From assembly GCF_003012815.1 (NCBI RefSeq), contig NZ_PXYJ01000002.1, forward strand, positions 496,001 to 560,000: a stretch of 64,000 nucleotides of DNA. Direction: 5' to 3'. A program made the translations under genes and the position numbers. The DNA is from Allosphingosinicella vermicomposti (GTDB lineage Bacteria; Pseudomonadota; Alphaproteobacteria; Sphingomonadales; Sphingomonadaceae). Position 1 is the first letter of the stretch; each line of letters opens with the position of its first letter. The notes below the pieces were generated by a model. That model saw nothing but the letters and a program-made list of their open reading frames with translations, had not been told where the DNA came from and did not search any database. Shown in pieces: positions 1-64,000 of the stretch.

Positions 1-1487
1 TCGCCGGCCGCCTCGCGCTCGAATTCCGGCCGAGCAGCGACGTGCGTTTCCGCCTTAACGTCGATGCGTCGCGCGACCGCCCTGATCATTCGCGCACACC
101 GGCCCGGGCCACGAGCGTATTTGGCCTTTACCCGGCAACGCTCGACGACCCGTTCGAAGTAGATGCCAATTTCAACGGCCTCAGTGATCTCGACACGTTC
201 GGCGTCTCCCTGACCGGCGAATGGGATGTTTCGGACGCGCTGACGCTGAAGTCGATCTCCGCCTATCGCGAAATGGATTATGCGACCGAGCTCGATCTCG
301 ACGCCACGCCGCTCGCCATCTTCGGCACCTATGTGGACGAACAGCAGCACCAGTACAGCCAGGAATTCCAGCTGAATTACAGTGGCGACCGGTTCAACGC
401 GGTCGCTGGCATTTACTATTTCGACGAGAAAGACGTGACGATCAGCGGCATTTTTGGGCCGGTGATCGAATTTATCAGCGCCTCATTGAACGATCAGCAT
501 AATCGCAGCGTCGCGGTCTACGGACAGGGCAGCTATGAGCTGACCGACAAGCTCTCGCTAACCGGCGGCCTGCGCTACACTTATGAGAAGAAGGATTTCT
601 TCCGCACGCAGGAATTCTTCGCGGCGACCGCGCCCTATCCGGTTCCCTATGGCACGGGCGCGGAGGTGACGCGCATCGATACCGATAACAATTGGGACGC
701 GCTGACGCCGAAGATCGGCATTGATTACAAAGCAAGCGACGACGTGCTTGCTTATGCAAGCGTCAGCCGCGGCTTTAAATCGGGTGGTTTTGATGGCCGC
801 GCGAACAATGAAGACGGTGCGGTTCCCTACAATCCCGAAACCTTGTGGGCCTATGAAGTGGGCGTGAAGAGCACCTTGCTCGACCGCAAGCTGATCGCCA
901 ACCTCGCTCTCTTCTGGAACGATTATAAAGACCTTCAGCTTTCGAGCTTCACGGCGGACGAGAATGGCGGCTTCACGGCCTTGTTCACAAACGCCGGCGC
1001 GGCGACGATTCGCGGGGCTGAGCTAGAGCTTCAGGCGCGGCCCGTTCCGGCGCTCAACCTGAACATGACGCTCGGCTACCTCGACGCCCATTATGACGAA
1101 TATATCGGCCCCGGCGGCGTGGACATCAGCGATGAACGTGAACTCGTCAATGCGCCGAAGTGGAGCGCCCGGTTTGGCGCGACCTATGTGTTCGACCTCG
1201 GCAACAATGGCGATCTGACTGCGGGCGCGGACGTCAGCTACCGTTCGAAGACCTATCCCGTTGTGTCGAGCAGCGAAGTGCTGGCGCAAGATAAATATGC
1301 GCTGGTCGATGCCTTCGTGCGCTGGAGCGACAAGGACGATCATTATTACGTCCAGGCCGGTGTCAAGAATCTCACCGACAAGCGTTATCGTGAACAGGGC
1401 TTCGACCTGTCCGACTCGCTTGGCTATCAGCTCGCTTATTACGGCGCGCCGCGGACCTTCCGCGTCACCCTTGGTACGCGCTTCTGA
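1..1487 (+). CDS. TonB-dependent receptor, C-terminal part (5' end outside window)
   Basis: The reading frame is open from position 3, so the gene starts upstream of the window and only the C-terminal ~495 residues are seen. They look like the beta-barrel of an outer-membrane TonB-dependent receptor: alternating aromatic and polar strands, SRGFKSGGFDGR and NPETLWAYEVGVKS blocks typical of siderophore-receptor-like Sphingomonadales proteins, and a terminal strand ending RVTLGTRF with the C-terminal Phe needed for BAM recognition. It would import a ligand across the outer membrane using TonB-ExbBD energy. The plug domain and TonB box are not in the window, so the substrate cannot be judged. The stop codon overlaps the next start by one base (TGATG), so it is translationally coupled to an alpha/beta hydrolase. 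That suggests an esterified or lactone substrate, which is an inference. Confidence 0.93.
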   Translation, partial: AGRLALEFRPSSDVRFRLNVDASRDRPDHSRTPARATSVFGLYPATLDDPFEVDANFNGLSDLDTFGVSLTGEWDVSDALTLKSISAYREMDYATELDLDATPLAIFGTYVDEQQHQYSQEFQLNYSGDRFNAVAGIYYFDEKDVTISGIFGPVIEFISASLNDQHNRSVAVYGQGSYELTDKLSLTGGLRYTYEKKDFFRTQEFFAATAPYPVPYGTGAEVTRIDTDNNWDALTPKIGIDYKASDDVLAYASVSRGFKSGGFDGRANNEDGAVPYNPETLWAYEVGVKSTLLDRKLIANLALFWNDYKDLQLSSFTADENGGFTALFTNAGAATIRGAELELQARPVPALNLNMTLGYLDAHYDEYIGPGGVDISDERELVNAPKWSARFGATYVFDLGNNGDLTAGADVSYRSKTYPVVSSSEVLAQDKYALVDAFVRWSDKDDHYYVQAGVKNLTDKRYREQGFDLSDSLGYQLAYYGAPRTFRVTLGTRF

Positions 1488-2461
1488 TGGTCGAGGCCGA
1501 CTTCGATCAGCGGGTGGCGGAGCCTGACACCGCCGCCCTGCTGAACCGGATGGTCGTCGACTTCGCCGACGCGCCGCTCAACCCCAACGTGGCGGAGCGG
1601 CGCGCCGCGCTCGACAAGGCGGCCTTGCTTTATGGGCCCGAACCTGAACCCGTTGGCAAGATCGAAGACCGCGCGATTGACGGGCCCGGTGGACCGATCC
1701 CGCTGCGCATATACTGGCCGCAGGAAAGGGGAGCGCCCTACCCCATCCTCGTCAACCTCCATGGCGGTGGCTGGGTGCTTGGCGGGCCGGATGGCTACGA
1801 GCGGGTGGCGCGCGCTTATAGCGCCGCCGGCCAATGCATCGTCGTCGATGTCGATTATCGCCTCGCGCCGGAGAATAAGCATCCCGCAGCGCTGGATGAT
1901 TGCATGGCTGCTTTGTCCTGGGTCGCCGAGAATGCAGAGATGCTTGGCGGCGACCCGCGCCGGATCATCATTACCGGCGACAGCGCGGGCGGCTTCTTGG
2001 CCGCTCTCGTAGCGCAGCAGACGGATGTACCGCTCGCCGGGCAGATCCTTGTCTATCCGGTTTGCACCGCGAGCAGCCGCCAGGAATTTGCGTCCCGCAA
2101 GGCTCTGGGCGACGGACGCTTCTTCCTGCGTGAATTCGACATCCTGCGGGCGGAAGAGGAATATTTCGCGGGGTCCGACGCGAAGGAAAAAGCCGGTGGG
2201 TCGCCCCTCCTTGCCGACAATGAAACGCTACGCCGGCTTCCGCCTACACTGATCGTTACCGCATCGCTCGATCCGCTTGTCGATGAGGGCCGCCTTTATG
2301 CCGAACGGATCAAAGCGGCCGGCGTCCCCACCGAATATATTTGCGCGGAGGGCACGATACACGGCTTCGTGCTGTTCGCGGGGGCATTGGCGCTCGGTCA
2401 GCACATAATCTCGAATATCGGCGCGTGGGTTCGCAGGGTCGAACCCGTCACGGCGACTTAA
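1487..2461 (+). CDS. alpha/beta hydrolase, hormone-sensitive-lipase family
   Basis: A 324-residue esterase-like protein with no signal peptide, so probably cytoplasmic. It carries the HSL-family oxyanion motif HGGGW (about residue 92), the nucleophile elbow GDSAGG (about 166), an acid in ASLDPLVDEG (about 262) and a late histidine in TIHGF (about 291). These form a complete Ser-Asp-His triad of the family IV / acetyl-esterase type. The length matches the family (300-330). The start overlaps the stop of the TonB-dependent receptor, so both are made from one mRNA. A plausible job is hydrolysis of the ester or lactone compound brought in by that receptor. The natural substrate is not known from sequence. 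A strong hairpin terminator follows directly. Confidence 0.93.
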   Translation: MVEADFDQRVAEPDTAALLNRMVVDFADAPLNPNVAERRAALDKAALLYGPEPEPVGKIEDRAIDGPGGPIPLRIYWPQERGAPYPILVNLHGGGWVLGGPDGYERVARAYSAAGQCIVVDVDYRLAPENKHPAALDDCMAALSWVAENAEMLGGDPRRIIITGDSAGGFLAALVAQQTDVPLAGQILVYPVCTASSRQEFASRKALGDGRFFLREFDILRAEEEYFAGSDAKEKAGGSPLLADNETLRRLPPTLIVTASLDPLVDEGRLYAERIKAAGVPTEYICAEGTIHGFVLFAGALALGQHIISNIGAWVRRVEPVTAT

Positions 2462-2495
2462 GTGAAGGGGGTGTGGGGCCCCCTTCACTTATTTT
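2461..2495 (+). terminator. Rho-independent terminator after the receptor-hydrolase pair
   Basis: An 11-bp perfect stem (2461-2471 pairing with 2479-2489, arms AGTGAAGGGGG / CCCCCTTCACT) with a 7-nt loop is followed by TATTTT. It begins at the last base of the hydrolase stop codon, which fits termination of that transcript. Confidence 0.85.
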
Positions 2496-2497
2496 AA

Positions 2498-2868
2498 CCG
2501 AACCGGCTTCAATACACGCTACCGGTCACGACCGCAGAGGCGAGCTCCAAGCAATCGAATATGACATGCGCCGCGGCAAGGCCGAACTTAGGTCTGACCG
2601 CTTGGGTGGCTATCGTTAAATCCGTAAGGATCTGCCCGGCGCTACGCAGCGCAATGGCGACGATCTGGAGGCCCCACGCCTCGAAGCAGCATCGATTTTC
2701 CGCCCCGAACGGATCGCCATATGGAATTCCTTGGCTGCAATGCGATGAATACGCTGCGCGCCAACCGGGCTTAATGATGTGATTATCGTTAGTAGGCCCT
2801 CGGTGCAGCCTGACGAAATGGGGTTCGTTCCCAAGTGGAAAGCAGCGGCGCCCAAAACTGAACGAAAA
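2498..2868. other. intergenic stretch with no convincing gene
   Basis: About 370 bases between the terminator and the tRNA. Short open frames exist on both strands but have no ribosome binding site, no signal peptide and no recognisable motif. The stretch may be gene debris or the trailer of the minus-strand tRNA transcript. I see no duplicated tRNA 3' end that would mark an integration site. Confidence 0.5.
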
Positions 2869-2945
<77 letters not shown>

Positions 2946-3049
2946 CGGGCCGTCCCGGCGCTTAGCAAAGGCTGCACGCGGGGGCCAGTGGCTTTCTTTA
3001 ACTATTTGATATCCGTGTAGGGACACGGCGCATCGGGCGATGGCGTCTC

Positions 3050-3082
3050 GGGACGATCCGGGCGAAACGCCCGGATCGTCCC
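3050..3082 (-). terminator. perfect 15-bp hairpin just downstream of the autotransporter stop
   Basis: Arms 3050-3064 and 3068-3082 are perfect complements (GGGACGATCCGGGCG on the plus strand) around an AAA loop. The hairpin lies 10 bases past the autotransporter stop codon. There is no clear T tract on the minus strand, so it may act as a 3'-end stabiliser or a Rho-dependent or atypical terminator rather than a classic intrinsic one. Confidence 0.6.
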
Positions 3083-3091
3083 GGATCCTCC

Positions 3092-6000
3092 TTAGAAGCG
3101 GATGACCGCTCCGGCGCGGAAAGCGTCACGCTTGGTGTCCGCGAACTCGCCGGTATAGCCCGCGTGGAAGCGAACGTCCTTGGTGACGTCAAGGCCGAAG
3201 CCGACGCTGAAGCGGCCGACCGTCTTGTCGCGTTCGACGCCGTTCACAACCATTGTCGCATCGGCGCCGGTAAAGCCGCCGGTGACGAGTACGTCGCCAT
3301 CGTTCAGCATCTGACGTACGCCAACTTCGGCAAACGGCGTCACGCCCATGCCTTCGACGGCGAAGGTGCGGGACACCGCGACGCTCGCATCGGCGAACAC
3401 GCTGTCCTTGCTGCCGCTCTCAACCGTGAGGCCGAAGTCCCCGGCGCCCTCTTCCACCACGCCGTCACGCTTTGTGTTGACGTAAGTGACACCCACCTTC
3501 GGACCGACGCTCCAGCCATCGGCTTCGAAGGCATAGTCGACGCTGAGGTCGGCGACCCAGCTCTTCACGTCATACTTGGCCTGCGCGCTGCTCGGCGCAG
3601 CAGCGATTGTCCGGCGGGTTTCGGCTTCGCTGCCATTATAGGCGAAGAGACCGTGGATGCCGATGCCGCTGACCTTCGCATCGGCGTATACGCCAGCCAC
3701 GAAGCCATTGCTGGTCGTTTCCGTGCGGAGACGGTCCAGCGATTGATCGGTGTCGATCTTGCCGATGAAGGCGCCAACCTGCGTACCTTCGGCAAAGCCG
3801 TAACCGACGCCGCCGAAATAGCCTTCGCCTTCAAAACGCGCCTTCGATGCGCCGGTATCGGGCTGACCCTTGATCTCCGCACCGGTCATCATGGCCTGAG
3901 CGAAGCCGTAGAGGCCCGTCTTGGCGGGCGTCGTCGCAACCAGCGTGCGGGCGTTGTCGACAACCTGCAAGCTGTTCTCGATGCCGATCTGCGTGGCCGA
4001 GCCATAGGCTTCCGGCGTCAGCTGCGCGAAGGCGGCCTCGTTGATATTGCCTTGCGCATCCACGAGAACCGGGAGAGCGGCGGTAAAGGCCTGGATGCCG
4101 TAACCGGCGCGCAGAACCTGGTTCGAATAATCGACCGCCGTCTGGACGTTGCTCGGGAAGTCACCCTCGGCCAGGAACTCGCTCTGGATCTGCAGGCGGT
4201 TGCCGTTCTGGACGACGAAGCCGAACACGGTCGACGACTTGTTGATCGTCGTGAACCGGCCTTCGATGCCGCCTTCCGCGACGACGAGGTCGAGCGTGTT
4301 GCCCGGCGTACCTTCCAGAACACCCGTGATATCGACGGCGGCGCCATTGGCGATCGTCATCTTGCCCGAGATGTTGAGGAGGTCGCTGACTTCCGGCGTA
4401 AGTTCCAGCAGTAGGTTCGAGCCCGCCAGGAAGTTCACATCGCCGTTGACGGTCATCGTGCCCGGCGACGCACCCGGCGAGAGCGTTCCCGCCACGTTGA
4501 TGTCGCCATTGACAGTGCCAGCCGACCCGAAGGTCGCTCCATGTGCAACCTCGATCGCGGTTTCCGATGTGATCGTCGAACCGGCAAGACCGATCAGGCG
4601 GCCGCCGGTGACGGTCACGTTGGTCCAATCGGTTGCACCTTCCAGCGCGACTACGCCGCCGCTAACACCGAAGCTTTCGAAGCTGTCGAACGAAGCGAGA
4701 CCGGCGGCATTCACGACAGTCGGCACCTCATAGGTGCCAGCCGTGTTAAACACGAGCCTGTCATTGCCGTCAGCACCGCCGGTGACCGACCCAGTGATGT
4801 TGCCAAAACCGCTCACGACCAGCGTGTCGTCGCCGCCGGCAAGGTCGACATTACCGTCGAGCGTGCCGAGCACCGCGAGAGTATCGCTATTCGCCCCGCC
4901 CTGCACATCGGCGGTGAGCGCCGCAGCCGAGGTGATCGTCGTCGTACCGCCGTCAATGAAGACGCCGCCGGTGAAGGTAGCATTCTCGTCGATCCGGAGC
5001 TCGCCCGCACCCGAGGTTTCGAGCGTTTCGAAGCCCTGCTGGTCGAGTGCGCTGAGCACGCGAACCGTGCCTGCGCCTTGAACGAGGGCCAGGGTATCCT
5101 GACCCGCGCCGCCATCGACGCCGCCGTTGACGACAGCACCGCTGCCCAGCGTGAAGCGGTTGTTCGCGCCGTCGAAAGTCACGCCGCCTTCCGAATTGAG
5201 CGTGGTGTTCGCGCCCAGTTCGAAATTGCCGCCATTCACTTCCACGGAATCGAAGGTGTAAGCGCCCTGGGTCAGCGCCAGCGTACCGGCGCCTTCCGAG
5301 ATCAGCTGCTCGAACGAGGCGATCTGGGACGCGACGACGGTGCGGCTGTCGGCGCTACCGGACTGGACACGCAGCAGATCGCTGCCCGCGCCGCCATTCA
5401 CCTTGCCTTCGAACTTCACGCCAGCGGCGATGATGAGTTCGTTGTCATCTTCACCCAGGAAGTTGACCTCCTGACCGGCAGCCAGATCGCCCGCAAGGGT
5501 GAAGCTGTATTCACCATCGATATTGATGACTTCGAAGCCGCTCATACCGTTTACGGTCGAAGCAGCAGTCAGGACGAGGTTCATCGTGTCCTGACCGAGA
5601 CCGCCTTTGAGCGCGCCGGAGAGAATGCCGCCGAGGCTCATGTTCAGCGTATCGTTACCGCCGCCAAGATCGACGCCGCCCGTCAGGTTGCCGTTGATCG
5701 TAACAATCTGGGCGCTGTCGTCCCCAATGACGTTGGAAACCGATCCGTTGGAGCCGTTGATGACAAGGTTCGCCTGATCATACAGACGAAGGTCGGTATA
5801 GTCCTGATTGGCATCTAGGTTCACCGTCAGCGTGCCCGGGCCGTAGGCGCCGAAGGATTCGAAGTTCGTCACATCGGTCGGGATCACGCCCTCGCCGCCC
5901 GCGAGACGGAAGACGAACGTGTCATTGCCGCCCACGCCGCCATCGATCGAGTCGGCTTGGCTGCCAGCAAGGGCGAAGTAGAAATCGTCGCCCAGGCCTA

Positions 6001-9000
6001 GGGAAAGGTCGCCGATCGTGCCGGCATTAGTGACGACATCGTTGCCATCACCGAATTCAATATTGCCGATGATGCTGGCCCCGGTTTCAATCGAGAGCGA
6101 GCTGTCGTCATTGTTGCTATACAAACCGATGGTAGCCGTTAGCGTTTTATTCGCCGCGACATTAATATGGCCGCCTTCCACGAAAATCTGCTGATAAGTC
6201 GTGTTCTGGTCGATATTAAGCGTACCAGCGCCGGACGCCGCGAGCCGTTCAAATGCTGTGACTTCGCCGACCGTGCTGATATTGCGTGTCTGACCTTCGG
6301 CAAGCGCGAACTCGAGCGTGTCGACGCCAGTACCGCCCGTGACCGCGCTCGTAACATTGCCGGTGCCGTTCAACGTCAGGCGATGGTTGCCGTTGCCGCT
6401 GAAGACAACCCCGCCTTCGGACGCCAGCGAAGCACCGTTGCCGATCGACAAATTGCCTTCAACGTCAACCGTCTTGAAGCTGTAAGCTTCGCCATTGAGC
6501 TCGAGCGTGCCCGCGCCGTTGGCGTCCAGATTTTCGAAGTTGACGATCTGGCCCGCGACGATCGTGCGGCTGTTGGTCGCCCCCGTGTTGATCTGGATGG
6601 TGTCGTTGCCCGCACCGCCATTGGCCGTGCCTTCGAAGATCGCGCCGGTATCGACGATAAAGGTATTGTCGCCCGCATCGAAATTGATCTGCTGCCCTTG
6701 ACCGAGCTTGCCGGTCAGCGTCAGCGGCGACGCGCCAGCGACGTTCACGATCTCGAAATTGTAGAGATCGTTTATCGACGAAGCAGCCGTGAGGTTGAGC
6801 TTCAGCGTATCGGTGCCGAGGCCACCGTCCAACTGTCCGGTGAGCGCACCCGACAGCAGGATTTCAAGCGTATCATCGCCAGCGCCGAGATCGACGCTGC
6901 CATTGAAATCCGCATCCTCGATCTTCACGACCTGCGAGGTGGCATCGCCCTTGATGAGGCTAACGGTGCCGGTGCCGTCTTGAAGCGTCAGATTGGCGTT
7001 TTCGAGCAGCTCGATAGTGTTGTAGTTTTCATTCAAGGCAAGCGTCAGTGTGCCTGGACCGTAGGCGCCGAAAGATTCGAAGTTGGTGAAGCCGCCAGGA
7101 ATCGAGCCATCGTTGCCATTCATGCGGAAGATGAAGATGTCGTTGTCACCGGCGCCACCGTCGATCGTGTGATTAGCCGTGACCAGGCCACCCAGAGCTT
7201 CGTAGCGATCGTTGCCGTCGCCGAGATCCACATTGCCATCAATCGTACCTGAATTGGTAACGATGTCATTGCCGTCGCCGAGGATGAGATCCCCCTTGAT
7301 CGTGCCCGAATTGGTTACGATGTTGTTGCCATTGCCGGCGTCAATCCCATCTTTGATCGTACCGGCATTGGTGGCCACGTCATCGCCGTTGCCCAATTGG
7401 ACATAGCCATTGATGGTGCCGCCTACATTATTGGTCAACGCGTCATTGTCGTCGCCCATTTCCACATTGCCGTTGATAAGCCCGCTATTTGTAACGCGGT
7501 CGTTACCCTCGTCCATGAAGATGGGGCCGCCAATGGAGCCCGTATTGGTTACCGTGTCATCGCCCCCAGCCAATGACAGGCCACCCGCGATCGTACCGTA
7601 ATTATTGACAGTTTCCTGCCCTGCGCTGCCCGAAAGTGTATAGGTGTTAGCACCACCCACAGACGATAATGTGTCGCCCTGGTCAATATTCACGATAATA
7701 TCGCGGATATTCCATCCACTACTGTTGATCGCGCCGTGAAGCGAAACGGATTCATTGTGCAGCAGGTCGTCTGTTGCGGCTACAAATTCAAACCCGAGGA
7801 ACTTGCTGGCATCGATCTTCCGCGTTCCTGCAACAGAGAAATCAACACGGATGCTATCGCTGCCCCCATTCACACCACCATAAGCGGTGCCAGTCAGTTC
7901 ACCGCCAGCTGCATAGATATATTTATCGGCCCCATCACCAAGCCGGACGTCACCTTCGACGCGGCCATAATTGTAGAATTCGTCGTTCATCGCCTCGAGA
8001 TCGACATTGCCCTGGATCAGGCCGCCGCTTTCGTTTCGTACGATGTCGATCGAGCTATTGGTGTGGATCGCCCCAGCAAGGACATTGCCGTCGATCGTCA
8101 CACCACTGATAATATCGCCTTGAGAGCCGCCAAGATTGAATGTGTAATCGGCTGCGCCGAGAATCCTGCCCCGGTTTACAAGCGTGAATACGCCGTCCTC
8201 AGAATTGCCCCTGGCATGAATAGCCGTGGAACCAGCACCGGTCGCTGAAATAACCCCAGTCGACTCGTTGGTCACGGCCGACTTGCTTCCTTCCCCGGCA
8301 GCGTAAGTGTAAATGGCGGTCGCCACCCTACGCCCACGCCCAAAGTCCTCAATCCACATGCCGCCGTTCGCGTTGATTGTACCGCTGTTCAAGAAGGTGG
8401 AGGTTGCATTATCCGCAGAAGCCCCAAAACCCACGGCGCCTGAGCCGATACCGTTGGCCTCAATCAGGCTGGTATTGGCAGCATCGACGATCCCGCCCAG
8501 GTCCAGTGCGCTAGACCCCCTGCCATTCGCCTGAATGGTTCCGCTGTTCACAAAGCGGACGCGGGCCCCGTTACTGCTATAGTCGTCTATTCTGACGGCT
8601 GTTCCGCCGTAAACACTATAAGATGACGCACGGCCGGTGCTTCTAATCGTTCCCGAATTCACGAAATTAAGTGCCACAGCATCGCTGTTATCCTCGATTG
8701 CGAAGTAAGCGGCTATCTCGCCGTCTACCCAGGTCGCTTCAATCGTGCCGCTATTGTTAAAAGTTAGCGTAGGCACTTGACTGGTTGGTATAATCGAAAA
8801 TTCCACGCCACTGGAGCCGCTCCCAATCGCGCTGATCAGTGCCTCGTTATGGAAACTGGCGACGCCGCCTTCACTGAAAACGCCATCATCTTCTGTGCTG
8901 ATGTCACCTTTGTTGACGACGCGAAGCGCACTTGGAACATTCGCGATCGAACGCAAATACATGCCGTAAAAATCTGATGCGGTAATACTCGCTTCATTTA

Positions 9001-10534
9001 TCACCGTGCCGTCGCCGATGAGCATCAAACCGGCACTCAGCGGCGTGCCGGCTGGGCTGGTAACAGTGACCGTCGTGCCGAGACCCCGCGCCTCGATGCC
9101 ATGCATTTCGAAGCCAATATTTCCGTTGCCGAGAATATTGTTGTCGAGAGCATGCGTCGCAGTGGCGCTAAATGACTTACCATAGCCGTCGATATAGCCG
9201 TTATCGCCACCATCGATGGTTCCGGTCACACCATTGGTGGCGCCGGTATAAAGGAACATGTCGTCGCCGAAGCCGAAATCGATATGGCCGTCGATCGTGC
9301 CCGAATTGACGAGGAAGTCGACCGCGCTACCCTTGTCCTGATAGGCGACCTTTTGACCGCCCACCATGCCGCCGACAATCTGACCTGCAAAGGTCTTTGT
9401 GCCATTCGTGACTTTATAGATACCATTACGCGTGACGGCAGTGCCGTCATAGCTTGAGATCGCGGCATCATAGCTGCTTTGAAGAAGTCCGTAATTCTCG
9501 ACATAATTGTCGTCGCTGGTCATCGCAACTGCGCTTCCGGTCGCAAGGACTTCCGCTAAATACCCATCTGTTCCAGCATTATTTTCAGCGTTCAAATTAT
9601 AGAATTGCCCACCGATGAGCTCAACACCCACCGCGCGCTGATTTACGCCGCCATTTGCCGCATTAAAGCTCCTCGTCCGGCTAACCACTTTGCCGGAACT
9701 GCGGATCATCGCGTGAGTCGAATTGCTGCCAAAGGCTTGAAGAACCACATCTTTGTCAATGTAGATGTCAGCCTCGCCGCCTTCGATGCCGACGGAAGTT
9801 CCAGTCCTTATGTAGAGCGTGTCTTTTTCGCCCCGCAATGTCAGGCTTTTAGCATTCGTGACGTCGATGGCCGCCTTGTCGCTAATCCCGCCCGATACAA
9901 TCAGATCCGTAAGGATGACATTTAGCGTACGCTCATCATTGTCGAGATTTTTTTCGACATAAAGCGCCTGATCTTCATTTCCCGCCTGATTGGCTGAGGT
10001 GATAGAGAAAGTGATGTCCACGGTTCCATCGCCTGCGATCCGTATCGGGGTTAGCAGGTCCGCAGAAACATCCTGGCCAGATGAATTTTTGTTTTGCAGC
10101 GTCAGGACCGTTCCCACGCCGCGCGCTTCATAAACTGTGCCGCCGTTGAACGTAGCGAGACCATCCGCAGTATGCACCGGATTGGGCTGATTTCCTGCTG
10201 TACGCGGCCGAACAATCTGCACGGTCTGCGTTTCAGTGGCGCGGAGCCAAATCTTGTCGTTGCCGCCCGCATTCGTGATCGAGTCCGCAAGAGCAGGATC
10301 ACTGTCATAATGGAGGATCGCATCTTCCGGGGTCACGCGCGAAATATCGACAACCAAATTATCGTCACCGTCCAGAACGACGTCTCCCGCATTCGTGCCT
10401 TCTTCCAGCACGATCGCAGTGCTCTGCGCATGCGCAGCAGAACCCATAGCAAGAGGCAGCAGAGCCGCACCGAGAAGGAGGGCCGAGCGGCCACGGGCGG
10501 ACGGACGAACGGAAGAAGCGCTGGAAGTGTTCAC
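3092..10534 (-). CDS. giant autotransporter (type Va) with beta-helix and RTX-like repeats
   Basis: A 2480-residue secreted protein. Residues 1-37 form a Sec signal peptide ending AHA-QS. The passenger (about 38-2190) is Gly/Asn/Asp-rich, with many NSGTI / NAGTI turns of a parallel beta-helix and GGxGxD-type turns resembling RTX calcium motifs. One stretch of about 406 residues is tandemly duplicated. A PEP-like SPGASPGTMTVNGD segment near 2010 precedes the linker and the C-terminal autotransporter barrel (about 2200-2480), which ends AVIRF. I saw no cysteine, as is usual for surface autotransporters. The start is a GTG preceded by AGGGG at 7-nt spacing. Upstream in the same direction lie a LytTR regulator and its kinase, which suggests regulated surface display. 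Likely roles are adhesion, aggregation or biofilm formation; no protease or esterase active site was recognised in the passenger. Confidence 0.92.
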   Translation of the reverse strand: MNTSSASSVRPSARGRSALLLGAALLPLAMGSAAHAQSTAIVLEEGTNAGDVVLDGDDNLVVDISRVTPEDAILHYDSDPALADSITNAGGNDKIWLRATETQTVQIVRPRTAGNQPNPVHTADGLATFNGGTVYEARGVGTVLTLQNKNSSGQDVSADLLTPIRIAGDGTVDITFSITSANQAGNEDQALYVEKNLDNDERTLNVILTDLIVSGGISDKAAIDVTNAKSLTLRGEKDTLYIRTGTSVGIEGGEADIYIDKDVVLQAFGSNSTHAMIRSSGKVVSRTRSFNAANGGVNQRAVGVELIGGQFYNLNAENNAGTDGYLAEVLATGSAVAMTSDDNYVENYGLLQSSYDAAISSYDGTAVTRNGIYKVTNGTKTFAGQIVGGMVGGQKVAYQDKGSAVDFLVNSGTIDGHIDFGFGDDMFLYTGATNGVTGTIDGGDNGYIDGYGKSFSATATHALDNNILGNGNIGFEMHGIEARGLGTTVTVTSPAGTPLSAGLMLIGDGTVINEASITASDFYGMYLRSIANVPSALRVVNKGDISTEDDGVFSEGGVASFHNEALISAIGSGSSGVEFSIIPTSQVPTLTFNNSGTIEATWVDGEIAAYFAIEDNSDAVALNFVNSGTIRSTGRASSYSVYGGTAVRIDDYSSNGARVRFVNSGTIQANGRGSSALDLGGIVDAANTSLIEANGIGSGAVGFGASADNATSTFLNSGTINANGGMWIEDFGRGRRVATAIYTYAAGEGSKSAVTNESTGVISATGAGSTAIHARGNSEDGVFTLVNRGRILGAADYTFNLGGSQGDIISGVTIDGNVLAGAIHTNSSIDIVRNESGGLIQGNVDLEAMNDEFYNYGRVEGDVRLGDGADKYIYAAGGELTGTAYGGVNGGSDSIRVDFSVAGTRKIDASKFLGFEFVAATDDLLHNESVSLHGAINSSGWNIRDIIVNIDQGDTLSSVGGANTYTLSGSAGQETVNNYGTIAGGLSLAGGDDTVTNTGSIGGPIFMDEGNDRVTNSGLINGNVEMGDDNDALTNNVGGTINGYVQLGNGDDVATNAGTIKDGIDAGNGNNIVTNSGTIKGDLILGDGNDIVTNSGTIDGNVDLGDGNDRYEALGGLVTANHTIDGGAGDNDIFIFRMNGNDGSIPGGFTNFESFGAYGPGTLTLALNENYNTIELLENANLTLQDGTGTVSLIKGDATSQVVKIEDADFNGSVDLGAGDDTLEILLSGALTGQLDGGLGTDTLKLNLTAASSINDLYNFEIVNVAGASPLTLTGKLGQGQQINFDAGDNTFIVDTGAIFEGTANGGAGNDTIQINTGATNSRTIVAGQIVNFENLDANGAGTLELNGEAYSFKTVDVEGNLSIGNGASLASEGGVVFSGNGNHRLTLNGTGNVTSAVTGGTGVDTLEFALAEGQTRNISTVGEVTAFERLAASGAGTLNIDQNTTYQQIFVEGGHINVAANKTLTATIGLYSNNDDSSLSIETGASIIGNIEFGDGNDVVTNAGTIGDLSLGLGDDFYFALAGSQADSIDGGVGGNDTFVFRLAGGEGVIPTDVTNFESFGAYGPGTLTVNLDANQDYTDLRLYDQANLVINGSNGSVSNVIGDDSAQIVTINGNLTGGVDLGGGNDTLNMSLGGILSGALKGGLGQDTMNLVLTAASTVNGMSGFEVINIDGEYSFTLAGDLAAGQEVNFLGEDDNELIIAAGVKFEGKVNGGAGSDLLRVQSGSADSRTVVASQIASFEQLISEGAGTLALTQGAYTFDSVEVNGGNFELGANTTLNSEGGVTFDGANNRFTLGSGAVVNGGVDGGAGQDTLALVQGAGTVRVLSALDQQGFETLETSGAGELRIDENATFTGGVFIDGGTTTITSAAALTADVQGGANSDTLAVLGTLDGNVDLAGGDDTLVVSGFGNITGSVTGGADGNDRLVFNTAGTYEVPTVVNAAGLASFDSFESFGVSGGVVALEGATDWTNVTVTGGRLIGLAGSTITSETAIEVAHGATFGSAGTVNGDINVAGTLSPGASPGTMTVNGDVNFLAGSNLLLELTPEVSDLLNISGKMTIANGAAVDITGVLEGTPGNTLDLVVAEGGIEGRFTTINKSSTVFGFVVQNGNRLQIQSEFLAEGDFPSNVQTAVDYSNQVLRAGYGIQAFTAALPVLVDAQGNINEAAFAQLTPEAYGSATQIGIENSLQVVDNARTLVATTPAKTGLYGFAQAMMTGAEIKGQPDTGASKARFEGEGYFGGVGYGFAEGTQVGAFIGKIDTDQSLDRLRTETTSNGFVAGVYADAKVSGIGIHGLFAYNGSEAETRRTIAAAPSSAQAKYDVKSWVADLSVDYAFEADGWSVGPKVGVTYVNTKRDGVVEEGAGDFGLTVESGSKDSVFADASVAVSRTFAVEGMGVTPFAEVGVRQMLNDGDVLVTGGFTGADATMVVNGVERDKTVGRFSVGFGLDVTKDVRFHAGYTGEFADTKRDAFRAGAVIRF
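4735..7170 (-). repeat. ~1.2 kb tandem duplication inside the autotransporter passenger
   Basis: The motif NFESFGAYGPGTLT occurs twice, encoded near 7059 and 5841, a period of 1218 bases or 406 codons. The flanking order (DGGxGxNDxFxFR, NFESFGAYGPGTLT, GGxDLGxGNDTL, LTAAS, FEVINI/FEIVNV, GAGTL, GGV-F) is kept in both copies. A partial third copy starts near 4740 (FDSFESFGVSGGV). Divergence between copies shows the duplication is not recent. Confidence 0.75.
7200..7590 (-). repeat. ~20-residue tandem repeats (GDGNDxVTNSGTIxG) in the autotransporter
   Basis: About six consecutive units of 19-22 codons read like GDGNDIVTNSGTIKGDLIL with substitutions. Each combines a GxGND turn with an NSGTI beta-helix rung. 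At DNA level the phrase for NSGTI recurs with silent differences. Confidence 0.75.
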
Positions 10535-10552
10535 GGTGGGGCCCCTTAGTCT

Positions 10553-10594
10553 GGTCTGAATATGACTCGTGCTTCGGGCACGAGGGATCAGACC
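10553..10594 (-). promoter_or_regulatory. nested hairpin in the leader of the autotransporter mRNA
   Basis: Outer arms GGTCTGA (10553-10559) and TCAGACC (10588-10594) enclose an inner 7-bp stem CTCGTGC / GCACGAG (10566-10572 and 10578-10584). On the minus strand this folds about 19 nt upstream of the GTG start codon. It could be a leader structure acting on stability or translation, or part of the terminator of the upstream regulator gene. Which one is not settled by sequence. Confidence 0.5.
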
Positions 10595-10727
10595 GCACCT
10601 AGCCCAACGGATTTGGTTGTGAGGCTGCTTGCGACGAAGGCATAATATAAGCGACGAAGCCCGAACCCGGGTTACCCGCTAAGCGATTGAAAAGCCGAAC
10701 GGGTTAAAGGTTTCGCGACGGCAGTTG

Positions 10728-11480
10728 CTAGAAGCCCAGTTTCTGCGCCACATCGCTGGCATAATTGGGCCCGACAGGCACGACCGCACCATCCCGCATC
10801 ACCAGACCGTTGATCACACGGCCAAGCCGACGCACCTCTCGCACGTTGCTTGGCCGTGCAAAGGCGGAGCGATGGACGCGCATCAAATCGTCGCCCGCGA
10901 GGCGCTGTTCCAGCGCACGCATCGCAATCCGGACGATATGGCTGCGGGTGGACGTATGCAGGATCACATAATCGCGCTGCGCCTCGATCCAGTCGACCGA
11001 TGCAAAGGGCACGAACAACGCCGCATCCCGCGTCGGCACCCAAATGCCTTCATCGGCACGGTCGTCCTTCGCGGGAACAACGGAAGGCGGCGCCTGCGCG
11101 GGTACATCATCGAGCGAACGTAGATAACGCCGCCTTTTCGCTCGCTCGATCGCCTGCCGCAGCCGGTCCGGCTGGACGGGTTTGAGCAGATAATCGCTGG
11201 CCTCTACAGTGAACGCATCGGCGGCATATTGCCCGAACGCGGTGATGTAGATGATTTCGGGCCGCTCCTCGGCAGGCATCATCCTTGCGACGGTCAACCC
11301 GTCGAAATCCGGCATCTGGATGTCGAGCATCACGAGATCCGGCTTCAAAGCCGCAATCGCATCGAGCGCTTCGCGTCCATTGGATCCCTCGCCGACGATT
11401 TCGGCATTCGGAACATCACGAAACAAGGCACGGAGCCGTTCGAGCGCGAGCGGCTCATCGTCGACAAGAAGAATTCTCAC
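10728..11480 (-). CDS. LytTR-family response regulator
   Basis: A 250-residue two-component regulator. Residues 1-120 are a receiver domain with the acidic pair near the N-terminus (VDDEP), the phospho-acceptor Asp in LVMLDIQMPDFDG (about 53) and the conserved Lys in LLKPV (about 102). Residues about 146-250 are a LytTR DNA-binding domain (IEAQRDYVILHT, MRVHRSAFARPSNV). It overlaps the kinase gene upstream by four bases (ATGA), the usual LytS-LytR arrangement. The next gene in the same direction is the giant autotransporter, a likely target. The LytTR operator was not identified with confidence. Confidence 0.95.
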   Translation of the reverse strand: MRILLVDDEPLALERLRALFRDVPNAEIVGEGSNGREALDAIAALKPDLVMLDIQMPDFDGLTVARMMPAEERPEIIYITAFGQYAADAFTVEASDYLLKPVQPDRLRQAIERAKRRRYLRSLDDVPAQAPPSVVPAKDDRADEGIWVPTRDAALFVPFASVDWIEAQRDYVILHTSTRSHIVRIAMRALEQRLAGDDLMRVHRSAFARPSNVREVRRLGRVINGLVMRDGAVVPVGPNYASDVAQKLGF

Positions 11481-12604
11481 TCGGCCTCCTCAAACGCGCG
11501 CAGAATGGGGAGCCTCACCTCGACGACGAAGCCGCCCCCAATCGCGCGGGCGTGGATTGTTCCTTTCGGCCCGTACAGGACATCGAGCCGTTTTGCGAGA
11601 TTGACAAGACCGATCCCTTTTCGGGACGATGATAATTTCTGGATGGGTTCCGGCACCGCGGGCCCGCCTGTGTTGCGCACCTTCATGACGAGATCATTGC
11701 CCTGTTGTTCGGCGGACACCTCGATCAACACGGGATCGGACGTGCGCGCCACGCCATGTTTCACTGCATTTTCAACCAACGGCTGCAGAATAAAACTCGG
11801 GACCAGGGCGTCGCTCAATTCGCGGGGAATGTGGAAGTCTATGGCGAGCCGGTCGCCGAACCGGACCGCCTCGATCTCAAGATAGGTTTGGAGCGTGTCG
11901 AGCTCTTGCTCCAGCGCGATTTCACCACTTTCGTCGGCCGAGAGTGCCGTGCGCAGGAATGTCGAAAGCTTGCCGAGCATGGCCTCCCCATCCTTCGTCC
12001 GCTCGGTGACAATGAGCGATGAAATCGCGTTGAGCGTATTGAACAGAAAATGAGGATTGAGCTGAAGGCGAAGGGCAGCGAGCTGCGCTTCCTGCGCCAT
12101 GCTCCGCGCCTCCAGAAGCTGCCTTTCCCGTTCCCGAAGCGCCTCGTTCGCGTGCAGGATGGCATATAATGTCCCGAGCAGGCCAAAGAGCCAGGAATAG
12201 CTGATCATGTTCGACACCGTCCGTCCGACGACATCAGGCGGCAATTCGTGCCCATACATGAAGATTTCGATCAGCTTTCCGCCCGTCGCCGCGTCGGAAA
12301 ATGAATAGATAAGCGCGACCAGCAAGATCGCGATCCCCATCCAGACCACCTGCCGCTTCTGGTCCATTTTCGCCGTGAACGCGGCGATGCCATAAAGCGT
12401 CAATGAAAGGATCAACCCCCAGCCAACGAGCAAGGTGACATATTTCACGTAGCTGAGCGGAAGGCGGCCGATCGCAATGAGAACCGGCATCATGAAGAGA
12501 AAGAAAGTCACAAGCCAGACGACGAGCGTCAGCTTGACCGCCTGTCTCCAGACAGGATCACGGCGACGCAGGGCAAGGCTCGCTATCAGATCTCTTTTGG
12601 GCAC
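11477..12604 (-). CDS. LytS-like sensor histidine kinase (HisKA_7TM-free, PF06580 type)
   Basis: A 375-residue inner-membrane sensor. The first ~165 residues hold about four hydrophobic helices without an obvious extracytoplasmic domain. They are followed by the His_kinase domain with phospho-acceptor LNPHFLFNTLNAIS (His near 193) and an HATPase_c domain with the N box FILQPLVENAVKHG and glycine box KGIGLVNLAKRL. It should phosphorylate the LytTR regulator encoded immediately downstream with an ATGA overlap. The signal is unknown. LytS-type kinases of this short, membrane-only form often sense membrane state or small hydrophobic ligands; that is family knowledge and is not shown here. Confidence 0.94.
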   Translation of the reverse strand: MPKRDLIASLALRRRDPVWRQAVKLTLVVWLVTFFLFMMPVLIAIGRLPLSYVKYVTLLVGWGLILSLTLYGIAAFTAKMDQKRQVVWMGIAILLVALIYSFSDAATGGKLIEIFMYGHELPPDVVGRTVSNMISYSWLFGLLGTLYAILHANEALRERERQLLEARSMAQEAQLAALRLQLNPHFLFNTLNAISSLIVTERTKDGEAMLGKLSTFLRTALSADESGEIALEQELDTLQTYLEIEAVRFGDRLAIDFHIPRELSDALVPSFILQPLVENAVKHGVARTSDPVLIEVSAEQQGNDLVMKVRNTGGPAVPEPIQKLSSSRKGIGLVNLAKRLDVLYGPKGTIHARAIGGGFVVEVRLPILRAFEEAE

Positions 12605-12878
12605 TGCCTATCCTTGCCAGACGCAGACATTCGACCATTGGCTCATTTCACAGCGGAATCAATGGCTTTAATCAACGATCATAGCCCGAATTCGATCATA
12701 GGCGGGATCGAAGCGTGCCCCTCTGACATTGGGAGCGATCCCGGTGACAATGAACAGATGAACGGCGCCAGCCAGTCACGCCGATCATTCTGAATGATTT
12801 GGGAAAACGCTCAGACAGCCATCACAATCTTCTCCTGCGCCGGTTGTCTCCGCCACTTCTTTGAGCCAGTGTCCGGCC
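12605..12878. other. divergent intergenic region between the kinase and the SGNH hydrolase
   Basis: About 270 bases that should contain the promoters of the minus-strand kinase-regulator pair and of the plus-strand hydrolases. No strong palindrome, terminator or small ORF was seen. Confidence 0.4.
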
Positions 12879-13583
12879 ATGAGAACGCCCCGCATCATCG
12901 TTGCCATTGGCTTGGCACTCGCCGCATCTGCCTGTTTGTCCACGCCCCCCATAGCCGGACCGTTGCCAACCGACGCGCCACTCCGCTCGGAAATCCTCGC
13001 ATTTGCGGAAAAGGACCGGGTAAGCCCGCCGCCCGCCTGTCCCGTCCTTTTCGTGGGCTCATCCTCGATCCGCCTCTGGTCGACCCTGACGGAGGATATG
13101 GCGCCCTTGCCCGTCATCAATCGTGGCTTCGGCGGGTCGACGATCGCGCAGGCCAACAGCTATTTCGACCGGATCGTAACGCCTTACCGGCCGCGCGCCA
13201 TCGTGATCTATTCGGGTGAGAATGACATTGATTCCGGTGCGCAGCCGAATGAGGTCATCGAGCGCTTCAAGACCTTCTTGAAGCTGAAGGACGCGCGGCT
13301 TGGCGACACGCCGGTATTCTACATCGCGGCGAAGCCATCGAAGCTGCGCGCCGATCAGTTTCCGCGCCAGACCGCGGCCAATGCGGGCATCAGGGCTCTA
13401 GCCGATGCGCGGGCCGACCTCCATTTCATCGATGTCGTCTCCGCCATGCTCGACGACGGCAAGCCCAAGGATCTGTATGTCGAGGACGGCCTGCACATGT
13501 CCCCGGCGGGCTACGCCATCTGGCGCGACCTGGTGATGAACGCACTGGTTGACGCAGGCATCCCCGGCAGAAGCTGCGACTGA
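12879..13583 (+). CDS. SGNH/GDSL-family hydrolase, probable lipoprotein
   Basis: A 234-residue protein. The ATG at 12879 is preferred to the upstream TTG because it gives a clean signal sequence ending LAASAC, a lipobox-like site that would anchor it to a membrane. SGNH blocks are present in order: VGSSSIRLW (block I Ser, about 62), NRGFGGS (block II Gly), YSGENDID (block III Asn) and DGLHMSPAGY (block V Asp-x-x-His, about 205). The family removes acyl or acetyl groups from sugars or lipids, so it may deacetylate a glycan handled by the nearby glucan locus (inference). It is followed after 13 bases by a secreted EEP-fold hydrolase on the same strand. Confidence 0.9.
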   Translation: MRTPRIIVAIGLALAASACLSTPPIAGPLPTDAPLRSEILAFAEKDRVSPPPACPVLFVGSSSIRLWSTLTEDMAPLPVINRGFGGSTIAQANSYFDRIVTPYRPRAIVIYSGENDIDSGAQPNEVIERFKTFLKLKDARLGDTPVFYIAAKPSKLRADQFPRQTAANAGIRALADARADLHFIDVVSAMLDDGKPKDLYVEDGLHMSPAGYAIWRDLVMNALVDAGIPGRSCD

Positions 13584-13596
13584 TCGCGCGCCGCCG

Positions 13597-14421
13597 ATGC
13601 GATTGATCGCCACCCTCACCGCGCTCGCGGGCATCACTCTCGCCGCACCTCTTTCGGCGGAGCCATTGCGGGTCATGTCGTTCAACGTGCGCCTTCCCCT
13701 GGCTCAGGACGGTGCCAATGACTGGCCGCATCGCAAGGCATTCATGGCTCGGCTGGTGCACGACAATCGGCCCGACATCCTCGCCACGCAGGAGCTGACG
13801 CGGGTCCAAGGCGACTATCTGCGCGGCCGGCTTCCCGGCTATGCGTGGTTCGGCGTCGACCGGCTCGGTGGACGTGTGGATGAGCATATGGGCGTTTTTT
13901 ATCGGCGCGACCGGCTGCGCCTCGTCGACCTCGGCAATTTCTGGCTATCGGATACGCCCCACGTGCCAGGCAGCATCAGTTGGGGTAATCTTTATCCGCG
14001 CATGGTGACGTGGGGCCTGTTCGAGGGGAAAGACAAGCGGCGCTTCTACCTCTTCAACACGCACCTCCCCTATCGCCCGGAAGACGAAGCGGCCCGGATG
14101 AAGGCAGGCGAAGCGCTATTGAAGCATATTGCCAATCTGCCAGCGGAGATTCCCGTCGTACTGACGGGGGACTTCAACACCGCGCACGACAGCGAGGTGC
14201 ACGCCTTACTGAGCGGGACACTGACCGATGTGCGCACTGCCGCGTCCTCGGTTTCAGGACCAGAGGCAACCTTCCACGCCTTTACCGGAACGGCGGATCG
14301 CCGGATCGATTGGATCTTCGCGCGCGGCCTCCGCACGATCGCCGTCAAGACGGACGCGGCCAATCGGAACGGCCGCTATCCATCCGATCACTTCCCGGTC
14401 ATTGCCGACTTCGACTGGTAG
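13597..14421 (+). CDS. secreted endonuclease/exonuclease/phosphatase-family hydrolase
   Basis: A 274-residue EEP-superfamily enzyme. The ATG at 13597 gives a Sec signal peptide cut after PLSA-EP; the longer GTG/ATG reading upstream would hide it. Motifs are MSFNVRL, TQELTR (metal-binding Glu), TGDFNTAHDS (catalytic Asp-Asn) and SDHFPVIADF (catalytic Asp-His) at the end. These are the metal and catalytic residues of Mg-dependent phosphodiesterases such as DNase I and sphingomyelinase-like proteins. Export to the periplasm fits phosphate scavenging, nuclease or phosphodiesterase roles; the true substrate is unknown. It ends with TAG, so amber is a real stop in this organism. A palindromic repeat follows. 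Confidence 0.9.
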   Translation: MRLIATLTALAGITLAAPLSAEPLRVMSFNVRLPLAQDGANDWPHRKAFMARLVHDNRPDILATQELTRVQGDYLRGRLPGYAWFGVDRLGGRVDEHMGVFYRRDRLRLVDLGNFWLSDTPHVPGSISWGNLYPRMVTWGLFEGKDKRRFYLFNTHLPYRPEDEAARMKAGEALLKHIANLPAEIPVVLTGDFNTAHDSEVHALLSGTLTDVRTAASSVSGPEATFHAFTGTADRRIDWIFARGLRTIAVKTDAANRNGRYPSDHFPVIADFDW

Positions 14422-14440
14422 AGGCCGGCGGTTCATAACT

Positions 14441-14529
14441 CGTCATTGCGAGTAGCATGAGCGACGAAGCAATCCATCTCGCGGCGAGGCTCAGTGCCGC
14501 TGGATTGCTTCGCTCCGCTCGCAATGACG
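14441..14529. repeat. REP-like palindrome, family A (GTCATTGCGAG ... CTCGCAATGAC)
   Basis: Outer arms CGTCATTGCGAG and CTCGCAATGACG, inner arms GAAGCAATCCA and TGGATTGCTTCG. It lies between convergent genes. Related copies are at 34089, 36060, 48824, 56212 and 62075. Confidence 0.85.
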
Positions 14530-14539
14530 AAATCTGACT

Positions 14540-16030
14540 TTATTCTTCCAGCCAGCCGCCGGAGAAGCCCAGCTTCTTCAGGCCATTGCGGATGTGGGGG
14601 CTCTTGCGCATCGTCTTCCAGACGAGTTCGGACCGGTGGTTTTCCAGCATCGCGAGGATCGGCCCCTGATCGATGCCGAGATGATCGTTGGCGATCCAGC
14701 CAAAGCCCGGATAGACCTTGCCGTCCGTGCTGTGCGCGTCAGCGAAAGTGAAGCTCGGGTTGAATGAATCCCGGAAGCCATATCGGCTGTAAAGCTTATC
14801 CCCATAAGCCGCCTTCATGTTCAGGAGCGCAGGCAGGGTCACTTCCGGCGCGAAAGGGATCGATCCGCCCGCCGCCGTCGGCACGATCGTGCCGTCATCC
14901 ACCACGCGCACCGCGCTCGCGCCGCGCGCCGAATAGCCCATGAAGCGGCGCTCGATGCCGTTCACCGTTTTGCCTTCAATGCCGCCCGGGCCATCGGATG
15001 CAGTCCAGCCCCAGATATCGCCGGAATAGCCCACCCATTTGTTCGGATTGGCGGCGCCATAGGCACGCTGCGAGAGGACGGCACGGCGGCTATTCTCGAA
15101 ATAATCGATGCCCTTACCGCGCATATATTCGTCTTGAATGCCGCGGAAATCGACCCAGACGTGGCTATATTGATGGCCGAAAAGCGGTTCGAACTGGAGA
15201 TGCTCCTGCCCATAAAAGGTGCCCCAATCCTTTTCGAGATCAGCAGCCCAGCCCTTGTCCCAGGCATCCCGGCCCACCGGATGCGTCGGCGACGCGGCGG
15301 CCAGAATATAGACGAGCATCCCCTCATTATAGCCGACCCAGTCGTGCGTTTCGAAACCGCGCTCCGGTTTCCAGCCCATAGTGATGCCGTGGGAATTGGG
15401 TAGGTTCGCGGCCTGCGTGCCCGTGCGGTTGCGCTGCACGAACGTCCAGTCGACCCGGCGGTAAATCGCCTCGGCAAGATCGCGGATACGCCTTTCGCGC
15501 GGATCGTCGCGATCGAAATAGGCCTGGGCGAACAAGATGCCGCCGAGCAGCAGGCTGGTGTCCACCGTCGACAATTCGGTGCTGCCGAAACGATGGCCGT
15601 TATCGTTGCGAAGGAAATGGTAGAAAAAGCCCTTGTGGCCGCTCACCCCCGTCACATCGGGCCCCTGTGGCAGATCATGATAATATTGCACGCACTTCAG
15701 CGTCCTCTCCGCTGCCTGCGCGCGGGTGATGTAACCGCGCTCGACGCCGATCGGATAAGCGGTGAGCGCAAAGCCCGTTGCCGCGATGCTGGAAAAAGGA
15801 TTGGACGGCCAACGATCCGGCGCGAGGCAGGTATCGGCGGTGGTGGTATCCCAGAAATATTGGAACGTGCGGCGGCTCAGATCCTCCGCAAAGGCGGCTT
15901 CCTTCGCATTGGCGAAATGCCCCGCTGGCGCCTGCCCCTTCCCCGGCGAATTCGGCGCGGCGGTCTGACAAGCCGCTAAAACACAGGCCGTCAAAAGCAG
16001 CGCAACAGCGCGAGGAAGTTTCAAACGCAT
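14540..16030 (-). CDS. GH144-like glucanase (PF10091, 'putative glucoamylase') lipoprotein
   Basis: A 496-residue protein with a lipoprotein signal (LTACVLAAC-QT), so probably on the outer membrane. The mature part matches the (alpha/alpha)6 'glycoamylase-like' family: SRRTFQYFWD, SSIAATGFALTAYPIGVERG, GFFYHFL, STVDTSLLLGG, HDWVGYNEGM, GHQYSHVWVDFRG, and DAHSTDGKVYPGFGWIANDHLGIDQGP. Characterised members are endo-beta-1,2-glucanases (GH144) that release sophorooligosaccharides. Upstream on the same strand is an OAR-type TonB receptor, and a GH3 beta-glucosidase is divergent from it, which supports a glucan-uptake locus. The start at 16030 has GAGG upstream. The family is clear; the exact linkage specificity is inferred. 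Confidence 0.85.
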   Translation of the reverse strand: MRLKLPRAVALLLTACVLAACQTAAPNSPGKGQAPAGHFANAKEAAFAEDLSRRTFQYFWDTTTADTCLAPDRWPSNPFSSIAATGFALTAYPIGVERGYITRAQAAERTLKCVQYYHDLPQGPDVTGVSGHKGFFYHFLRNDNGHRFGSTELSTVDTSLLLGGILFAQAYFDRDDPRERRIRDLAEAIYRRVDWTFVQRNRTGTQAANLPNSHGITMGWKPERGFETHDWVGYNEGMLVYILAAASPTHPVGRDAWDKGWAADLEKDWGTFYGQEHLQFEPLFGHQYSHVWVDFRGIQDEYMRGKGIDYFENSRRAVLSQRAYGAANPNKWVGYSGDIWGWTASDGPGGIEGKTVNGIERRFMGYSARGASAVRVVDDGTIVPTAAGGSIPFAPEVTLPALLNMKAAYGDKLYSRYGFRDSFNPSFTFADAHSTDGKVYPGFGWIANDHLGIDQGPILAMLENHRSELVWKTMRKSPHIRNGLKKLGFSGGWLEE

Positions 16031-16041
16031 TGCACAATCCT

Positions 16042-16089
16042 CAAAAATGAAAACTCCCGCGCGAACGCCCGAAGACGCCCGCGCGGGAG
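16042..16089 (-). terminator. intercistronic hairpin with T tract between TonB receptor and GH144 gene
   Basis: A 10-bp perfect stem (CTCCCGCGCG at 16054-16063 with CGCGCGGGAG at 16080-16089) is followed on the minus strand by TTTTCATTTTT. It starts 10 bases after the receptor stop codon and ends just before the GH144 start. It looks like an intrinsic terminator that would let the receptor be made in excess over the hydrolase, with partial read-through. Confidence 0.75.
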
Positions 16090-16098
16090 CAGGTTGGA

Positions 16099-19000
16099 TT
16101 AGAAGCTGAAACCGGCCGACAGCTTGTAAGTCCGCGGCGGGCCGTCCGTGCCATAGGCATTGAAGTTCCGCTCGCCGGTCCGGCTGTTGAAGCTGTTATA
16201 GTTCCGGTCGTTGAACAGATTGATGATGTCGGCACGCAGCCACACCCTCGTTTCGTTCGTAACGAACGGGAGGTTTATGTACTTGGTGAGCGCCACATCC
16301 ATCTGACGATAGCCCCACAGGTCGCCATTGCCGTCGGTTTCGACCGCAACGACGTCGCGCGAAAGCGGCTGCCCCGCCGTCGACACGATCTCCTTGAGCC
16401 ATTTCGGCGAGGCAATCTGGAACTTCGCTGCGAACGTCAGGTCTTCCATCACGTCGACCGTCCCGGCCATTACGAAGCGGTGATTGCGCACGCCGGTGGA
16501 CGGACGGAAGGGATAGTCGTCCATTGACGGGAAATCGAGGGAGAAGACCTCGTTGAACTGACGATTTTCCTCAGCATCCGTATAGGTATAGGTTGCGTCG
16601 ATGCTCCACGGCGAAGCCGGAGTGTAGCGTTTGATCAGCTTCAGATAGACGCTGTCCGCGCGCGTTTCGATGCCATTGTCGCCAATGATGATCGAACCGA
16701 AGGGGCTCGGCGGATTGCCGAACGGCGAGTCCGCATTGCCGGTCGCGGGGAAGAAGCTGCCGTCCGGACGGCGGTTGCCGAGCAGATAAGCAAAGCCGTC
16801 ATGGCTCGCCACGTGCGAATAGCCGAGTTCGAGATCGACAAGGTCGAAATTGCCGCGCACGCCCAGGCTGAACTGGTCGGAATAGGGCATCTTGAGGTCG
16901 TTGTTGATGAAGCGAAGCTCGCGGCCTGCACCAACCGGGACGCTTGCAATCAATTGCTCGCGACCCTCCGGCGTCAGGTAAATCGGGTTCCAGGCGATGC
17001 AAGTCGCGCTCGGCGTGCAGACATTGTCCGGATCGCCAAGGAAGTTGAAGGTCCGGCCCGCATAGACACCCTGACGCAGTTCCTGCTGAATGAAGTCGAA
17101 CTGAGTCCGGTCATAGGACCGGCCATAGCCGCCGAACAAAACAAACCGGCCATCTTCGTCGATTTCGTAGGAGAAGCCGACACGCGGCTGGAACGCACCG
17201 GTGAAAGCCTTTCGTTCGCTCCCCGTCGAGATGTAGTCGTTAATGTCATAGTCGGCATTGACGAGGTTCGGATAGTTCGCGGGCGAAACCGCAGCAACCT
17301 GAGCCGGATCATGCTCATAGTTCAGGAAGGCCGGGGTCCGCTCATAATCCCAACGAAGGCCGAGGTTCAGCGTCAGGCGATCCGTAACGTCCCAATCGTC
17401 TTGAACGTAAATCCCGAACTGGAAATTTTTGGAATCAATGCTTGGATCGGCGTCACCGATCGGCGCGCTGAAAGTCAAACGATACGGAATTTCATCGTTG
17501 AAAGGCGCGCCGGCCGGATTGTTGATATTGTAGATAAACAACGGGTTCGTGTTGTTACGCTCGTCGGCGTTCAACGTAATCCACTTCGCCTTTACGCCGG
17601 CCTTCAGCGTATGACCTTCAAAGCCGGTAAAGGTGAAGTCGTTCGACACCTGCCAACCGTTCTGCCCCTTATTCTGGAAGTTGCTGCCAGCGCCGAAGCG
17701 AAGGATATCGCCGCGACGTACCGAAGCGCCTTCCCGTAGAACCGCAGCGAACAGGGTCGTGTTGCCATTTTGGAACGGACGGGGACGCCAGTATACATCC
17801 TCATAGGCGACCTTGAAGTCATTGACCCAATTTTCGGCTGTATGCTCCCAGCGCGCGACACCGCGCCATTCCTGAACATCCGTTATGCTGCGCGTTTCGT
17901 AGGCATTGAACCCACTGTTGAACTGGTCACCATTTTCGTCGCGAAACTTGACGGAAAATTCGAACATGTCGTTCGATGTGGGCGCGAAATTGAGCTTTCC
18001 GAAATAGAGGTTCTCGTTAAACTCTTGGTTCTGCGGCCCGAAGAAGCCCTGATATTCGGACGGGAAGAATGTGATCGGCAGATCAAGGCCCGGCTCCACA
18101 TCTCGCGGATTGATCCGGCGCTTACCTTCATATGTCACGAAGAAGTGGAGGACATCCTTGATGATCGGGCCGCCCAATGCGCCGCCGAACTGAAGATCCT
18201 TGGTTTCAACCTTACCCGGATTATTGCCAAAAATCTCGATCGGGCGAGCGGCACGGAGATCCTGATTCGTGAAATCGACGAAACCCTGGCCGTGAAACTC
18301 GTTCGTGCCCGACTTCGTCACTGCCGTGATCGCGACAGAGCTTACCTGATCGAACTCCGCTTTGTAGTTCGAGCTGATGACGCGATATTCGCCAATCGCA
18401 AGCTGCGGGAACGGATTACCTTGCGTAGAATCCTGGCCAGTGACGCCATTCTTCAGCACATAATCTTTTTGGCCCACGCCATCGATGAAAACGTTGATAC
18501 TGCTGCTGTTCTGCGCGCCGCCCTGAAGCCGCGAATTGCCAGACTCATCCGTGATGAACTGCACACCCGGCGCAAGATCGGCGAAAGCGAGGAAGTTACG
18601 ATTGTTCTGCGGCAGCTGCTCGATCAGGCGCTGCGTGATGGTAGTACCCACTTCGCCGCCTTCCATGCCGCGAAGACGGGAGCCGGTGACGACGATGTCG
18701 CCGCTCTCAGTTTCCGTTGGAGCAGGCGCATCGGCGCCGCCGGTCGAAAGATCGAAATCGAGTTGCGCGTTCTGGCCGACGGTCAGCGTGAAAGGATCGG
18801 TCTGGCGCGTGCCGCTGCTGGTAACGATTTCCAGGCGGTATTCGCCAGGGCGAAGCGACGGCAGGTTATAGGTGCCGCCAGCAGAGACGGTCGCGACGCG
18901 GCGGTAGTTGGTGCCGGTTTCGATCGCGGTCACGCCGACAACATTGACACCTTCGTCGGTGGCGACATTGCCGCGTAGCGACGCGTTGCTGACCTGCGCA

Positions 19001-19101
19001 TGCGCCGGAACGACGGCTACGGCCGACATGGTACCGGCAAGCAGCAAAGCGGCTGCCAGCTTCGTTGCGCGGATTGATTTCGGTTGGATTGAAAGAGACA
19101 T
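16099..19101 (-). CDS. TonB-dependent receptor with carboxypeptidase-regulatory-like N-domain (OAR type)
   Basis: A 1000-residue outer-membrane receptor. The signal peptide ends PAHA-QV (about 35). Residues ~38-110 are a CarboxypepD_reg-like beta-sandwich (ASLRGNVATDEG ... YNLPSLRPGEYRLEI), then a plug (TGSRLRGMEGGEVGTT, LPQNNRNFLAFADLAPGVQF) and a 22-strand-type barrel ending YKLSAGFSF. This OAR/SusC-like architecture is typical of receptors for oligosaccharides or peptides. The start has a strong GGGGGAG site. The gene is upstream of the GH144-like lipoprotein and divergent from a GH3 glucosidase, so uptake of glucan oligosaccharides is the best guess. Confidence 0.93.
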   Translation of the reverse strand: MSLSIQPKSIRATKLAAALLLAGTMSAVAVVPAHAQVSNASLRGNVATDEGVNVVGVTAIETGTNYRRVATVSAGGTYNLPSLRPGEYRLEIVTSSGTRQTDPFTLTVGQNAQLDFDLSTGGADAPAPTETESGDIVVTGSRLRGMEGGEVGTTITQRLIEQLPQNNRNFLAFADLAPGVQFITDESGNSRLQGGAQNSSSINVFIDGVGQKDYVLKNGVTGQDSTQGNPFPQLAIGEYRVISSNYKAEFDQVSSVAITAVTKSGTNEFHGQGFVDFTNQDLRAARPIEIFGNNPGKVETKDLQFGGALGGPIIKDVLHFFVTYEGKRRINPRDVEPGLDLPITFFPSEYQGFFGPQNQEFNENLYFGKLNFAPTSNDMFEFSVKFRDENGDQFNSGFNAYETRSITDVQEWRGVARWEHTAENWVNDFKVAYEDVYWRPRPFQNGNTTLFAAVLREGASVRRGDILRFGAGSNFQNKGQNGWQVSNDFTFTGFEGHTLKAGVKAKWITLNADERNNTNPLFIYNINNPAGAPFNDEIPYRLTFSAPIGDADPSIDSKNFQFGIYVQDDWDVTDRLTLNLGLRWDYERTPAFLNYEHDPAQVAAVSPANYPNLVNADYDINDYISTGSERKAFTGAFQPRVGFSYEIDEDGRFVLFGGYGRSYDRTQFDFIQQELRQGVYAGRTFNFLGDPDNVCTPSATCIAWNPIYLTPEGREQLIASVPVGAGRELRFINNDLKMPYSDQFSLGVRGNFDLVDLELGYSHVASHDGFAYLLGNRRPDGSFFPATGNADSPFGNPPSPFGSIIIGDNGIETRADSVYLKLIKRYTPASPWSIDATYTYTDAEENRQFNEVFSLDFPSMDDYPFRPSTGVRNHRFVMAGTVDVMEDLTFAAKFQIASPKWLKEIVSTAGQPLSRDVVAVETDGNGDLWGYRQMDVALTKYINLPFVTNETRVWLRADIINLFNDRNYNSFNSRTGERNFNAYGTDGPPRTYKLSAGFSF

Positions 19102-19269
19102 CTTAACTCCCCCAGCATGGCAGCATCAGTGCTGCCTTGTTGTTGCGGGAGGCCCCATATTCTCTCTCGGGATCGCTTCCCAGTAAAATCGTGCGCCTAA
19201 TTTTAGTGCGCGTCCACCCTTTCAATCGAAAAGCTGAACCATGTGTCACCTTCGCAACATATATCGTTC

Positions 19270-19313
19270 ATGATCAAAGGGTTTGCCCTTGTGCCGAACC
19301 ACGCCTTGATCAT
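19270..19313. promoter_or_regulatory. inverted repeat, candidate operator between the TonB receptor and GH3
   Basis: Arms ATGATCAAAGG (19270-19280) and CCTTGATCAT (19304-19313) are inverted with one extra A. Each half contains the palindrome TGATCA. A small hairpin AAGGG-TTTG-CCCTT lies next to the left arm. It sits in the 288-base divergent promoter region, which is otherwise without features. The binding protein is unknown. Confidence 0.4.
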
Positions 19314-19389
19314 CCCTCCCCCCCTTCGCTAGAGCTACTCCGCAGGCCGCGCCCCGGCCCAGTTTTTTACATTTATTGGAGGACGTGAA

Positions 19390-21696
19390 ATGAGGGGGAG
19401 CAATCCTAATATCGGTATGCGGATCGGCGTTTGTCTGGCCGCCCTCGCTTGCGGCCTCGCGCCCATACCGGCCGCCGCACAGGATGCGGGGAAGCCCACC
19501 GCTGCGCAGACCCTCTACGCGCCCGATGCAAAGATGGACCGCTTCATTTCCGACCTCATCGCCAAGATGACGCTGGATGAAAAGATCGGTCAGCTTACCC
19601 TGTTCACCAGCGACTGGGACGTCACCGGTCCCACGATGCGCGAAGGCTATAAGCGGGACATCGCGGCTGGAAAAGTCGGCGCGATCTTCAACGCTTACAC
19701 CGCCAAATATACGCGCGATCTGCAGAAGGTCGCGGTCGAGCAGACCCGGCTCAAAATCCCCCTGCTATTCGGCTATGACGTGATCCACGGCCACCGCACG
19801 ATCTTCCCGATCTCGCTCGGTGAGGCCGCGACCTGGGATCTCGAAGCGATCGAAAAGGCCGCGCGTGTTTCGGCCGTCGAAGCATCCGCCGAGGGTCTCC
19901 ACTGGACCTTCGCCCCAATGGTCGACATCGCCCGCGATCCGCGCTGGGGCCGCGTGTCGGAAGGCGCAGGCGAAGACGTCTATCTCGGCAGCCTGATCGG
20001 GGCCGCCCGCGTGCGCGGCTTCCAGGGCAAGGATCTGAAGGCCACCGACACCCTGCTCGCCACCGTCAAGCATTTCGCCGCTTATGGTCAGGCGCAGGCG
20101 GGCCGCGACTATCACACGACCGACATGTCGGACCGCGAATTGCGCGACACCTATCTGCCGCCGTTCAAGGCGGCGCTCGATGCCGGCGCGGCCTCGTTCA
20201 TGACCTCGTTCAACGAACTGAACGGCATTCCTGCCACGGGCAACACCTATTTGCTGACCGACATCCTGCGCAAGGAGTGGGATTTCAAGGGCTTCGTCGT
20301 CACTGATTATACATCGATCAACGAGATGGTCCCGCACGGCTTTGCGCGCGATGAGGCTCACGCAGGCGAACTCGCCGTCAATGCGGGCGTCGATATGGAC
20401 ATGCAGGGCGCGGTGTTCATGAACCATCTGAAGGCATCGGTCGAAGCGGGCCGCGTCGCGCCCGCGCGCATCGACGAAGCCGTCCGCGATGTCCTTGAAA
20501 TGAAGTATCGCCTCGGCCTGTTCGAAGACCCCTATCGCTACAGCAATGAAAAGCGGGAAAAGGCCGCCATCTACAACCCCAAGCATCTCGAGGCCGCGCG
20601 CGACGTCGCTCGCAAGTCAATGGTGCTGCTGAAGAATGACGGCAACGTCCTGCCGCTCGCCAAGACAGCGAAGTCGATCGCCCTCATCGGCCCCCTTGCA
20701 GACAGCAAGGAAGACATGATTGGCAGCTGGTCCGCCGCGGGCGACCGCAAGGAAAAGCCGGTGACCGTCCTTCAGGGCCTGCGCGAAAAACTCGGCAAGA
20801 ATGCCGCGATCAACTTCGCCAAAGGCGCGAGCTACGAATTCAACGCTGGCGACAGCACCGATGGTTTCGCGGACGCGATCGCCGCCGCGCAGAAATCGGA
20901 CATGATCGTCGCTGTCATGGGCGAGAAGTGGGACATGACCGGCGAGGCCGCGAGCCGCACCGATCTCGACCTTCCCGGCAATCAGACCGCCCTGCTCAAG
21001 GAATTGAAGAAGCTCGGCAAGCCGATCGTCCTCGTCCTAATGAGCGGCCGTCCCAATTCGATCGCATGGGAAGCGGAGAATGCCGACGCCATCCTCCACG
21101 CCTGGTATCCGGGCACGATGGGCGGCCATGCGGTGGCAGACGTGCTGGTCGGTGATTACAACCCGTCGGCCAAGCTGCCGATCACCTTCCCCCGCAATGT
21201 GGGACAGGTGCCGATCTTCTACAACATGAAGAATACCGGCCGCCCGTACACGGCGGACAAGCAGGGTCAGAAATATCTGTCCCGCTATCTGAACACGCCC
21301 AATTCGCCGCTTTACCCGTTCGGCTACGGTTTGAGCTACACGACCTTCGGCTATTCGCCCGTGACGCTCGACAAAGCCTCCATCCGCCCGGGTGAGGCGC
21401 TGACCGCAAGTGTAACGGTGACCAACACCGGCAGTCGCGCCGGCGAGGAAGTGGTTCAGCTCTACGTCCAGGATCTGGTCGGATCGGTGACGCGGCCGGT
21501 ACGCGAACTGAAGCGCTTCGAGAAGGTGATGCTGAAGCCGGGCGAAGCGAAGACCCTGTCGTTCAAGCTTAGCGATAAGGATCTCGCCTTCCATCGCGCC
21601 GACATGAGCTACGGCGCGGAGGCGGGCGACTTCAAACTCTATGTCGGCACCTCATCCGATGCCACCAACCAGGCGGCGTTCACGCTCGCCGAATAA
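19390..21696 (+). CDS. bglX: GH3 beta-glucosidase, periplasmic (BglX-like)
   Basis: A 768-residue exported GH3 enzyme. GGAGG precedes the ATG. A signal peptide ends about residue 32 (IPAAA-QD). The N-terminal TIM barrel carries KHFAAYGQ and the nucleophile Asp in GFVVTDY (Asp306). The alpha/beta sandwich carries the likely acid/base Glu in MTGEAASR (Glu519). A C-terminal fibronectin-III-like domain (about 680-768: VTVTNTGSRAGEEVVQLYV) completes the BglX layout. It removes non-reducing glucose from beta-gluco-oligosaccharides. Placed divergently from an OAR-type TonB receptor and a GH144-like glucanase, it probably finishes digestion of the imported oligosaccharide. The symbol reflects architecture, not a proven orthology. 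Confidence 0.93.
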   Translation: MRGSNPNIGMRIGVCLAALACGLAPIPAAAQDAGKPTAAQTLYAPDAKMDRFISDLIAKMTLDEKIGQLTLFTSDWDVTGPTMREGYKRDIAAGKVGAIFNAYTAKYTRDLQKVAVEQTRLKIPLLFGYDVIHGHRTIFPISLGEAATWDLEAIEKAARVSAVEASAEGLHWTFAPMVDIARDPRWGRVSEGAGEDVYLGSLIGAARVRGFQGKDLKATDTLLATVKHFAAYGQAQAGRDYHTTDMSDRELRDTYLPPFKAALDAGAASFMTSFNELNGIPATGNTYLLTDILRKEWDFKGFVVTDYTSINEMVPHGFARDEAHAGELAVNAGVDMDMQGAVFMNHLKASVEAGRVAPARIDEAVRDVLEMKYRLGLFEDPYRYSNEKREKAAIYNPKHLEAARDVARKSMVLLKNDGNVLPLAKTAKSIALIGPLADSKEDMIGSWSAAGDRKEKPVTVLQGLREKLGKNAAINFAKGASYEFNAGDSTDGFADAIAAAQKSDMIVAVMGEKWDMTGEAASRTDLDLPGNQTALLKELKKLGKPIVLVLMSGRPNSIAWEAENADAILHAWYPGTMGGHAVADVLVGDYNPSAKLPITFPRNVGQVPIFYNMKNTGRPYTADKQGQKYLSRYLNTPNSPLYPFGYGLSYTTFGYSPVTLDKASIRPGEALTASVTVTNTGSRAGEEVVQLYVQDLVGSVTRPVRELKRFEKVMLKPGEAKTLSFKLSDKDLAFHRADMSYGAEAGDFKLYVGTSSDATNQAAFTLAE

Positions 21697-21735
21697 AGAT
21701 GGATGCCCCGGGCCGCGCGGCTCGGGGCTAATCCT

Positions 21736-22212
21736 TTAGAAACGGTAGTCGTTCAGTTCGAAATTGTAGATTTCGCCGTTCTTGGCGAAGCAGGTGAACG
21801 ACTTGATGCCGCTGCCGCTGTCGACATTGCCGAGATCGACGACGCCGCGCACGCGGTAAACGCCGTCGCGGCGATCGACATCGGTGATGTCGCGGACGCG
21901 GGCATCGTCATAACCGGCGCCACGTTCGGCTTCGTTGGTGCAGGTGTAGACCGCATCGCGCTTGGCGCGGTCGCGGCTGTCATAGCCGTAACCATAACCA
22001 TAATCGTCGCCGCTATCGCTCTTTGCAGCCGAAGCGATGGCCGCGATGCCGCCGATCAGCAGCAGGCCGCCGATGACGTCGCCTGCAGTCAACTTGTCGT
22101 TGCGATGATGATGGTTGCCCCAACGCCCCCGCGCTTCGGCCGGTGCGGCCGCGGCACCCGCCAGGAGCGCCGCCGCCATCACACCGCTCATCGCCTTACC
22201 GAAAATCCCCAT
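21736..22212 (-). CDS. small secreted protein of unknown function
   Basis: A 158-residue exported protein. The second ATG (22212) is chosen because GGAGGA lies five bases before it, inside the codons that the first ATG would use. The signal peptide is long and Ala-rich, ending AEARG. A hydrophobic Gly/Ile segment (GDVIGGLLLIGGIAAIASAA) is followed by a Tyr-Gly-Asp-rich linker. The end is a compact region with two cysteines (VYTCTNEAE, SFTCFAKNGEIYNFELNDYRF) that could form a disulfide. I do not recognise a named family. It sits between the GH3 gene and typA, reading towards the former. Confidence 0.75.
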   Translation of the reverse strand: MGIFGKAMSGVMAAALLAGAAAAPAEARGRWGNHHHRNDKLTAGDVIGGLLLIGGIAAIASAAKSDSGDDYGYGYGYDSRDRAKRDAVYTCTNEAERGAGYDDARVRDITDVDRRDGVYRVRGVVDLGNVDSGSGIKSFTCFAKNGEIYNFELNDYRF

Positions 22213-22300
22213 ATCGTCCTCCATGGCCGTTCATTCCGGCCCTGAAAACAAAATGCGCGCGCAAGACTTTCTGCGGGCTGAACGGGATTTTCAGCCCGGA

Positions 22301-24127
22301 TTAGCCCGCCGAGCGCGAGGCGCGCTTGCGTTCGTGCGGGTCGAGATGGCGCTTGCGAAGACGGATGCTCTTGGGCGTCACTTCGACCAGCTCGTCATCC
22401 TGAATGTAGGCGATCGCCTGTTCCAGCGTCATCTTGCGCGGCGGAGTGAGGCGGATGCCTTCGTCCTTGCCCGACGCGCGGAAGTTGGTGAGCTGCTTGG
22501 ACTTCAAGGGATTGACCTCGAGATCCTGCGTCTTCGCATTTTCGCCGATGATCATGCCCTGATAGAGCTTCTCATTCGGGGAAACGAAGAGGATGCCGCG
22601 CTCTTCCAAAGCATTGAGCGAATAAGCCACGGCCTCGCCCTGCTCCATCGAGATAAGCACGCCGTTCTGACGGCCGCTGATCGGACCCTTATGGGGACCA
22701 TATTTCTCGAACAGGCGGTTCATGATGCCGGTGCCGCGCGTGTCGGACAGGAATTCGCCATGATAGCCGATGAGGCCGCGTGAGGGCGCTGAGAAAGTGA
22801 GGCGCGTCTTGCCGCCGCCCGAGGGACGCATGTCGGTCATCTCGGCCTTGCGGAGCGACATCTTTTCGACAACCGTGCCGGAAAATTCATCGTCCACGTC
22901 GACGACGACGGTTTCATACGGCTCTTCGCGGCCGTTCGGGCCGTCGCGGAACAGCACGCGCGGGCGGCTGATTGAGAGTTCGAAGCCTTCGCGGCGCATG
23001 GTTTCGATAAGCACGCCAAGCTGCAATTCGCCGCGGCCCGCGACTTCATAAGCCTCGCCGCCCTGGGTTTCGGTGACGCGGATCGCGACATTGGTTTCGG
23101 CTTCACGCTCCAGCCGGTCGCGGATGACGCGGCTCTGGACCTTGTCGCCTTCCTTGCCCGCATAGGGGCTGTCGTTAACCGCGAAGCTCATGGCGAGCGT
23201 CGGCGGATCGATCGGGCGGGCGGGAACCGGCTCGGTCACGCCCGGCGCGGCGATGGTATTCGACACGGTCGCCTTGGTGAGGCCGGCGATGGCGACGATG
23301 TCACCCGCCTGCGCGCTTTCCACCGGCACGCGCTCCAGGCCGCGGAAGGCGAAAACCTTGGTCGCGCGGCCCGCTTCGACGTCATTGCCGTTCACGTCGA
23401 TCGCCTTGATCGGCATGTTGAGGTCGAGCTTGCCGCTCTCGATCCGGCCGGTGAGGATACGGCCGAGGAAGGGATCGCGATCGAGAAGGGTCGCGAGCAT
23501 CTTGAATTCGGCGCCGGTATCGAGGCCCGGCTCCGGCACATGGCCGACGATCTTTTCGAAGAGCGGCGTCAGGTCGCCCGAGCGCACGTCGTCGGTGAGG
23601 CCCGCATAGCCGTTGCGGCCCGACGCGTAGAGAACCGGGAAATCGAGCTGTTCGTCATTCGCGTCGAGCGAGAGGAACAGTTCGAACACTTCGTCCAGCA
23701 CTTCCGGCGCGCGGGCGTCCGGACGGTCGATCTTGTTGACGACGACGATCGGACGAAGGCCAAGGCCCAGCGCTTTGCCGGTGACGAACTTGGTCTGCGG
23801 CATCGGCCCTTCCGCGGCGTCGACGAGCAGGATCACGCCATCCACCATGGAAAGGATGCGCTCCACTTCGGCGCCGAAATCGGCGTGACCCGGCGTATCG
23901 ACGATGTTGATCCGCGTCGGCTCACCCTCGCCGCCCGTCCATTCGATGGAGGTGCACTTGGCGAGAATGGTGATCCCGCGTTCCTTTTCGAGATCGTTCG
24001 AATCCATCGCGCGCTCTTCCACGCGCTGATTGTCGCGGAAGGTGCCTGATTGGCGGAACAGCTGATCGACAAGGGTGGTCTTGCCGTGATCGACGTGGGC
24101 GATGATCGCCACGTTGCGGAGGCTCAT
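22301..24127 (-). CDS. typA: ribosome-associated GTPase TypA/BipA
   Basis: A 608-residue translational GTPase, the standard length when started at the ATG at 24127. An upstream open reading of 96 codons has no homology-like content and is left out. G motifs are [10 protein letters not shown] (P-loop), [14 protein letters not shown] and VNKIDRPDA. Elongation-factor-like domains III and V and the TypA-specific C-terminal domain ([26 protein letters not shown] in part) follow. TypA acts on the 50S subunit in ribosome assembly and in stress or low-temperature growth. A promoter-like sequence is seen just upstream. Confidence 0.97.
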
Positions 24128-24160
24128 GAATCTATCTTTCGGGTAAGGAATTTCGCCGCG

Positions 24161-24189
24161 CCTATACGCATAATATTGCGGCGCAACAA
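24161..24189 (-). promoter_or_regulatory. candidate sigma-70-type promoter of typA
   Basis: On the minus strand TTGTTG (complement of 24184-24189) and TATAGG (complement of 24161-24166) are separated by 17 bases. Initiation would fall about 25-30 nt upstream of the typA ATG. This is pattern-based only. Confidence 0.45.
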
Positions 24190-24467
24190 GGGCAGGATCG
24201 TGTTGGACGCCGTCGAGGGGAAGTTGATGAAATTGATGCTGTGGCGAAGTTTTCGCGGGTCGTAAACTTGGGTGGTCTGGAAGAGCGATGTGGTGCGTGA
24301 CAGGATCGATACGTCCGGCATGCCCTCGCCATCGCAGATTCAGGCCGTGTAGGAAAACTTTTCTTACGGGGCAGATTACTGACCGTTCCAGCATTCGGCG
24401 CCAATTCGGTAGCAACCTTTTTCATTCCATTTGCGGACGTTTGGAATCTTCGTAGGATCATTCATCC
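24190..24467. other. intergenic region upstream of typA and the HEPN-like gene
   Basis: Together with 24128-24160 this makes a gene-free stretch of about 340 bases, AT-richer than its surroundings, between divergent genes. Apart from the typA promoter candidate I see no RNA gene or strong palindrome in it. Confidence 0.4.
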
Positions 24468-25136
24468 ATGCTCACAGCTATGAGCGTCATGTGGCTTGAG
24501 GGAAAGATGTTGGAATTGAAGATTGGGAAGCCGGATGGCGCGATGGACTGGCTTACGTTTGTATCGTCGCTCGTCGGGTCGGTTGCTTGGCCTATAGCAG
24601 TATTCGCAATTGCCCTTCTATTCCGAGTGCAAATTAGGCAGTTGATTAATCGTATCAAGAAGCTATCGATGGGCGATAATTCGGTAGATTTTGGCGAGAA
24701 ACTGGATGAGGCCGAAGCAGAAGTTGTAACGGTAATTCCTGAGGGAGCCGCACCCGCACCAACTGCGTTACCCCTGCCCAACCAGCGCACCCAGCAACTT
24801 ATTGCGTTATCGCCAGCAGCTGCGGTCTTGGATTCGTGGCGCGTGATTGAACGCAAGACGCTCAAGATGGCTGAGCCATTTTATACAGCTGGATCGCCAA
24901 ATCGCGATGGCAAACGGGTGATTACTTTTCGTGGTGCGGTGAAAACTTTGTTCGAAATTGGGATGATCACGAGCAGCACCTACACCTTGCTCCTCGACCT
25001 TCAGCAACTTCGCAATGCGGCCGCGCATTACGATGACGTATCGAGGGCAGATGCAATACGATTCACGACCTTAGCAGAGGAGGTGCTGCGCTTCTTGGAT
25101 GGGTCAGACGTAATGCCGGACAAGCCCGATGTTTAA
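24468..25136 (+). CDS. membrane-anchored HEPN-like protein (DUF4145-like C-terminus)
   Basis: A 222-residue protein whose DNA is visibly less GC-rich than its neighbours. A single transmembrane helix lies at about residues 33-52 (SLVGSVAWPIAVFAIALLF). A basic stretch RIKKLS and an acidic/proline linker follow. The C-terminal ~110 residues are helical and contain LRNAAAH (Arg182, Asn183, His187). That fits the Rx4-6H signature of HEPN domains, found in DUF4145 proteins and in RNases of toxin and phage-defence systems. ATG codons at 24468, 24480 and 24507 are all possible starts. No partner antitoxin or nucleotidyltransferase is adjacent. RNase activity is a hypothesis; the domain may also be a non-catalytic sensor. 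Confidence 0.75.
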   Translation: MLTAMSVMWLEGKMLELKIGKPDGAMDWLTFVSSLVGSVAWPIAVFAIALLFRVQIRQLINRIKKLSMGDNSVDFGEKLDEAEAEVVTVIPEGAAPAPTALPLPNQRTQQLIALSPAAAVLDSWRVIERKTLKMAEPFYTAGSPNRDGKRVITFRGAVKTLFEIGMITSSTYTLLLDLQQLRNAAAHYDDVSRADAIRFTTLAEEVLRFLDGSDVMPDKPDV

Positions 25137-25391
25137 GCAATAAACACGATTATCAATCGCCGATTACAAGCATTGGCCATGTGTCGCTAACCATACATTC
25201 GGCTCTAGAAGCTCTATCTTCACCGAAGGTCCGTGCCTCCCATTAGCACCGCGCTTCTGTCCTGCCTCCTCTCTGCGAAGGCATCAGCATAGATGGGGAA
25301 CGGCACGCCAACATGAATGTTCTACGGCCATATTCATTGGCTATAAACGCCTCAAGGCTGCGTGCCGGTGTGGTTCGAAGGGGACAGTTGC

Positions 25392-25661
25392 GTGCTTATC
25401 TTCCTTATTCTGGCTCAGGCCGCAGCATCCCCTCCCGACATCGAAATTTCCGCGAGCGTTCGCGCGCGATCGTTGACGATATCGAAGCGTGGTGATGCGG
25501 CGCTGACGGTTCGAACCGATCCGGAGGGTGCCAATATCGTCGATGTGAGGGCGCCGAAGGCGAACGGACGCAAGACGATCAAGAATGTTTCCGCCACTGT
25601 CCACGCAGAGGGGCGGATCGCCGATCCGGGGGCACGGACGGAACATGCATCGCCGCAGTGA
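25392..25661 (+). CDS. small secreted protein of unknown function
   Basis: An 89-residue product starting at a GTG (25392) with an AGGGGA site before it. An earlier GTG at 25362 would add ten residues and spoil the signal peptide. The N-terminus MLIFLILAQAAAS is a short signal sequence. The rest (SVRARSLTISKRGDAALTVRTDPEGANIVDVRAPKANG, in part) looks like one beta-sandwich repeat. No family is recognised. It stands 27 bases upstream of the next secreted unknown, so the two are probably co-transcribed. Confidence 0.6.
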   Translation: MLIFLILAQAAASPPDIEISASVRARSLTISKRGDAALTVRTDPEGANIVDVRAPKANGRKTIKNVSATVHAEGRIADPGARTEHASPQ

Positions 25662-25688
25662 CGCTGCGGTTATAACAGGGAGAAGAGT

Positions 25689-26381
25689 ATGCGTTATGTT
25701 GCGATTGCGGCGATGGCCGCTGCCAGTGTGGCTTTCACCTCGCCCGCCATGGCCCAGAGCCGCAAGAGCGCGCCTCAGCCGTCCCAGCTGGCGATCCAAG
25801 CGACGTCGGGCGGCGAACAGCCGGACGTGCTGCTCGACGTTCCCAATCTGTCGGTCGACGAACTGACGGTGGAGGTCGATAATCTGGAGGCGCATATCTC
25901 GCTTGATGCGCGTCTGGCGAACCTTCTGAAGCTGACGGCGGGCGCGGACGTCAATATCGATAACGTGAAGATCCAGCTGAAGGGCGTGAAGGCGCAAGCG
26001 ACGTTGGTCGTCCGCCTCGACAATGTACGCGCGATCCTGGAGCGCACGCTCCAGACGCTGGACAACAATCCGCAGATCATCACTCAGCTGCTTTCGACCG
26101 TGGACAATACGGTCGACACCGTGGGCGGCGTCGCGAACAACGCCCTGCCGGTCGTCGGCGGCGTTGCGAACAATGCGGTGAATACGGTCGGGGGCGTTGC
26201 CGGTAACCTGCTCCAGAACGGCCAAGTTCTGGACCTCGCCAAGGCGAGCCTCACCGAACTTTCGCGCACCGTCAACGCAACCGGCCAGACGGTCCGGCAG
26301 GTGCGAAGCAGCACGGGGCAGATTCTGGAAGTGGTCACGGATAGCGCCAACCGCATCGTGTCTTCCCGCGCCGTTCGATAA
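25689..26381 (+). CDS. secreted protein with VGGVANN repeats, unknown function
   Basis: A 230-residue exported protein with signal peptide ending PAMA-QS and a GGGAGAAG-like ribosome site. Residues ~40-110 are rich in Val, Leu and Asp (DVLLDVPNLSVDELTVEVDNL). Residues 135-180 carry three short repeats of VGGVANNA / VGGVAGNL. The C-terminus has a heptad-like run of hydrophobic positions (VRQVRSSTGQILEVVTDSANRIV). The pattern suggests an elongated or amphipathic structure, possibly an envelope or granule-associated protein. No enzyme motif is present. It is likely paired with the small secreted protein upstream. Confidence 0.75.
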   Translation: MRYVAIAAMAAASVAFTSPAMAQSRKSAPQPSQLAIQATSGGEQPDVLLDVPNLSVDELTVEVDNLEAHISLDARLANLLKLTAGADVNIDNVKIQLKGVKAQATLVVRLDNVRAILERTLQTLDNNPQIITQLLSTVDNTVDTVGGVANNALPVVGGVANNAVNTVGGVAGNLLQNGQVLDLAKASLTELSRTVNATGQTVRQVRSSTGQILEVVTDSANRIVSSRAVR

Positions 26382-26462
26382 TCGGATGGGGCCGGAGCGA
26401 GCGTTCGCCCGGCCCCGCCTTCCAATGAAACCCGGATCGGGTGCCGCCGCCGACGCGGCGGT

Positions 26463-27158
26463 CTAACCGATCGCGTCGATCCAGGCCGGTAGGTCGGCAA
26501 GCTGAGTAAGCTGGCGGAAACGCGCATGATCGGATGGCGCGGTCGCTTGCTCATGGCTCCACGCCAATTCCTGCGGAATGAAGGCGGCCCAGGCGCCTGC
26601 GTCCAGCGCGGGGAGGATGTCGGAGCGCATGGAATCTCCGGCCATGATCGCGCGGTCGGGGACGACGCCGTAGCGGGCGAAGAGGGTTTCGAAGGTTTCG
26701 CGCTTCTTGTCGCTGACGATCTCGATGCCCGAGAAGCGGTCGCCAAGGCCGGAGGCGGCGAGTTTGGCTTCCTGGTGGAAGAGATCGCCCTTGGTGACGA
26801 GGATGAGGCGGCCGCGGTCGGCGAGCGCGTCCAGGGTATCCTCGATCCCGTCGAATAGTTCGACGGGATGGGCGAGAAGTTCACGCCCCGCGGCGAGAAT
26901 GTCCGCGATGACGCGCGCGGAAACGTCGTCACCGCCCAGCTCCAGCGCGGTTTCAATCATCGAGAGTGTGAAGGACTTGGCGCCGTAGCCGTAGAGCTTG
27001 AGGTTACGAATCTCGCAGGCCTCCAGCGCTTCCTGCGCGACATTCGCCTCGGCAAAGGGACGGAGCATGTCGACCAGCGCCTGCTGCGTGGCATCGAAGA
27101 AGCGCATATTGTGCCAGAGCGTGTCGTCGGCATCGAGGCAGATAAGTTCAATCGGCAT
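26463..27158 (-). CDS. HAD-superfamily hydrolase (subfamily IA, YjjG-like)
   Basis: A 231-residue cytoplasmic HAD phosphatase. Motif I is LDADDTLWHN with both catalytic aspartates (about 9 and 11). A helical cap follows (about 20-100). Motif II is LILVTKGD (Thr about 121), Lys of motif III is in SDKKRETF, and motif IV is MAGDSMRSDI. Length and the DADDT form fit subfamily IA phosphatases such as nucleotide 5'-phosphatases or phosphoglycolate-like enzymes. The substrate cannot be read from sequence. It is convergent with the upstream secreted-protein gene. Confidence 0.93.
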   Translation of the reverse strand: MPIELICLDADDTLWHNMRFFDATQQALVDMLRPFAEANVAQEALEACEIRNLKLYGYGAKSFTLSMIETALELGGDDVSARVIADILAAGRELLAHPVELFDGIEDTLDALADRGRLILVTKGDLFHQEAKLAASGLGDRFSGIEIVSDKKRETFETLFARYGVVPDRAIMAGDSMRSDILPALDAGAWAAFIPQELAWSHEQATAPSDHARFRQLTQLADLPAWIDAIG

Positions 27159-27238
27159 GGCCGTCCGTTAGCAAAGGCGCGCGCCGTGATCCATCACTCG
27201 AGGCGGGAGCGGACGACGTGCCCGCTCCCTGCACAGGC

Positions 27239-28111
27239 TTACTTGACCGCGGCGACCTGCGCCATGATCGCCTTCCAGTCCGCCATGTAGAGCGCGGCGA
27301 GCAGGCGCGACGCGCCGAGTGTCTCATCGGCGGTTCCTTTTTCATGACCGGCAGCGAGTTTAGTAGCGCCAACCTCCATGGTCAGGAGCTGCAATTGGGA
27401 CGGACGCGCGGCCCGATCGAAGAAATCGGGATTTTTTACCAGCGACGTGTAGGTATCGTCATCATAGGTTTCACTGTTCGTCACCGTCACCGGCCGGGTG
27501 GAATTGACGAGGAAACCGTCATAGTTCCGGCCCTTCTTTTGAACCTGAACATTGTTGTAGGTGCCCATCAGCTCAACTTCGTCGCTCTTGAGCCGCCTGA
27601 GCTCACCATTGAACGTGATGGTCAGGAACGTGACGTCGTTGCTCTTCGTAAAATAGCGGCCATTCGTCTGGGTTGTGGCCGGACTGGAAAGCACCAGCGG
27701 CGCTGCGCCGATCAGCAAGGTGGCATAGGGGCGACCGGAGCCATCTTTGGTGATGTTGATGGTGGACGAAAGGCTCGATCCCTTGATGTCCCGCAGCGGC
27801 GGCAAGGCATAAAGCGCGTCGTTGATGATGTTGAGCTTGCGTTCGATCAGGGCGATTTCGGCCTTCGGCACGGCGCTATTGTGGACGTTCAGCACCGGCT
27901 TCCTGGTGATAAGGCCGGGCGCTCTCTCGTCATCGGTCTTCCCCTTGGTGGTTCCCGGTGGGTTGTTGCGCCAGAATTTGACGAGGTAATGATAAGGGAA
28001 GGACTTGCCGTTTTCGAAGATGCCGGATTTCGTGAAATCCTGCGCGACCGCGGCGGCGGGCACCGTCAGAATGAGAGCAGCCGCAAGGGCGAGCGTTTTA
28101 CGAAGAGACAT
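27239..28111 (-). CDS. secreted protein of unknown function
   Basis: A 290-residue product started at the ATG at 28111, which follows GGGGAA and yields a clean signal peptide (VPAAAVA-QD). The upstream frame would place 26 odd residues in front. The mature protein is mixed alpha/beta, with KFWRNNPPGTT near the N-terminus and DVTFLTITFNGELRRLKSDEVELMG in the middle. It has no cysteine pair or catalytic motif that I can name. It could be a periplasmic or envelope protein. It is divergent from the small basic protein gene at 28283. Confidence 0.75.
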   Translation of the reverse strand: MSLRKTLALAAALILTVPAAAVAQDFTKSGIFENGKSFPYHYLVKFWRNNPPGTTKGKTDDERAPGLITRKPVLNVHNSAVPKAEIALIERKLNIINDALYALPPLRDIKGSSLSSTINITKDGSGRPYATLLIGAAPLVLSSPATTQTNGRYFTKSNDVTFLTITFNGELRRLKSDEVELMGTYNNVQVQKKGRNYDGFLVNSTRPVTVTNSETYDDDTYTSLVKNPDFFDRAARPSQLQLLTMEVGATKLAAGHEKGTADETLGASRLLAALYMADWKAIMAQVAAVK

Positions 28112-28282
28112 GATGGCCGTTCCCCAAAGTTGAGACTTTGAGTGTCGCTCTAGAGAGGGAAATGACGCTTGCCGTGTCCGATGCGACAATATCCTGCATT
28201 TGCTCGACTAAACCGAAGATTGCGGGGCGGGATCGGCACAACAGTCTGGCAGGCGCGTTTTCGATCCCGAAGGAGAGAGGCG

Positions 28283-28576
28283 ATGCCCCGAGGCGACAAG
28301 AGCAGCTATACCGACAAGCAGAAACGCAAGGCCGAGCATATCGAGGAAGGCTATGAAGATCGCGGCGTTCCCGAGAAGGAGGCCGAGCGGTGCGCATGGG
28401 CGACGGTGAACAAGGAAAGCGGCGGCGGCAAGAAATCGGGTTCGGGCCGGGGCAAGGCCGAAAGCCATGCTTCATCCCGCAAGGGCGGGCGGAAGAGCCA
28501 GTCCAGCCGCACCCACGCCGATCGTTCGGCTGCGGCGAAGAAGGGTTGGGAAACGCGGCGGAGGAAGGCGTCTTAG
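28283..28576 (+). CDS. small basic Lys/Ser/Arg-rich protein ('plasmid stabilization'-like)
   Basis: A 97-residue, highly hydrophilic protein beginning MPRGDKSSYTDKQKRKAEHI and rich in Lys, Gly, Ser and Arg, with no hydrophobic core towards the C-terminus (SGSGRGKAESHASSRKGGR). AGGAGAGAGG precedes the ATG. Very similar small proteins are common in alphaproteobacteria and are often labelled plasmid stabilization protein, although no such function is shown. The N-terminal ~45 residues (EEGYEDRGVPEKEAERCAWATVNK) form a predicted helical hairpin. The low-complexity tail could bind nucleic acid. It may be a stress-related protein. Confidence 0.8.
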   Translation: MPRGDKSSYTDKQKRKAEHIEEGYEDRGVPEKEAERCAWATVNKESGGGKKSGSGRGKAESHASSRKGGRKSQSSRTHADRSAAAKKGWETRRRKAS

Positions 28577-28584
28577 CGGGGCGC

Positions 28585-28989
28585 TCAGCCGGTTTTCTTT
28601 ACCTTCTTGTACGGCACGAATTCGCCGAGGGACACGGCGCCCGAAAGCATGCGCGAGTTGGGATCGACGAGCCGGACGATATCGCGGTCGCACAATTTCG
28701 ATCCGTGGAGTCGGGTGACGAGCACGTCCCAATCGTCCAGCGCTTCGGCTCCGACCGGGCGGTTGACGTACATGGTATTGCCGATCTGATAGACGATCGC
28801 GGTGCCGTCGATAATCCGGCTCGACCGGATGCGGCTATGATCGATGCACGAAACCGGTTCCCCGGCGACGCGGCCCTCGACCGCCTTGGCAAGGCGCTGA
28901 TCCGGCGAAAGGCGTGGAGCGGCATGGGCGCTGACGGCAAGGCCGATAAGCGCGGTCGCGGCCAGAGCCGATTTCATCTTGCTGAGCAT
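28585..28989 (-). CDS. small secreted protein of unknown function
   Basis: A 134-residue protein started at 28989 with a strong GGAAGGGAG site. The signal peptide ends VSAHA-AP. Two cysteines (PVSCIDHSRI and SKLCDRDIV) may form a disulfide in the periplasm. Motifs such as IGNTMYVNRPVGAEALDDWDVLVT are well conserved in sphingomonad hypothetical proteins, by recollection. No enzymatic residues are evident. It is convergent with the small basic protein gene, their stops being eight bases apart. Confidence 0.75.
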   Translation of the reverse strand: MLSKMKSALAATALIGLAVSAHAAPRLSPDQRLAKAVEGRVAGEPVSCIDHSRIRSSRIIDGTAIVYQIGNTMYVNRPVGAEALDDWDVLVTRLHGSKLCDRDIVRLVDPNSRMLSGAVSLGEFVPYKKVKKTG

Positions 28990-29088
28990 GGCAATCTCCC
29001 TTCCTTTCGGAAGCGGTGAGGATGCGCGCTGGAAGCTGAACCGGGGCTGACGGGCGAACCAAATCGGCCTCCGGGTCGTTGCGCTCCC

Positions 29089-29820
29089 ATGACCCGACTT
29101 TTCCATGTTTCCGACCTTCATTTCGGCCGCGCCGATCAGGATGCGCTCGACTGGTTTGCGGGCCTTGTCGAGGCGGAGCGGCCGGACGCGGTGATCTGCA
29201 CCGGCGACCTCACCATGCGGGCGCGATCGGCGGAATTCGAAGCGGCGGCGCGCTGGCTGGAGGCGCTGCCGGTGCCCGTCACGGTGGAGCCGGGCAATCA
29301 CGACCTTCCCTATTTCAATCCGTTCGAGCGCATGTTCCGGCCCTATCGCCGCTTCGGGCGGGTGCAGAAGATGATCGAGAGGCCGATCGATTTGGATGGC
29401 GTCACCGTCATCCCGTTGCGCACGACGGCGCGGGCGCAGCTGCGGCACAATTGGTCATGGGGCGTCGTGAACGAGAAAAGCCTGCGGCGCGCGGTGGAAA
29501 TGGCGAGCGGGAGCACGGCTGGTCATGTGAAGCTGGTCGCCGCCCACCACCCGCTGATCGACAAGACCGGCGTTGAAGGGCGGGCCAAGACGCGGCGTGG
29601 CTTGTCGGCGCTCAAGGCGCTGGCGGAGGCGGGCGCGGACGCGGTGCTGACCGGCCATGTCCACGATCCCTTCGACATCACGCACGACATGGCGGGCCGG
29701 GCCATCCGGATGATCGGGGCGGGCACCTTGTCGGAACGGGTGCGCGGCAGCCGCCCGTCCTTCAACGAACTTCATGTCGCGGAGGGGGCCTTGCAGGTGA
29801 TTGTGCGGGTACTGGATTAA
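29089..29820 (+). CDS. calcineurin-like metallophosphoesterase
   Basis: A 243-residue cytoplasmic phosphoesterase with all five metal-binding blocks in order: HVSDLHFG (Asp, His), CTGDLT (Asp), PGNHD (Asn, His), AAHHPL (His) and TGHVHDPF (His-x-His). These bind a di-metal centre and hydrolyse phosphomonoesters or phosphodiesters. Length and order resemble the cAMP phosphodiesterase/Icc-like group, but the substrate is uncertain. It stands alone, convergent with the DUF423 gene, whose stop lies four bases beyond its own. Confidence 0.93.
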   Translation: MTRLFHVSDLHFGRADQDALDWFAGLVEAERPDAVICTGDLTMRARSAEFEAAARWLEALPVPVTVEPGNHDLPYFNPFERMFRPYRRFGRVQKMIERPIDLDGVTVIPLRTTARAQLRHNWSWGVVNEKSLRRAVEMASGSTAGHVKLVAAHHPLIDKTGVEGRAKTRRGLSALKALAEAGADAVLTGHVHDPFDITHDMAGRAIRMIGAGTLSERVRGSRPSFNELHVAEGALQVIVRVLD

Positions 29821-29824
29821 GTCG

Positions 29825-30205
29825 TCAGGTTCCTGCGCGCCAGGACCGCAGCGCCAGCAGCAGCCAGCCCGCGATCATCAGTAGGCCACCCAATGGGGTT
29901 ACGGCGCCAAGCCAGCGCAGGCCGGTCAGCGCCATGATGTAGAGGCTGCCCGAAAAGACGATCGTGCCTGCCGCGATCAGCACCGCCGGAAGACCAAGGC
30001 GGCCAGGCAGCGTGGAGAGGGCAATGAGGCCGACGGCATGCCACATCTGATATTGCACCGCCGTCTGCCACCAGCCGAGAGCGACGGGTGCCAGTGCGTC
30101 CTTCAGGCCGTGCGCTGCAAAGGCGCCGAGCATGACGCCCGTCGCAGCAAGCAGCGCTCCGGCGATCAATGCAGGGCGCCGTAGGCGCCCCCCTTCCCCG
30201 CTCAA
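29825..30205 (-). CDS. DUF423 family inner-membrane protein
   Basis: A 126-residue protein with four hydrophobic helices and the family signature GVMLGAFAAHGLKDAL near the N-terminus, then WWQTAVQYQMWHAVGL and SGSLYIMALTG. The function of DUF423 proteins is unknown. The start is uncertain: a TTG at 30205 overlaps the stop of the preceding micro-ORF and has GGTGG upstream; a GTG at 30214 is the alternative. The overlap ties it to the cydAB operon, although DUF423 is not a known oxidase part. Confidence 0.85.
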   Translation of the reverse strand: MSGEGGRLRRPALIAGALLAATGVMLGAFAAHGLKDALAPVALGWWQTAVQYQMWHAVGLIALSTLPGRLGLPAVLIAAGTIVFSGSLYIMALTGLRWLGAVTPLGGLLMIAGWLLLALRSWRAGT

Positions 30206-30315
30206 AGCAGCCACCAGCGGATGAGATAGGCAACGCTCCCGACCACCGCGACACCGGCCAGCCAAAGCCCGACGAACCAAGCGAGGCGCTTTGGGAGGGA
30301 GCCGGGCGCGGGCAT
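30202..30315 (-). CDS. DUF2474 / CydX-like micro-protein of cytochrome bd oxidase
   Basis: A 37-residue single-helix membrane protein, MPAPGSLPKRLAWF at its N-terminus and ending YLIRWWLL. Its ATG overlaps the cydB stop by one base (TGATG), so it is translationally coupled. Small one-helix proteins directly after cydB (CydX, CydZ, DUF2474) stabilise the haem-bearing subunit of cytochrome bd. The Lys-Arg before the helix and Arg-Trp-Trp at its end fit an N-in orientation. Ordinary gene finders may miss it because of its length. Confidence 0.82.
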   Translation of the reverse strand: MPAPGSLPKRLAWFVGLWLAGVAVVGSVAYLIRWWLL

Positions 30316-31313
30316 CAATGATAGCCTTCCTCGCCCACCTTCCCCCGGAACACCCAATAGGACCAGGCGGTGTAGATGAGGATGACGGGGACGAGCACGG
30401 CGGCGCCGACAAGCATGAAGAGCTGGCTCTTTTCGGGCGCGGCGGCTTCCCAGATGGTGACGCGGCCCGGAATGACGTCCGGCCAGATCGAGATGCCGAG
30501 GCCGATCATCGCGAGGAGGAAAAGCGCCAGCGTCCAGACGAAAGGCATTTGATCCTTCGCGCCAGACAGGCTGCGCCAGCCAAACAGCGCCGCGACGAGC
30601 ACGATGAGTGGCATCGGAATGGTGACGAGAAGGCCCGGATATTCGAACCAGCGCTGATAATATTGCCCCTCCAGAAAGGGCGTGGCGAGGCTCACCGCGC
30701 CGAAAGCCAACAACAGCCCCGGATAACAAATGCGGGCGTAGCGGCGGGCATCGGCCTGCAGCTCCCCTTCCGTCTTCCAGATAAGCCAGGTCGATCCGAG
30801 CAGGGCATAGCCAATGACGAGCGCGGCGCCGGTCAAAAGGCTGAAACCGGACAGCCATTCCCACCAGCCGCCCGCATAAGCGCGGCCTTCCACCGTGATC
30901 CCCTGAAGCAGCGCGCCGAGCGTGATCCCCTGCGCGAAGGTTGCGACGAGGGAGCCGATGCAGAAGGCCCCGTCCCACGCTCGCCGGTGATTGGGATCGC
31001 GCCAGCGGAATTCGAAGGCGACACCCCGGAAGATAAGGCCGAGCAACATGGCGATGAGCGGCGCGTAAAGAGCCGGGAGAACGATGGCATAAGCGAGCGG
31101 GAAGGCCGCGAGCAGGCCGCCGCCACCCAGCACCAGCCAGGTCTCATTCCCGTCCCAGACAGGCGCAATGGCGTTCATCGCCTGATCGCGTTCCTTGCCG
31201 ACCTTGAAGCCGGGGAACAGGATGCCGATGCCGAGATCGAACCCGTCCATCAGCACATACATGGCGACGGCGACGGCGATCACGAACGCCCAGATGACGG
31301 TCAAATCCATCAC
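30315..31313 (-). CDS. cydB: cytochrome d (bd-type) ubiquinol oxidase subunit II
   Basis: A 332-residue polytopic membrane protein, the usual CydB length. It begins MMDLTVIWAFVIAVAVAMYVLMDGFDLG, in part the family's first helix, and contains WDGNETWLV, GVAFEFRW and the conserved ITLGALLQGI segment. With CydA it forms the high-affinity, cyanide-tolerant quinol oxidase of the inner membrane. Its start overlaps the cydA stop by four bases (ATGA) and its stop overlaps the start of the CydX-like micro-ORF. Confidence 0.97.
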   Translation of the reverse strand: MMDLTVIWAFVIAVAVAMYVLMDGFDLGIGILFPGFKVGKERDQAMNAIAPVWDGNETWLVLGGGGLLAAFPLAYAIVLPALYAPLIAMLLGLIFRGVAFEFRWRDPNHRRAWDGAFCIGSLVATFAQGITLGALLQGITVEGRAYAGGWWEWLSGFSLLTGAALVIGYALLGSTWLIWKTEGELQADARRYARICYPGLLLAFGAVSLATPFLEGQYYQRWFEYPGLLVTIPMPLIVLVAALFGWRSLSGAKDQMPFVWTLALFLLAMIGLGISIWPDVIPGRVTIWEAAAPEKSQLFMLVGAAVLVPVILIYTAWSYWVFRGKVGEEGYH

Positions 31314-32740
31314 TTCGCCTCCTCGCTAGTGTCAGGCCGGGGATCGGCACCGTTTTTTTCCATGGCGGGCGATGGCGTGATGCCCGCCGTGCGGATCGGC
31401 GCGGAAGCGGGCGGCGTTTCGCCCGGATGCGGCGCGTGGCCCATGAGTTTCAGAATGTAGAGCGTGCCGATGCCGAACACGGCGAAGTAGACGATGACGA
31501 ATGCGGCTAGCGAAGTTGCCACCGCAGGCGCGTCAATCGGCGCCACCGCATCCTTGGTGCGGAGGAGATTGTAGATGACCCAGGGCTGGCGTCCGACCTC
31601 CGTCGTTACCCAGCCCGCAATCACCGCGACGAAGCCCGATGGCCCCATCAGCAAGGCGAAACGGTGGAGGGGCCGCCAATCGTGAAGCCTCTTCGCGGCG
31701 CGCGCCACGAGGCTGAACAGACCGAGCGCGAGCATCAGGAAGCCGAGGCCGACCATGATGCGGAACGACCAGAAGACGACCGGCACGGGCGGGCGATCTT
31801 GCTTCGCGACCGTGTCGAGACCGGCCAGCGGCGCGTTCAAATCATGCTTCAAGATGAGCGAGGACAGTTTCGGGATTTCAATCGCCGCGCGGACAGTCTC
31901 GGCCTCATCGTCCGGCAGTCCGAACAGGATGAGCGGCGCGCCATCGGGATGGCTTTGATAATGGCCCTCCATCGCCATCACCTTGACGGGCTGATGCTCC
32001 AGCGTGTTGAGGCCGTGGAGGTCGCCGACGAAGATCTGCACCGGGGCAACGAGCGCGGCCATCCACATCGCCATGGAGAACATCGTCTTCGTCTCGTCCG
32101 TCTTGTGCCCTTTAAGCAGGTGCCAGGCCCCTACCCCGCCGACGACGAGTGCGGTGGTGAGATAGGCGGCGATCACCGTGTGGACGAGGCGATAGGGGAA
32201 GGAGGGGTTGAAGACGATATCCCACCATCCCGCCGCGGGCACGAACTGGCCGACATCGTTCATCGCCCAGCCGACGGGGGTCTGCATCCAGCTGTTGACG
32301 CTCAAGATCCAGAAAGCCGAGATGAAGGTGCCAAGTGCGACCATCAGCGTCGCGGTGAAGTGCAGCCCCTTCCCTACCCGGTTCATGCCGAACAGCATCA
32401 CGCCGAGAAATCCGGCCTCCAGGAAGAAAGCGGTCAGCACTTCATAGGCCATTAACGGCCCGATCACCGGCCCCGCCTTGTCGGAAAAAACCGACCAATT
32501 GGTGCCGAATTGATAGGACATGACGATGCCGGACACGACGCCCATCGCAAAGGCGATGGCGAAGATCTTCAGCCAATATTTGAAGAGGTTGAGATATTTG
32601 TCCTGGCCGGTCTTCAGCCACAGGCCTTCAAGGACGGCAAGATAGCTCGCAAGGCCGATGGAAAAGGCAGGAAAAATGAAATGGAAACTGACCGTGAAGG
32701 CGAATTGAATCCGCGCGAGAAGAAGTGCGGTATCGTCCAC
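31310..32740 (-). CDS. cydA: cytochrome d (bd-type) ubiquinol oxidase subunit I
   Basis: A 476-residue haem-binding subunit. The GTG at 32740 is preferred because it follows AGGGGG by eight bases and makes the protein start just before LLLARIQFAFTVSFHFIFPA, the usual CydA N-terminus with the haem-ligand His; the ATG at 32812 would add 24 unrelated residues. Other signatures are GVVSGIVMSYQFGTNW, LNSLE-equivalent NTLEHQPVKVMAMEGHY (quinol region) and GWVTTEVGRQPWVIYNLLRT. The Q loop is of the shorter, CIO-like type. An FNR/FixK-like box lies about 95-110 bases upstream. Confidence 0.96.
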   Translation of the reverse strand: MDDTALLLARIQFAFTVSFHFIFPAFSIGLASYLAVLEGLWLKTGQDKYLNLFKYWLKIFAIAFAMGVVSGIVMSYQFGTNWSVFSDKAGPVIGPLMAYEVLTAFFLEAGFLGVMLFGMNRVGKGLHFTATLMVALGTFISAFWILSVNSWMQTPVGWAMNDVGQFVPAAGWWDIVFNPSFPYRLVHTVIAAYLTTALVVGGVGAWHLLKGHKTDETKTMFSMAMWMAALVAPVQIFVGDLHGLNTLEHQPVKVMAMEGHYQSHPDGAPLILFGLPDDEAETVRAAIEIPKLSSLILKHDLNAPLAGLDTVAKQDRPPVPVVFWSFRIMVGLGFLMLALGLFSLVARAAKRLHDWRPLHRFALLMGPSGFVAVIAGWVTTEVGRQPWVIYNLLRTKDAVAPIDAPAVATSLAAFVIVYFAVFGIGTLYILKLMGHAPHPGETPPASAPIRTAGITPSPAMEKNGADPRPDTSEEAK

Positions 32741-32835
32741 GGCAGTCACCCCCTTATTTGATACGGGAACGCTAAGCGGTTGGGCGCCCTTTAGCGGTTC
32801 AGGGAGCTTCATGCACCCACTAAAAACGATCCGCT

Positions 32836-32849
32836 TTGACCATAGTCAA
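32836..32849. promoter_or_regulatory. FNR/FixK-type box upstream of cydAB
   Basis: The sequence TTGACCATAGTCAA (TTGA-N6-TCAA; extended form TTTGAC-CATA-GTCAAA without mismatch in the arms) matches the CRP/FNR family consensus TTGAT-N4-ATCAA at the core positions. It lies between divergent cydA and a LytS-like kinase gene, 96-109 bases from the cydA start, so oxygen-responsive control of cytochrome bd is likely. Confidence 0.75.
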
Positions 32850-32908
32850 ATCAGGTCGTGCGTTGACAAATGCCTTCATCTCATGGCCTTTGGCGCCGGG
32901 GGTTGGGG

Positions 32909-34087
32909 ATGAACATGATGACAGGGCAAATCGCGCCCGCTACCGCGCGCGGCCACGCCGCTTCGCTGAAAAAACGACTGGCCGTGTTCATGCCGCCGTC
33001 CTCGCGACATGCGCCATGGACGTCGGCAATTCAGATGACCATTGCCCTTTGGCTGTTCGTCCTCCTCATCTTCCTGCCTGTCATCAGCCAGCGTCACGCG
33101 CAAAATGGCTGGACGAATGTCATGCTCGACAGCTCGACGATCCTGATGTCGATGTCATTGGGCTTGCTGATGTTTGTGCCGTTCAAGAAATCGATCGCGT
33201 GGTCCGGGCCGGTTCAACTCCTCGTGCGCACGCTGACCGTGCTTGCCGCTGCGGGAATGAATACGCTTTGCGACCTGCTGTTTCAGGCTTGGATTGCGGA
33301 TCATGTCACACAAACATGGTCCACCCTGCCCGACGATTTCCGCCGCGCTTATTCATCGACCCTCAATTACACCCTGGTCTTCGGCGTAAACATGATGCTC
33401 TTCCACGTCAGCTACGGCCGCCGGGCCTGGGTGACGCAGGAACTTCGCGTGTCCGAAGCCAATGCGATGGCGCAAGAGGCGCAGCTGGCGGCGCTTCGCT
33501 ATCAGCTCAATCCGCATTTCCTGTTCAACGCGCTCAATTCCATTTCGTCGCTCATCATCACCAACCGCAATTACGATGCGGAGGAAATGACGCAGCGGCT
33601 TTGCGCATTCCTGCGCGGATCGATCAGCCTCGATGCGAATGAACTGATCCCGCTGGAAGACGAGCTTTCGCTGACTCAAGAGTATCTGGAAGTGGAGCGG
33701 GTGCGCTTTGGCGAACGCCTCAACATCGCGCTTACCTGCACGGACGAGGCCGGATCGGCTCTCGTCCCAGGTTTGCTAGTCCAGCCGCTCGTTGAAAATG
33801 CCGTGAAACATGGTGTGGCGCGATCGACCCGTCCGATCGCCGTCACGATCGATGCCCGTCTGGATAATGGCGCGCTCATCATCACCGTGGCGAACGACCT
33901 GCCCGTATCGACCACCGTTATCGGAAGCAGCCACAGTGCCGGAGTGGGCCTTGCCAATATCCGGCGCCGTCTCGCCGTCCTGTTCGGCGATCATGCGTCA
34001 TTTCGCACCGAAGAGGCCGATGGGCGCTTTACGGCCACCCTGCGCCTTCCGCCCCGGTGGGACGAGGCCGACCGACCTATGGATTGA
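32909..34087 (+). CDS. orphan LytS-like sensor histidine kinase
   Basis: A 392-residue membrane kinase. The ATG at 32909 follows GGGG and starts a basic N-terminus; four hydrophobic helices span about 45-180. The kinase part has phospho-acceptor LNPHFLFNALNSIS (His near 208), an N box LLVQPLVENAVKHG and glycine box GVGLANIRRRL. It resembles the other LytS-like kinase of this window but has no LytTR regulator next to it: downstream come a palindromic repeat and an opposite-strand peptidase gene. Its position divergent from cydAB under a shared FNR-like box hints at redox or respiratory signalling (inference). Confidence 0.92.
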   Translation: MNMMTGQIAPATARGHAASLKKRLAVFMPPSSRHAPWTSAIQMTIALWLFVLLIFLPVISQRHAQNGWTNVMLDSSTILMSMSLGLLMFVPFKKSIAWSGPVQLLVRTLTVLAAAGMNTLCDLLFQAWIADHVTQTWSTLPDDFRRAYSSTLNYTLVFGVNMMLFHVSYGRRAWVTQELRVSEANAMAQEAQLAALRYQLNPHFLFNALNSISSLIITNRNYDAEEMTQRLCAFLRGSISLDANELIPLEDELSLTQEYLEVERVRFGERLNIALTCTDEAGSALVPGLLVQPLVENAVKHGVARSTRPIAVTIDARLDNGALIITVANDLPVSTTVIGSSHSAGVGLANIRRRLAVLFGDHASFRTEEADGRFTATLRLPPRWDEADRPMD

Positions 34088-34088
34088 C

Positions 34089-34153
34089 GCGGAGCAATCC
34101 AGCTCCTGACAAGGTCAGTGCCGCTGGATTGCTCCGCTTCGCCCGCAATGGCG
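34089..34153. repeat. REP-like palindrome, family A (degenerate)
   Basis: Left part GGAGCAATCCAGC and right part GCTGGATTGCTCCGC with a degraded outer arm (CGCAATGGC). It separates the kinase gene from the convergent peptidase gene. Confidence 0.75.
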
Positions 34154-34160
34154 GTGAGGG

Positions 34161-35813
34161 TTAGATCCGCGAGGGATAGATAGGCTGGATGTCGACCGGG
34201 ATATTTCCGGCCGTTGCCAGCACCCCGCGCGCATTGCCGTCGAGCTTTGCATAGCGATCGAAGAAGGCCTTCATGCCCGCATAATCACCGTCGCCCTGGA
34301 GCCGCACGAGATCGGCGGTGAGATCGCGAATGCCCGCTTCCATCTTGGGATAATCGATCCGGTAACGCTTGGCCGACATATCCCAGGTGAAGGCGCCCTT
34401 TTCCTGCAAATAGCTGTACTGAACCGCGGCGCCCCGTCCATGCGCTTCGTCGATGCCGAAGCGGACGGCGCGGAAAATGCCCGCGAAATAGGTGGCGAGC
34501 GCCTGCTCCTTCTCCGCAACCGGCAGTTCGCCGCGCTGCATCATGTAGAGGATATTCCAGACGCCCATCACGTCCGCCTTGCACTCCTCGCTGGCGGAAT
34601 AGACGTCCTTCAGCTCCGCATTCACCGTCGTCTGGCGGCCGTTGACTTTGATAGTGCCCGGCCCAAGGCTGTGCGAAAGCTCGTGGAAGAGCGTTTCGTT
34701 GATCATATATTTCTTAGTGACGAGCGGGGCCTGATCGGCGTGCAGAACGAGCGGCGCCATGGGCGAGAGGATCCGCTCATATTTGGCGCCCAGCACATTT
34801 TCCAGGATCACCTTCTTCGCGCCCTTCGCTTCGCGCACGCGCTCGTCATTGGGCAGGTTGAAGGCGACGGTCTGGACGCCCGGCACATTGTCGCCGCCGC
34901 CATGAACCTGCTCGGCGACCAGGATCGGGCTTGCAAAGCCGCGCTGGAAATTCTTGTACTTTTCCGCGACCGGCAGGTTCGCCTCCATGTCGCGGAGGTA
35001 ATTCTTATACTTGGCGAGCGCGGCGCTCTCTTCCGGGTTCTGAACGGTGATGAAAGCTTCGAAGGCCGTCTTCGTGCCGTAAAGGCCGTCGGTGTACACT
35101 TCATACGGCCCGATCACCGCCTCGATCGGCGTGCCGGTAACGTCCATCCAGGCGAGTTCCGACTCATAATAATCGTCAGTGCGGAAGGCCTGGGCGCGGA
35201 GCGTCAGGAATTTCTTGAGGCTGGCATTGGAGGTGATCGCCGCAGCCTTTTCCAGTAGCTTTGCGGCTGGTTCCAGCCATTCCTTATATTCCTGCGCATA
35301 GGGCACGGCGACGAGCTTGTCCCCCTGCCGCTTCACCACCGTATAGGGGCTGGTCAGCGCGTCGCGTTCGGACGGGTTAGCCGTAAGATAAGCCTCGAAG
35401 GCTTCCTTGGTGAGATCGGCTGGATAGAAGCCGCCTACCGGCGCTTCCTGTGTGCCGTAGAAAGCGTGATTTTCCTCAAGGCTGTCCCACGGGCCGAAAT
35501 GGAGATCGAACATGTCGAGCAGCGCCGGCTGGTTCGTCGCGGCGATATCTGCCCGGATGCGCGGATTGTCGACGCTCACCTGACGCAGGTAGATCGGGTT
35601 CATGAGCTCGGCGGCTTCGATGAGCAGGTTCACCACCTGCTTCTCTTCGGCATTCAGAAAACTCGTATCCGGCCGCATCTCGATCCGCGCGATCTTCGCC
35701 CGCGCCTCGGCAAGATCATAGCCGCCAGCCTGCGAGGCAGCGGTCGGCCCCTGCGTGGTGCCGGTGGTGCAGGCGGAGGTGGCGAGAAGGGCTGCAAGGA
35801 TGAAGGGACGCAT
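34161..35813 (-). CDS. M49-like (dipeptidyl-peptidase III family) metallopeptidase, lipoprotein
   Basis: A 550-residue exported protein. The ATG at 35813 follows AGGAGA and gives a lipoprotein signal ending LLATSAC-TT; the longer frame adds 20 unrelated residues. A zinc motif HELSH (His377, Glu378, His381) followed by SLGPG is complemented by SASEECKAD (Glu409/Glu410), the second signature of peptidase family M49. Classical M49 has HExxGH, so this HExxH form is a variant. Related proteins are common in Sphingomonadales and Bacteroidetes and are usually called DPP III family. It probably trims peptides in the periplasm. No obvious operon partner is present. Confidence 0.8.
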   Translation of the reverse strand: MRPFILAALLATSACTTGTTQGPTAASQAGGYDLAEARAKIARIEMRPDTSFLNAEEKQVVNLLIEAAELMNPIYLRQVSVDNPRIRADIAATNQPALLDMFDLHFGPWDSLEENHAFYGTQEAPVGGFYPADLTKEAFEAYLTANPSERDALTSPYTVVKRQGDKLVAVPYAQEYKEWLEPAAKLLEKAAAITSNASLKKFLTLRAQAFRTDDYYESELAWMDVTGTPIEAVIGPYEVYTDGLYGTKTAFEAFITVQNPEESAALAKYKNYLRDMEANLPVAEKYKNFQRGFASPILVAEQVHGGGDNVPGVQTVAFNLPNDERVREAKGAKKVILENVLGAKYERILSPMAPLVLHADQAPLVTKKYMINETLFHELSHSLGPGTIKVNGRQTTVNAELKDVYSASEECKADVMGVWNILYMMQRGELPVAEKEQALATYFAGIFRAVRFGIDEAHGRGAAVQYSYLQEKGAFTWDMSAKRYRIDYPKMEAGIRDLTADLVRLQGDGDYAGMKAFFDRYAKLDGNARGVLATAGNIPVDIQPIYPSRI

Positions 35814-35911
35814 AACATTCTCCTGTCGAAGGCATTGGCTTAGCCGCAACGCAAGGGAATGCAAATCGCTCAACGCGTGGAGAATGTGATTCCGATGTCA
35901 GGGGAAGAGGC

Positions 35912-35985
35912 TGGATGCCCGACGAGGATTCGAACCTCGATTGACGGAGTCAGAGTCCGTAGTCTTACCATTAGACGATCGGGCA
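35912..35985 (-). tRNA. tRNA-Gln (anticodon CTG)
   Basis: On the minus strand the acceptor TGCCCGA pairs with TCGGGCA, the anticodon stem ACGGA/TCCGT encloses CTCTGAC, and the T arm has GGTTCGAATCC. CCA is encoded. The anticodon CTG reads CAG. The discriminator base is U. Length is 74 nt with CCA. Confidence 0.95.
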
Positions 35986-36059
35986 GTGCGGTGGGCGAGA
36001 TAGGCGGAGGGCAAGCGGGGGTCAAGGCTCTTTGGCGGCATCGCGTTCTGATCCGATTG

Positions 36060-36146
36060 TCATTGCGAGGAGCATATCGTCGCGGCGATCCATCATGCGG
36101 CCAAGTCCGGCGCCATTGGATTGCTTCGCTTACACTCGCAATGACG
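36060..36146. repeat. REP-like palindrome, family A
   Basis: Outer arms GTCATTGCGAGGAG and CTCGCAATGAC with inner GCGATCCAT and ATTGGATTGCTTCGC. It lies between tRNA-Gln and the Ppx/GppA gene. Confidence 0.82.
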
Positions 36147-36248
36147 ACCGCCCTCACCTTGCCCTCCTTGCGGCCTATGCCTATAGCTCATGCCAAGTCC
36201 GGAGCGGCGCCCTGCTGCTCCCATAGAAAAGAATAAGAGTGTACGGCC

Positions 36249-37301
36249 ATGGCGCAACAAGCCGCCGCAGTGCCGCGAAAGGCCGGGACCAAGCCGGCGC
36301 ATGCGGCCCAGAATGTGCCGCCGTCACGGCGGCGGACGGGGCGCCACACCTATGGCGCATTGGATCTTGGCACCAACAATTGCAGATTATTGGTCGCGCG
36401 GCCCGCGCATGACGGCTTCGTCGTGATCGACGCCTTTTCCCGAGTCGTGCGGCTGGGCGAAGGCTTGGCGGGAAGTGGTCGGCTCAGCGATGCGGCAATC
36501 GACCGCGCGCTTGCCGCCCTGTCCGTCTGCGCGGACAAGCTTCGGCGGCGCAAGGTGTCGCTCGCCCGCTCGGTCGCGACGGAGGCGTGCCGCCGCGCCG
36601 CCAATGGCCGCGAATTCATCGAGCGCGTCTACCGCGAAACCGGCCTCGCGCTCGATATCATCCCGCCTGAAGAGGAAGCGCGGCTCGCCATGCTCGGCTG
36701 CCACCGGCTGCTCGAGCCGGGCGATGGTCCTGCCCTCATCTTCGACATTGGCGGCGGGTCGACCGAACTCGTCCTGATCGACACCGACGGCGTCACGCCG
36801 CGCATCAAGATGTGGTGGAGCGCACCCTGGGGAGTGGTTTCCCTCACCGAATCCGAAGGGCGCGATTTCAAGAATGCGGACGAACGCGCCGCCGCTTATG
36901 TGCGGATGCGCGAGAAGGTGCGGCACGCCTTCCACCGCTTTGCCGAACAATTGCCGGTGGGCGCGCAGAATATCCGCCTCATGGGAACGAGCGGCACGGT
37001 GACGACGCTGGCCAGCGTCCACCTCGCTTTGCCGAGTTACGACCGCAAGGCGATTGACGGGCTGATGGTGCCGTCAGGCTCGATGCGGGAAATCAGCCAG
37101 ATGCTCTCGCGCATGTCGATCGAGGAACGCTCCCAGCTCCCCTGCATTGGCGGCGAGCGCGCGGATCTCGTCGTCGCGGGGTGCGCGATCCTCGAGGCGA
37201 TACTGGACATCTGGCCCGCCAAGACGCTCGGCGTCGCGGACCGGGGCATAAGGGAAGGCATTTTGCGCTCACTGATGGCGCGGGACGGGTATCAGATATG
37301 A
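36249..37301 (+). CDS. Ppx/GppA family exopolyphosphatase / pppGpp phosphohydrolase
   Basis: A 350-residue cytoplasmic protein of the ASKHA fold. It shows LDLGTNNCRLLVARP (phosphate 1 loop, about 37), the basic ATEACRRAANG region, LIFDIGGGSTELVLID (phosphate 2, about 160) and MGTSGTVTTLA (adenosine-like motif). It is about the length of the short Ppx form without an HD domain. It hydrolyses polyphosphate or pppGpp; which one is not decidable. The first ~30 residues are basic and variable. The stop overlaps the rlmE start by four bases (ATGA), so the two are coupled. Confidence 0.93.
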   Translation: MAQQAAAVPRKAGTKPAHAAQNVPPSRRRTGRHTYGALDLGTNNCRLLVARPAHDGFVVIDAFSRVVRLGEGLAGSGRLSDAAIDRALAALSVCADKLRRRKVSLARSVATEACRRAANGREFIERVYRETGLALDIIPPEEEARLAMLGCHRLLEPGDGPALIFDIGGGSTELVLIDTDGVTPRIKMWWSAPWGVVSLTESEGRDFKNADERAAAYVRMREKVRHAFHRFAEQLPVGAQNIRLMGTSGTVTTLASVHLALPSYDRKAIDGLMVPSGSMREISQMLSRMSIEERSQLPCIGGERADLVVAGCAILEAILDIWPAKTLGVADRGIREGILRSLMARDGYQI

Positions 37302-37969
37302 CAAAGGGCAAGGGCCTTAAAGAGCGCGTCAGGACCGCGAAAGGCCGCAAGACGAGCTCAACGCGCTGGTTGCAGCGGCAATTGAACGACCCTTATGTGA
37401 AGAAGGCGAAGGCGGAAGGCTATCGTTCCCGAGCGGCGTACAAGCTGCTCGAACTGGACGAAAGGTTCGGCCTGCTGAAAAGTGCCAATCGCGTCGTCGA
37501 CCTCGGCATTGCGCCGGGCGGCTGGAGCCAGGTGGTGCGGCAGAAGGTGCCCGGTTCCACGGTCGTCGGTATCGACCTGCTGCCCACCGATCCGCTGGAC
37601 GGGGTCACCATCCTGCAGATGGACTTCATGACCGATGAAGCCGCCGAATTGCTGAAAGAAGCGCTTGGCGGTCAGGCCGATCTCGTTCTGTCCGATATGG
37701 CCGCGAACACGGTGGGACATCAGCAGACCGATCACCTCCGCACCATGGCATTGGTCGAAGCGGGCCTCTACTTTGCAAGCGAGGTGCTCCGCCCAGGCGG
37801 CGCTTATGTCGCCAAGGTGTTGGCGGGCGGCGCGGACAACAACCTCGTCGCCGAATTGAAGCGGCTCTTCACGACAGTGAAGCACGCCAAGCCCCCCGCG
37901 AGCCGCAAGGATTCGTCCGAATGGTATGTGATCGCGCAGGGGTTCAAGGGAGATGCTCCTCTCCCCTGA
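37298..37969 (+). CDS. rlmE: 23S rRNA (uridine-2'-O-)-methyltransferase RlmE (FtsJ/RrmJ)
   Basis: A 223-residue SAM-dependent methyltransferase. The ATG at 37298 overlaps the upstream stop; the longer frame is a shadow of ppx. Basic N-terminus (KGLKERVRTAKGRK), substrate motif YRSRAAYKLLELDE with the catalytic Lys, SAM motif I VVDLGIAPGGWSQV, an acidic motif LSDMAANTVG (catalytic Asp) and the third catalytic Lys in GGAYVAKVLAGG are all present. It methylates U2552 in the A-loop of 23S rRNA during late 50S assembly. Confidence 0.97.
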   Translation: MTKGKGLKERVRTAKGRKTSSTRWLQRQLNDPYVKKAKAEGYRSRAAYKLLELDERFGLLKSANRVVDLGIAPGGWSQVVRQKVPGSTVVGIDLLPTDPLDGVTILQMDFMTDEAAELLKEALGGQADLVLSDMAANTVGHQQTDHLRTMALVEAGLYFASEVLRPGGAYVAKVLAGGADNNLVAELKRLFTTVKHAKPPASRKDSSEWYVIAQGFKGDAPLP

Positions 37970-37978
37970 CGGAGGGGG

Positions 37979-38737
37979 CTATTTGGCCCGCGCTTCGGCA
38001 ATGGCTTTCTTGAGCGCCTCGTAACCGACGGCGCCTTGCAGCACCGTGGCGCCTATCACGAAAGCGGGCGTGCCGGTCATGTTGAGCGTGCGGGCAAGAT
38101 CGTAATTCTTTTCGATCTCGCTCTGGTAGGCGCCATTATTCTTCGCCGCAGCAACCTTTGCCGGATCGAGACCCGTCGCCGTCTGCGCCGCTTTCACATT
38201 GGCGTCGGTCGGACGGCCAAGGTCGAACAATTTATTGTGGAAGACCGCATATTTGCCGGTTTCCGCCGCGGCGAGGCTGACGAGAGCCGCCTCCTGACTT
38301 GCATCGCCCAGCACCGGGAATTCGCGCCAGACGACCTTCAACTTCTTGTCCTCATTCAACAGGCGCAGGACGTCCGCCTGGCTCGCCTTGCAATAGCCGC
38401 AGGCATAATCGAAGAATTCGACGAGCACGACATCGCCGTCCGCCGCGCCCGCCCAGGCACCCTTGAACGGCGTTTCGAGCGCGGCGCGATTTTCGTTCAC
38501 CGCTTGCGCCATCTGTTTGCCGTGGAGCCGCTCCATTGCCTCTGGAATGATCTCGGGATGTTCGAGAATATAATCGCGCACGATCTTTTCGATCGCCGCC
38601 TTGTCGCTCGACACGGCTCCACCCGGTGCGAGCGCCATTGCCGACGCGCCGATCAGCGCCCCCACCAAGCCTGCGGCCAAAATCATTCTCCTGGATTTGA
38701 GTGTGTCGAGGATGCCGCGCCTCGCCCCGGGCGCCAT
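37979..38737 (-). CDS. DsbA-family thioredoxin-fold protein (periplasmic)
   Basis: A 252-residue protein anchored or exported by an N-terminal hydrophobic helix (ILAAGLVGALIGAS at about 20). After a helical linker with HPEIIPEAMERLHGK comes a DSBA-like thioredoxin domain with the redox motif CGYC in FFDYACGYCKAS (about 127) and the cis-Pro loop MTGTPAFVIG near the C-terminus. It is of the Com1/ScsC-BdbD-like type seen in alphaproteobacteria, likely a disulfide oxidase or isomerase. Its ATG overlaps the stop of the upstream M48-TPR protein gene (TGATG), so these two envelope-quality genes are coupled. Confidence 0.92.
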   Translation of the reverse strand: MAPGARRGILDTLKSRRMILAAGLVGALIGASAMALAPGGAVSSDKAAIEKIVRDYILEHPEIIPEAMERLHGKQMAQAVNENRAALETPFKGAWAGAADGDVVLVEFFDYACGYCKASQADVLRLLNEDKKLKVVWREFPVLGDASQEAALVSLAAAETGKYAVFHNKLFDLGRPTDANVKAAQTATGLDPAKVAAAKNNGAYQSEIEKNYDLARTLNMTGTPAFVIGATVLQGAVGYEALKKAIAEARAK

Positions 38738-40074
38738 CACCGTTTCTTGTCTTTCTTGATCGCGGCTTCCGAAACCATCTTGATATCCTGCGCGCGGATC
38801 CAGTCAGCGCTTCCTTCCGGAACGCCGTGCAACGCCATTTCCGCGCTGGCAAGGGCGAGGCGCGGGTCGCCCTGCAGATTATAGCGCTCGGCTGTGGCGA
38901 GCGCGGCGCGGGCCGGGTCGCCCTCCCGATCATAGATGATGCCGAGCTGATACCAGGCGAAGGGGTTCGAATTGTCCCGCGCCACCGCAGCGCGAAGCAC
39001 CTTCTTCGCCTCTCCGAAATTTTCCGGATTCTCGGTCGCGATCAAGGCGTGACCGAACAGGCCCGCGATCAGTGGCTGATCGGGCGCGCGCTGAACGGCA
39101 TCGCGCAGGAAGTCCACCGCTTCGGCCGGGCGTCCGGATTCGAGCAGCACCTGCCCCTTCAATTCCAGGAAATAAGGGTCGTGCGGCGCCTGCGCGAGGA
39201 GGCTGTCTACTTCCGCCACCGCTTTTTCCGGAAAGGCGTTCTTGTGATAGGCGTAAGCGCGCGCATAGCGGGCAGGCACGCTTTTGTCCGTTTCGGGATA
39301 AGCGACAAAGGTCTGGCGCGGCTCGTTGACGAAGCCGATCAGCTTCGCCTTCACGCGCTGGAAACGAGCCTCGAGCGCCGCATCGGTCGGCTTGTCCCAG
39401 GCCCGATCCTGCTTGTAGCGATCCTCCAGCCACTGGACGCGCTGGCCCGACAAGGGGTGGGTGCGCCCGTAACTATCCTCCTGCGGGATGGCGAGGCGGA
39501 ATTCCTGGTTCTGGAGCTTGCGGAAGAAGGAGAGCGAACCTTTGCCGCTGACGCCCGCCCCGGCGAGATAATTGGCGCCCGCCTGGTCCGCGCTCGATTC
39601 CTCGGACTGAAGGTAAGCGAGGAACTTGCCCATCGCCGCCTGCTGGCCCGCCGCCATGATGCCCGCGCCCGCCTCGCCCGCGCCTGCCGCCATTGCGGCG
39701 GCGCCAAGGATCAGCGAGAGAATGGTAATGCCGGTCGCGGTGCTCGCGCCCTGATTGTAGCGGATGATATGCCCGCCGGTGATGTGGCCGAGCTCGTGTG
39801 CGATAACGCCCTGCACTTCATTGGCATTGTCGGCGGCGGTGACGAGGCCCGAATGGATATAAACGATCTGCCCGCCCGCGACGAAGGCGTTGATCGTCCG
39901 GTCGCCGACCAGCACGATCTCGACATTTTCAGGCCGAAGCCCCGCCGCTTCGATGATCGGGCGGGACATGTCCTTGAACAAAGCCTCGGTCTCGGCATCG
40001 CGAAGGATGGACTGCGCGGCGGCGGGCTGAATGAGGGCGCCAAAGCTGAGCGCCAGGAGCATGATGAAACGCAC
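38737..40074 (-). CDS. M48-family metalloprotease with TPR repeats (BepA-like)
   Basis: A 445-residue periplasmic protease. The GTG at 40074 follows GGAG by eight bases and makes a signal peptide IMLLALSFGALIQPAAA-QS; the upstream frame runs through palindromic repeat DNA and encodes the PAFAGMT phrase typical of such repeats, so it is not used. The M48 domain has the zinc motif HELGH in VIAHELGHITGGH (about 116-120), a downstream Glu in YLQSEESSADQAG, and a helical C-terminal half with three to four TPRs (AVAEVDSLLAQAPHDPYFLELKGQVLLESGRP in part). BepA-like proteins control outer-membrane protein assembly, in line with the coupled DsbA-like gene. Confidence 0.93.
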   Translation of the reverse strand: MRFIMLLALSFGALIQPAAAQSILRDAETEALFKDMSRPIIEAAGLRPENVEIVLVGDRTINAFVAGGQIVYIHSGLVTAADNANEVQGVIAHELGHITGGHIIRYNQGASTATGITILSLILGAAAMAAGAGEAGAGIMAAGQQAAMGKFLAYLQSEESSADQAGANYLAGAGVSGKGSLSFFRKLQNQEFRLAIPQEDSYGRTHPLSGQRVQWLEDRYKQDRAWDKPTDAALEARFQRVKAKLIGFVNEPRQTFVAYPETDKSVPARYARAYAYHKNAFPEKAVAEVDSLLAQAPHDPYFLELKGQVLLESGRPAEAVDFLRDAVQRAPDQPLIAGLFGHALIATENPENFGEAKKVLRAAVARDNSNPFAWYQLGIIYDREGDPARAALATAERYNLQGDPRLALASAEMALHGVPEGSADWIRAQDIKMVSEAAIKKDKKR

Positions 40075-40082
40075 AATCTGTG

Positions 40083-40150
40083 CTCCGGCGAAAGCCGGAG
40101 TCCAGCGGCGCGGCAGGAAGGACTGGGTTCCGGCCTTCGCCGGAACACGG
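40083..40150. repeat. REP-like palindrome, family B (CCGGCGAAAGCCGG)
   Basis: Units GCTCCGGCGAAAGCCGGAG and GGTTCCGGCCTTCGCCGGAAC lie in opposite orientation directly upstream of the M48 protease start codon, so they are part of its mRNA leader. Confidence 0.8.
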
Positions 40151-40227
40151 GATGCGCGTTGACCCATCATCCTTTTCTCCTTCCCGGCGCCTGAACAGCC
40201 GATGAAGTAAGCTTCACCTTCCCGCAC

Positions 40228-40308
40228 CGTCATTCCGGCGAAAGCCGGAATCTCGTGACGAGAACGCGCCTTATTCGTCACGAGACCCCGGCTTGCGCCG
40301 GGGTGACG
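40228..40308. repeat. REP-like palindrome, family B (paired units)
   Basis: CGTCATTCCGGCGAAAGCCGG with CGTGACGAGA and the inverted partner CCCCGGCTTGCGCCGGGGTGACG. It lies between the M48 protease gene and the 3' end of rne. Confidence 0.85.
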
Positions 40309-40337
40309 TTTAAGAAGGCAAAACCTGTTTCATTCGA

Positions 40338-42890
40338 TCATCCGCCGAACGTGCGCTGCCACCAGCCGCGGCGCGGTTCGCCGGTTTCAGTGGCATCATT
40401 GTCCATCGCGCTGCCGCTGGTCGAGACCGCGGCTTCCTGACGGTCGATCGCCGGTGCTTCGGGCGCGGTGGCCGGAGGCGCCTTGTCTTCAGCAGCCACG
40501 TCGGCCTTCTTCCGGCGCGTACGCTTCGGCTTGGCCGGGGCTTCCTCGGCCGCGTCATTGGCGGCTACCGGTGAGGGCGCGGCTTCGGCTTCTACCGGAG
40601 CGGCTTCGGCAGCTGGTTCGGTAACGGCATCAGCCTTCTTGCGGCGGGTGCGCTTCGGCTTGGCGGGCACTTCCTCGGCAACAGGTTCCGGCGCGGCTTC
40701 GGCAGTCGGTTCCGGCTGAACCTCGACTTCGGCCACAGCCTCGACGGCGGCTTCCGCTTCGCCCTTCTTGCGGGCGCGCGGGCGGCGGCGGGACTTGCGG
40801 GCCTTTTCGCCCTCTTCCGCTTCCACCGTCTCGACGGCGGCTTCCGGAGCTGCTTCGGCCTCAACCGGGGCGCCTTCGTTCATGCCTTCGGCTTCGCCCT
40901 CGGCAATCTGGCCTTCGCCTTCCTGGCCGTTCCGGCGGCGTCCGCCACGGCGTCCGCGACGGCGGCGGCGGCGTCCGCGACGGTCGCCATCCTCATCATC
41001 CTCGCCGCGCTCGGCACGTTCAGCTCGCTCGCCGCGTCCACCGCGATCGCGGCCGGAGCGCTGCTCCTGACGCTCTTCCTCTTCCTCGGCTTCTTCTTCC
41101 TCGTCCTCAAACTCCTCGATGAGTTCTTCTTCATCGATGGCGGGAGCGGAGATGGCCGGCTCGTAACGCTTTTCGGGACGGGGGCCGGTGGCCTCCACGC
41201 TCATCTTCGCGCCTTCGAAGCTTTCGTCGATCACCACTTCGACGATCACGCCATAGCGTTCCTCGACCTCGGCGATTTCGGCGCGCTTCTTGTTTAAGAC
41301 ATAGATGGCGGCCTCGCGTCCGGCGCGCAGCACGATGCGGTTGCCGCGTCCACGGCCCGCTTCATCCTCGATCATGCGCAGCGCCGACAGGCCCGCCGAA
41401 GAGGCGGTGCGCATGAGGCCGGAGCCTTCGCAATGCGGGCAGGGCTTGGTCGACGCTTCGAGCACGCCGGTGCGCAGGCGCTGGCGGCTCATTTCCATGA
41501 GACCGAAGGACGAAATGCGGCCCACCTGGATGCGGGCGCGGTCGTTCTTGAGCGCTTCCTTCATCGCCTTCTCGACCTTACGGACATGGCTGTTCTGCTC
41601 CATGTCGATAAAGTCGATGACGACGAGGCCCGCCATGTCGCGCAGGCGGAGCTGGCGCGCGATTTCGTTTGCGGCCTCGAGGTTCGTAGCAAAGGCCGTC
41701 TGCTCGATATTATGCTCGCGCGTCGAACGGCCCGAGTTGATGTCGATCGATACCAGCGCCTCGGTCGGATTGATGACGAGATAGCCGCCGGACTTCAGCT
41801 GGACGAGCGGCTGATACATGCCGGACAGCTGATCCTCGACTCCATAGCGTTGGAAGAGCGGTACGGGGTCGGCATAGCCGCGGACCTTTTTCACATGGCT
41901 CGGCATCAGCAATTTCATGAAGGCGCGGGCGTGCTTGTAGCCCTCGTCGCCCTCGACGATCACCTCGTCGATATCGCGATTGTAGATGTCGCGGATCGCG
42001 CGCTTGATGAGGTCGCTGTCGCCATAAATCAGCGCGGGCGCATCCGATTGCAGCGTCTTCTCGCGAATCTCGTCCCACAGCCGCGCGAGATAATCGAAGT
42101 CGCGCTTGATTTCGCTCTTGGTGCGCTGGAGGCCCGCCGTGCGGACGATACAGCCCATGGTGCGAGGCAGGTTGAGATCGGCCATGATGGCCTTCAGCCG
42201 CTTGCGGTCCGCGCCGTTCGAAATCTTGCGCGAAATGCCGCCGCCGTGGCTAGTGTTCGGCATCAGCACGCAATAGCGGCCGGCGAGGCTCAGATAGGTG
42301 GTGAGCGCCGCACCCTTATTGCCGCGCTCTTCCTTGACGACCTGGACGAGCAAAACCTGACGGCGCTTGATGACGTCCTGGATCTTGTAGCGGCGGCGGA
42401 GCGCCTGGCGCTTCTTGCGAAGCTCGTCCGCGGCGCTTTCCTCGGGCCGGTTTTCCGTCTTGGCGGGCGGCATGTCGTCATGATGCTCGTCATCGGCGGT
42501 TTCACCCACCTCTTCGACGGCGTCATGGTCGCCTTCCTCATGTTCGTCTTCATCGTCCCAATGATGCTCTTCGGCGGCGCGCAGGCGCTCTTCCTCGGCC
42601 GCATGTTCGGCTTCCTCGCGGAGCAGGGCTTCGCGATCTTCCTTGGGAATCTGATAATAATCGGGATGAATTTCGCTAAAGGCCAGGAAGCCGTGGCGGT
42701 TGCCGCCATAATCGACGAACGCCGCCTGCAAGGACGGTTCGACCCTGGTTACTTTGGCGAGATAGATATTCCCTTTGAGCTGCTTGTGCTCGGCGGATTC
42801 GAAATCAAATTCCTCGATCCGGTTTCCCTTGACGACGGCCACCCGGGTTTCTTCCTGGTGGCGTGCGTCGATCAGCATACGCATGGTCAT
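40338..42890 (-). CDS. rne: ribonuclease E
   Basis: An 850-residue endoribonuclease and degradosome scaffold. The ATG at 42890 with GGAG at eight bases is preferred to the GTG nine bases earlier. The S1 domain (about 33-200) is split by an acidic insert (EEDEHEEGDHD region, about 88-160), a mark of alphaproteobacterial RNase E. The catalytic core has VVIDFIDME with the metal Asp residues and the Zn-link CPHC in STKPCPHCEGSG. The C-terminal third is disordered, with an Arg-rich block (RRGRRRRRRGRRGGRRRN), Ala/Glu-rich stretches and two or three copies of KPKRTRRKKAD that may bind RNA or partners. Long divergent leader upstream. Confidence 0.97.
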   Translation of the reverse strand: MTMRMLIDARHQEETRVAVVKGNRIEEFDFESAEHKQLKGNIYLAKVTRVEPSLQAAFVDYGGNRHGFLAFSEIHPDYYQIPKEDREALLREEAEHAAEEERLRAAEEHHWDDEDEHEEGDHDAVEEVGETADDEHHDDMPPAKTENRPEESAADELRKKRQALRRRYKIQDVIKRRQVLLVQVVKEERGNKGAALTTYLSLAGRYCVLMPNTSHGGGISRKISNGADRKRLKAIMADLNLPRTMGCIVRTAGLQRTKSEIKRDFDYLARLWDEIREKTLQSDAPALIYGDSDLIKRAIRDIYNRDIDEVIVEGDEGYKHARAFMKLLMPSHVKKVRGYADPVPLFQRYGVEDQLSGMYQPLVQLKSGGYLVINPTEALVSIDINSGRSTREHNIEQTAFATNLEAANEIARQLRLRDMAGLVVIDFIDMEQNSHVRKVEKAMKEALKNDRARIQVGRISSFGLMEMSRQRLRTGVLEASTKPCPHCEGSGLMRTASSAGLSALRMIEDEAGRGRGNRIVLRAGREAAIYVLNKKRAEIAEVEERYGVIVEVVIDESFEGAKMSVEATGPRPEKRYEPAISAPAIDEEELIEEFEDEEEEAEEEEERQEQRSGRDRGGRGERAERAERGEDDEDGDRRGRRRRRRGRRGGRRRNGQEGEGQIAEGEAEGMNEGAPVEAEAAPEAAVETVEAEEGEKARKSRRRPRARKKGEAEAAVEAVAEVEVQPEPTAEAAPEPVAEEVPAKPKRTRRKKADAVTEPAAEAAPVEAEAAPSPVAANDAAEEAPAKPKRTRRKKADVAAEDKAPPATAPEAPAIDRQEAAVSTSGSAMDNDATETGEPRRGWWQRTFGG

Positions 42891-43350
42891 GAATGTCACT
42901 CCACGCGCGTACCGCCGCTCCGGGGCCTCCCTCGTCTGTGATGAGAGGGGTAAAGGCCAGAGCAGCGTCGTCCGCGCGCTCGAATATGGACGAAGGCGCG
43001 GAGGATTGCCGCCGCGCCGCCTGTGTCCGGGTTGAAAAGAAAATGTGCGTGTCTGCTGCGCATGGCAGGCCGGAATTCATAACCGGCCGCACAGTCCCCG
43101 CGACAACGCCATGACCCATAAGGGGGCGTTGGAGGTCGGGGGAGAAATGCCTCATGCAGCGTCAACCTAGAAACACCGGCGCGGACGCCGGCAGGAAATC
43201 AAAGGCGGCCATGATGAAATGGGGCGGCCGCCGTTCCGATGCCCTAACAGCTAAGCAGTGCACCGGCAACTGTTAAGGAACCGTGGCCCCGCGCCGTCAA
43301 ATCCGCATTTTCGCTGGACCCTCGCGCCATTCCGGCTGCAAACAGCGCCG
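42891..43350. other. divergent region between rne and amiC (probable long rne leader)
   Basis: About 460 bases without a convincing gene, up to the chosen amiC start. RNase E genes often have long autoregulatory leaders; I see GC-rich potential stems but no single clear structure. A GTG at 43258 could extend amiC by 31 codons into this region. Confidence 0.4.
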
Positions 43351-44202
43351 ATGTTCGCGCTTGCCGCCATGATCGCCGCGTTTCTCGGCCTCGTTCCCGC
43401 GCCGGGCGAGGGGCTGACGATCGGCCTCGATGCTCCGGCGGGCGCGCCCGTGCAGCTGCCTATCGTCGCCGGGCCAGCCAATCCTGCCATCCCGCTCATC
43501 CTGCTCGATCCCGGCCATGGGGGACCAGATCCTGGCGCGATATCGCCGGGCGGCGCGCGGGAAAAGGATGTGACCCTGGCCCTGGCCCGGACGATCCGCG
43601 ACACGCTGGTCCAATCGGGCCGGGTCAGGGTCGCACTCACCCGCGACGATGATCGCCGCATCGGCCTTCGCGACCGCTTCGAGATCGCGCGGCGATTGGG
43701 CGCGAAGCTGCTCATCTCCCTCCACGCCGATGCCGCCCCCAACCTTCAGGCCACCGGCGCCACCGTCTACAGCCTCTCCGAAGTCGCGTCTGACAAGGAA
43801 GCGGCAGAGCTCGCCAGCCGCGAGAACGCCGCCGAACTGGTTGGCGCGGAGCGGGTGGAAGGGAGCGATGCGGTCAACCGCATCCTCATCGACCTTGCCC
43901 AGCGCGAAAGCATGACCGCCTCCGCCGCCTTTGCCGATTTACTCGTTCGCGAAGCCCAGGGCCGGGTGCCGCTGCGCCCCGAACCGCGCAAATCCGCCTC
44001 GCTCATCGTGTTGAAGGCGCCGGACATCCCCTCGATCCTGTTCGAGGTCGGCTACCTCACCAATGCGGGCGACGCGAATTTCATCATGTCCGATGAAGGG
44101 CGCAAACGGATCGCGACGGCCATGCAGCGGGCGATCGAAATCCACGCGGCGCAATTGATGAGTGCACACGTCGTCACCCCGGCAAAAGCCGGGGTCTCCT
44201 GA
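43351..44202 (+). CDS. amiC: N-acetylmuramoyl-L-alanine amidase (AmiC-type, Amidase_3)
   Basis: A 283-residue (from 43351) or 314-residue (from GTG 43258) cell-wall hydrolase; neither start has a good ribosome site. A hydrophobic signal-like segment (FALAAMIAAFLGLVPAPG) opens the shorter form. The Amidase_3 domain has the zinc ligands in LLDPGHGGPDPG (His), KDVTLALA (Glu region) and LLISLHADAA (His), and the catalytic Glu in SILFEVGYLTN near the end. It cuts the amide between MurNAc and L-Ala during division. The last eight residues (VTPAKAGVS) and the stop codon are encoded by a palindromic repeat. Order rne-amiC-mrcA-prfB is conserved in alphaproteobacteria. Confidence 0.93.
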   Translation: MFALAAMIAAFLGLVPAPGEGLTIGLDAPAGAPVQLPIVAGPANPAIPLILLDPGHGGPDPGAISPGGAREKDVTLALARTIRDTLVQSGRVRVALTRDDDRRIGLRDRFEIARRLGAKLLISLHADAAPNLQATGATVYSLSEVASDKEAAELASRENAAELVGAERVEGSDAVNRILIDLAQRESMTASAAFADLLVREAQGRVPLRPEPRKSASLIVLKAPDIPSILFEVGYLTNAGDANFIMSDEGRKRIATAMQRAIEIHAAQLMSAHVVTPAKAGVS

Positions 44203-44251
44203 CGGATGAGCCCATTACCCCTGACAGATCCCGGCTTTCGCCGGGATGACG
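44172..44251. repeat. REP-like palindrome, family B, supplying the amiC stop codon
   Basis: CGTCACCCCGGCAAAAGCCGGGG and the inverted CCCGGCTTTCGCCGGGATGACG. The amiC reading frame runs 31 bases into it. Confidence 0.85.
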
Positions 44252-44310
44252 TGCGACTGGTCTCACCCGCGCTTCACCCCTCCGTTCTTATCGTCTAGAG
44301 CGCTATTCGA

Positions 44311-46845
44311 ATGACCGAAGAATCCCTTTCCCCTCGCCGTTTCGACGTTCGCGCAGCGCTTGCTCCCGCAATTGAGCGGCTGCGCGCGATCTGGCGCAGC
44401 AAGTGGGGGAAAATCGGCGCGGTGCTGATCGGGCTGCCGATCCTCGGCTATTTCCTGCTCTACATTGTTTTCGCAACGACCCTGCCGTCGGCCGAATCCC
44501 TGCTCACCTATCAGCCGGACCTGCCGACCAACGTGCGCGACATCGACGGCAATCCGGTGCAGACCTTTGCCCGCGAACGGCGTGTCGAACTCTCCTACGA
44601 CGAATATCCCCAGCAGCTCGTCCAGGCCTTCATCTCGGCGGAAGACAAGACATTCTTCAGCCACGGCGGCATCGACTATCCGGGCACGATCGGCGCCGTG
44701 TTCGACTATATCGCCAAGGCGGGATCAGGAGCGCGCGCGCGAGGCGGCTCCACCATCACGCAGCAGGTCGCGAAGAACTTGCTGCTCGGCGACGAATATT
44801 CGGTGACCCGCAAGATCAAGGAAGCCTTCCTCGCCCGCCGGATCGAGGATGTGCTGACCAAGGAGCAAATCCTTGAACTCTACCTCAATCAGATTTTTCT
44901 CGGCCGGAACGCTTATGGCGTGCAATCCGCGGCGCGCGCCTATTTCGACAAAGATGTCGATCAGCTGACCTTGCACGAAGTCGCTTATCTCGCAGTCCTT
45001 CCCAAGGCACCGAGCAATTACGATCCGAAGCGCCACACGCAGCGCGCGCTCGACCGGCGCAATTATGTGCTGCGCGAGATGGAGGGCAATGGCTACATCA
45101 CGGCGGCGCAGCGCAGCGCAGCCGCCGCCGAGCCGCTCGGCACCGTGCAGGGCCCGCGCACCAGCATCAAGAATGTCGGCGGCTATTATATGGAAGAGGT
45201 GCGCCGCCAGCTCATCGACAATTATGGCGAGGCGAAGGAGAAGGGGCCGAACGGCGTCTATTCCGGCGGCCTGTGGGTGCGCACCTCGCTCAACACAGCG
45301 ATGCAGAAGTCGGCGGAAACCGCGCTTCGCGATGCGCTGATGCGCTATGATCGCGGGCGCGGCTGGCGTGATCCAAACCTTTCGGTCGATATGTCCGGCG
45401 ATTGGCGCAGCCAGCTTGTCGCGGCCCAATATGGCATTGGCTATGACGATTGGCGCAAGGCCGTGGTGATCGACAAAGCGGGCGGCAGCGCCACGATCGG
45501 CTTTGAAGACGGCACCACCGCCACCCTCCCCGCATCCGGCGCCGCCATGCCCAAGCGCGGCGGCGGTTCGGCCTTCAATGCGCTCCGCCCCGGCATGGTG
45601 ATTGCGGTAAAGGCCGAGGGCGGTTCCTACGAACTGCGTTCCGTTCCCGAAGTTTCGGGTGGGATGGTGGTGGAGGAAGTGGCGTCGGGGCGCATCCTTG
45701 CCATGCAGGGCGGCTTCGACGTGCGCGGCTCGTCTTTCAACCGCGCGACGCAGGCGCAGCGTCAGCCGGGATCGACCTTCAAGCCGATCGTTTATTCCGC
45801 GGCGCTCGACAATGGCATGACACCCGCAACGCTCATCGCCGACGCGCCTTTCTGCGCTTCGCAGGGCGCGGGCATGCCGCAGAAATGTTTCCGAAACTTC
45901 TCAGGGGGTTATGCAGGCGAACAGACGATGCGATGGGGCCTGGAACAGTCGCGCAACCTCATGACAGTGCGTGCAGCTAGCCAAACAGGAATGGACAAGA
46001 TCATCCGCCTGTCCAAGGCGCTGGGGGTCGGCGAATATGATCCCTATCTCTCCGTTTCGCTTGGCGCGGGCGACACCACGGTCATGAAGATGACCAACGC
46101 CTTCGCTATCCTCGCCAATCAGGGCCGGGCGTTGACCCCCACGCTCATCGATTATGTTCAGGACCGCAACGGCAAGGTCATCTTCCGCGCCGACACTCGC
46201 CCCTGCGAGGGCTGCAATGCGCCCGATTGGGACGGCAAGCCGATGCCGCGCCCGCCCTTGCGCACCAAGCAGCTCATGGATCCGATGACCGCCTATCAGA
46301 TGGTGCATATCCTCGAAGGCGTCGTCCAGCGCGGCACGGCCCAGAGTCTGCGCGACCTTGGTCGTCCGCTCTTCGGCAAGACCGGCACCACCACCGGCCC
46401 GACCAACGTCTGGTTCATCGGCGGCAGCCAGCAGGTTGTAGCGGGCGTCTATATGGGCTTCGATCAGCCGCGTCCGATGGGCGGCTATGCGCAGGGCGGC
46501 ACCCTTGCCGCGCCGATCTTCAAGCAGTTCGCGAAGGAAAGCTTCAAGGACATGCCGGTCATCCCCTTCCGCGCGCCGCAGGGCATCCGGATGGTGCGGA
46601 TCGATCGCCGGTCGGGCCAGAAGGTTTTCGGCGCCTGGCCGACGGATGAGCCCAAGGCCGCCGTGATCTGGGAAGCGTTCAAGCCTGAAAGCGAGCCGCG
46701 CCGCGTCGTTCGCCGGGATGCGCTGCCGCCGCCCCGCACCGCACCGGCGAAAGCGGCTGCTCCTGCCGCCAGCGCGCCCGTCAGCGAAGCGCCGCCAACG
46801 CCAAGCAGTAGCGATTTCTTGCAAAAAGAGGGCGGGATTTACTAA
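44311..46845 (+). CDS. mrcA: penicillin-binding protein 1A (bifunctional transglycosylase/transpeptidase)
   Basis: An 844-residue class A PBP. A cytoplasmic tail of ~35 residues and one transmembrane helix (about 37-58) anchor it. The GT51 domain (about 75-250) has EDKTFFSHGGID (catalytic Glu), RGGSTITQQVAKNL and KEAFLARRIE. A PBP1A-type OB-like domain follows (about 340-440). The transpeptidase domain has the SxxK motif in PGSTFKPIVYSAAL, SRN in EQSRNLMTV and KTGTT. The Pro/Ala-rich tail (PPPRTAPAKAAAP) is disordered. It polymerises and cross-links peptidoglycan together with division proteins. It lies between amiC and prfB in the conserved order. Confidence 0.97.
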   Translation: MTEESLSPRRFDVRAALAPAIERLRAIWRSKWGKIGAVLIGLPILGYFLLYIVFATTLPSAESLLTYQPDLPTNVRDIDGNPVQTFARERRVELSYDEYPQQLVQAFISAEDKTFFSHGGIDYPGTIGAVFDYIAKAGSGARARGGSTITQQVAKNLLLGDEYSVTRKIKEAFLARRIEDVLTKEQILELYLNQIFLGRNAYGVQSAARAYFDKDVDQLTLHEVAYLAVLPKAPSNYDPKRHTQRALDRRNYVLREMEGNGYITAAQRSAAAAEPLGTVQGPRTSIKNVGGYYMEEVRRQLIDNYGEAKEKGPNGVYSGGLWVRTSLNTAMQKSAETALRDALMRYDRGRGWRDPNLSVDMSGDWRSQLVAAQYGIGYDDWRKAVVIDKAGGSATIGFEDGTTATLPASGAAMPKRGGGSAFNALRPGMVIAVKAEGGSYELRSVPEVSGGMVVEEVASGRILAMQGGFDVRGSSFNRATQAQRQPGSTFKPIVYSAALDNGMTPATLIADAPFCASQGAGMPQKCFRNFSGGYAGEQTMRWGLEQSRNLMTVRAASQTGMDKIIRLSKALGVGEYDPYLSVSLGAGDTTVMKMTNAFAILANQGRALTPTLIDYVQDRNGKVIFRADTRPCEGCNAPDWDGKPMPRPPLRTKQLMDPMTAYQMVHILEGVVQRGTAQSLRDLGRPLFGKTGTTTGPTNVWFIGGSQQVVAGVYMGFDQPRPMGGYAQGGTLAAPIFKQFAKESFKDMPVIPFRAPQGIRMVRIDRRSGQKVFGAWPTDEPKAAVIWEAFKPESEPRRVVRRDALPPPRTAPAKAAAPAASAPVSEAPPTPSSSDFLQKEGGIY

Positions 46846-46861
46846 CAGCCCGCCAACACAT

Positions 46862-46922
46862 CGTCATTCCGGCGAAAGCCGGAATCTCTCGTCATGAGAC
46901 TCCGGCTTCCGCCGGAGTGACG
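46862..46922. repeat. REP-like palindrome, family B
   Basis: CGTCATTCCGGCGAAAGCCGG, CTCGTCATGAGA and CCGGCTTCCGCCGGAGTGACG in the gap between mrcA and prfB. Confidence 0.85.
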
Positions 46923-46938
46923 AAAACGGAGAAAGTGA

Positions 46939-48066
46939 ATGCGCGCCGAAGCGCAAGCCCATGTCGATCAGATCAACGCCGCTTTGGCGCTTCTCCGCCG
47001 ATTCCTGGATTGGGATCGCGCGCTGCGGCGGCTCGACGAACTGAATAGCCGCGTCGAGGATCCGACCCTGTGGAACGACGCCAAGGCCGCGCAGGAAGTC
47101 ATGCGCGAACGCCGCCGCCTGGATGAAGCGATCGGCGCGACCAATGCCATTTCCAAGGAATTGGCCGACACGATCGAGCTGATGGAGATGGCGGAAGCCG
47201 AGGGTGATGAAGCCCTGGTCGATGACGCCGTCGCCTCCCTCGCCGCGCTCGCCGAGCGTGCCGAAAAGGACAAGGTGACGGCCCTCCTTGCCGGTGAGGC
47301 CGATGGCAACGACACCTATGTCGAAATCAACAGCGGCGCGGGCGGTACGGAATCGAACGATTGGGCCGGAATGCTCCAGCGCATGTATTCGCGCTGGGCC
47401 GAGCGTCACGGCATGAAGGTCGAGCTGGTCGATTATCATGCGGGCGAGCAGGCGGGCATCAAGTCCGCGACCCTGCTGGTGAAAGGCGAAAATGCCTATG
47501 GCTATGCGAAGACGGAAAGCGGCGTTCACCGTCTCGTCCGCATCAGCCCCTATGACAGCTCCGCGCGCCGCCACACCAGCTTCGCCTCGGTCTGGGTTTA
47601 CCCGGTGATCGACGACAATATCGAGGTGGAGTATAACGAAAGCGACCTGCGCATCGACACCTATCGCGCGTCGGGCGCGGGCGGACAGCACATCAACACC
47701 ACCGACTCCGCCGTCCGCATCACGCACATTCCGACCGGGATCGTCGTGCAGTGCCAGAATCAGCGTTCGCAGCACAAGAACAAGGCCGAAGCCTATAACC
47801 AGCTTCGCGCCCGCCTGTATGAGTTGGAACTTCAGAAGCGCGAAGCTGAAGCCAATGCGACCGCGGCGTCGAAAACCGACATCGGCTGGGGCCACCAGAT
47901 CCGCTCTTATGTCCTCCAGCCCTATCAGCTGGTGAAGGATCTGCGCACCGGCGTCACCTCCACCGCGCCGTCCGACGTGCTGGACGGCGATCTCGACCGC
48001 TTCATGGCGGCCGCTTTGTCGCAGCGCGTGACCGGCGAAAAGGTCGAAGTTGAAGATGTGGACTGA
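46939..48066 (+). CDS. prfB: peptide chain release factor 2
   Basis: A 375-residue class I release factor. The frame is continuous through the [17 protein letters not shown] region where many bacteria carry the +1 programmed frameshift, so no such regulation exists here. The PCRF domain spans ~25-230. The stop-recognition loop reads [14 protein letters not shown], with SPY in place of the textbook SPF. The GGQ motif is in [12 protein letters not shown], which also confirms RF2 (UGA and UAA). It is last in the conserved rne-amiC-mrcA-prfB region and is followed after one base by the start of a methyltransferase-like gene. Confidence 0.97.
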
Positions 48067-48067
48067 T

Positions 48068-48820
48068 ATGCACTCTGATCGTTCGTCCCGAGCGAAGTCG
48101 AGGGGCGCCCGCGTCGACGCCCCTCGACTTCGCTCGGGACGAACGATTGTGTTGGTCACCCTCGCCCTCCTCTCCGCGTGCAAGGAGCAGCCGGAAAAAT
48201 CGCCATTCCCGGACCCTGCGCGGCCCGTCGCGCCGATCGTATCGTCGGGATATCTAAATGAAGACGCGCGCGACAGCGTGGGCGAATTTGAAAGCGTCGT
48301 CCGCATGGCGGGCGTCCAGCCCGGAATGTCCGTTGCCGATATCGGCGCGGGCGAAGGCTATTACACCGTCCGCCTCGCCCCCTTGGTCGGCGATCGCGGC
48401 CGTGTGCTCGCGCAGGATATTGTGCCCGAAACACGCGATGCGCTGGCGCAACGTGTACAACGCGAGCGACTTGATAATGTCGCGGTGAAGCTGGGCGAGC
48501 CCAATGATCCCAAACTTCCGGAAGCTTCGTTCGATCGCGTCTTCCTGATTCACATGTATCACGAGATCGAGCGCCCCAGCGAGTTCCTCTGGCACCTGCG
48601 CCCGAGCCTGAAACGCGGTGGCGCGGTCGTCGTCGTCGATGCGGACCGGCCGACCGACCGCCATGGTACGCCGCCCAAGCTCCTCATCTGCGAATTCGGC
48701 GCGATCGGTTACGAACTGTCGAGCTTCGAGCGGCTTGGTGACAGCGAATCCTATTTCGCCCAATTCGTGGCGACCGGCGGGCGGCCGGAACCGGCGCAGA
48801 TCAGGACGTGTCAGCCCTAG
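48068..48820 (+). CDS. methyltransferase-like lipoprotein with repeat-derived N-terminus
   Basis: A 250-residue class I methyltransferase-fold protein. The ATG at 48068 is one base after the prfB stop, so re-initiation is likely, but the first ~27 codons lie in a perfect inverted repeat. A GTG at 48149 just after the repeat is the alternative start (223 residues). A lipobox-like segment LVTLALLSAC-KE follows. The SAM-binding core has VADIGAGEGYYTVRLA (motif I), VLAQDIV, DRVFLIHMYHEIERPSEFLW and VVVVDADRP. An exported methyltransferase fold is unusual, yet such 'class I SAM-dependent methyltransferase' lipoproteins are known in sphingomonads. Substrate unknown. Confidence 0.82.
   Translation: MHSDRSSRAKSRGARVDAPRLRSGRTIVLVTLALLSACKEQPEKSPFPDPARPVAPIVSSGYLNEDARDSVGEFESVVRMAGVQPGMSVADIGAGEGYYTVRLAPLVGDRGRVLAQDIVPETRDALAQRVQRERLDNVAVKLGEPNDPKLPEASFDRVFLIHMYHEIERPSEFLWHLRPSLKRGGAVVVVDADRPTDRHGTPPKLLICEFGAIGYELSSFERLGDSESYFAQFVATGGRPEPAQIRTCQP
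48078..48147. repeat. perfect 30-bp inverted repeat (family D) at the 5' end of the methyltransferase gene
   Basis: Arms 48078-48107 and 48118-48147 are exact complements (beginning ATCGTTCGTCCCGAGCG) around a 10-base loop. In mRNA it would form a very stable hairpin between the prfB stop and the lipobox codons. Related half sites with TTCGACAGGCTCAG are at 57132 and 60557. Confidence 0.9.
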
Positions 48821-48823
48821 CTT

Positions 48824-48911
48824 CGTCATTGCGAGCGACGCGAAGCAATCCAGCGGCACAGCTTTAGCCGCGCAGATGGATTGCCGCGTCGCTTCGCTCC
48901 TCGCAATGACG
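48824..48911. repeat. REP-like palindrome, family A
   Basis: CGTCATTGCGAGCGACGCGAAGC and GCGTCGCTTCGCTCCTCGC-AATGACG between the convergent methyltransferase-like and radC genes. Confidence 0.85.
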
Positions 48912-48937
48912 AGAGTGTTTCAACCGGAAGGGCGCTC

Positions 48938-49330
48938 TTACAACAAACCCATCGCGCGGAAGCTGCGGCACCCGCCGCCGCCGAAGATCAAATGATCGCG
49001 CACCTTCATGCCGATCGCATTTGCCGTTTCCGCAAGCCGCCGCGTCATTGCCTTGTCGCGCGCGCTCGGGCTGGGGTCGCCGCTTGGATGATTGTGGGCG
49101 AGCAGGATGGCGGCGGCATCGGCGTCAAGCGCCGCCCGCACGATGCGCCGGATCGGCAGTTCCACGCTGTCCGGCCCGCCGCTCTCTTCTTCAACGCCCA
49201 GCACCCGGCCTGCCGAATCGAGCAAGGCGACCATCAGCCGCTCTTCCCGCGCATCCTGAAGAAAAGGCGCAAAGAGATTGGCGGCATCGCGCGCGGTGCG
49301 AATGGCGGGGAGTGGATTTGCGAGGTCCAT
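48938..49330 (-). CDS. short RadC/JAB-domain protein
   Basis: A 130-residue protein comprising only the JAB/MPN domain of RadC; the N-terminal helix-hairpin-helix region is absent. The JAMM metal site is complete: Glu in VLGVEEES, then HNHPSGDPSPSARD with two His and Asp. The start at 49330 is chosen for AGAAGG at five-base spacing; ATGs at 49381 and 49441 are possible. RadC has no settled function, and the old link to DNA repair is doubtful. It is divergent from thyA with a gap of 109 bases. Confidence 0.85.
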   Translation of the reverse strand: MDLANPLPAIRTARDAANLFAPFLQDAREERLMVALLDSAGRVLGVEEESGGPDSVELPIRRIVRAALDADAAAILLAHNHPSGDPSPSARDKAMTRRLAETANAIGMKVRDHLIFGGGGCRSFRAMGLL

Positions 49331-49439
49331 CCCTTCCTTCTTGCCATGAAAGCATCGAAAACGGCGGGAAACCGCCTCCATTTCGGACTGATCGCCAGCC
49401 CGCTTCCAAAGCCGGGCGCGACCGGCCATAAGCGGAACC

Positions 49440-50234
49440 ATGCAAGCCTATCTCGACCTTATCGCCCGCATTCTCGACGAAGGCGCGGAGCAGCAGGACC
49501 GCACCGGCACCGGCACGCTTTCGGTTTTCGGCCACCAGATGCGGTTCGACCTGTCGAAGGGCTTTCCGCTCGTCACGACGAAGAAGCTGCACCTGCGCTC
49601 GATCATCATCGAGCTGCTTTGGTTCCTGAAGGGCGACACCAATGTCGGCTACCTCAAGGACAATAAGGTCAGCATCTGGGACGAATGGGCGGACGAGAAT
49701 GGCGATCTCGGCCCCGTCTACGGCAAGCAATGGCGCGACTGGGAAGGGCCGGACCGCCAGCATATCGATCAGATTGCGGGCCTCATCGACCAGATCAAAA
49801 ACAACCCTTCCTCGCGCCGCCAGATCGTGTCCGCGTGGAACCCGGCAGAACTTGACAAGATGGCGCTCGCTCCTTGCCACTGCCTGTTCCAGACCCAGGT
49901 GGCGAACGGCAAGCTTCACCTCCAACTCTATCAGCGCAGCGCCGACGTGTTCCTCGGCGTGCCGTTCAACATCGCGAGCTATGCCTTGCTCACCCACATG
50001 CTCGCCCAGCAATGCGGGCTAGAGCCGGGGACGTTCGTGTGGACCGGCGGCGACTGCCATCTTTATTCCAACCACCTCGACCAAGCCCGCCTACAGCTGA
50101 CCCGCGATCCCCGTCCGCTGCCGACGCTCACGCTTCTGCGAAAGCCCGAAGGCATCGACCAATATGCCTATGAGGATTTCGAAATTACGGGCTATGATCC
50201 TCACCCGCACATCAAGGCCGAGGTCGCGATTTAA
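49440..50234 (+). CDS. thyA: thymidylate synthase
   Basis: A 264-residue enzyme, exactly the E. coli length. Catalytic Cys is in [12 protein letters not shown], preceded by the phosphate-binding [26 protein letters not shown] and the C-terminal [10 protein letters not shown] are typical. It makes dTMP from dUMP with methylene-tetrahydrofolate and releases dihydrofolate, which the DHFR encoded next would recycle. Start ATG at 49440. Confidence 0.98.
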
Positions 50235-50257
50235 TTTGCTCACAGGATACTGGAAAA

Positions 50258-50287
50258 ATATCCACAGCCTCACCAAATCTATCCACA
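50258..50287. promoter_or_regulatory. pair of DnaA-box-like sequences between thyA and the DHFR gene
   Basis: ATATCCACA (50258-50266) and CTATCCACA (50279-50287) each differ by one base from the DnaA box TTATCCACA, are in the same orientation and are 21 bases apart, about two helical turns. They could be DnaA sites controlling the folate gene, or chance. Confidence 0.4.
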
Positions 50288-50363
50288 GAGAGGGGTCGCG
50301 TTAGCTGTCTCTTGAGGATAGCTCCTTATGGGCACAGAGCCTGCGAAGGCTGAAAGGTGTCTT

Positions 50364-51029
50364 ATGAAGCGTCTCACATCAATTGTTGCCGTAAATCGTG
50401 AAGGTGTGATTGGATGTGGCAACACCCTGCCTTGGCGCCTGAAAACTGATCTTCGTTTTTTTAAAGAGCAAACGCTCAGCAACGTGATTTTGATGGGCCG
50501 ACGTACCTTTGATTCCCTCGGGAAAAAATGTCTTCCGGGTCGGTGTAACGTGGTCATCAGCCATAGCTTCAACCTGTTTCCAGAAACGGAAGAATGCAAA
50601 GCTGCATATGGCATTGAAGATGGGTTATTTCGAGCTAGCTTGGCACCTCGGCGCTATAAGGAAACCTTCGTTATCGGCGGCGCCAGCATGTACGAGCAGT
50701 TTGCTCCCTATGTTGACCGTTACCTAATAACGATGGTTGAGAAGGGCGTGCCAAACGGCGACACTTTCTTTGATCAAGGCCTATTAGGGAATCCAGACAA
50801 CTGGACTCTAGAGAAAATTGGCTCGGCTCCACAAAGCTCCGACGACGAAGCAGCATTCACGATTTTTGAGATCAGTTCTCGTACGCCTGATGACTTCCTC
50901 AAGCGTAGAATGGCAGCGATCGAAAATGCTCGCGCTGCCTCGATGACGCAAAGAAGCTCTAAGTCGCGAAGCTCTGCCGGCACACAGCCCCTCATTCATG
51001 CGCTTCAGCCAAATTATTCGATGCTATAA
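50364..51029 (+). CDS. folA: dihydrofolate reductase with C-terminal extension, atypical composition
   Basis: A 221-residue protein, 40-60 longer than usual DHFR. The ATG at 50364 follows AAGG by six bases. DHFR features are SIVAVNREGVIGCGNTLPW (substrate and loop, in part), MGRRTFDSLG (NADPH site) and FVIGGASMYEQF (Gly-Gly). Residues ~170-221 (DDFLKRRMAAIENARAAS and on) are a Ser/Arg-rich tail without a known domain. Base composition is clearly AT-richer than thyA before it and ribF after it, which points to horizontal acquisition or xenologous replacement. It should reduce dihydrofolate produced by ThyA. Whether it is drug-resistant is not decidable. Confidence 0.92.
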   Translation: MKRLTSIVAVNREGVIGCGNTLPWRLKTDLRFFKEQTLSNVILMGRRTFDSLGKKCLPGRCNVVISHSFNLFPETEECKAAYGIEDGLFRASLAPRRYKETFVIGGASMYEQFAPYVDRYLITMVEKGVPNGDTFFDQGLLGNPDNWTLEKIGSAPQSSDDEAAFTIFEISSRTPDDFLKRRMAAIENARAASMTQRSSKSRSSAGTQPLIHALQPNYSML

Positions 51030-51077
51030 TTTGTCTATTCGTTGGCAGTGTAAGCAACGTCTCCTATAGCCCCTCCC

Positions 51078-52016
51078 ATGGAGCGGCTGGACGGCGGCTC
51101 GATGGTGCCGGATCACCTTCGCGGGGGCATTGTCGCGCTTGGCAATTTCGATGGATTTCACCGCGGCCACCAGGCCGTGGTCGGCCGCGCCGTGGAGCGC
51201 GCGCGGGCGGAGGGCCGTCCGGCGCTCGTCGCGACCTTCGATCCGCATCCCGTCCGGCATTTCAAGCCCGACACGCCCCCCTTCCGCCTGACTACGCTCG
51301 ACCAGCGCCAGCGCCTGTTCGCACAGGCCGGTGCGGACGCGATGCTCGTCTTCCGCTTCGATGGCGAGCTTGCCGGTGTTACCGCGCAGGATTTCGTTGC
51401 GGACCGCCTCCTCACCCGCATCGGCGTGGCGGGCGTAGTGACGGGCGAGGATTTCACCTTCGGCAAGGGGCGGGGCGGCGATATCGCGGTGCTAAAGGCG
51501 ATGGGCGAAGAGCTCGGCTTTTCCGTCGATACGATCGCGCCTGTTCTGGACGATGGCGGCCCCATCTCGTCGAGCCGCATCCGCGAGGCGTTGCAGATCG
51601 GCGATTGCGAAACCGCGACGCGCCTCCTCACCCGCCCCTTCGCGATTCAAAGCGTGGTCGAACATGGCGACAAGCGGGGGCGCGAAATCGGCTATCCCAC
51701 CGCCAACATGAGCCTCGGCGCTTACCTCCGCCCCGCTTTCGGCATTTACGCGGTGCGCGGGCGGCTGCCGGGCGGACGCGTGCTGGATGGCGCCGCAAGT
51801 CTCGGCATCCGGCCGATGTTTGATCCGCCGAAATTGTTGCTCGAACCCTATTTCTTTGATTTTTCCGGCGATCTTTACGGGCAGACGGTTGAGGTGGAGC
51901 TCATTTCCTACCTCCGCCCGGAAGCAAAGTTCCACGATATGGATGCGCTCATCCGCCAGATGGACGCCGATTGCGTGGAGGCGCGCAGGCGTCTTGCGCT
52001 CGACCGTTCAGCCTAA
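51078..52016 (+). CDS. ribF: bifunctional riboflavin kinase / FAD synthetase
   Basis: A 312-residue enzyme. The FAD synthetase domain (about 1-180) carries LGNFDGFHRGHQAVV with the nucleotidyl-transferase HxGH-like site and GEDFTFGKGRGGD, then SSSRIREALQIGD. The riboflavin kinase domain (about 185-305) has GREIGYPTANMSL, GIYAVRGRL and the C-terminal HDMDALIRQMDADC. It converts riboflavin to FMN and FAD. RibF followed by IleS and LspA is a common proteobacterial order. The ATG at 51078 is used; no riboswitch is seen upstream. Confidence 0.97.
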   Translation: MERLDGGSMVPDHLRGGIVALGNFDGFHRGHQAVVGRAVERARAEGRPALVATFDPHPVRHFKPDTPPFRLTTLDQRQRLFAQAGADAMLVFRFDGELAGVTAQDFVADRLLTRIGVAGVVTGEDFTFGKGRGGDIAVLKAMGEELGFSVDTIAPVLDDGGPISSSRIREALQIGDCETATRLLTRPFAIQSVVEHGDKRGREIGYPTANMSLGAYLRPAFGIYAVRGRLPGGRVLDGAASLGIRPMFDPPKLLLEPYFFDFSGDLYGQTVEVELISYLRPEAKFHDMDALIRQMDADCVEARRRLALDRSA

Positions 52017-52024
52017 ACCCACCC

Positions 52025-52107
52025 CGTCACCCTGAACTTGTTTCAGGGTCCATCCATCCGCCCGCGCATTGGCCGGGCATGGATGCTGAAACAAGTTCAG
52101 CATGACG
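52025..52107. repeat. inverted repeat, family C (CTGAAACAAGTTCAG), upstream of ileS
   Basis: Left GTCACCCTGAACTTGTTTCAG and right GGATGCTGAAACAAGTTCAGCATGACG in inverted orientation around a GC-rich centre. A related copy lies downstream of ileS at 55159. Confidence 0.88.
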
Positions 52108-52164
52108 ATGGGTGTAAAGCGGCGCTTTCCAATTCCCCTTCACCTCGCTAATCCCGCCTGCGAC

Positions 52165-55131
52165 ATGTCCGAAAAACCCGATTATAAGAACACCGTCTTC
52201 CTGCCGCAGACGGATTTCCCGATGAAGGCTGGCCTGGCTCAGAAAGAGCCGGCTATCCTCGCGCGCTGGTCCGAGCAGCGGCTGTACGAAAAACTCCGCG
52301 CCGCGCGGAAGGACGCCAAACGCTTCATTCTTCACGACGGCCCGCCATACGCCAATGGCGACATCCATATGGGCCATGCGATGAACAAGGTGCTGAAGGA
52401 CATCATCGTCCGGTCCCGCACCCTGATGGGCTATGACGCGCCCTATGTTCCGGGCTGGGACTGCCACGGCCTCCCCATCGAATGGAAGGTCGAGGAAGCC
52501 TATCGCAAGCAGAAGCTCGACAAGGATCAGGTGCCCAAGGCCCAGTTCCGCGCCGAATGCCGCGCTTATGCCGACAAATGGGTGGACGTGCAGAAGGCGC
52601 AATTCCAGCGCCTCGGCGTCATGGGCGAGTGGGACGACCCCTATCTCACCATGAATTACGAGGCCGAGGCCGCGATCGTCGGCGAGCTTCTGAAATTCGC
52701 CGAAAGCGGCCAGCTTTATCGCGGCGCCAAGCCTGTCATGTGGTCGCCGGTCGAAAAGACCGCTTTGGCCGAGGCCGAGGTGGAATATGAGGACATCACC
52801 TCGACCCAAATCGATGTTGGGTTCGAGATTGTTGAGAGCCCGATTGCGGAACTAGTCGGCGCCTACGCGGTAATCTGGACGACGACGCCGTGGACGATCC
52901 CGGTCAATCAAGCTTTGGCTTATGGACCGGAGGTCGATTACGTTCTGGTCGAATTAACGCAGATTCTTCAGTCGGCTGGGCCAGAAGACACCTCTGCTCT
53001 CGTTTTTGGCCGCAAGCTGCTGCTAGCTGAGCCGCTCGTTCGCGCCTTTTTTTCCCGTAAGCACATCAGTAATTTGGAAATGACTGAACACTGGCGCGGT
53101 AAAGGCTCCGAACTCGCCGGAACCCTTGCGCGCCACCCAATGCACAAGCTCGGCGGCTTCTACGCCACGCCGCGCCCCCTCCTCCCCGGCGATTTCGTCA
53201 CCACGGATGCGGGTACGGGCCTCGTCCACATGGCGCCGGATCATGGCGAGGACGACTTCCTGCTCTGCAAGGCACATGGGATCGATCCGGTTTTCGCGGT
53301 CACCGACGATGGGCGTTATCGCGAGGATTGGGCTTGGCTCGGTGGCGAGGGCAGCGTCATCAATCCCAAGTTCAATGCGTCGGGCAACAAGTCCAAGATG
53401 GAGGAAGGCCCGATCTGCCGCGACCTGCGCGAGGCGGGTGCTTTGCTCGCTGCGTCGGACGATTTCCAGCACAGCTATCCGCACAGTTGGCGCTCCAAGG
53501 CGAAGGTCATCTTCCGCTGCACGCCGCAATGGTTCATTCCGATGGATCAAGTCCCCTCTCCCGACGGGAGAGGGAGGGGCCCAGGCGCAGCCTGGGAGGG
53601 TGAGGGTGCGCCTTCATCCGATCACCCTCACCCCGGCCCTCTCCCAATGGGAGAGGGAGGTCGCGGGCATAACAGCGCCACAATGACACTCCGCGAAACA
53701 GCGCTCGGCGCGATCGAAGAAACCCGCTGGGTTCCGGCAAAGGCGCAGAACCGCATTCAGGCGATGGTCGCGGGACGGCCCGATTGGGTCATTTCCCGCC
53801 AGCGCGCCTGGGGCGTGCCGATCGCGCTTTATGTGAACCGCGAGACGGGCGACTATCTCCGCGATCCCGCCGTCAACCGGCGGATCGTGGAGGCGTTCAA
53901 GCAGAACGGGGCCGACGCCTGGTTCATGGCGCGGCATGAAGAGCTGCTCGGGCCCGATCACAATATCGCCGATTACGACATCGTCACCGACATCCTCGAT
54001 GTGTGGTTCGATAGCGGCTCGACCCACGCTTATGTAGTGGAAGCGCGTTATGGCGAAGGCACACGCGCCGACCTCTACGTCGAGGGGTCCGACCAGCATC
54101 GCGGCTGGTTCCAATCCTCGCTTCTCGAAAGCTGCGGCACGCGCGGGCGGGCGCCTTATGAAGCGGTGCTGACGCACGGCTTCGCGCTCGACCAGAATGG
54201 CCGCAAGATGTCGAAATCGATCGGCAATGTCGTCGATCCGCTCAAGATCATCGACGAAAGCGGCGCGGATATCCTTCGCATGTGGGTCGCCTCGACCGAT
54301 TATTTTGAGGATGTGCGCATCGGCAAGGAAGTGCTCGCGGGCACGTCCGACGCCTATCGCAAGCTTCGCAACACCTTCCGCTATTTGCTCGGCGCACTCG
54401 GCGATTTCGCCGACGAAGAACGCGTTGCGGCGCAGGAGATGCCGGAGCTGGAGCGTTGGGTGCTCCATCGCCTCGCATTGCTCGATGCGGAGCTGAAATC
54501 GGCGGCCGACGCCTTCGAATTCAATCGCTACACCCGCGCGATCACCAATTTCGCGAATGACGATCTCAGCGCCTTTTTCTTCGATATCCGCAAAGACAGT
54601 CTCTATTGCGACGCGCCGACATCGTTGAAGCGCCGCGCCTATCGCACGGTGCTCGACATCGTCTTCCACGCGTTGGTGCGCTGGTCCGCGCCGATCCTCT
54701 GCTTCACCGCCGAGGAAGTGTGGGCGAGCCGCTATCCGGACGCGGGCTCCATCCATCTCGAAACCTGGCCTGAGGTCGATGGTGCATGGCGCGAAGACGC
54801 GCTTGGCGAGAAATGGGATTTGCTCCGTGCGCTGCGCACACGTGTGACCGAGGCAATCGAGCCGATGCGCCGCGACAAGATCATCCGGTCGAGCCTTGAG
54901 GCCCAGGTCGGCCTGACGCTCGCCGAAGCCGATTTGCTGGCCGCCGTTCGCTCCGTGGATTTCGACGAACTTTGCATCGTGTCCGAACTGGAGACGAACG
55001 AAGGCGATAAGGATGTCATCGCGGTAGCGCGGACCGACAATGAAAAGTGCGGCCGCTGCTGGCGCCTTCTTCCGGAAGTGAAGGAAGACGGCGCCCTATG
55101 CGCTCGCTGCGACGAGGTTTTGAATGGGTAA
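52165..55131 (+). CDS. ileS: isoleucyl-tRNA synthetase carrying an in-frame palindromic insert
   Basis: A 988-residue class I synthetase. The ATG at 52165 is preferred because the earlier frame is read from a repeat. HIGH is HMGH in PYANGDIHMGHAMNK; the editing domain has WTTTPWTIPVNQ and HMAPDHGEDDF; KMSKS is in NGRKMSKSIGN. The anticodon-binding domain and a C-terminal zinc motif (CGRCWRL ... CARC) follow. Between the WFIPMD strand (Asp461) and TLRETAL (Thr508), family members have a short loop. Here about 43 residues are inserted (PSPDGRGRGPG ... HPHPGPLPMGEG), encoded by a palindromic element. The enzyme is presumably functional, since no other ileS is in view. Upstream ribF and downstream lspA complete the usual order. 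Confidence 0.96.
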   Translation: MSEKPDYKNTVFLPQTDFPMKAGLAQKEPAILARWSEQRLYEKLRAARKDAKRFILHDGPPYANGDIHMGHAMNKVLKDIIVRSRTLMGYDAPYVPGWDCHGLPIEWKVEEAYRKQKLDKDQVPKAQFRAECRAYADKWVDVQKAQFQRLGVMGEWDDPYLTMNYEAEAAIVGELLKFAESGQLYRGAKPVMWSPVEKTALAEAEVEYEDITSTQIDVGFEIVESPIAELVGAYAVIWTTTPWTIPVNQALAYGPEVDYVLVELTQILQSAGPEDTSALVFGRKLLLAEPLVRAFFSRKHISNLEMTEHWRGKGSELAGTLARHPMHKLGGFYATPRPLLPGDFVTTDAGTGLVHMAPDHGEDDFLLCKAHGIDPVFAVTDDGRYREDWAWLGGEGSVINPKFNASGNKSKMEEGPICRDLREAGALLAASDDFQHSYPHSWRSKAKVIFRCTPQWFIPMDQVPSPDGRGRGPGAAWEGEGAPSSDHPHPGPLPMGEGGRGHNSATMTLRETALGAIEETRWVPAKAQNRIQAMVAGRPDWVISRQRAWGVPIALYVNRETGDYLRDPAVNRRIVEAFKQNGADAWFMARHEELLGPDHNIADYDIVTDILDVWFDSGSTHAYVVEARYGEGTRADLYVEGSDQHRGWFQSSLLESCGTRGRAPYEAVLTHGFALDQNGRKMSKSIGNVVDPLKIIDESGADILRMWVASTDYFEDVRIGKEVLAGTSDAYRKLRNTFRYLLGALGDFADEERVAAQEMPELERWVLHRLALLDAELKSAADAFEFNRYTRAITNFANDDLSAFFFDIRKDSLYCDAPTSLKRRAYRTVLDIVFHALVRWSAPILCFTAEEVWASRYPDAGSIHLETWPEVDGAWREDALGEKWDLLRALRTRVTEAIEPMRRDKIIRSSLEAQVGLTLAEADLLAAVRSVDFDELCIVSELETNEGDKDVIAVARTDNEKCGRCWRLLPEVKEDGALCARCDEVLNG
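53552..53660. repeat. palindromic element (family E) inserted in frame in ileS
   Basis: Two copies of the hairpin CCCTCTCCC-NNN-GGGAGAGGG (53554-53574 and 53637-53657) flank inverted GGGAGGGTGAGGGTG / CACCCTCACCCC arms and a CCAGGCGCAGCCTGG hairpin. It keeps the reading frame open and adds about 36 codons. The peptide phrase HPGPLPMGEG is typical of this repeat type when translated. Confidence 0.9.
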
Positions 55132-55158
55132 TCCCCTCCCCGTCACCCCACACTTTCC

Positions 55159-55265
55159 CGTCACCCTGAACCCTTCGACTGGGCTCAGGACATGCTTGTT
55201 TCAGGGTCAATCTTCGGGCATCGCGCCGGCGTCGCCATGGATGCTGAAACAAGTTCAGCATGACG
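55159..55265. repeat. inverted repeat, family C composite, downstream of ileS
   Basis: Begins CGTCACCCTGAACCCTTCGA and ends ATGCTGAAACAAGTTCAGC-ATGACG, with a TTGTTTCAGGGTC unit inside. It shares its right half with the element at 52025 and has a piece like family D. Confidence 0.85.
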
Positions 55266-55281
55266 GATTGGGGTTTATCGC

Positions 55282-55785
55282 GTGATTGCTGGAAATTATC
55301 GTCGCTTGGGCCTCTTCATCGCCGCCCTCATCTTCATCGCCGATCAGGTGACGAAGTGGCTGATGATCGGCCCGCTCCAGCTCCAGCAGCGCGGCCTTAT
55401 CGAAGTGCTGCCGATCTTCGATCTGCGCTGGACGGAAAATCGCGGCGTTTCCATGGGCTTCCTGACTGCGGGATCGGAGCTGGAACGCTGGCTGCTCGTC
55501 GCCATGACCGCAGCCATCGCGACCGGTGTCCTGATCTGGCTGTGGCGGGAAAAGAACAAACTCGACGCAATCGCCTTGTCGATCGTCTTGGGTGGCGCGC
55601 TCGGCAATATCGTCGACCGCGCGCGTTTCGGCTATGTCGTCGACTTCGCCGACCTGCATTTTGGTGACGTTCATCCCTTTTTGGTATTCAATGTCGCCGA
55701 TGCTGCCATTAGCATCGGCGTTCTGTTACTGGTCGTCCGCGCGCTGCTGACTCGCGAGCCGAAGGCCACTCGGAAGGAAATTTAA
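55282..55785 (+). CDS. lspA: lipoprotein signal peptidase (signal peptidase II)
   Basis: A 167-residue inner-membrane aspartyl protease with four helices. Conserved blocks are IADQVTKWLM, FDLRWTENRGVSMGF (Asn-Arg), LGGALGNIVDRARFGYVVDF with the first catalytic Asp and FNVADAAISIG with the second. It cuts prolipoproteins before the lipidated Cys, for example the next gene product. The start is a GTG at 55282. Its position after ileS is typical. Confidence 0.97.
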   Translation: MIAGNYRRLGLFIAALIFIADQVTKWLMIGPLQLQQRGLIEVLPIFDLRWTENRGVSMGFLTAGSELERWLLVAMTAAIATGVLIWLWREKNKLDAIALSIVLGGALGNIVDRARFGYVVDFADLHFGDVHPFLVFNVADAAISIGVLLLVVRALLTREPKATRKEI

Positions 55786-55788
55786 AGA

Positions 55789-56205
55789 ATGCGTATCGTG
55801 AAATTCGGTCTTGCTCTGACGGCGGCAACTTTGGTGGCGGGCTGCGGCACGACAGGCGGGCTTTCCAACCGCAATGCGCCGGACGAATTTGCAGTGACAC
55901 GCAACCAGCCACTGGTCATTCCGCCCGATTTCGCACTGACCCCGCCGCGTCCGGGCGAAGCTGCGGCACAAGGCGTCGACAGCCGCACGCAGGCGCTGGA
56001 AGTCCTGTTCGGCGGCCCCGCGCAGCGCAGCGCTGCTGAACAGCAAATTCTGGGTGAGGCGGGCCGCGATTCTGCCGCGCCGGGTGCCCGTTCCACGGCC
56101 AGCGACCCGAACACGGCGGTTGTCGACAAGGGCGCAACCACGCAGACGATCATCGCCGCTCCGGAAGGCGATGGCCAGGAAGCCAGCGTCTCGACGCCGC
56201 AATAA
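55789..56205 (+). CDS. DUF3035 family lipoprotein
   Basis: A 138-residue lipoprotein with lipobox LVAGC-GT at about residue 20. The mature N-terminus NAPDEFAVTRNQPLVIPPDF is the DUF3035 signature, followed by a Pro/Arg-rich and then Ala/Thr-rich disordered region. It starts three bases after the lspA stop, so the peptidase and one of its presumed substrates are co-expressed. The family lies after lspA in many alphaproteobacteria; its function is unknown. Confidence 0.9.
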   Translation: MRIVKFGLALTAATLVAGCGTTGGLSNRNAPDEFAVTRNQPLVIPPDFALTPPRPGEAAAQGVDSRTQALEVLFGGPAQRSAAEQQILGEAGRDSAAPGARSTASDPNTAVVDKGATTQTIIAAPEGDGQEASVSTPQ

Positions 56206-56211
56206 TTTTCC

Positions 56212-56301
56212 CGTCATTGCGAGGAGCGCAAGGGGGGAAGCAATCCCACCTCGCGGTCGGGTTCAGTGCCGCTGGATTGCTTCGCTCCGCTCGCAATGAC
56301 G
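56212..56301. repeat. REP-like palindrome, family A
   Basis: CGTCATTGCGAGGAGCGC and CGCTCGCAATGACG with GGATTGCTTCGC inside, between convergent DUF3035 and porin genes. Confidence 0.85.
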
Positions 56302-56356
56302 ACGTCTTTGCGCTCCTAATAAAATAGGAGCCAGATAGAGCGTTCGGTGCCGCTGG

Positions 56357-56376
56357 GCTCCTGCTTTCGCAGGAGC
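56357..56376. other. 8-bp hairpin in the trailer of the porin gene
   Basis: GCTCCTGC-TTTC-GCAGGAGC is perfect. It lies 14 bases past the porin stop on the minus strand and has no T tract, so it may stabilise the 3' end or be a fragment of a repeat. Confidence 0.45.
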
Positions 56377-56389
56377 ACCTTGGTACAAG

Positions 56390-57070
56390 TTAGAAGCGCA
56401 GCCCGGCCGATACGACGAGGCCCGCATCCTGCCCCTTCACCGACGGAAGGTCGGTATCGACATAGCGGATCCCGGCTTCGATCGGCCCAAACTGATGGCG
56501 CGCGCCCAGCGACCAGTTCCAATAACTGCCGTAGCGCCCCCAATCCTGCCGTCCGGCCTGCGCGGTCAGCGTCAGGCCGGTAAGCGGAATGCCCGCTTCC
56601 GCGCCCGCGAACAGATAGAGCATGTCTTCATCCCCAATCGCTTCCTGCGACCAGGCATATTGTGCGCCCGCCGTCGCCTCCAGCGGGCCGATCTGATAGG
56701 ACAGTGACGCATAGGGTTCGAAATAGCCGGTGTCGCCCTCACTCCCCGGAAAGGCGTAATAGCGCAGCCCCGCATCCACCGACGTGCCAAGGCTCAGCTG
56801 CGTGGAATAGCCGCCGTAGAGGTCGAGCTGGACATTGCCGTAATCGTCGAGATCGTTGAGCGTCGTCCCCCGTCCGCCCAGGTAGAAATCGCCCGCCGAT
56901 ACGGTCAGCCCTGCCTGAAGCGCGGGATCTTCGCCGGACCGCGACACGCCGCGGAAGCGGTAGTCGGACAGGATCATTGCCTCCGCATCGATGGACACGC
57001 CGGTGCCCGGGATCTGCGCGGCGGCGGGAGTAGAGAGGGCGAGAAGGCCCAGCGGAAGAAGGAGACGCAT
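56390..57070 (-). CDS. TorF-family putative porin (Gcw_chp, TIGR02001-like)
   Basis: A 226-residue outer-membrane protein. The ATG at 57070 gives signal peptide LLALSTPAAA-QI; the longer frame adds 20 unrelated residues. The barrel begins with SDYRFRGVSRSGEDPALQ, the hallmark of the Gcw_chp family, and ends VVSAGLRF. The size suggests 10-12 strands. The family is thought to form porins; the substrate is unknown. A palindromic family D element is about 60 bases upstream. Confidence 0.9.
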   Translation of the reverse strand: MRLLLPLGLLALSTPAAAQIPGTGVSIDAEAMILSDYRFRGVSRSGEDPALQAGLTVSAGDFYLGGRGTTLNDLDDYGNVQLDLYGGYSTQLSLGTSVDAGLRYYAFPGSEGDTGYFEPYASLSYQIGPLEATAGAQYAWSQEAIGDEDMLYLFAGAEAGIPLTGLTLTAQAGRQDWGRYGSYWNWSLGARHQFGPIEAGIRYVDTDLPSVKGQDAGLVVSAGLRF

Positions 57071-57131
57071 AAACTGTCCTTTAAATGGCTTGGGAGCCTC
57101 CTGCCCGAGAGAATCCGTCTGTACAACCACC

Positions 57132-57220
57132 CGATCGCCCTGAGCTTGTCGAAGGGCTGTTCTCTACTTCCGATGTGTTAGAAAGGGAAAGCAGGGCTTC
57201 GACAGGCTCAGCCCGAACGG
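57132..57220. repeat. repeat, family D (CCTGAGCTTGTCGAAGGG ... CTTCGACAGGCTCAG)
   Basis: Inverted halves around about 45 bases. It separates the porin gene from the 3' end of the interrupted cystathionine beta-lyase gene. Confidence 0.82.
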
Positions 57221-57221
57221 T

Positions 57222-58394
57222 TTATATATGCGAAAAGGCCTGTTCGAGATCGGCGATCAGATCCTCCACATCCTCCAGCCCGATATGGAAGCGAACGATC
57301 AGCTCCTTGCCATTCGCCCACCCGCCTGCGGTCCGGATGCGATGCAGGTCTACCGGAAGGGCAAGGCTTTCATAGCCTCCCCATGAAAAGCCGATCCCGA
57401 AATGCCGCAGGCTGTCGACGAACCGAGAGCGCGCGGCATCGTCCCGCGTTTTGAGGATAATCGAGAACAGCCCTGACGCGCCGCGAAAGTCGCGCCGCCA
57501 ATATTCGTGCCCCGGTGCATCCGGCATGGCGGGATGAAGCACCCGCTCAACCTCCGGGCGCGCGGCCAGCCATTGCGCGACTTTCAGCGCGCTTTCCTGA
57601 TGCTGGCGGAGCCGTACACCGAGCGTTCGGAGCCCGCGCAGCGCGAGATACGCATCATCGGGCGACACGCATTGACCGAAGGCCTGCGCGGTCCGCTAAA
57701 GGCGATCCCACGTGCCCGGCGAAGCCGTGACCGATCCCATCATCGCGTCCGAATGGCCGACCACATATTTCGTGCAGGCGAGGATCGACAGGTCAACGCC
57801 ATGGCCGATCGCCGGAAACAGCAGGGGCGTCGCCCAAGTATTGTCGATGAGGCTTATCGTGCCGCGCTCCCGCGCCCGCGCCGCAATGCCGGGCACGTCC
57901 TGCACTTCCATGGTGAGCGAGCCCGGACTTTCGAGGAACACGGCCTTCGCGCCCGCATCCATCAGCCGGTCCAGCGTCTCGCCATCGATCGGATCGTAAT
58001 AGATGGTCGTGACGCCCAGCCGTGCCAGCACGTCGTCGCAGAAATGGCGGGTGGGCGCGTAGACGCTGTCGGTCATCAGCAAGGTATCGCCCGGCCCGAG
58101 CACCGCCATGAGCGCCGTCGTGATCGCCGCGACGCCTGACGGAAAGAGCTTCGTGCCCGCCGCACCCGGCTCCAGCCCGGTCAGCGCCTCTTCGAGCGAC
58201 CAAATACTTGGCGTCCCTTGCCGGCCATAATGAAGTTGGCGCGGTTTGCCGGATTTGGCGCGAAGATCGGCAACGCTGTCGAACAATATGGTCGATGCGC
58301 GATGAACCGGCGGATTGACGAGGCCCGCCGTCCATTCCTTCCGCCGCCCGCCCGAAACCAGCCGTGTATTGGGGCCATCCCCCTGCTCACTCAT
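57222..58394 (-). pseudogene. metC: cystathionine beta-lyase (MetC-type) interrupted by one in-frame amber codon
   Basis: One continuous frame of 390 codons except for TAG at 57696-57698 (codon 233). Both sides are clearly the same Cys/Met-metabolism PLP enzyme. Before the stop are TRLVSGGRRKEWTAGLVNPP, FPSGVAAITTALMA, SLIDNTWATPLLFPAI and the PLP-lysine ACTKYVVGHSD (about 210). After it are RTAQAFGQCVSPDDAYLALRGL and RFHIGLEDVEDLI. The context CTT-TAG-CGG suggests a single C-to-T change from CAG. Either the gene is a recent pseudogene, or the base is an error, or there is read-through. The start ATG overlaps the sseA stop (ATGA), so it was the second gene of a sulfur operon. Confidence 0.85.
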
Positions 58395-59236
58395 GCCCGG
58401 CCCGTCGCCTTGGGCATAGCCGGATCCGCGCCCCATTCCGCCCAGCTGCCATCGTAGAGCCGCATATCGTCCTTACCCAAAAGAGCGGCGGCGAGCATGA
58501 CGCTGCAGGCGGTGACGCCCGACCCACAGGTGGCGATCATGGGCTTGGCGAGATCCACGCCCGCCGCGTCGAATGCGGCGCGAAGCGTGACGCCGCGCTT
58601 AAACGTCCCATCAGGATTGTAAAGGCTTGCATAAGGAAGGTTACAGGCGCCGGGGATGTGGCCGGGCGTCACGTCCGGCCTTGGCTCGGCTTCTTCGCCC
58701 GCAAACCGCGCGGCGCCGCGCGCATCGACGATCTCATGTCCGTCGGAATGGACAAGCGCCGCGACCGCCTCCTTCGTCATCACCTGACTGCGGTCGAGCG
58801 CTGCGCTGAAATGTCCTGTGTGCATGGGCGACGGCGTACCGCTTTCCACGGGCCGCCCTTCGCTCGTCCATTTGCCGAGCCCGCCGTCGAGCACTGCGAC
58901 CTCTCGCGCGCCATAGGCCTTCAGCAGGAACCAGCCCCGCGCCGCCGTATGCAAAGGCGAATTGTCGTAAACGACGATGCAATGCCCATCGCCAAGCCCC
59001 GCCGCCTGCATGCGGCTCGCGAATTTGTGATCGGGCGGCAACTTGCCGACAACCGGCTCTTCGTTCGCGCAGAGTTCGCCCAAGTCGATAAATACGGCGC
59101 CGGGAATATGCGCCGCCTCATATTCCGCCCTCGCATCCCGCGACGTGCCCGGAAGGAACCAGGTCGCGTCCACCACGCTTAGATCGGGATCGTCGATCCG
59201 TTCCGCCAACCATTCCGTTGAAACCAGCACATCCAT
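58391..59236 (-). CDS. sseA: 3-mercaptopyruvate / thiosulfate sulfurtransferase (rhodanese)
   Basis: A 281-residue tandem rhodanese. The second ATG (59236) is preferred, with AAAGG seven bases before. The inactive N-domain (about 1-135) contains WFLPGTSRDARAEYEAAHIPGA. The active C-domain has the Cys loop ATCGSGVTAC (Cys near 230), in which CGSGVT is the mercaptopyruvate-type signature. It moves sulfur from 3-mercaptopyruvate to cyanide or thiols. It is coupled by an ATGA overlap to the interrupted lyase gene. Confidence 0.95.
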   Translation of the reverse strand: MDVLVSTEWLAERIDDPDLSVVDATWFLPGTSRDARAEYEAAHIPGAVFIDLGELCANEEPVVGKLPPDHKFASRMQAAGLGDGHCIVVYDNSPLHTAARGWFLLKAYGAREVAVLDGGLGKWTSEGRPVESGTPSPMHTGHFSAALDRSQVMTKEAVAALVHSDGHEIVDARGAARFAGEEAEPRPDVTPGHIPGACNLPYASLYNPDGTFKRGVTLRAAFDAAGVDLAKPMIATCGSGVTACSVMLAAALLGKDDMRLYDGSWAEWGADPAMPKATGRA

Positions 59237-59432
59237 GATCATGCCTTTCGGTCGCCTGGGACAGTCGCGCTTATAAACGCCCTTCAGCCGGTGAAATCAA
59301 ATCCAGCTCTTTGTGATCGTTCCGCTATTCCAACGACTATTTTTTTCGCCGGCGCTCTTAGGCTGCAACCAAGGCCGGGCGCCTTTTGTTAAATAGCCCA
59401 AGTGGGTTGAGCGGGCGAAGTTGGAGTGAGCC

Positions 59433-60005
59433 ATGATGCTGAAACCCGTTCTTGCGCTTGCCGCAGCCGCCCTTCTTCCCTCCTCGGCGCTTGTCGCGCA
59501 GGCTCCGGCGCAAAGCCCGGATGCCTGGGATTTCGCCAGCGAAGGCAATGCGTGCATGGCGACGGCTCATTCGGGTAGCGGCGGCACGACGCTGTCCATT
59601 CTCGCGTCGCCGACCGATGGCGCCTTCATTTTCCTTGTGCAAAATCCCGGATGGCAGACGTTGCAGGACGGCGAGAAATATCCCGTCGCCGTTGAATTCG
59701 ATGATTTCGGGCCCTGGAAGATCGAGGCGGCGGCCCGTGCTGACATCGATGCTGATGGCCCCGGCCTCGCCTTCACTGTCGCGCCGGGCCGCGAGGATGG
59801 CAACGGCTTCATTCAGGAGATGATCACGGCCGGACGGATGGAAATCGTCGCCGAAGGCCAGGCCGTCGGAGCGCTGAACGTGACGGGCAGCGAGCAGGCC
59901 ATGCAGGGTCTCGCGACATGTCTCGCCGATCGTTGGGCGAATCTCGACCTTGAAGGCGTGGAAGGCGAAACTATTCCGGCTTCGGGTGAAGCCACGCCGC
60001 TCTGA
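59433..60005 (+). CDS. secreted protein of unknown function
   Basis: A 190-residue exported protein with GGAG before the ATG and signal peptide SALVAQA-PA. The mature part has two cysteines (GNACMATAHS and LATCLADRW), probably disulfide-bonded, and beta-rich segments such as TLSILASPTDGAFIFLVQNP. Its ending is acidic. Similar small periplasmic proteins are frequent in sphingomonads; no activity is known to me. It stands 80 bases upstream of queF and may share its promoter. Confidence 0.75.
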   Translation: MMLKPVLALAAAALLPSSALVAQAPAQSPDAWDFASEGNACMATAHSGSGGTTLSILASPTDGAFIFLVQNPGWQTLQDGEKYPVAVEFDDFGPWKIEAAARADIDADGPGLAFTVAPGREDGNGFIQEMITAGRMEIVAEGQAVGALNVTGSEQAMQGLATCLADRWANLDLEGVEGETIPASGEATPL

Positions 60006-60084
60006 TTAGCGAGGCCGGGTGCTCTGACGGAAGCTGGAGCACTAAGCCCTTCCCCTTCTCTCGCGAGCGCCTTAAATCGGCGGC

Positions 60085-60531
60085 ATGACCCTAAAGCATC
60101 TCGGCCAGACCAGCCAGCTTCCCGCAACGCCGGATGAAGCCGTTCTCGATTACGTCCCCAATCCGCGTCCGGGCGCGCTTTATCTGGTGCGTTTCACAGC
60201 GCCCGAATTCACCTCGCTCTGCCCGGTCACGGGCCAGCCTGATTTCGCCCACTTGATGATCGACTACGCCCCTGGCGAGACGATCGTGGAATCAAAATCG
60301 CTGAAGCTCTTCCTTGGCGCGTTTCGCAATCATGCCGCCTTCCATGAGGATTGCACGGTCGGCATCGCGCAGCGGCTGGCCGACGAGATGAAGCCGGCAT
60401 GGCTTCGCATCGGCGGCTATTGGTATCCGCGTGGCGGGATTCCGATCGATGTTTTCTGGCAGACGGGCGAGCCGCCCAAGGGCCTGTGGGTGCCCGATCA
60501 GGGTGTCGTCCCCTACCGCGGGCGGGGCTGA
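60085..60531 (+). CDS. queF: NADPH-dependent preQ0 reductase
   Basis: A 148-residue short-type QueF of the T-fold. The catalytic Cys is in [13 protein letters not shown], the substrate Glu in [13 protein letters not shown] and the conserved FHEDCTV provides His and Glu. It reduces 7-cyano-7-deazaguanine to preQ1 in queuosine synthesis in the cytoplasm. A 6-bp hairpin (GTGCTC/GAGCAC at 60019-60042) lies upstream, but it does not look like a preQ1 riboswitch. Confidence 0.97.
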
Positions 60532-60556
60532 GGATTGTTTGTGCGAGCTTGTCTAA

Positions 60557-60597
60557 ACTGAGCCCTTCGCACGCCCTTCGACAGGCTCAGGGCTAGC
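60557..60597. repeat. repeat, family D (half element)
   Basis: AAACTGAGCCCTTCGC followed by CCCTTCGACAGGCTCAGGG just upstream of panE. Confidence 0.75.
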
Positions 60598-60616
60598 GGA
60601 GGAAGGGCAGATTGGC

Positions 60617-61618
60617 ATGAGGATCGCCATATTCGGTGCGGGATCGATCGGCTGCTTCGTCGGCGGAGCCTGGGCATCACGGGGCGCCGACGTTACCCTG
60701 ATCGGGCGCCCTCATGTTGGCGACGAACTTGTCCGGCACGGCCTGAAGCTCAGCGCTTATGATGGATGGTCCACTTTTTTACCGCCGGACGCGGTCCGGT
60801 TCACCAGCGATGCCGCTGCGCTTGCCGGTGCCGACATCATAGTCCTGACGGTAAAAAGCGTGGCGACCGAGATTGCGGCCCGTGACATAGCCCATCACGC
60901 CCGGCTCGCCGTGCCCGTGGTCAGCGTCCAGAACGGCGTCGCCAATGCCGAACGCCTGCGCGCCCTACTGCCGGGCCACACGATCCTTGCAGGCATGGTG
61001 CCCTATAATGTCGCCCGCCTTGGCGACGGGCGGTGGCACAAGGGGACGAAGGGCGATCTCGTCATGGATGCCGGACCCGTAGGCGAGGCGCTGCGTGCCA
61101 TTGCGGGGCCCGGCCCGGCGGCGCTGCGGCTCTCCGCCGATATGCCGAGCCTGCTCTGGGGCAAGCTGGTCATCAACCTCAACAATGCAGTGAACGCATT
61201 GTCCGGGCTGCCTTTACGTGCCCAGCTTCGGCAGCGTGGCTACCGGCGCGTGGTCGCGGCAGCGCAAAGGGAAATGCTTATCCTGCTCGCCGCGGCAGAT
61301 ATTCGCCCGGCCAAGGTGAGCGCCCTGCCGCCCTCTATTCTACCTTATGCTTTTGCGGCGCCGGATTGGCTATTCAACGGCTTGCTGCTGCATGCGCATA
61401 AAGTCGATGCCACGGCCCGTAGTTCGATGGCTGACGATTTTGCGGCGGGGCGGGCGACCGAGATCGACTATCTGAATGGAGGGGTGGTTGCTCTCGCGCG
61501 GCGGATCGGAAAGGCGGCACCCGTCAATGCCCGCATTGTCGGGCTGGTCCGCGATGCCGAACGGGGCGGGCGCCGCGATTGGAACGCGGATGCGCTTCAA
61601 AAGGCGGTGCTGACTTAA
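60617..61618 (+). CDS. panE: 2-dehydropantoate 2-reductase (ketopantoate reductase)
   Basis: A 333-residue enzyme. Rossmann motif GAGSIGCFVGG at about residue 7, KSVATE, the conserved QNGVANAERLR, the catalytic Lys in WGKLVINLNNAVNAL and the C-terminal helical domain with EIDYLNGGVV fit the ApbA/PanE family. It reduces ketopantoate to pantoate with NADPH in coenzyme A synthesis. GGAGGAAGG lies upstream. Members of the family also act on other 2-keto acids, so the substrate is likely but unproven. Confidence 0.93.
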   Translation: MRIAIFGAGSIGCFVGGAWASRGADVTLIGRPHVGDELVRHGLKLSAYDGWSTFLPPDAVRFTSDAAALAGADIIVLTVKSVATEIAARDIAHHARLAVPVVSVQNGVANAERLRALLPGHTILAGMVPYNVARLGDGRWHKGTKGDLVMDAGPVGEALRAIAGPGPAALRLSADMPSLLWGKLVINLNNAVNALSGLPLRAQLRQRGYRRVVAAAQREMLILLAAADIRPAKVSALPPSILPYAFAAPDWLFNGLLLHAHKVDATARSSMADDFAAGRATEIDYLNGGVVALARRIGKAAPVNARIVGLVRDAERGGRRDWNADALQKAVLT

Positions 61619-61644
61619 TCTTGTCGGAATCGGCTGTTACTGAC

Positions 61645-62058
61645 ATGATTGTGAACAATATGACTCAAGCCTACCGCTATCCGATCGGGATTGACCCCGC
61701 CGACATCGACTTCATGGGTCATGTCAACAATGCCACTTATCTGAAATGGGTGCAGTCTGCGGTCATCAGCCACTGGCAGAAGCTGGCGCCGGCGGAGGCC
61801 GTTGCGCGCCACCTGTGGGTCGCGCTCAAGCACGAGATCACCTACCGCAAGCCAGCCTTCCTCGATGACGAGGTCTTTGCCTCCGTCGTGCTGGAAAAGG
61901 TGGAAGGTGCGCGCGCTTTCTACCAAACGCTCATCAAGCGCGGTGAAGATGTACTCGCCGAAGTCCAATCGAGCTGGTGTTGCCTCGACGCCGCCACGCG
62001 CCGCCCCGCCCGCATCGCCAAGGACATTGCGGCCTATTTCTTCCCCGAACGGGATTAG
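61645..62058 (+). CDS. acyl-CoA thioesterase, hot-dog fold (4HBT/YbgC-like)
   Basis: A 137-residue protein (from 61645; an ATG at 61660 is equally possible and neither has a clear ribosome site). The signature PADIDFMGHVNNATYLKWVQ contains the catalytic Asp of 4-hydroxybenzoyl-CoA thioesterase-type enzymes, and HEITYRKPAF is the second conserved strand. It should hydrolyse an acyl-CoA in the cytoplasm; the substrate is unknown. It begins 26 bases after panE on the same strand. Confidence 0.9.
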   Translation: MIVNNMTQAYRYPIGIDPADIDFMGHVNNATYLKWVQSAVISHWQKLAPAEAVARHLWVALKHEITYRKPAFLDDEVFASVVLEKVEGARAFYQTLIKRGEDVLAEVQSSWCCLDAATRRPARIAKDIAAYFFPERD

Positions 62059-62074
62059 AACGCATAATCGCCAT

Positions 62075-62147
62075 CGTCATTGCGAGGAGCGTAGCGACGC
62101 GGCAATCCAAGCGCCGGTCGATTGCTTCGCTAACGCTCGCAATGACG
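62075..62147. repeat. REP-like palindrome, family A (short form)
   Basis: CGTCATTGCGAGGAGCG with GGCAATCCA and the inverted GATTGCTTCGC and GCTCGCAATGACG, between the convergent thioesterase and DUF853 genes. Confidence 0.85.
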
Positions 62148-62154
62148 ATGTGGA

Positions 62155-63699
62155 TTATCGCCCCTTGAACAGTCCGCCGAGCAAGCCGCGGATCAATGAG
62201 TTAGCGACCGTGTTCACGACTTGGCGCTGGGCCGATTTGCCAACCTGACGCATCAGTTCCTCATGCAGCGGCGCATTGGCGCGGCGCTCCCGCTCGATCC
62301 GCGCCTGCTCGCGTGCCTGAGCCGCTTCGACCTTCATCCGCTCCGCCGCAGCTTTAGTTTCCGCTTTCTGCGCTTCGACGGCAGCGGCAGCGGCGGCTGC
62401 CTCTTCGCCCCGAGCCTTCAATATTTCCTCGGCGCTTTCACGATCCACGGCGGTGTCATATTTTCCGGCCACCGGAGAGGTCGACTGAATGATCGCCCGC
62501 TCGCGAGGTTCCAGCGGCCCAAGCCGTGAGCGCGGCGGCTTGATCAGGGTCCGCTCGACCGGAGACGGCGAGCCGTCAACCTGAAGCAGCGACACCAGCG
62601 CCTCACCCACCTTAAGCTCCGTAATCGCCGTTTCGACATCGAGAGCCGGGTTGACGCGGAACGTCTCGGCTGCCGCCTTGATCGCTCGCTGGTCGCGCGG
62701 CGTGAAAGCGCGCAACGCATGCTGGATGCGGTTGCCAAGCTGGCCCGCAACGTCCTCCGGAATGTCGATCGGGTTTTGCGTTACGAAATAGACGCCAACG
62801 CCCTTGGACCGGATCAGGCGCACGACCTGCCCGATCTTGTCCTGAAGCGCGGGCGGCGCATCGTCGAACAGCAAATGCGCCTCGTCGAAGAAGAAGACGA
62901 GCACCGGCCGATCCAGATCGCCAACCTCTGGAAGCGTCTCGAACAATTCTGACAGCAGCCAGAGAAGGAAGGTCGCATAGAGTTTCGGCGTCGCCATCAA
63001 CCGGTCGGCAGCAAGGATATTGATGAAGCCGCGACCCTGATCGTCCTTCTGCAACAGATCGGCGATATCGAGCGCTGGTTCGCCGAAGAACATTTTACCG
63101 CCCTGCGATTCCAGCTGCAGTAATTGCCGCTGAATCGCGCCGACGCTGGCCTTCGTCACGTTGCCGTAGCGGGCGCTCAGATCCCCCGCCTTGTCCGCGC
63201 AATAAGCGAGCAGGGCCTGCAAGTCTTCAAGGTCGAGAAGAAGCAGCCCTTCTTCGTCCGCCACATGAAAAGCGATCGTCAGTACGCCTTCCTGCACCTC
63301 ATTGAGGTTCATCAAGCGGGCAAGAAGCAGCGGGCCCATTTCGGTGACGGTGGTGCGGACCGGATGTCCCTGCTCACCGAATATGTCCCAGAAGATCGCG
63401 GGATTATCGCTATATGCGAACCCCTCCATGCCGATCTCGGCGGCGCGGGCGGTGAGCGCGGCATGGGCTTTGCCGGTCGGCGATCCCGCCATGGCGATGC
63501 CCGCCAGATCGCCCTTCACATCGGCGAGGAAGACCGGCACGCCAGCGGCCGAAAAGCTTTCGGCCAGGCCCTGTAGCGTCACGGTTTTGCCGGTGCCGGT
63601 CGCGCCCGCGATCAACCCGTGGCGGTTTGCGCGATTGAGGATGAGCTGCTGCCTTTGCCCGCCGCCGAGGCCGACGAAGATTGAGCCTGCATCATCCAT
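62155..63699 (-). CDS. DUF853 / HerA-like ATPase
   Basis: A 514-residue P-loop ATPase. The ATG at 63699 follows GGGAGG by four to five bases. Walker A is [10 protein letters not shown] (about 33), Walker B is [13 protein letters not shown] (about 265). [16 protein letters not shown] and [20 protein letters not shown] are family hallmarks. The C-terminal ~100 residues are Ala/Glu/Lys-rich coiled coil ([19 protein letters not shown]) before a conserved tail. HerA-like ATPases move DNA with NurA-type nucleases in archaea; the role of the bacterial DUF853 branch is unknown. It is separated by 63 bases from the protease gene upstream. Confidence 0.93.
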
Positions 63700-63762
63700 A
63701 AAACCTCCCATACATTGCCGCGCCCTTTGTGACCCAAAAGGCGCGGCAAGGCGACAGGATTA

Positions 63763-64000
63763 TCAGCGGCTGGAAAGCTCCACCCCAACGTAAATGGGTG
63801 GCGTATTTCCGCGGCGGATGAGCAGCAACACGCTCTTGCGATTTGCCGAGCGGGCCGCCTGGACAATGGCTGCCGCTTCCTCCGGCGTCCGCGTCGGACG
63901 CTGGTTGATCGACAAGATGATGTCGCCGCGACGAACGCCCTTCGCCGCCGCATCGCTCGACGCATTAACCTCGGCGATCACAACACCCTTCAAATTGACG
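63763..64000 (-). CDS. C-terminal PDZ domain of a DegP/HtrA-type serine protease (5' part outside window)
   Basis: Only the last ~78 residues are in the window and the frame is open at the edge. They form the end of a PDZ domain: VVIAEVNASSDAAAKGVRRGDIILSINQ (in part) and an ending PPIYVGVEL typical of the second PDZ of DegP/DegQ-like periplasmic proteases. The catalytic domain cannot be checked here. The apparent TTG start at 63993 is inside the domain and is not real. Confidence 0.85.
   Translation of the reverse strand, partial: VNLKGVVIAEVNASSDAAAKGVRRGDIILSINQRPTRTPEEAAAIVQAARSANRKSVLLLIRRGNTPPIYVGVELSSR

Follow-up and report, generated by a model that had tools for sequence, protein, structure and literature searches.

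Different families of palindromic repeats recur in frame at one loop of the isoleucyl-tRNA synthetase gene in Sphingomonadaceae

How can the single-copy gene of an essential enzyme carry a palindromic repeat within its reading frame, and was its entry an isolated event? Protein-coding palindromic repeats have so far been mainly a curiosity of Rickettsia and Wolbachia, where they could be blamed on reduced genomes and obligate intracellular life. The same process seems to act in the sphingomonads, which are mostly free-living and form a large group that includes S. alaskensis and E. litoralis. Here it concerns a single fixed position in an essential enzyme, and the element found there differs between sister species. 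According to the main text of a 2013 report, GTAG/CGTC REPs lie within coding genes, among them truB and tRNA synthetase genes of S. alaskensis and E. litoralis, and two recB genes of Xanthomonas have different REPs at roughly corresponding positions; by that account in-gene repeats in sphingomonads are already known as such (PMC3733652). That main text names neither the synthetase nor the site and reports no family-wide recurrence (PMC3733652). The recurrence at one ileS site, the switching of families between sisters and the multi-gene scale appear to be new, no report of them having been found among the open-licence papers searched.

The locus lies in a 64,000-nucleotide stretch of the Allosphingosinicella vermicomposti genome (contig NZ_PXYJ01000002.1, positions 496,001 to 560,000 of the forward strand), which is called the window below and in which positions are counted from its first letter. 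The ileS frame is open from 52102 to 55131 (1009 codons), with the ATG at 52165 as the likely start. The gene and its insert are made up as follows.

52165..55131, forward strand: ileS, isoleucyl-tRNA synthetase (Pfam tRNA-synt_1 and Anticodon_1, open reading frame, own-genome search, Foldseek match to IleRS 8c9f)
53542..53685, forward strand: expanded ileS loop, residues 460-507 from the 52165 start (phmmer alignment to 8c9e, AlphaFold2 pLDDT)
53554..53657, no strand assigned: 104-bp composite palindrome of family A, in frame (inverted repeats, about 10 matches elsewhere in the genome)
53554..53574, no strand assigned: left hairpin CCCTCTCCCGACGGGAGAGGG, perfect 10-nt arms
53598..53633, no strand assigned: inner inverted repeat GGGTGAGGGTG...CACCCTCACCC, perfect 11-nt arms at 53598-53608 and 53623-53633
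53637..53657, no strand assigned: right hairpin CCCTCTCCCAATGGGAGAGGG, perfect 10-nt arms
53665..53688, forward strand: right tail of the loop, GHNSATMT, which predates the present element (alignment of the loops of G000, G002, AVDCRST_MAG09 and G013)

The original prediction placed a palindromic repeat in frame inside ileS, and this is what we find. The family A element sits between the WFIPM (QWFIPM) and LRETAL codons, the arms of its left (CCCTCTCCCG/CGGGAGAGGG, 53554-53574) and right (CCCTCTCCCA/TGGGAGAGGG, 53637-53657) hairpins are perfect, and an outer inverted repeat of 26 nt (81%) accompanies the inner one. The predicted RNA fold of the element stretch has an energy of -84 kcal/mol (z = -5.8) and was equalled by none of 200 shuffles, so that a chance palindrome is ruled out by the folding score together with the dispersed copies described below. 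In an Rfam scan nothing matched the insert site at the curated threshold, and what appeared below it was microRNA-like and due to chance.

Pfam finds the catalytic and anticodon domains in the window IleRS and no domain inside the insert, the class I motifs are intact, and the frame stays open across the insert. A second intact ileS elsewhere, or an assembly artefact, would have offered trivial accounts of the locus, and neither was borne out: the own-genome search found no second ileS in the window genome (99.97% complete), where the further class I matches are valS and two ORFs that are presumably leuS and metG. The site is likewise filled in about 40 assemblies, many of them independent and some single-contig. 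An artefact or a pseudogene is a practically negligible explanation for a filled site that recurs in this way in a single-copy gene with intact motifs.

In the phmmer alignment the loop of the window IleRS is 48 residues long versus 2 in the solved IleRS 8c9e. The predicted number of about 43 foreign residues was thus right in its order, except that about six of them (HNSATM) belong to an older flank common to relatives. An AlphaFold2 model from 50 aligned sequences (mean pLDDT 84, pTM 0.76) gave pLDDT values below 50 for residues 470-503 of the insert, flanked by a strand at 450-459 and a helix at 509-519, and Foldseek placed the model on IleRS 8c9f (TM 0.81/0.87) and also on 1qu2. As far as the model goes, the IleRS fold looks preserved and the insert has the appearance of a disordered loop, which we take to lie near the active site from its position just after the QWF motif. 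Because the ileS gene is conserved we infer that the enzyme tolerates the insert, as had been proposed.

A DNA search of the window genome, suggested along with the original prediction, detected family A at about 10 further places, whole or partial. The longer copies are 71-82% identical to the ileS element, and those examined are intergenic or at gene ends. Since family A is dispersed in the genome, the ileS insert is an incoming repeat and not a native loop that is palindromic by accident. A joint query with five families found at least 42 places, a lower bound in which the best candidates alone were scored; 12 of them, ileS included, are in frame within recognised genes, and about 30 lie outside; in being short, multi-copy and mostly extragenic these palindromes resemble REPs and BIMEs. 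As a separate observation, a DUF559-like ORF adjoining nrdB (contig C4, L004:1492-1983) ends in a family A element, which encodes its tail.

The entry of a dispersed palindromic repeat into a catalytic-half loop of a single-copy essential enzyme, in frame and in the manner of the Rickettsia palindromic elements (RPEs), is thereby upheld, and it is not a single isolated event: the ileS site is a recurrent landing site throughout the family, and the sister species holds another repeat family there. Among 26 genomes of the same genus the loop is expanded at this site in nearly all and the repeats differ. We then read the loci directly in 160 genomes of the family from 91 genera. With the genus and named records added, the set comprised 158 loops, which measure 8-74 residues when flanks are counted; two of the named records are duplicates of genomes in the set. 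A few loci were only partly readable and stop at contig edges, and none was seen to be excluded for a stop codon. Close relatives differ greatly in loop length and carry unrelated repeats, in place of one repeat-free loop of constant length. RNA folding showed 43 of the 158 loops to be strongly palindromic (z <= -3) and most others to be near zero; the palindromic ones come from about 20 genera, and related ileS loci were seen in Stakelama, Sphingosinicella, Altererythrobacter, Croceicoccus and uncultured Sphingomonas.

The repeats fall into family A (CCCTCTCCC/GGGAGAGGG ends, PSPLAGEG-like peptides), A2 (CCTCCCCG), B (CTCGACTTCGCTCG, peptide STSL..SSEVE), C (GAGCCTGTCGAAG, peptide RAEPVEAL..LRQAQGERS) and D (CCAGCGGAAGCTGG). 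A and A2 look related, and CCGTTCG ends are, by eye, common to B and C. Counted loosely by core sequence there are at least four families, three of which appear clearly unrelated. The stability of the predicted fold, and the strong folding of 43 loops despite unrelated sequence, could suggest that the hairpin is functional in the ileS mRNA, pausing the ribosome between the editing and catalytic halves or regulating ileS. We regard this as very unlikely: 115 of the 158 loops lack such folding, those of close relatives with empty sites included, and elements of these families are spread over the genome and occupy unrelated genes. Many relatives have an intact ileS without any such hairpin, which rules out that ileS requires it.

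Searches with the joint palindromic-loop queries in 11 further genomes gave 37-84 matches per genome, where a match to any part of the joint query counts, and in most of these genomes parts of the genome's own ileS loop were among the repeated parts. As a control, 12 long non-palindromic loops matched the ileS site alone in 10 genomes, with two weak extra matches (3 in total) in each of the other two. It is clear from this comparison, copies in the own genome against essentially single-copy controls, that the palindromic loops are not lineage-specific native loops. We also drew 192 alphaproteobacterial genomes. In those beyond the family, site-spanning matches were mostly 264 nt long with a loop of about E. 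coli length, none of the matches listed held an insertion longer than about 11 residues, and a minority gave weak or partial matches. As the loop is short in other Alphaproteobacteria, its expansion is a feature of the Sphingomonadaceae, taken in a wide, GTDB-like sense. Non-palindromic loops of 30, 35 and 40 residues (e.g. EKRWEGEGGALDP) are conserved in many relatives scattered on the tree, and some of them might be old degenerate elements. Horizontal swapping was considered for these loops and set aside, since loop identity did not clearly exceed flank identity in comparisons of which several were spoilt by unaligned indels in the flanks.

None of the 43 palindromic loops, and none of 80 other long loops, contains an in-frame stop, while the other forward frames of the 43 are interrupted in 18 (+1) and 31 (+2) and the reverse frames in 17-20 each. 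A stop-free ileS frame next to stop-rich other frames favours translation over splicing or bypassing, and the insert is accordingly read here as a probable part of the mature IleRS. Removal of the insert from the mature product, by splicing or ribosome bypassing, might draw on the inverted repeats, which bring the insert ends together, but it is scarcely credible: a self-splicing intron, intein or bypassed sequence would be free to hold stops or catalytic domains, while the palindromic loops hold no in-frame stop and the insert studied here no Pfam domain. At ileS, elements of family B are read in one frame in 7 of 7 cases per arm, and those of family C in 8 of 8 and 6 of 9, which could reflect peptide selection or shared ancestry as well as the avoidance of stops. 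The idea that the elements are unusually open in every frame was refuted, about three of six frames being open, the same as in shuffles. Selection for the peptide itself, e.g. because it protrudes from the surface and protects IleRS from a natural inhibitor or provides an additional contact, would fit the one-frame use of B and C and the long loops common in the family; still, we give it an even smaller chance than a functional mRNA hairpin, as the loop sequences are unrelated between sisters and often lost, and similar landing sites lie in unrelated proteins.

The turnover of the site can be judged from an IleRS tree built without the loop, on which at least 28 changes of repeat presence or absence and at least 21 family changes among repeat-bearing rows are needed, both being minima from a quickly built tree with gain and loss pooled. 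The nearest relative of the window genome (G000) is G002, with flanks 90-93% identical, and it carries family B at ileS versus A in G000. The tail HNSxxMTLRET is common to these two and to two more relatives (AVDCRST_MAG09 and G013), and a GHNSATMT-type right tail is also present in relatives with family B at the site. With an older tail shared by loops holding A or B, the element seems to have been replaced by one of another family inside a pre-existing loop. A second pair, G065 and G142, has flanks 94-97% identical and loops of 27 versus 74 residues. Composite loops, B plus C in G142 and B plus a remnant of A in G114, fit a layered insertion.

The ileS gene is not the only core gene concerned. 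In the window genome we found at least 12 further in-frame elements, namely two each in valS, glyS and rnr and one each in the genes of a ligase-associated DEXH helicase, SucB, ScpA, SufC, an MFS transporter and a carboxyltransferase; the second glyS element was missed by the joint query and found separately. Domain matches in these host genes span the insert or flank it on both sides. In the sister G002 both sites in valS, both in rnr and the one in the helicase gene are empty or short, and sufC, scpA and sucB hold a different element family than in G000, with a CGTC-type-looking element in sufC. Across the genus sufC has a native 14-residue stretch in nine genomes read and 42-64 residues from several families in six, and from these sequences it is evidently a second recurrent landing site. 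The glyS element is near-identical in G000 and G002 within a flanking gene that has diverged roughly 10-15%, which hints at homogenisation (gene conversion or re-insertion) rather than simple decay.

With respect to the mover, a search for the Y1/RAYT transposase (PF01797) gave no match in G000 or G002, although the family is present in 11 of the 26 genomes of the genus, and a resident RAYT was for this reason rejected. Because no Y1 transposase was found, the ileS element is not a classical RAYT-driven REP. Family A also shows no GTAG/CGTC tag; the ileS element and its copies begin, by eye, with CCCTCTCCC and end with GGGAGAGGG; the original term "REP-like" consequently applies only loosely. 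Comparisons of filled and empty sites between G000 and G002 revealed no clean target duplication.

The alternation of unrelated families at the same points of ileS, sufC, scpA and sucB between sisters makes targeted exchange the main rival, by which the sites would be hotspots at the DNA level, an existing hairpin or cruciform attracting the next element or recombination swapping the family, with permissiveness only as a filter. The near-identical glyS element across diverged flanks also speaks for it, but empty-to-filled differences occur without a palindrome in the sister (valS twice, helicase), no enzyme was found, a common target sequence is unlikely for at least four families whose ends differ, and with 12 of 42 places in genes most elements still land outside. 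On balance we think such active targeting unlikely, albeit a serious competitor. Similarly doubtful is the broader proposal that core genes have fixed exchange sites at which a process acting on palindromes (hairpin-directed insertion or recombination) swaps families without a resident RAYT; if it were true, translated repeats would continually supply essential enzymes with new protein segments.

We consider it probable instead that these are translated repeats, selfish or at least non-essential, that survive and turn over in loops indifferent to sequence, much as RPEs do. Short palindromic elements of several families would insert repeatedly throughout the genome, and nearly all insertions in genes would be lethal, the survivors being in frame, free of stops and in a loop with dispensable sequence. 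The permissive, disordered IleRS loop just past the QWF motif, occupied by a translated copy of a dispersed element, would be one landing pad, and similar loops or linkers in SufC, ScpA, SucB, ValRS, GlyRS and RNase R would be others. A pad already long and disordered would tolerate the next insertion as well as in-frame deletions, and hence turn over and switch families between sisters, the element being carried yet dispensable. Both the neutrality of the element and its mode of movement are what we infer from this pattern, and some targeting is possible given how frequently the ileS loop is filled.

By analogy, the nearest known way of working is that of the RPEs (WPE in Wolbachia), which are multi-copy palindromes of about 100-150 bp found in frame in many core genes, a synthetase subunit included, at solvent-exposed sites (PMC3767692). 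The present element has 104 bp, with about 10 further places for family A and 42 for the joint families, and in-frame elements with the frame intact occur in several unrelated core genes (ileS and at least 12 others). Orthologous genes have also been reported to carry different RPE groups at one and the same place, without a decision between a hotspot and a common origin (PMC3767692). The likeness is one of way of working; here the host is a sphingomonad, several families with different sequences are involved and a single site has been filled repeatedly across about 20 genera. GTAG/CGTC REPs share the location inside coding genes, including sphingomonad tRNA synthetases according to the main text cited above (PMC3733652), and MITEs are short repeats with inverted ends able to fuse in frame to genes (reviewed in PMC10969869), although no clean target duplication was seen for the present elements. 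Inverted repeats within translated genes are known from the mitochondria of Nematomorpha too, but there both arms encode conserved protein, while here the repeat is extra loop sequence (PMC6649704).

The ileS loop can be viewed as a natural record of the entry of repeats into working genes, in which movement, site choice and peptide neutrality are testable by short-term comparative genomics and simple genetics. For annotators it follows that peptides such as PSPLAGEG, RAEPVEAL..LRQAQGERS and STSLDTNG..SSEVE can be genuine parts of core proteins in this group.

Two further observations concern the window. The part of the ileS editing domain at 52800-53100 has a G+C content of about 52% in part versus 59-69% across most of the gene, differs from the sister species in length and sequence, and is the second most length-variable region of the gene. 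Intergenic palindromic repeats of the GTCACCCTGAA... and CGTCATTGCGAGGAGCG... types lie at 55147-55265 and 56212-56300, 3' of ileS and 3' of the gene that follows lspA.
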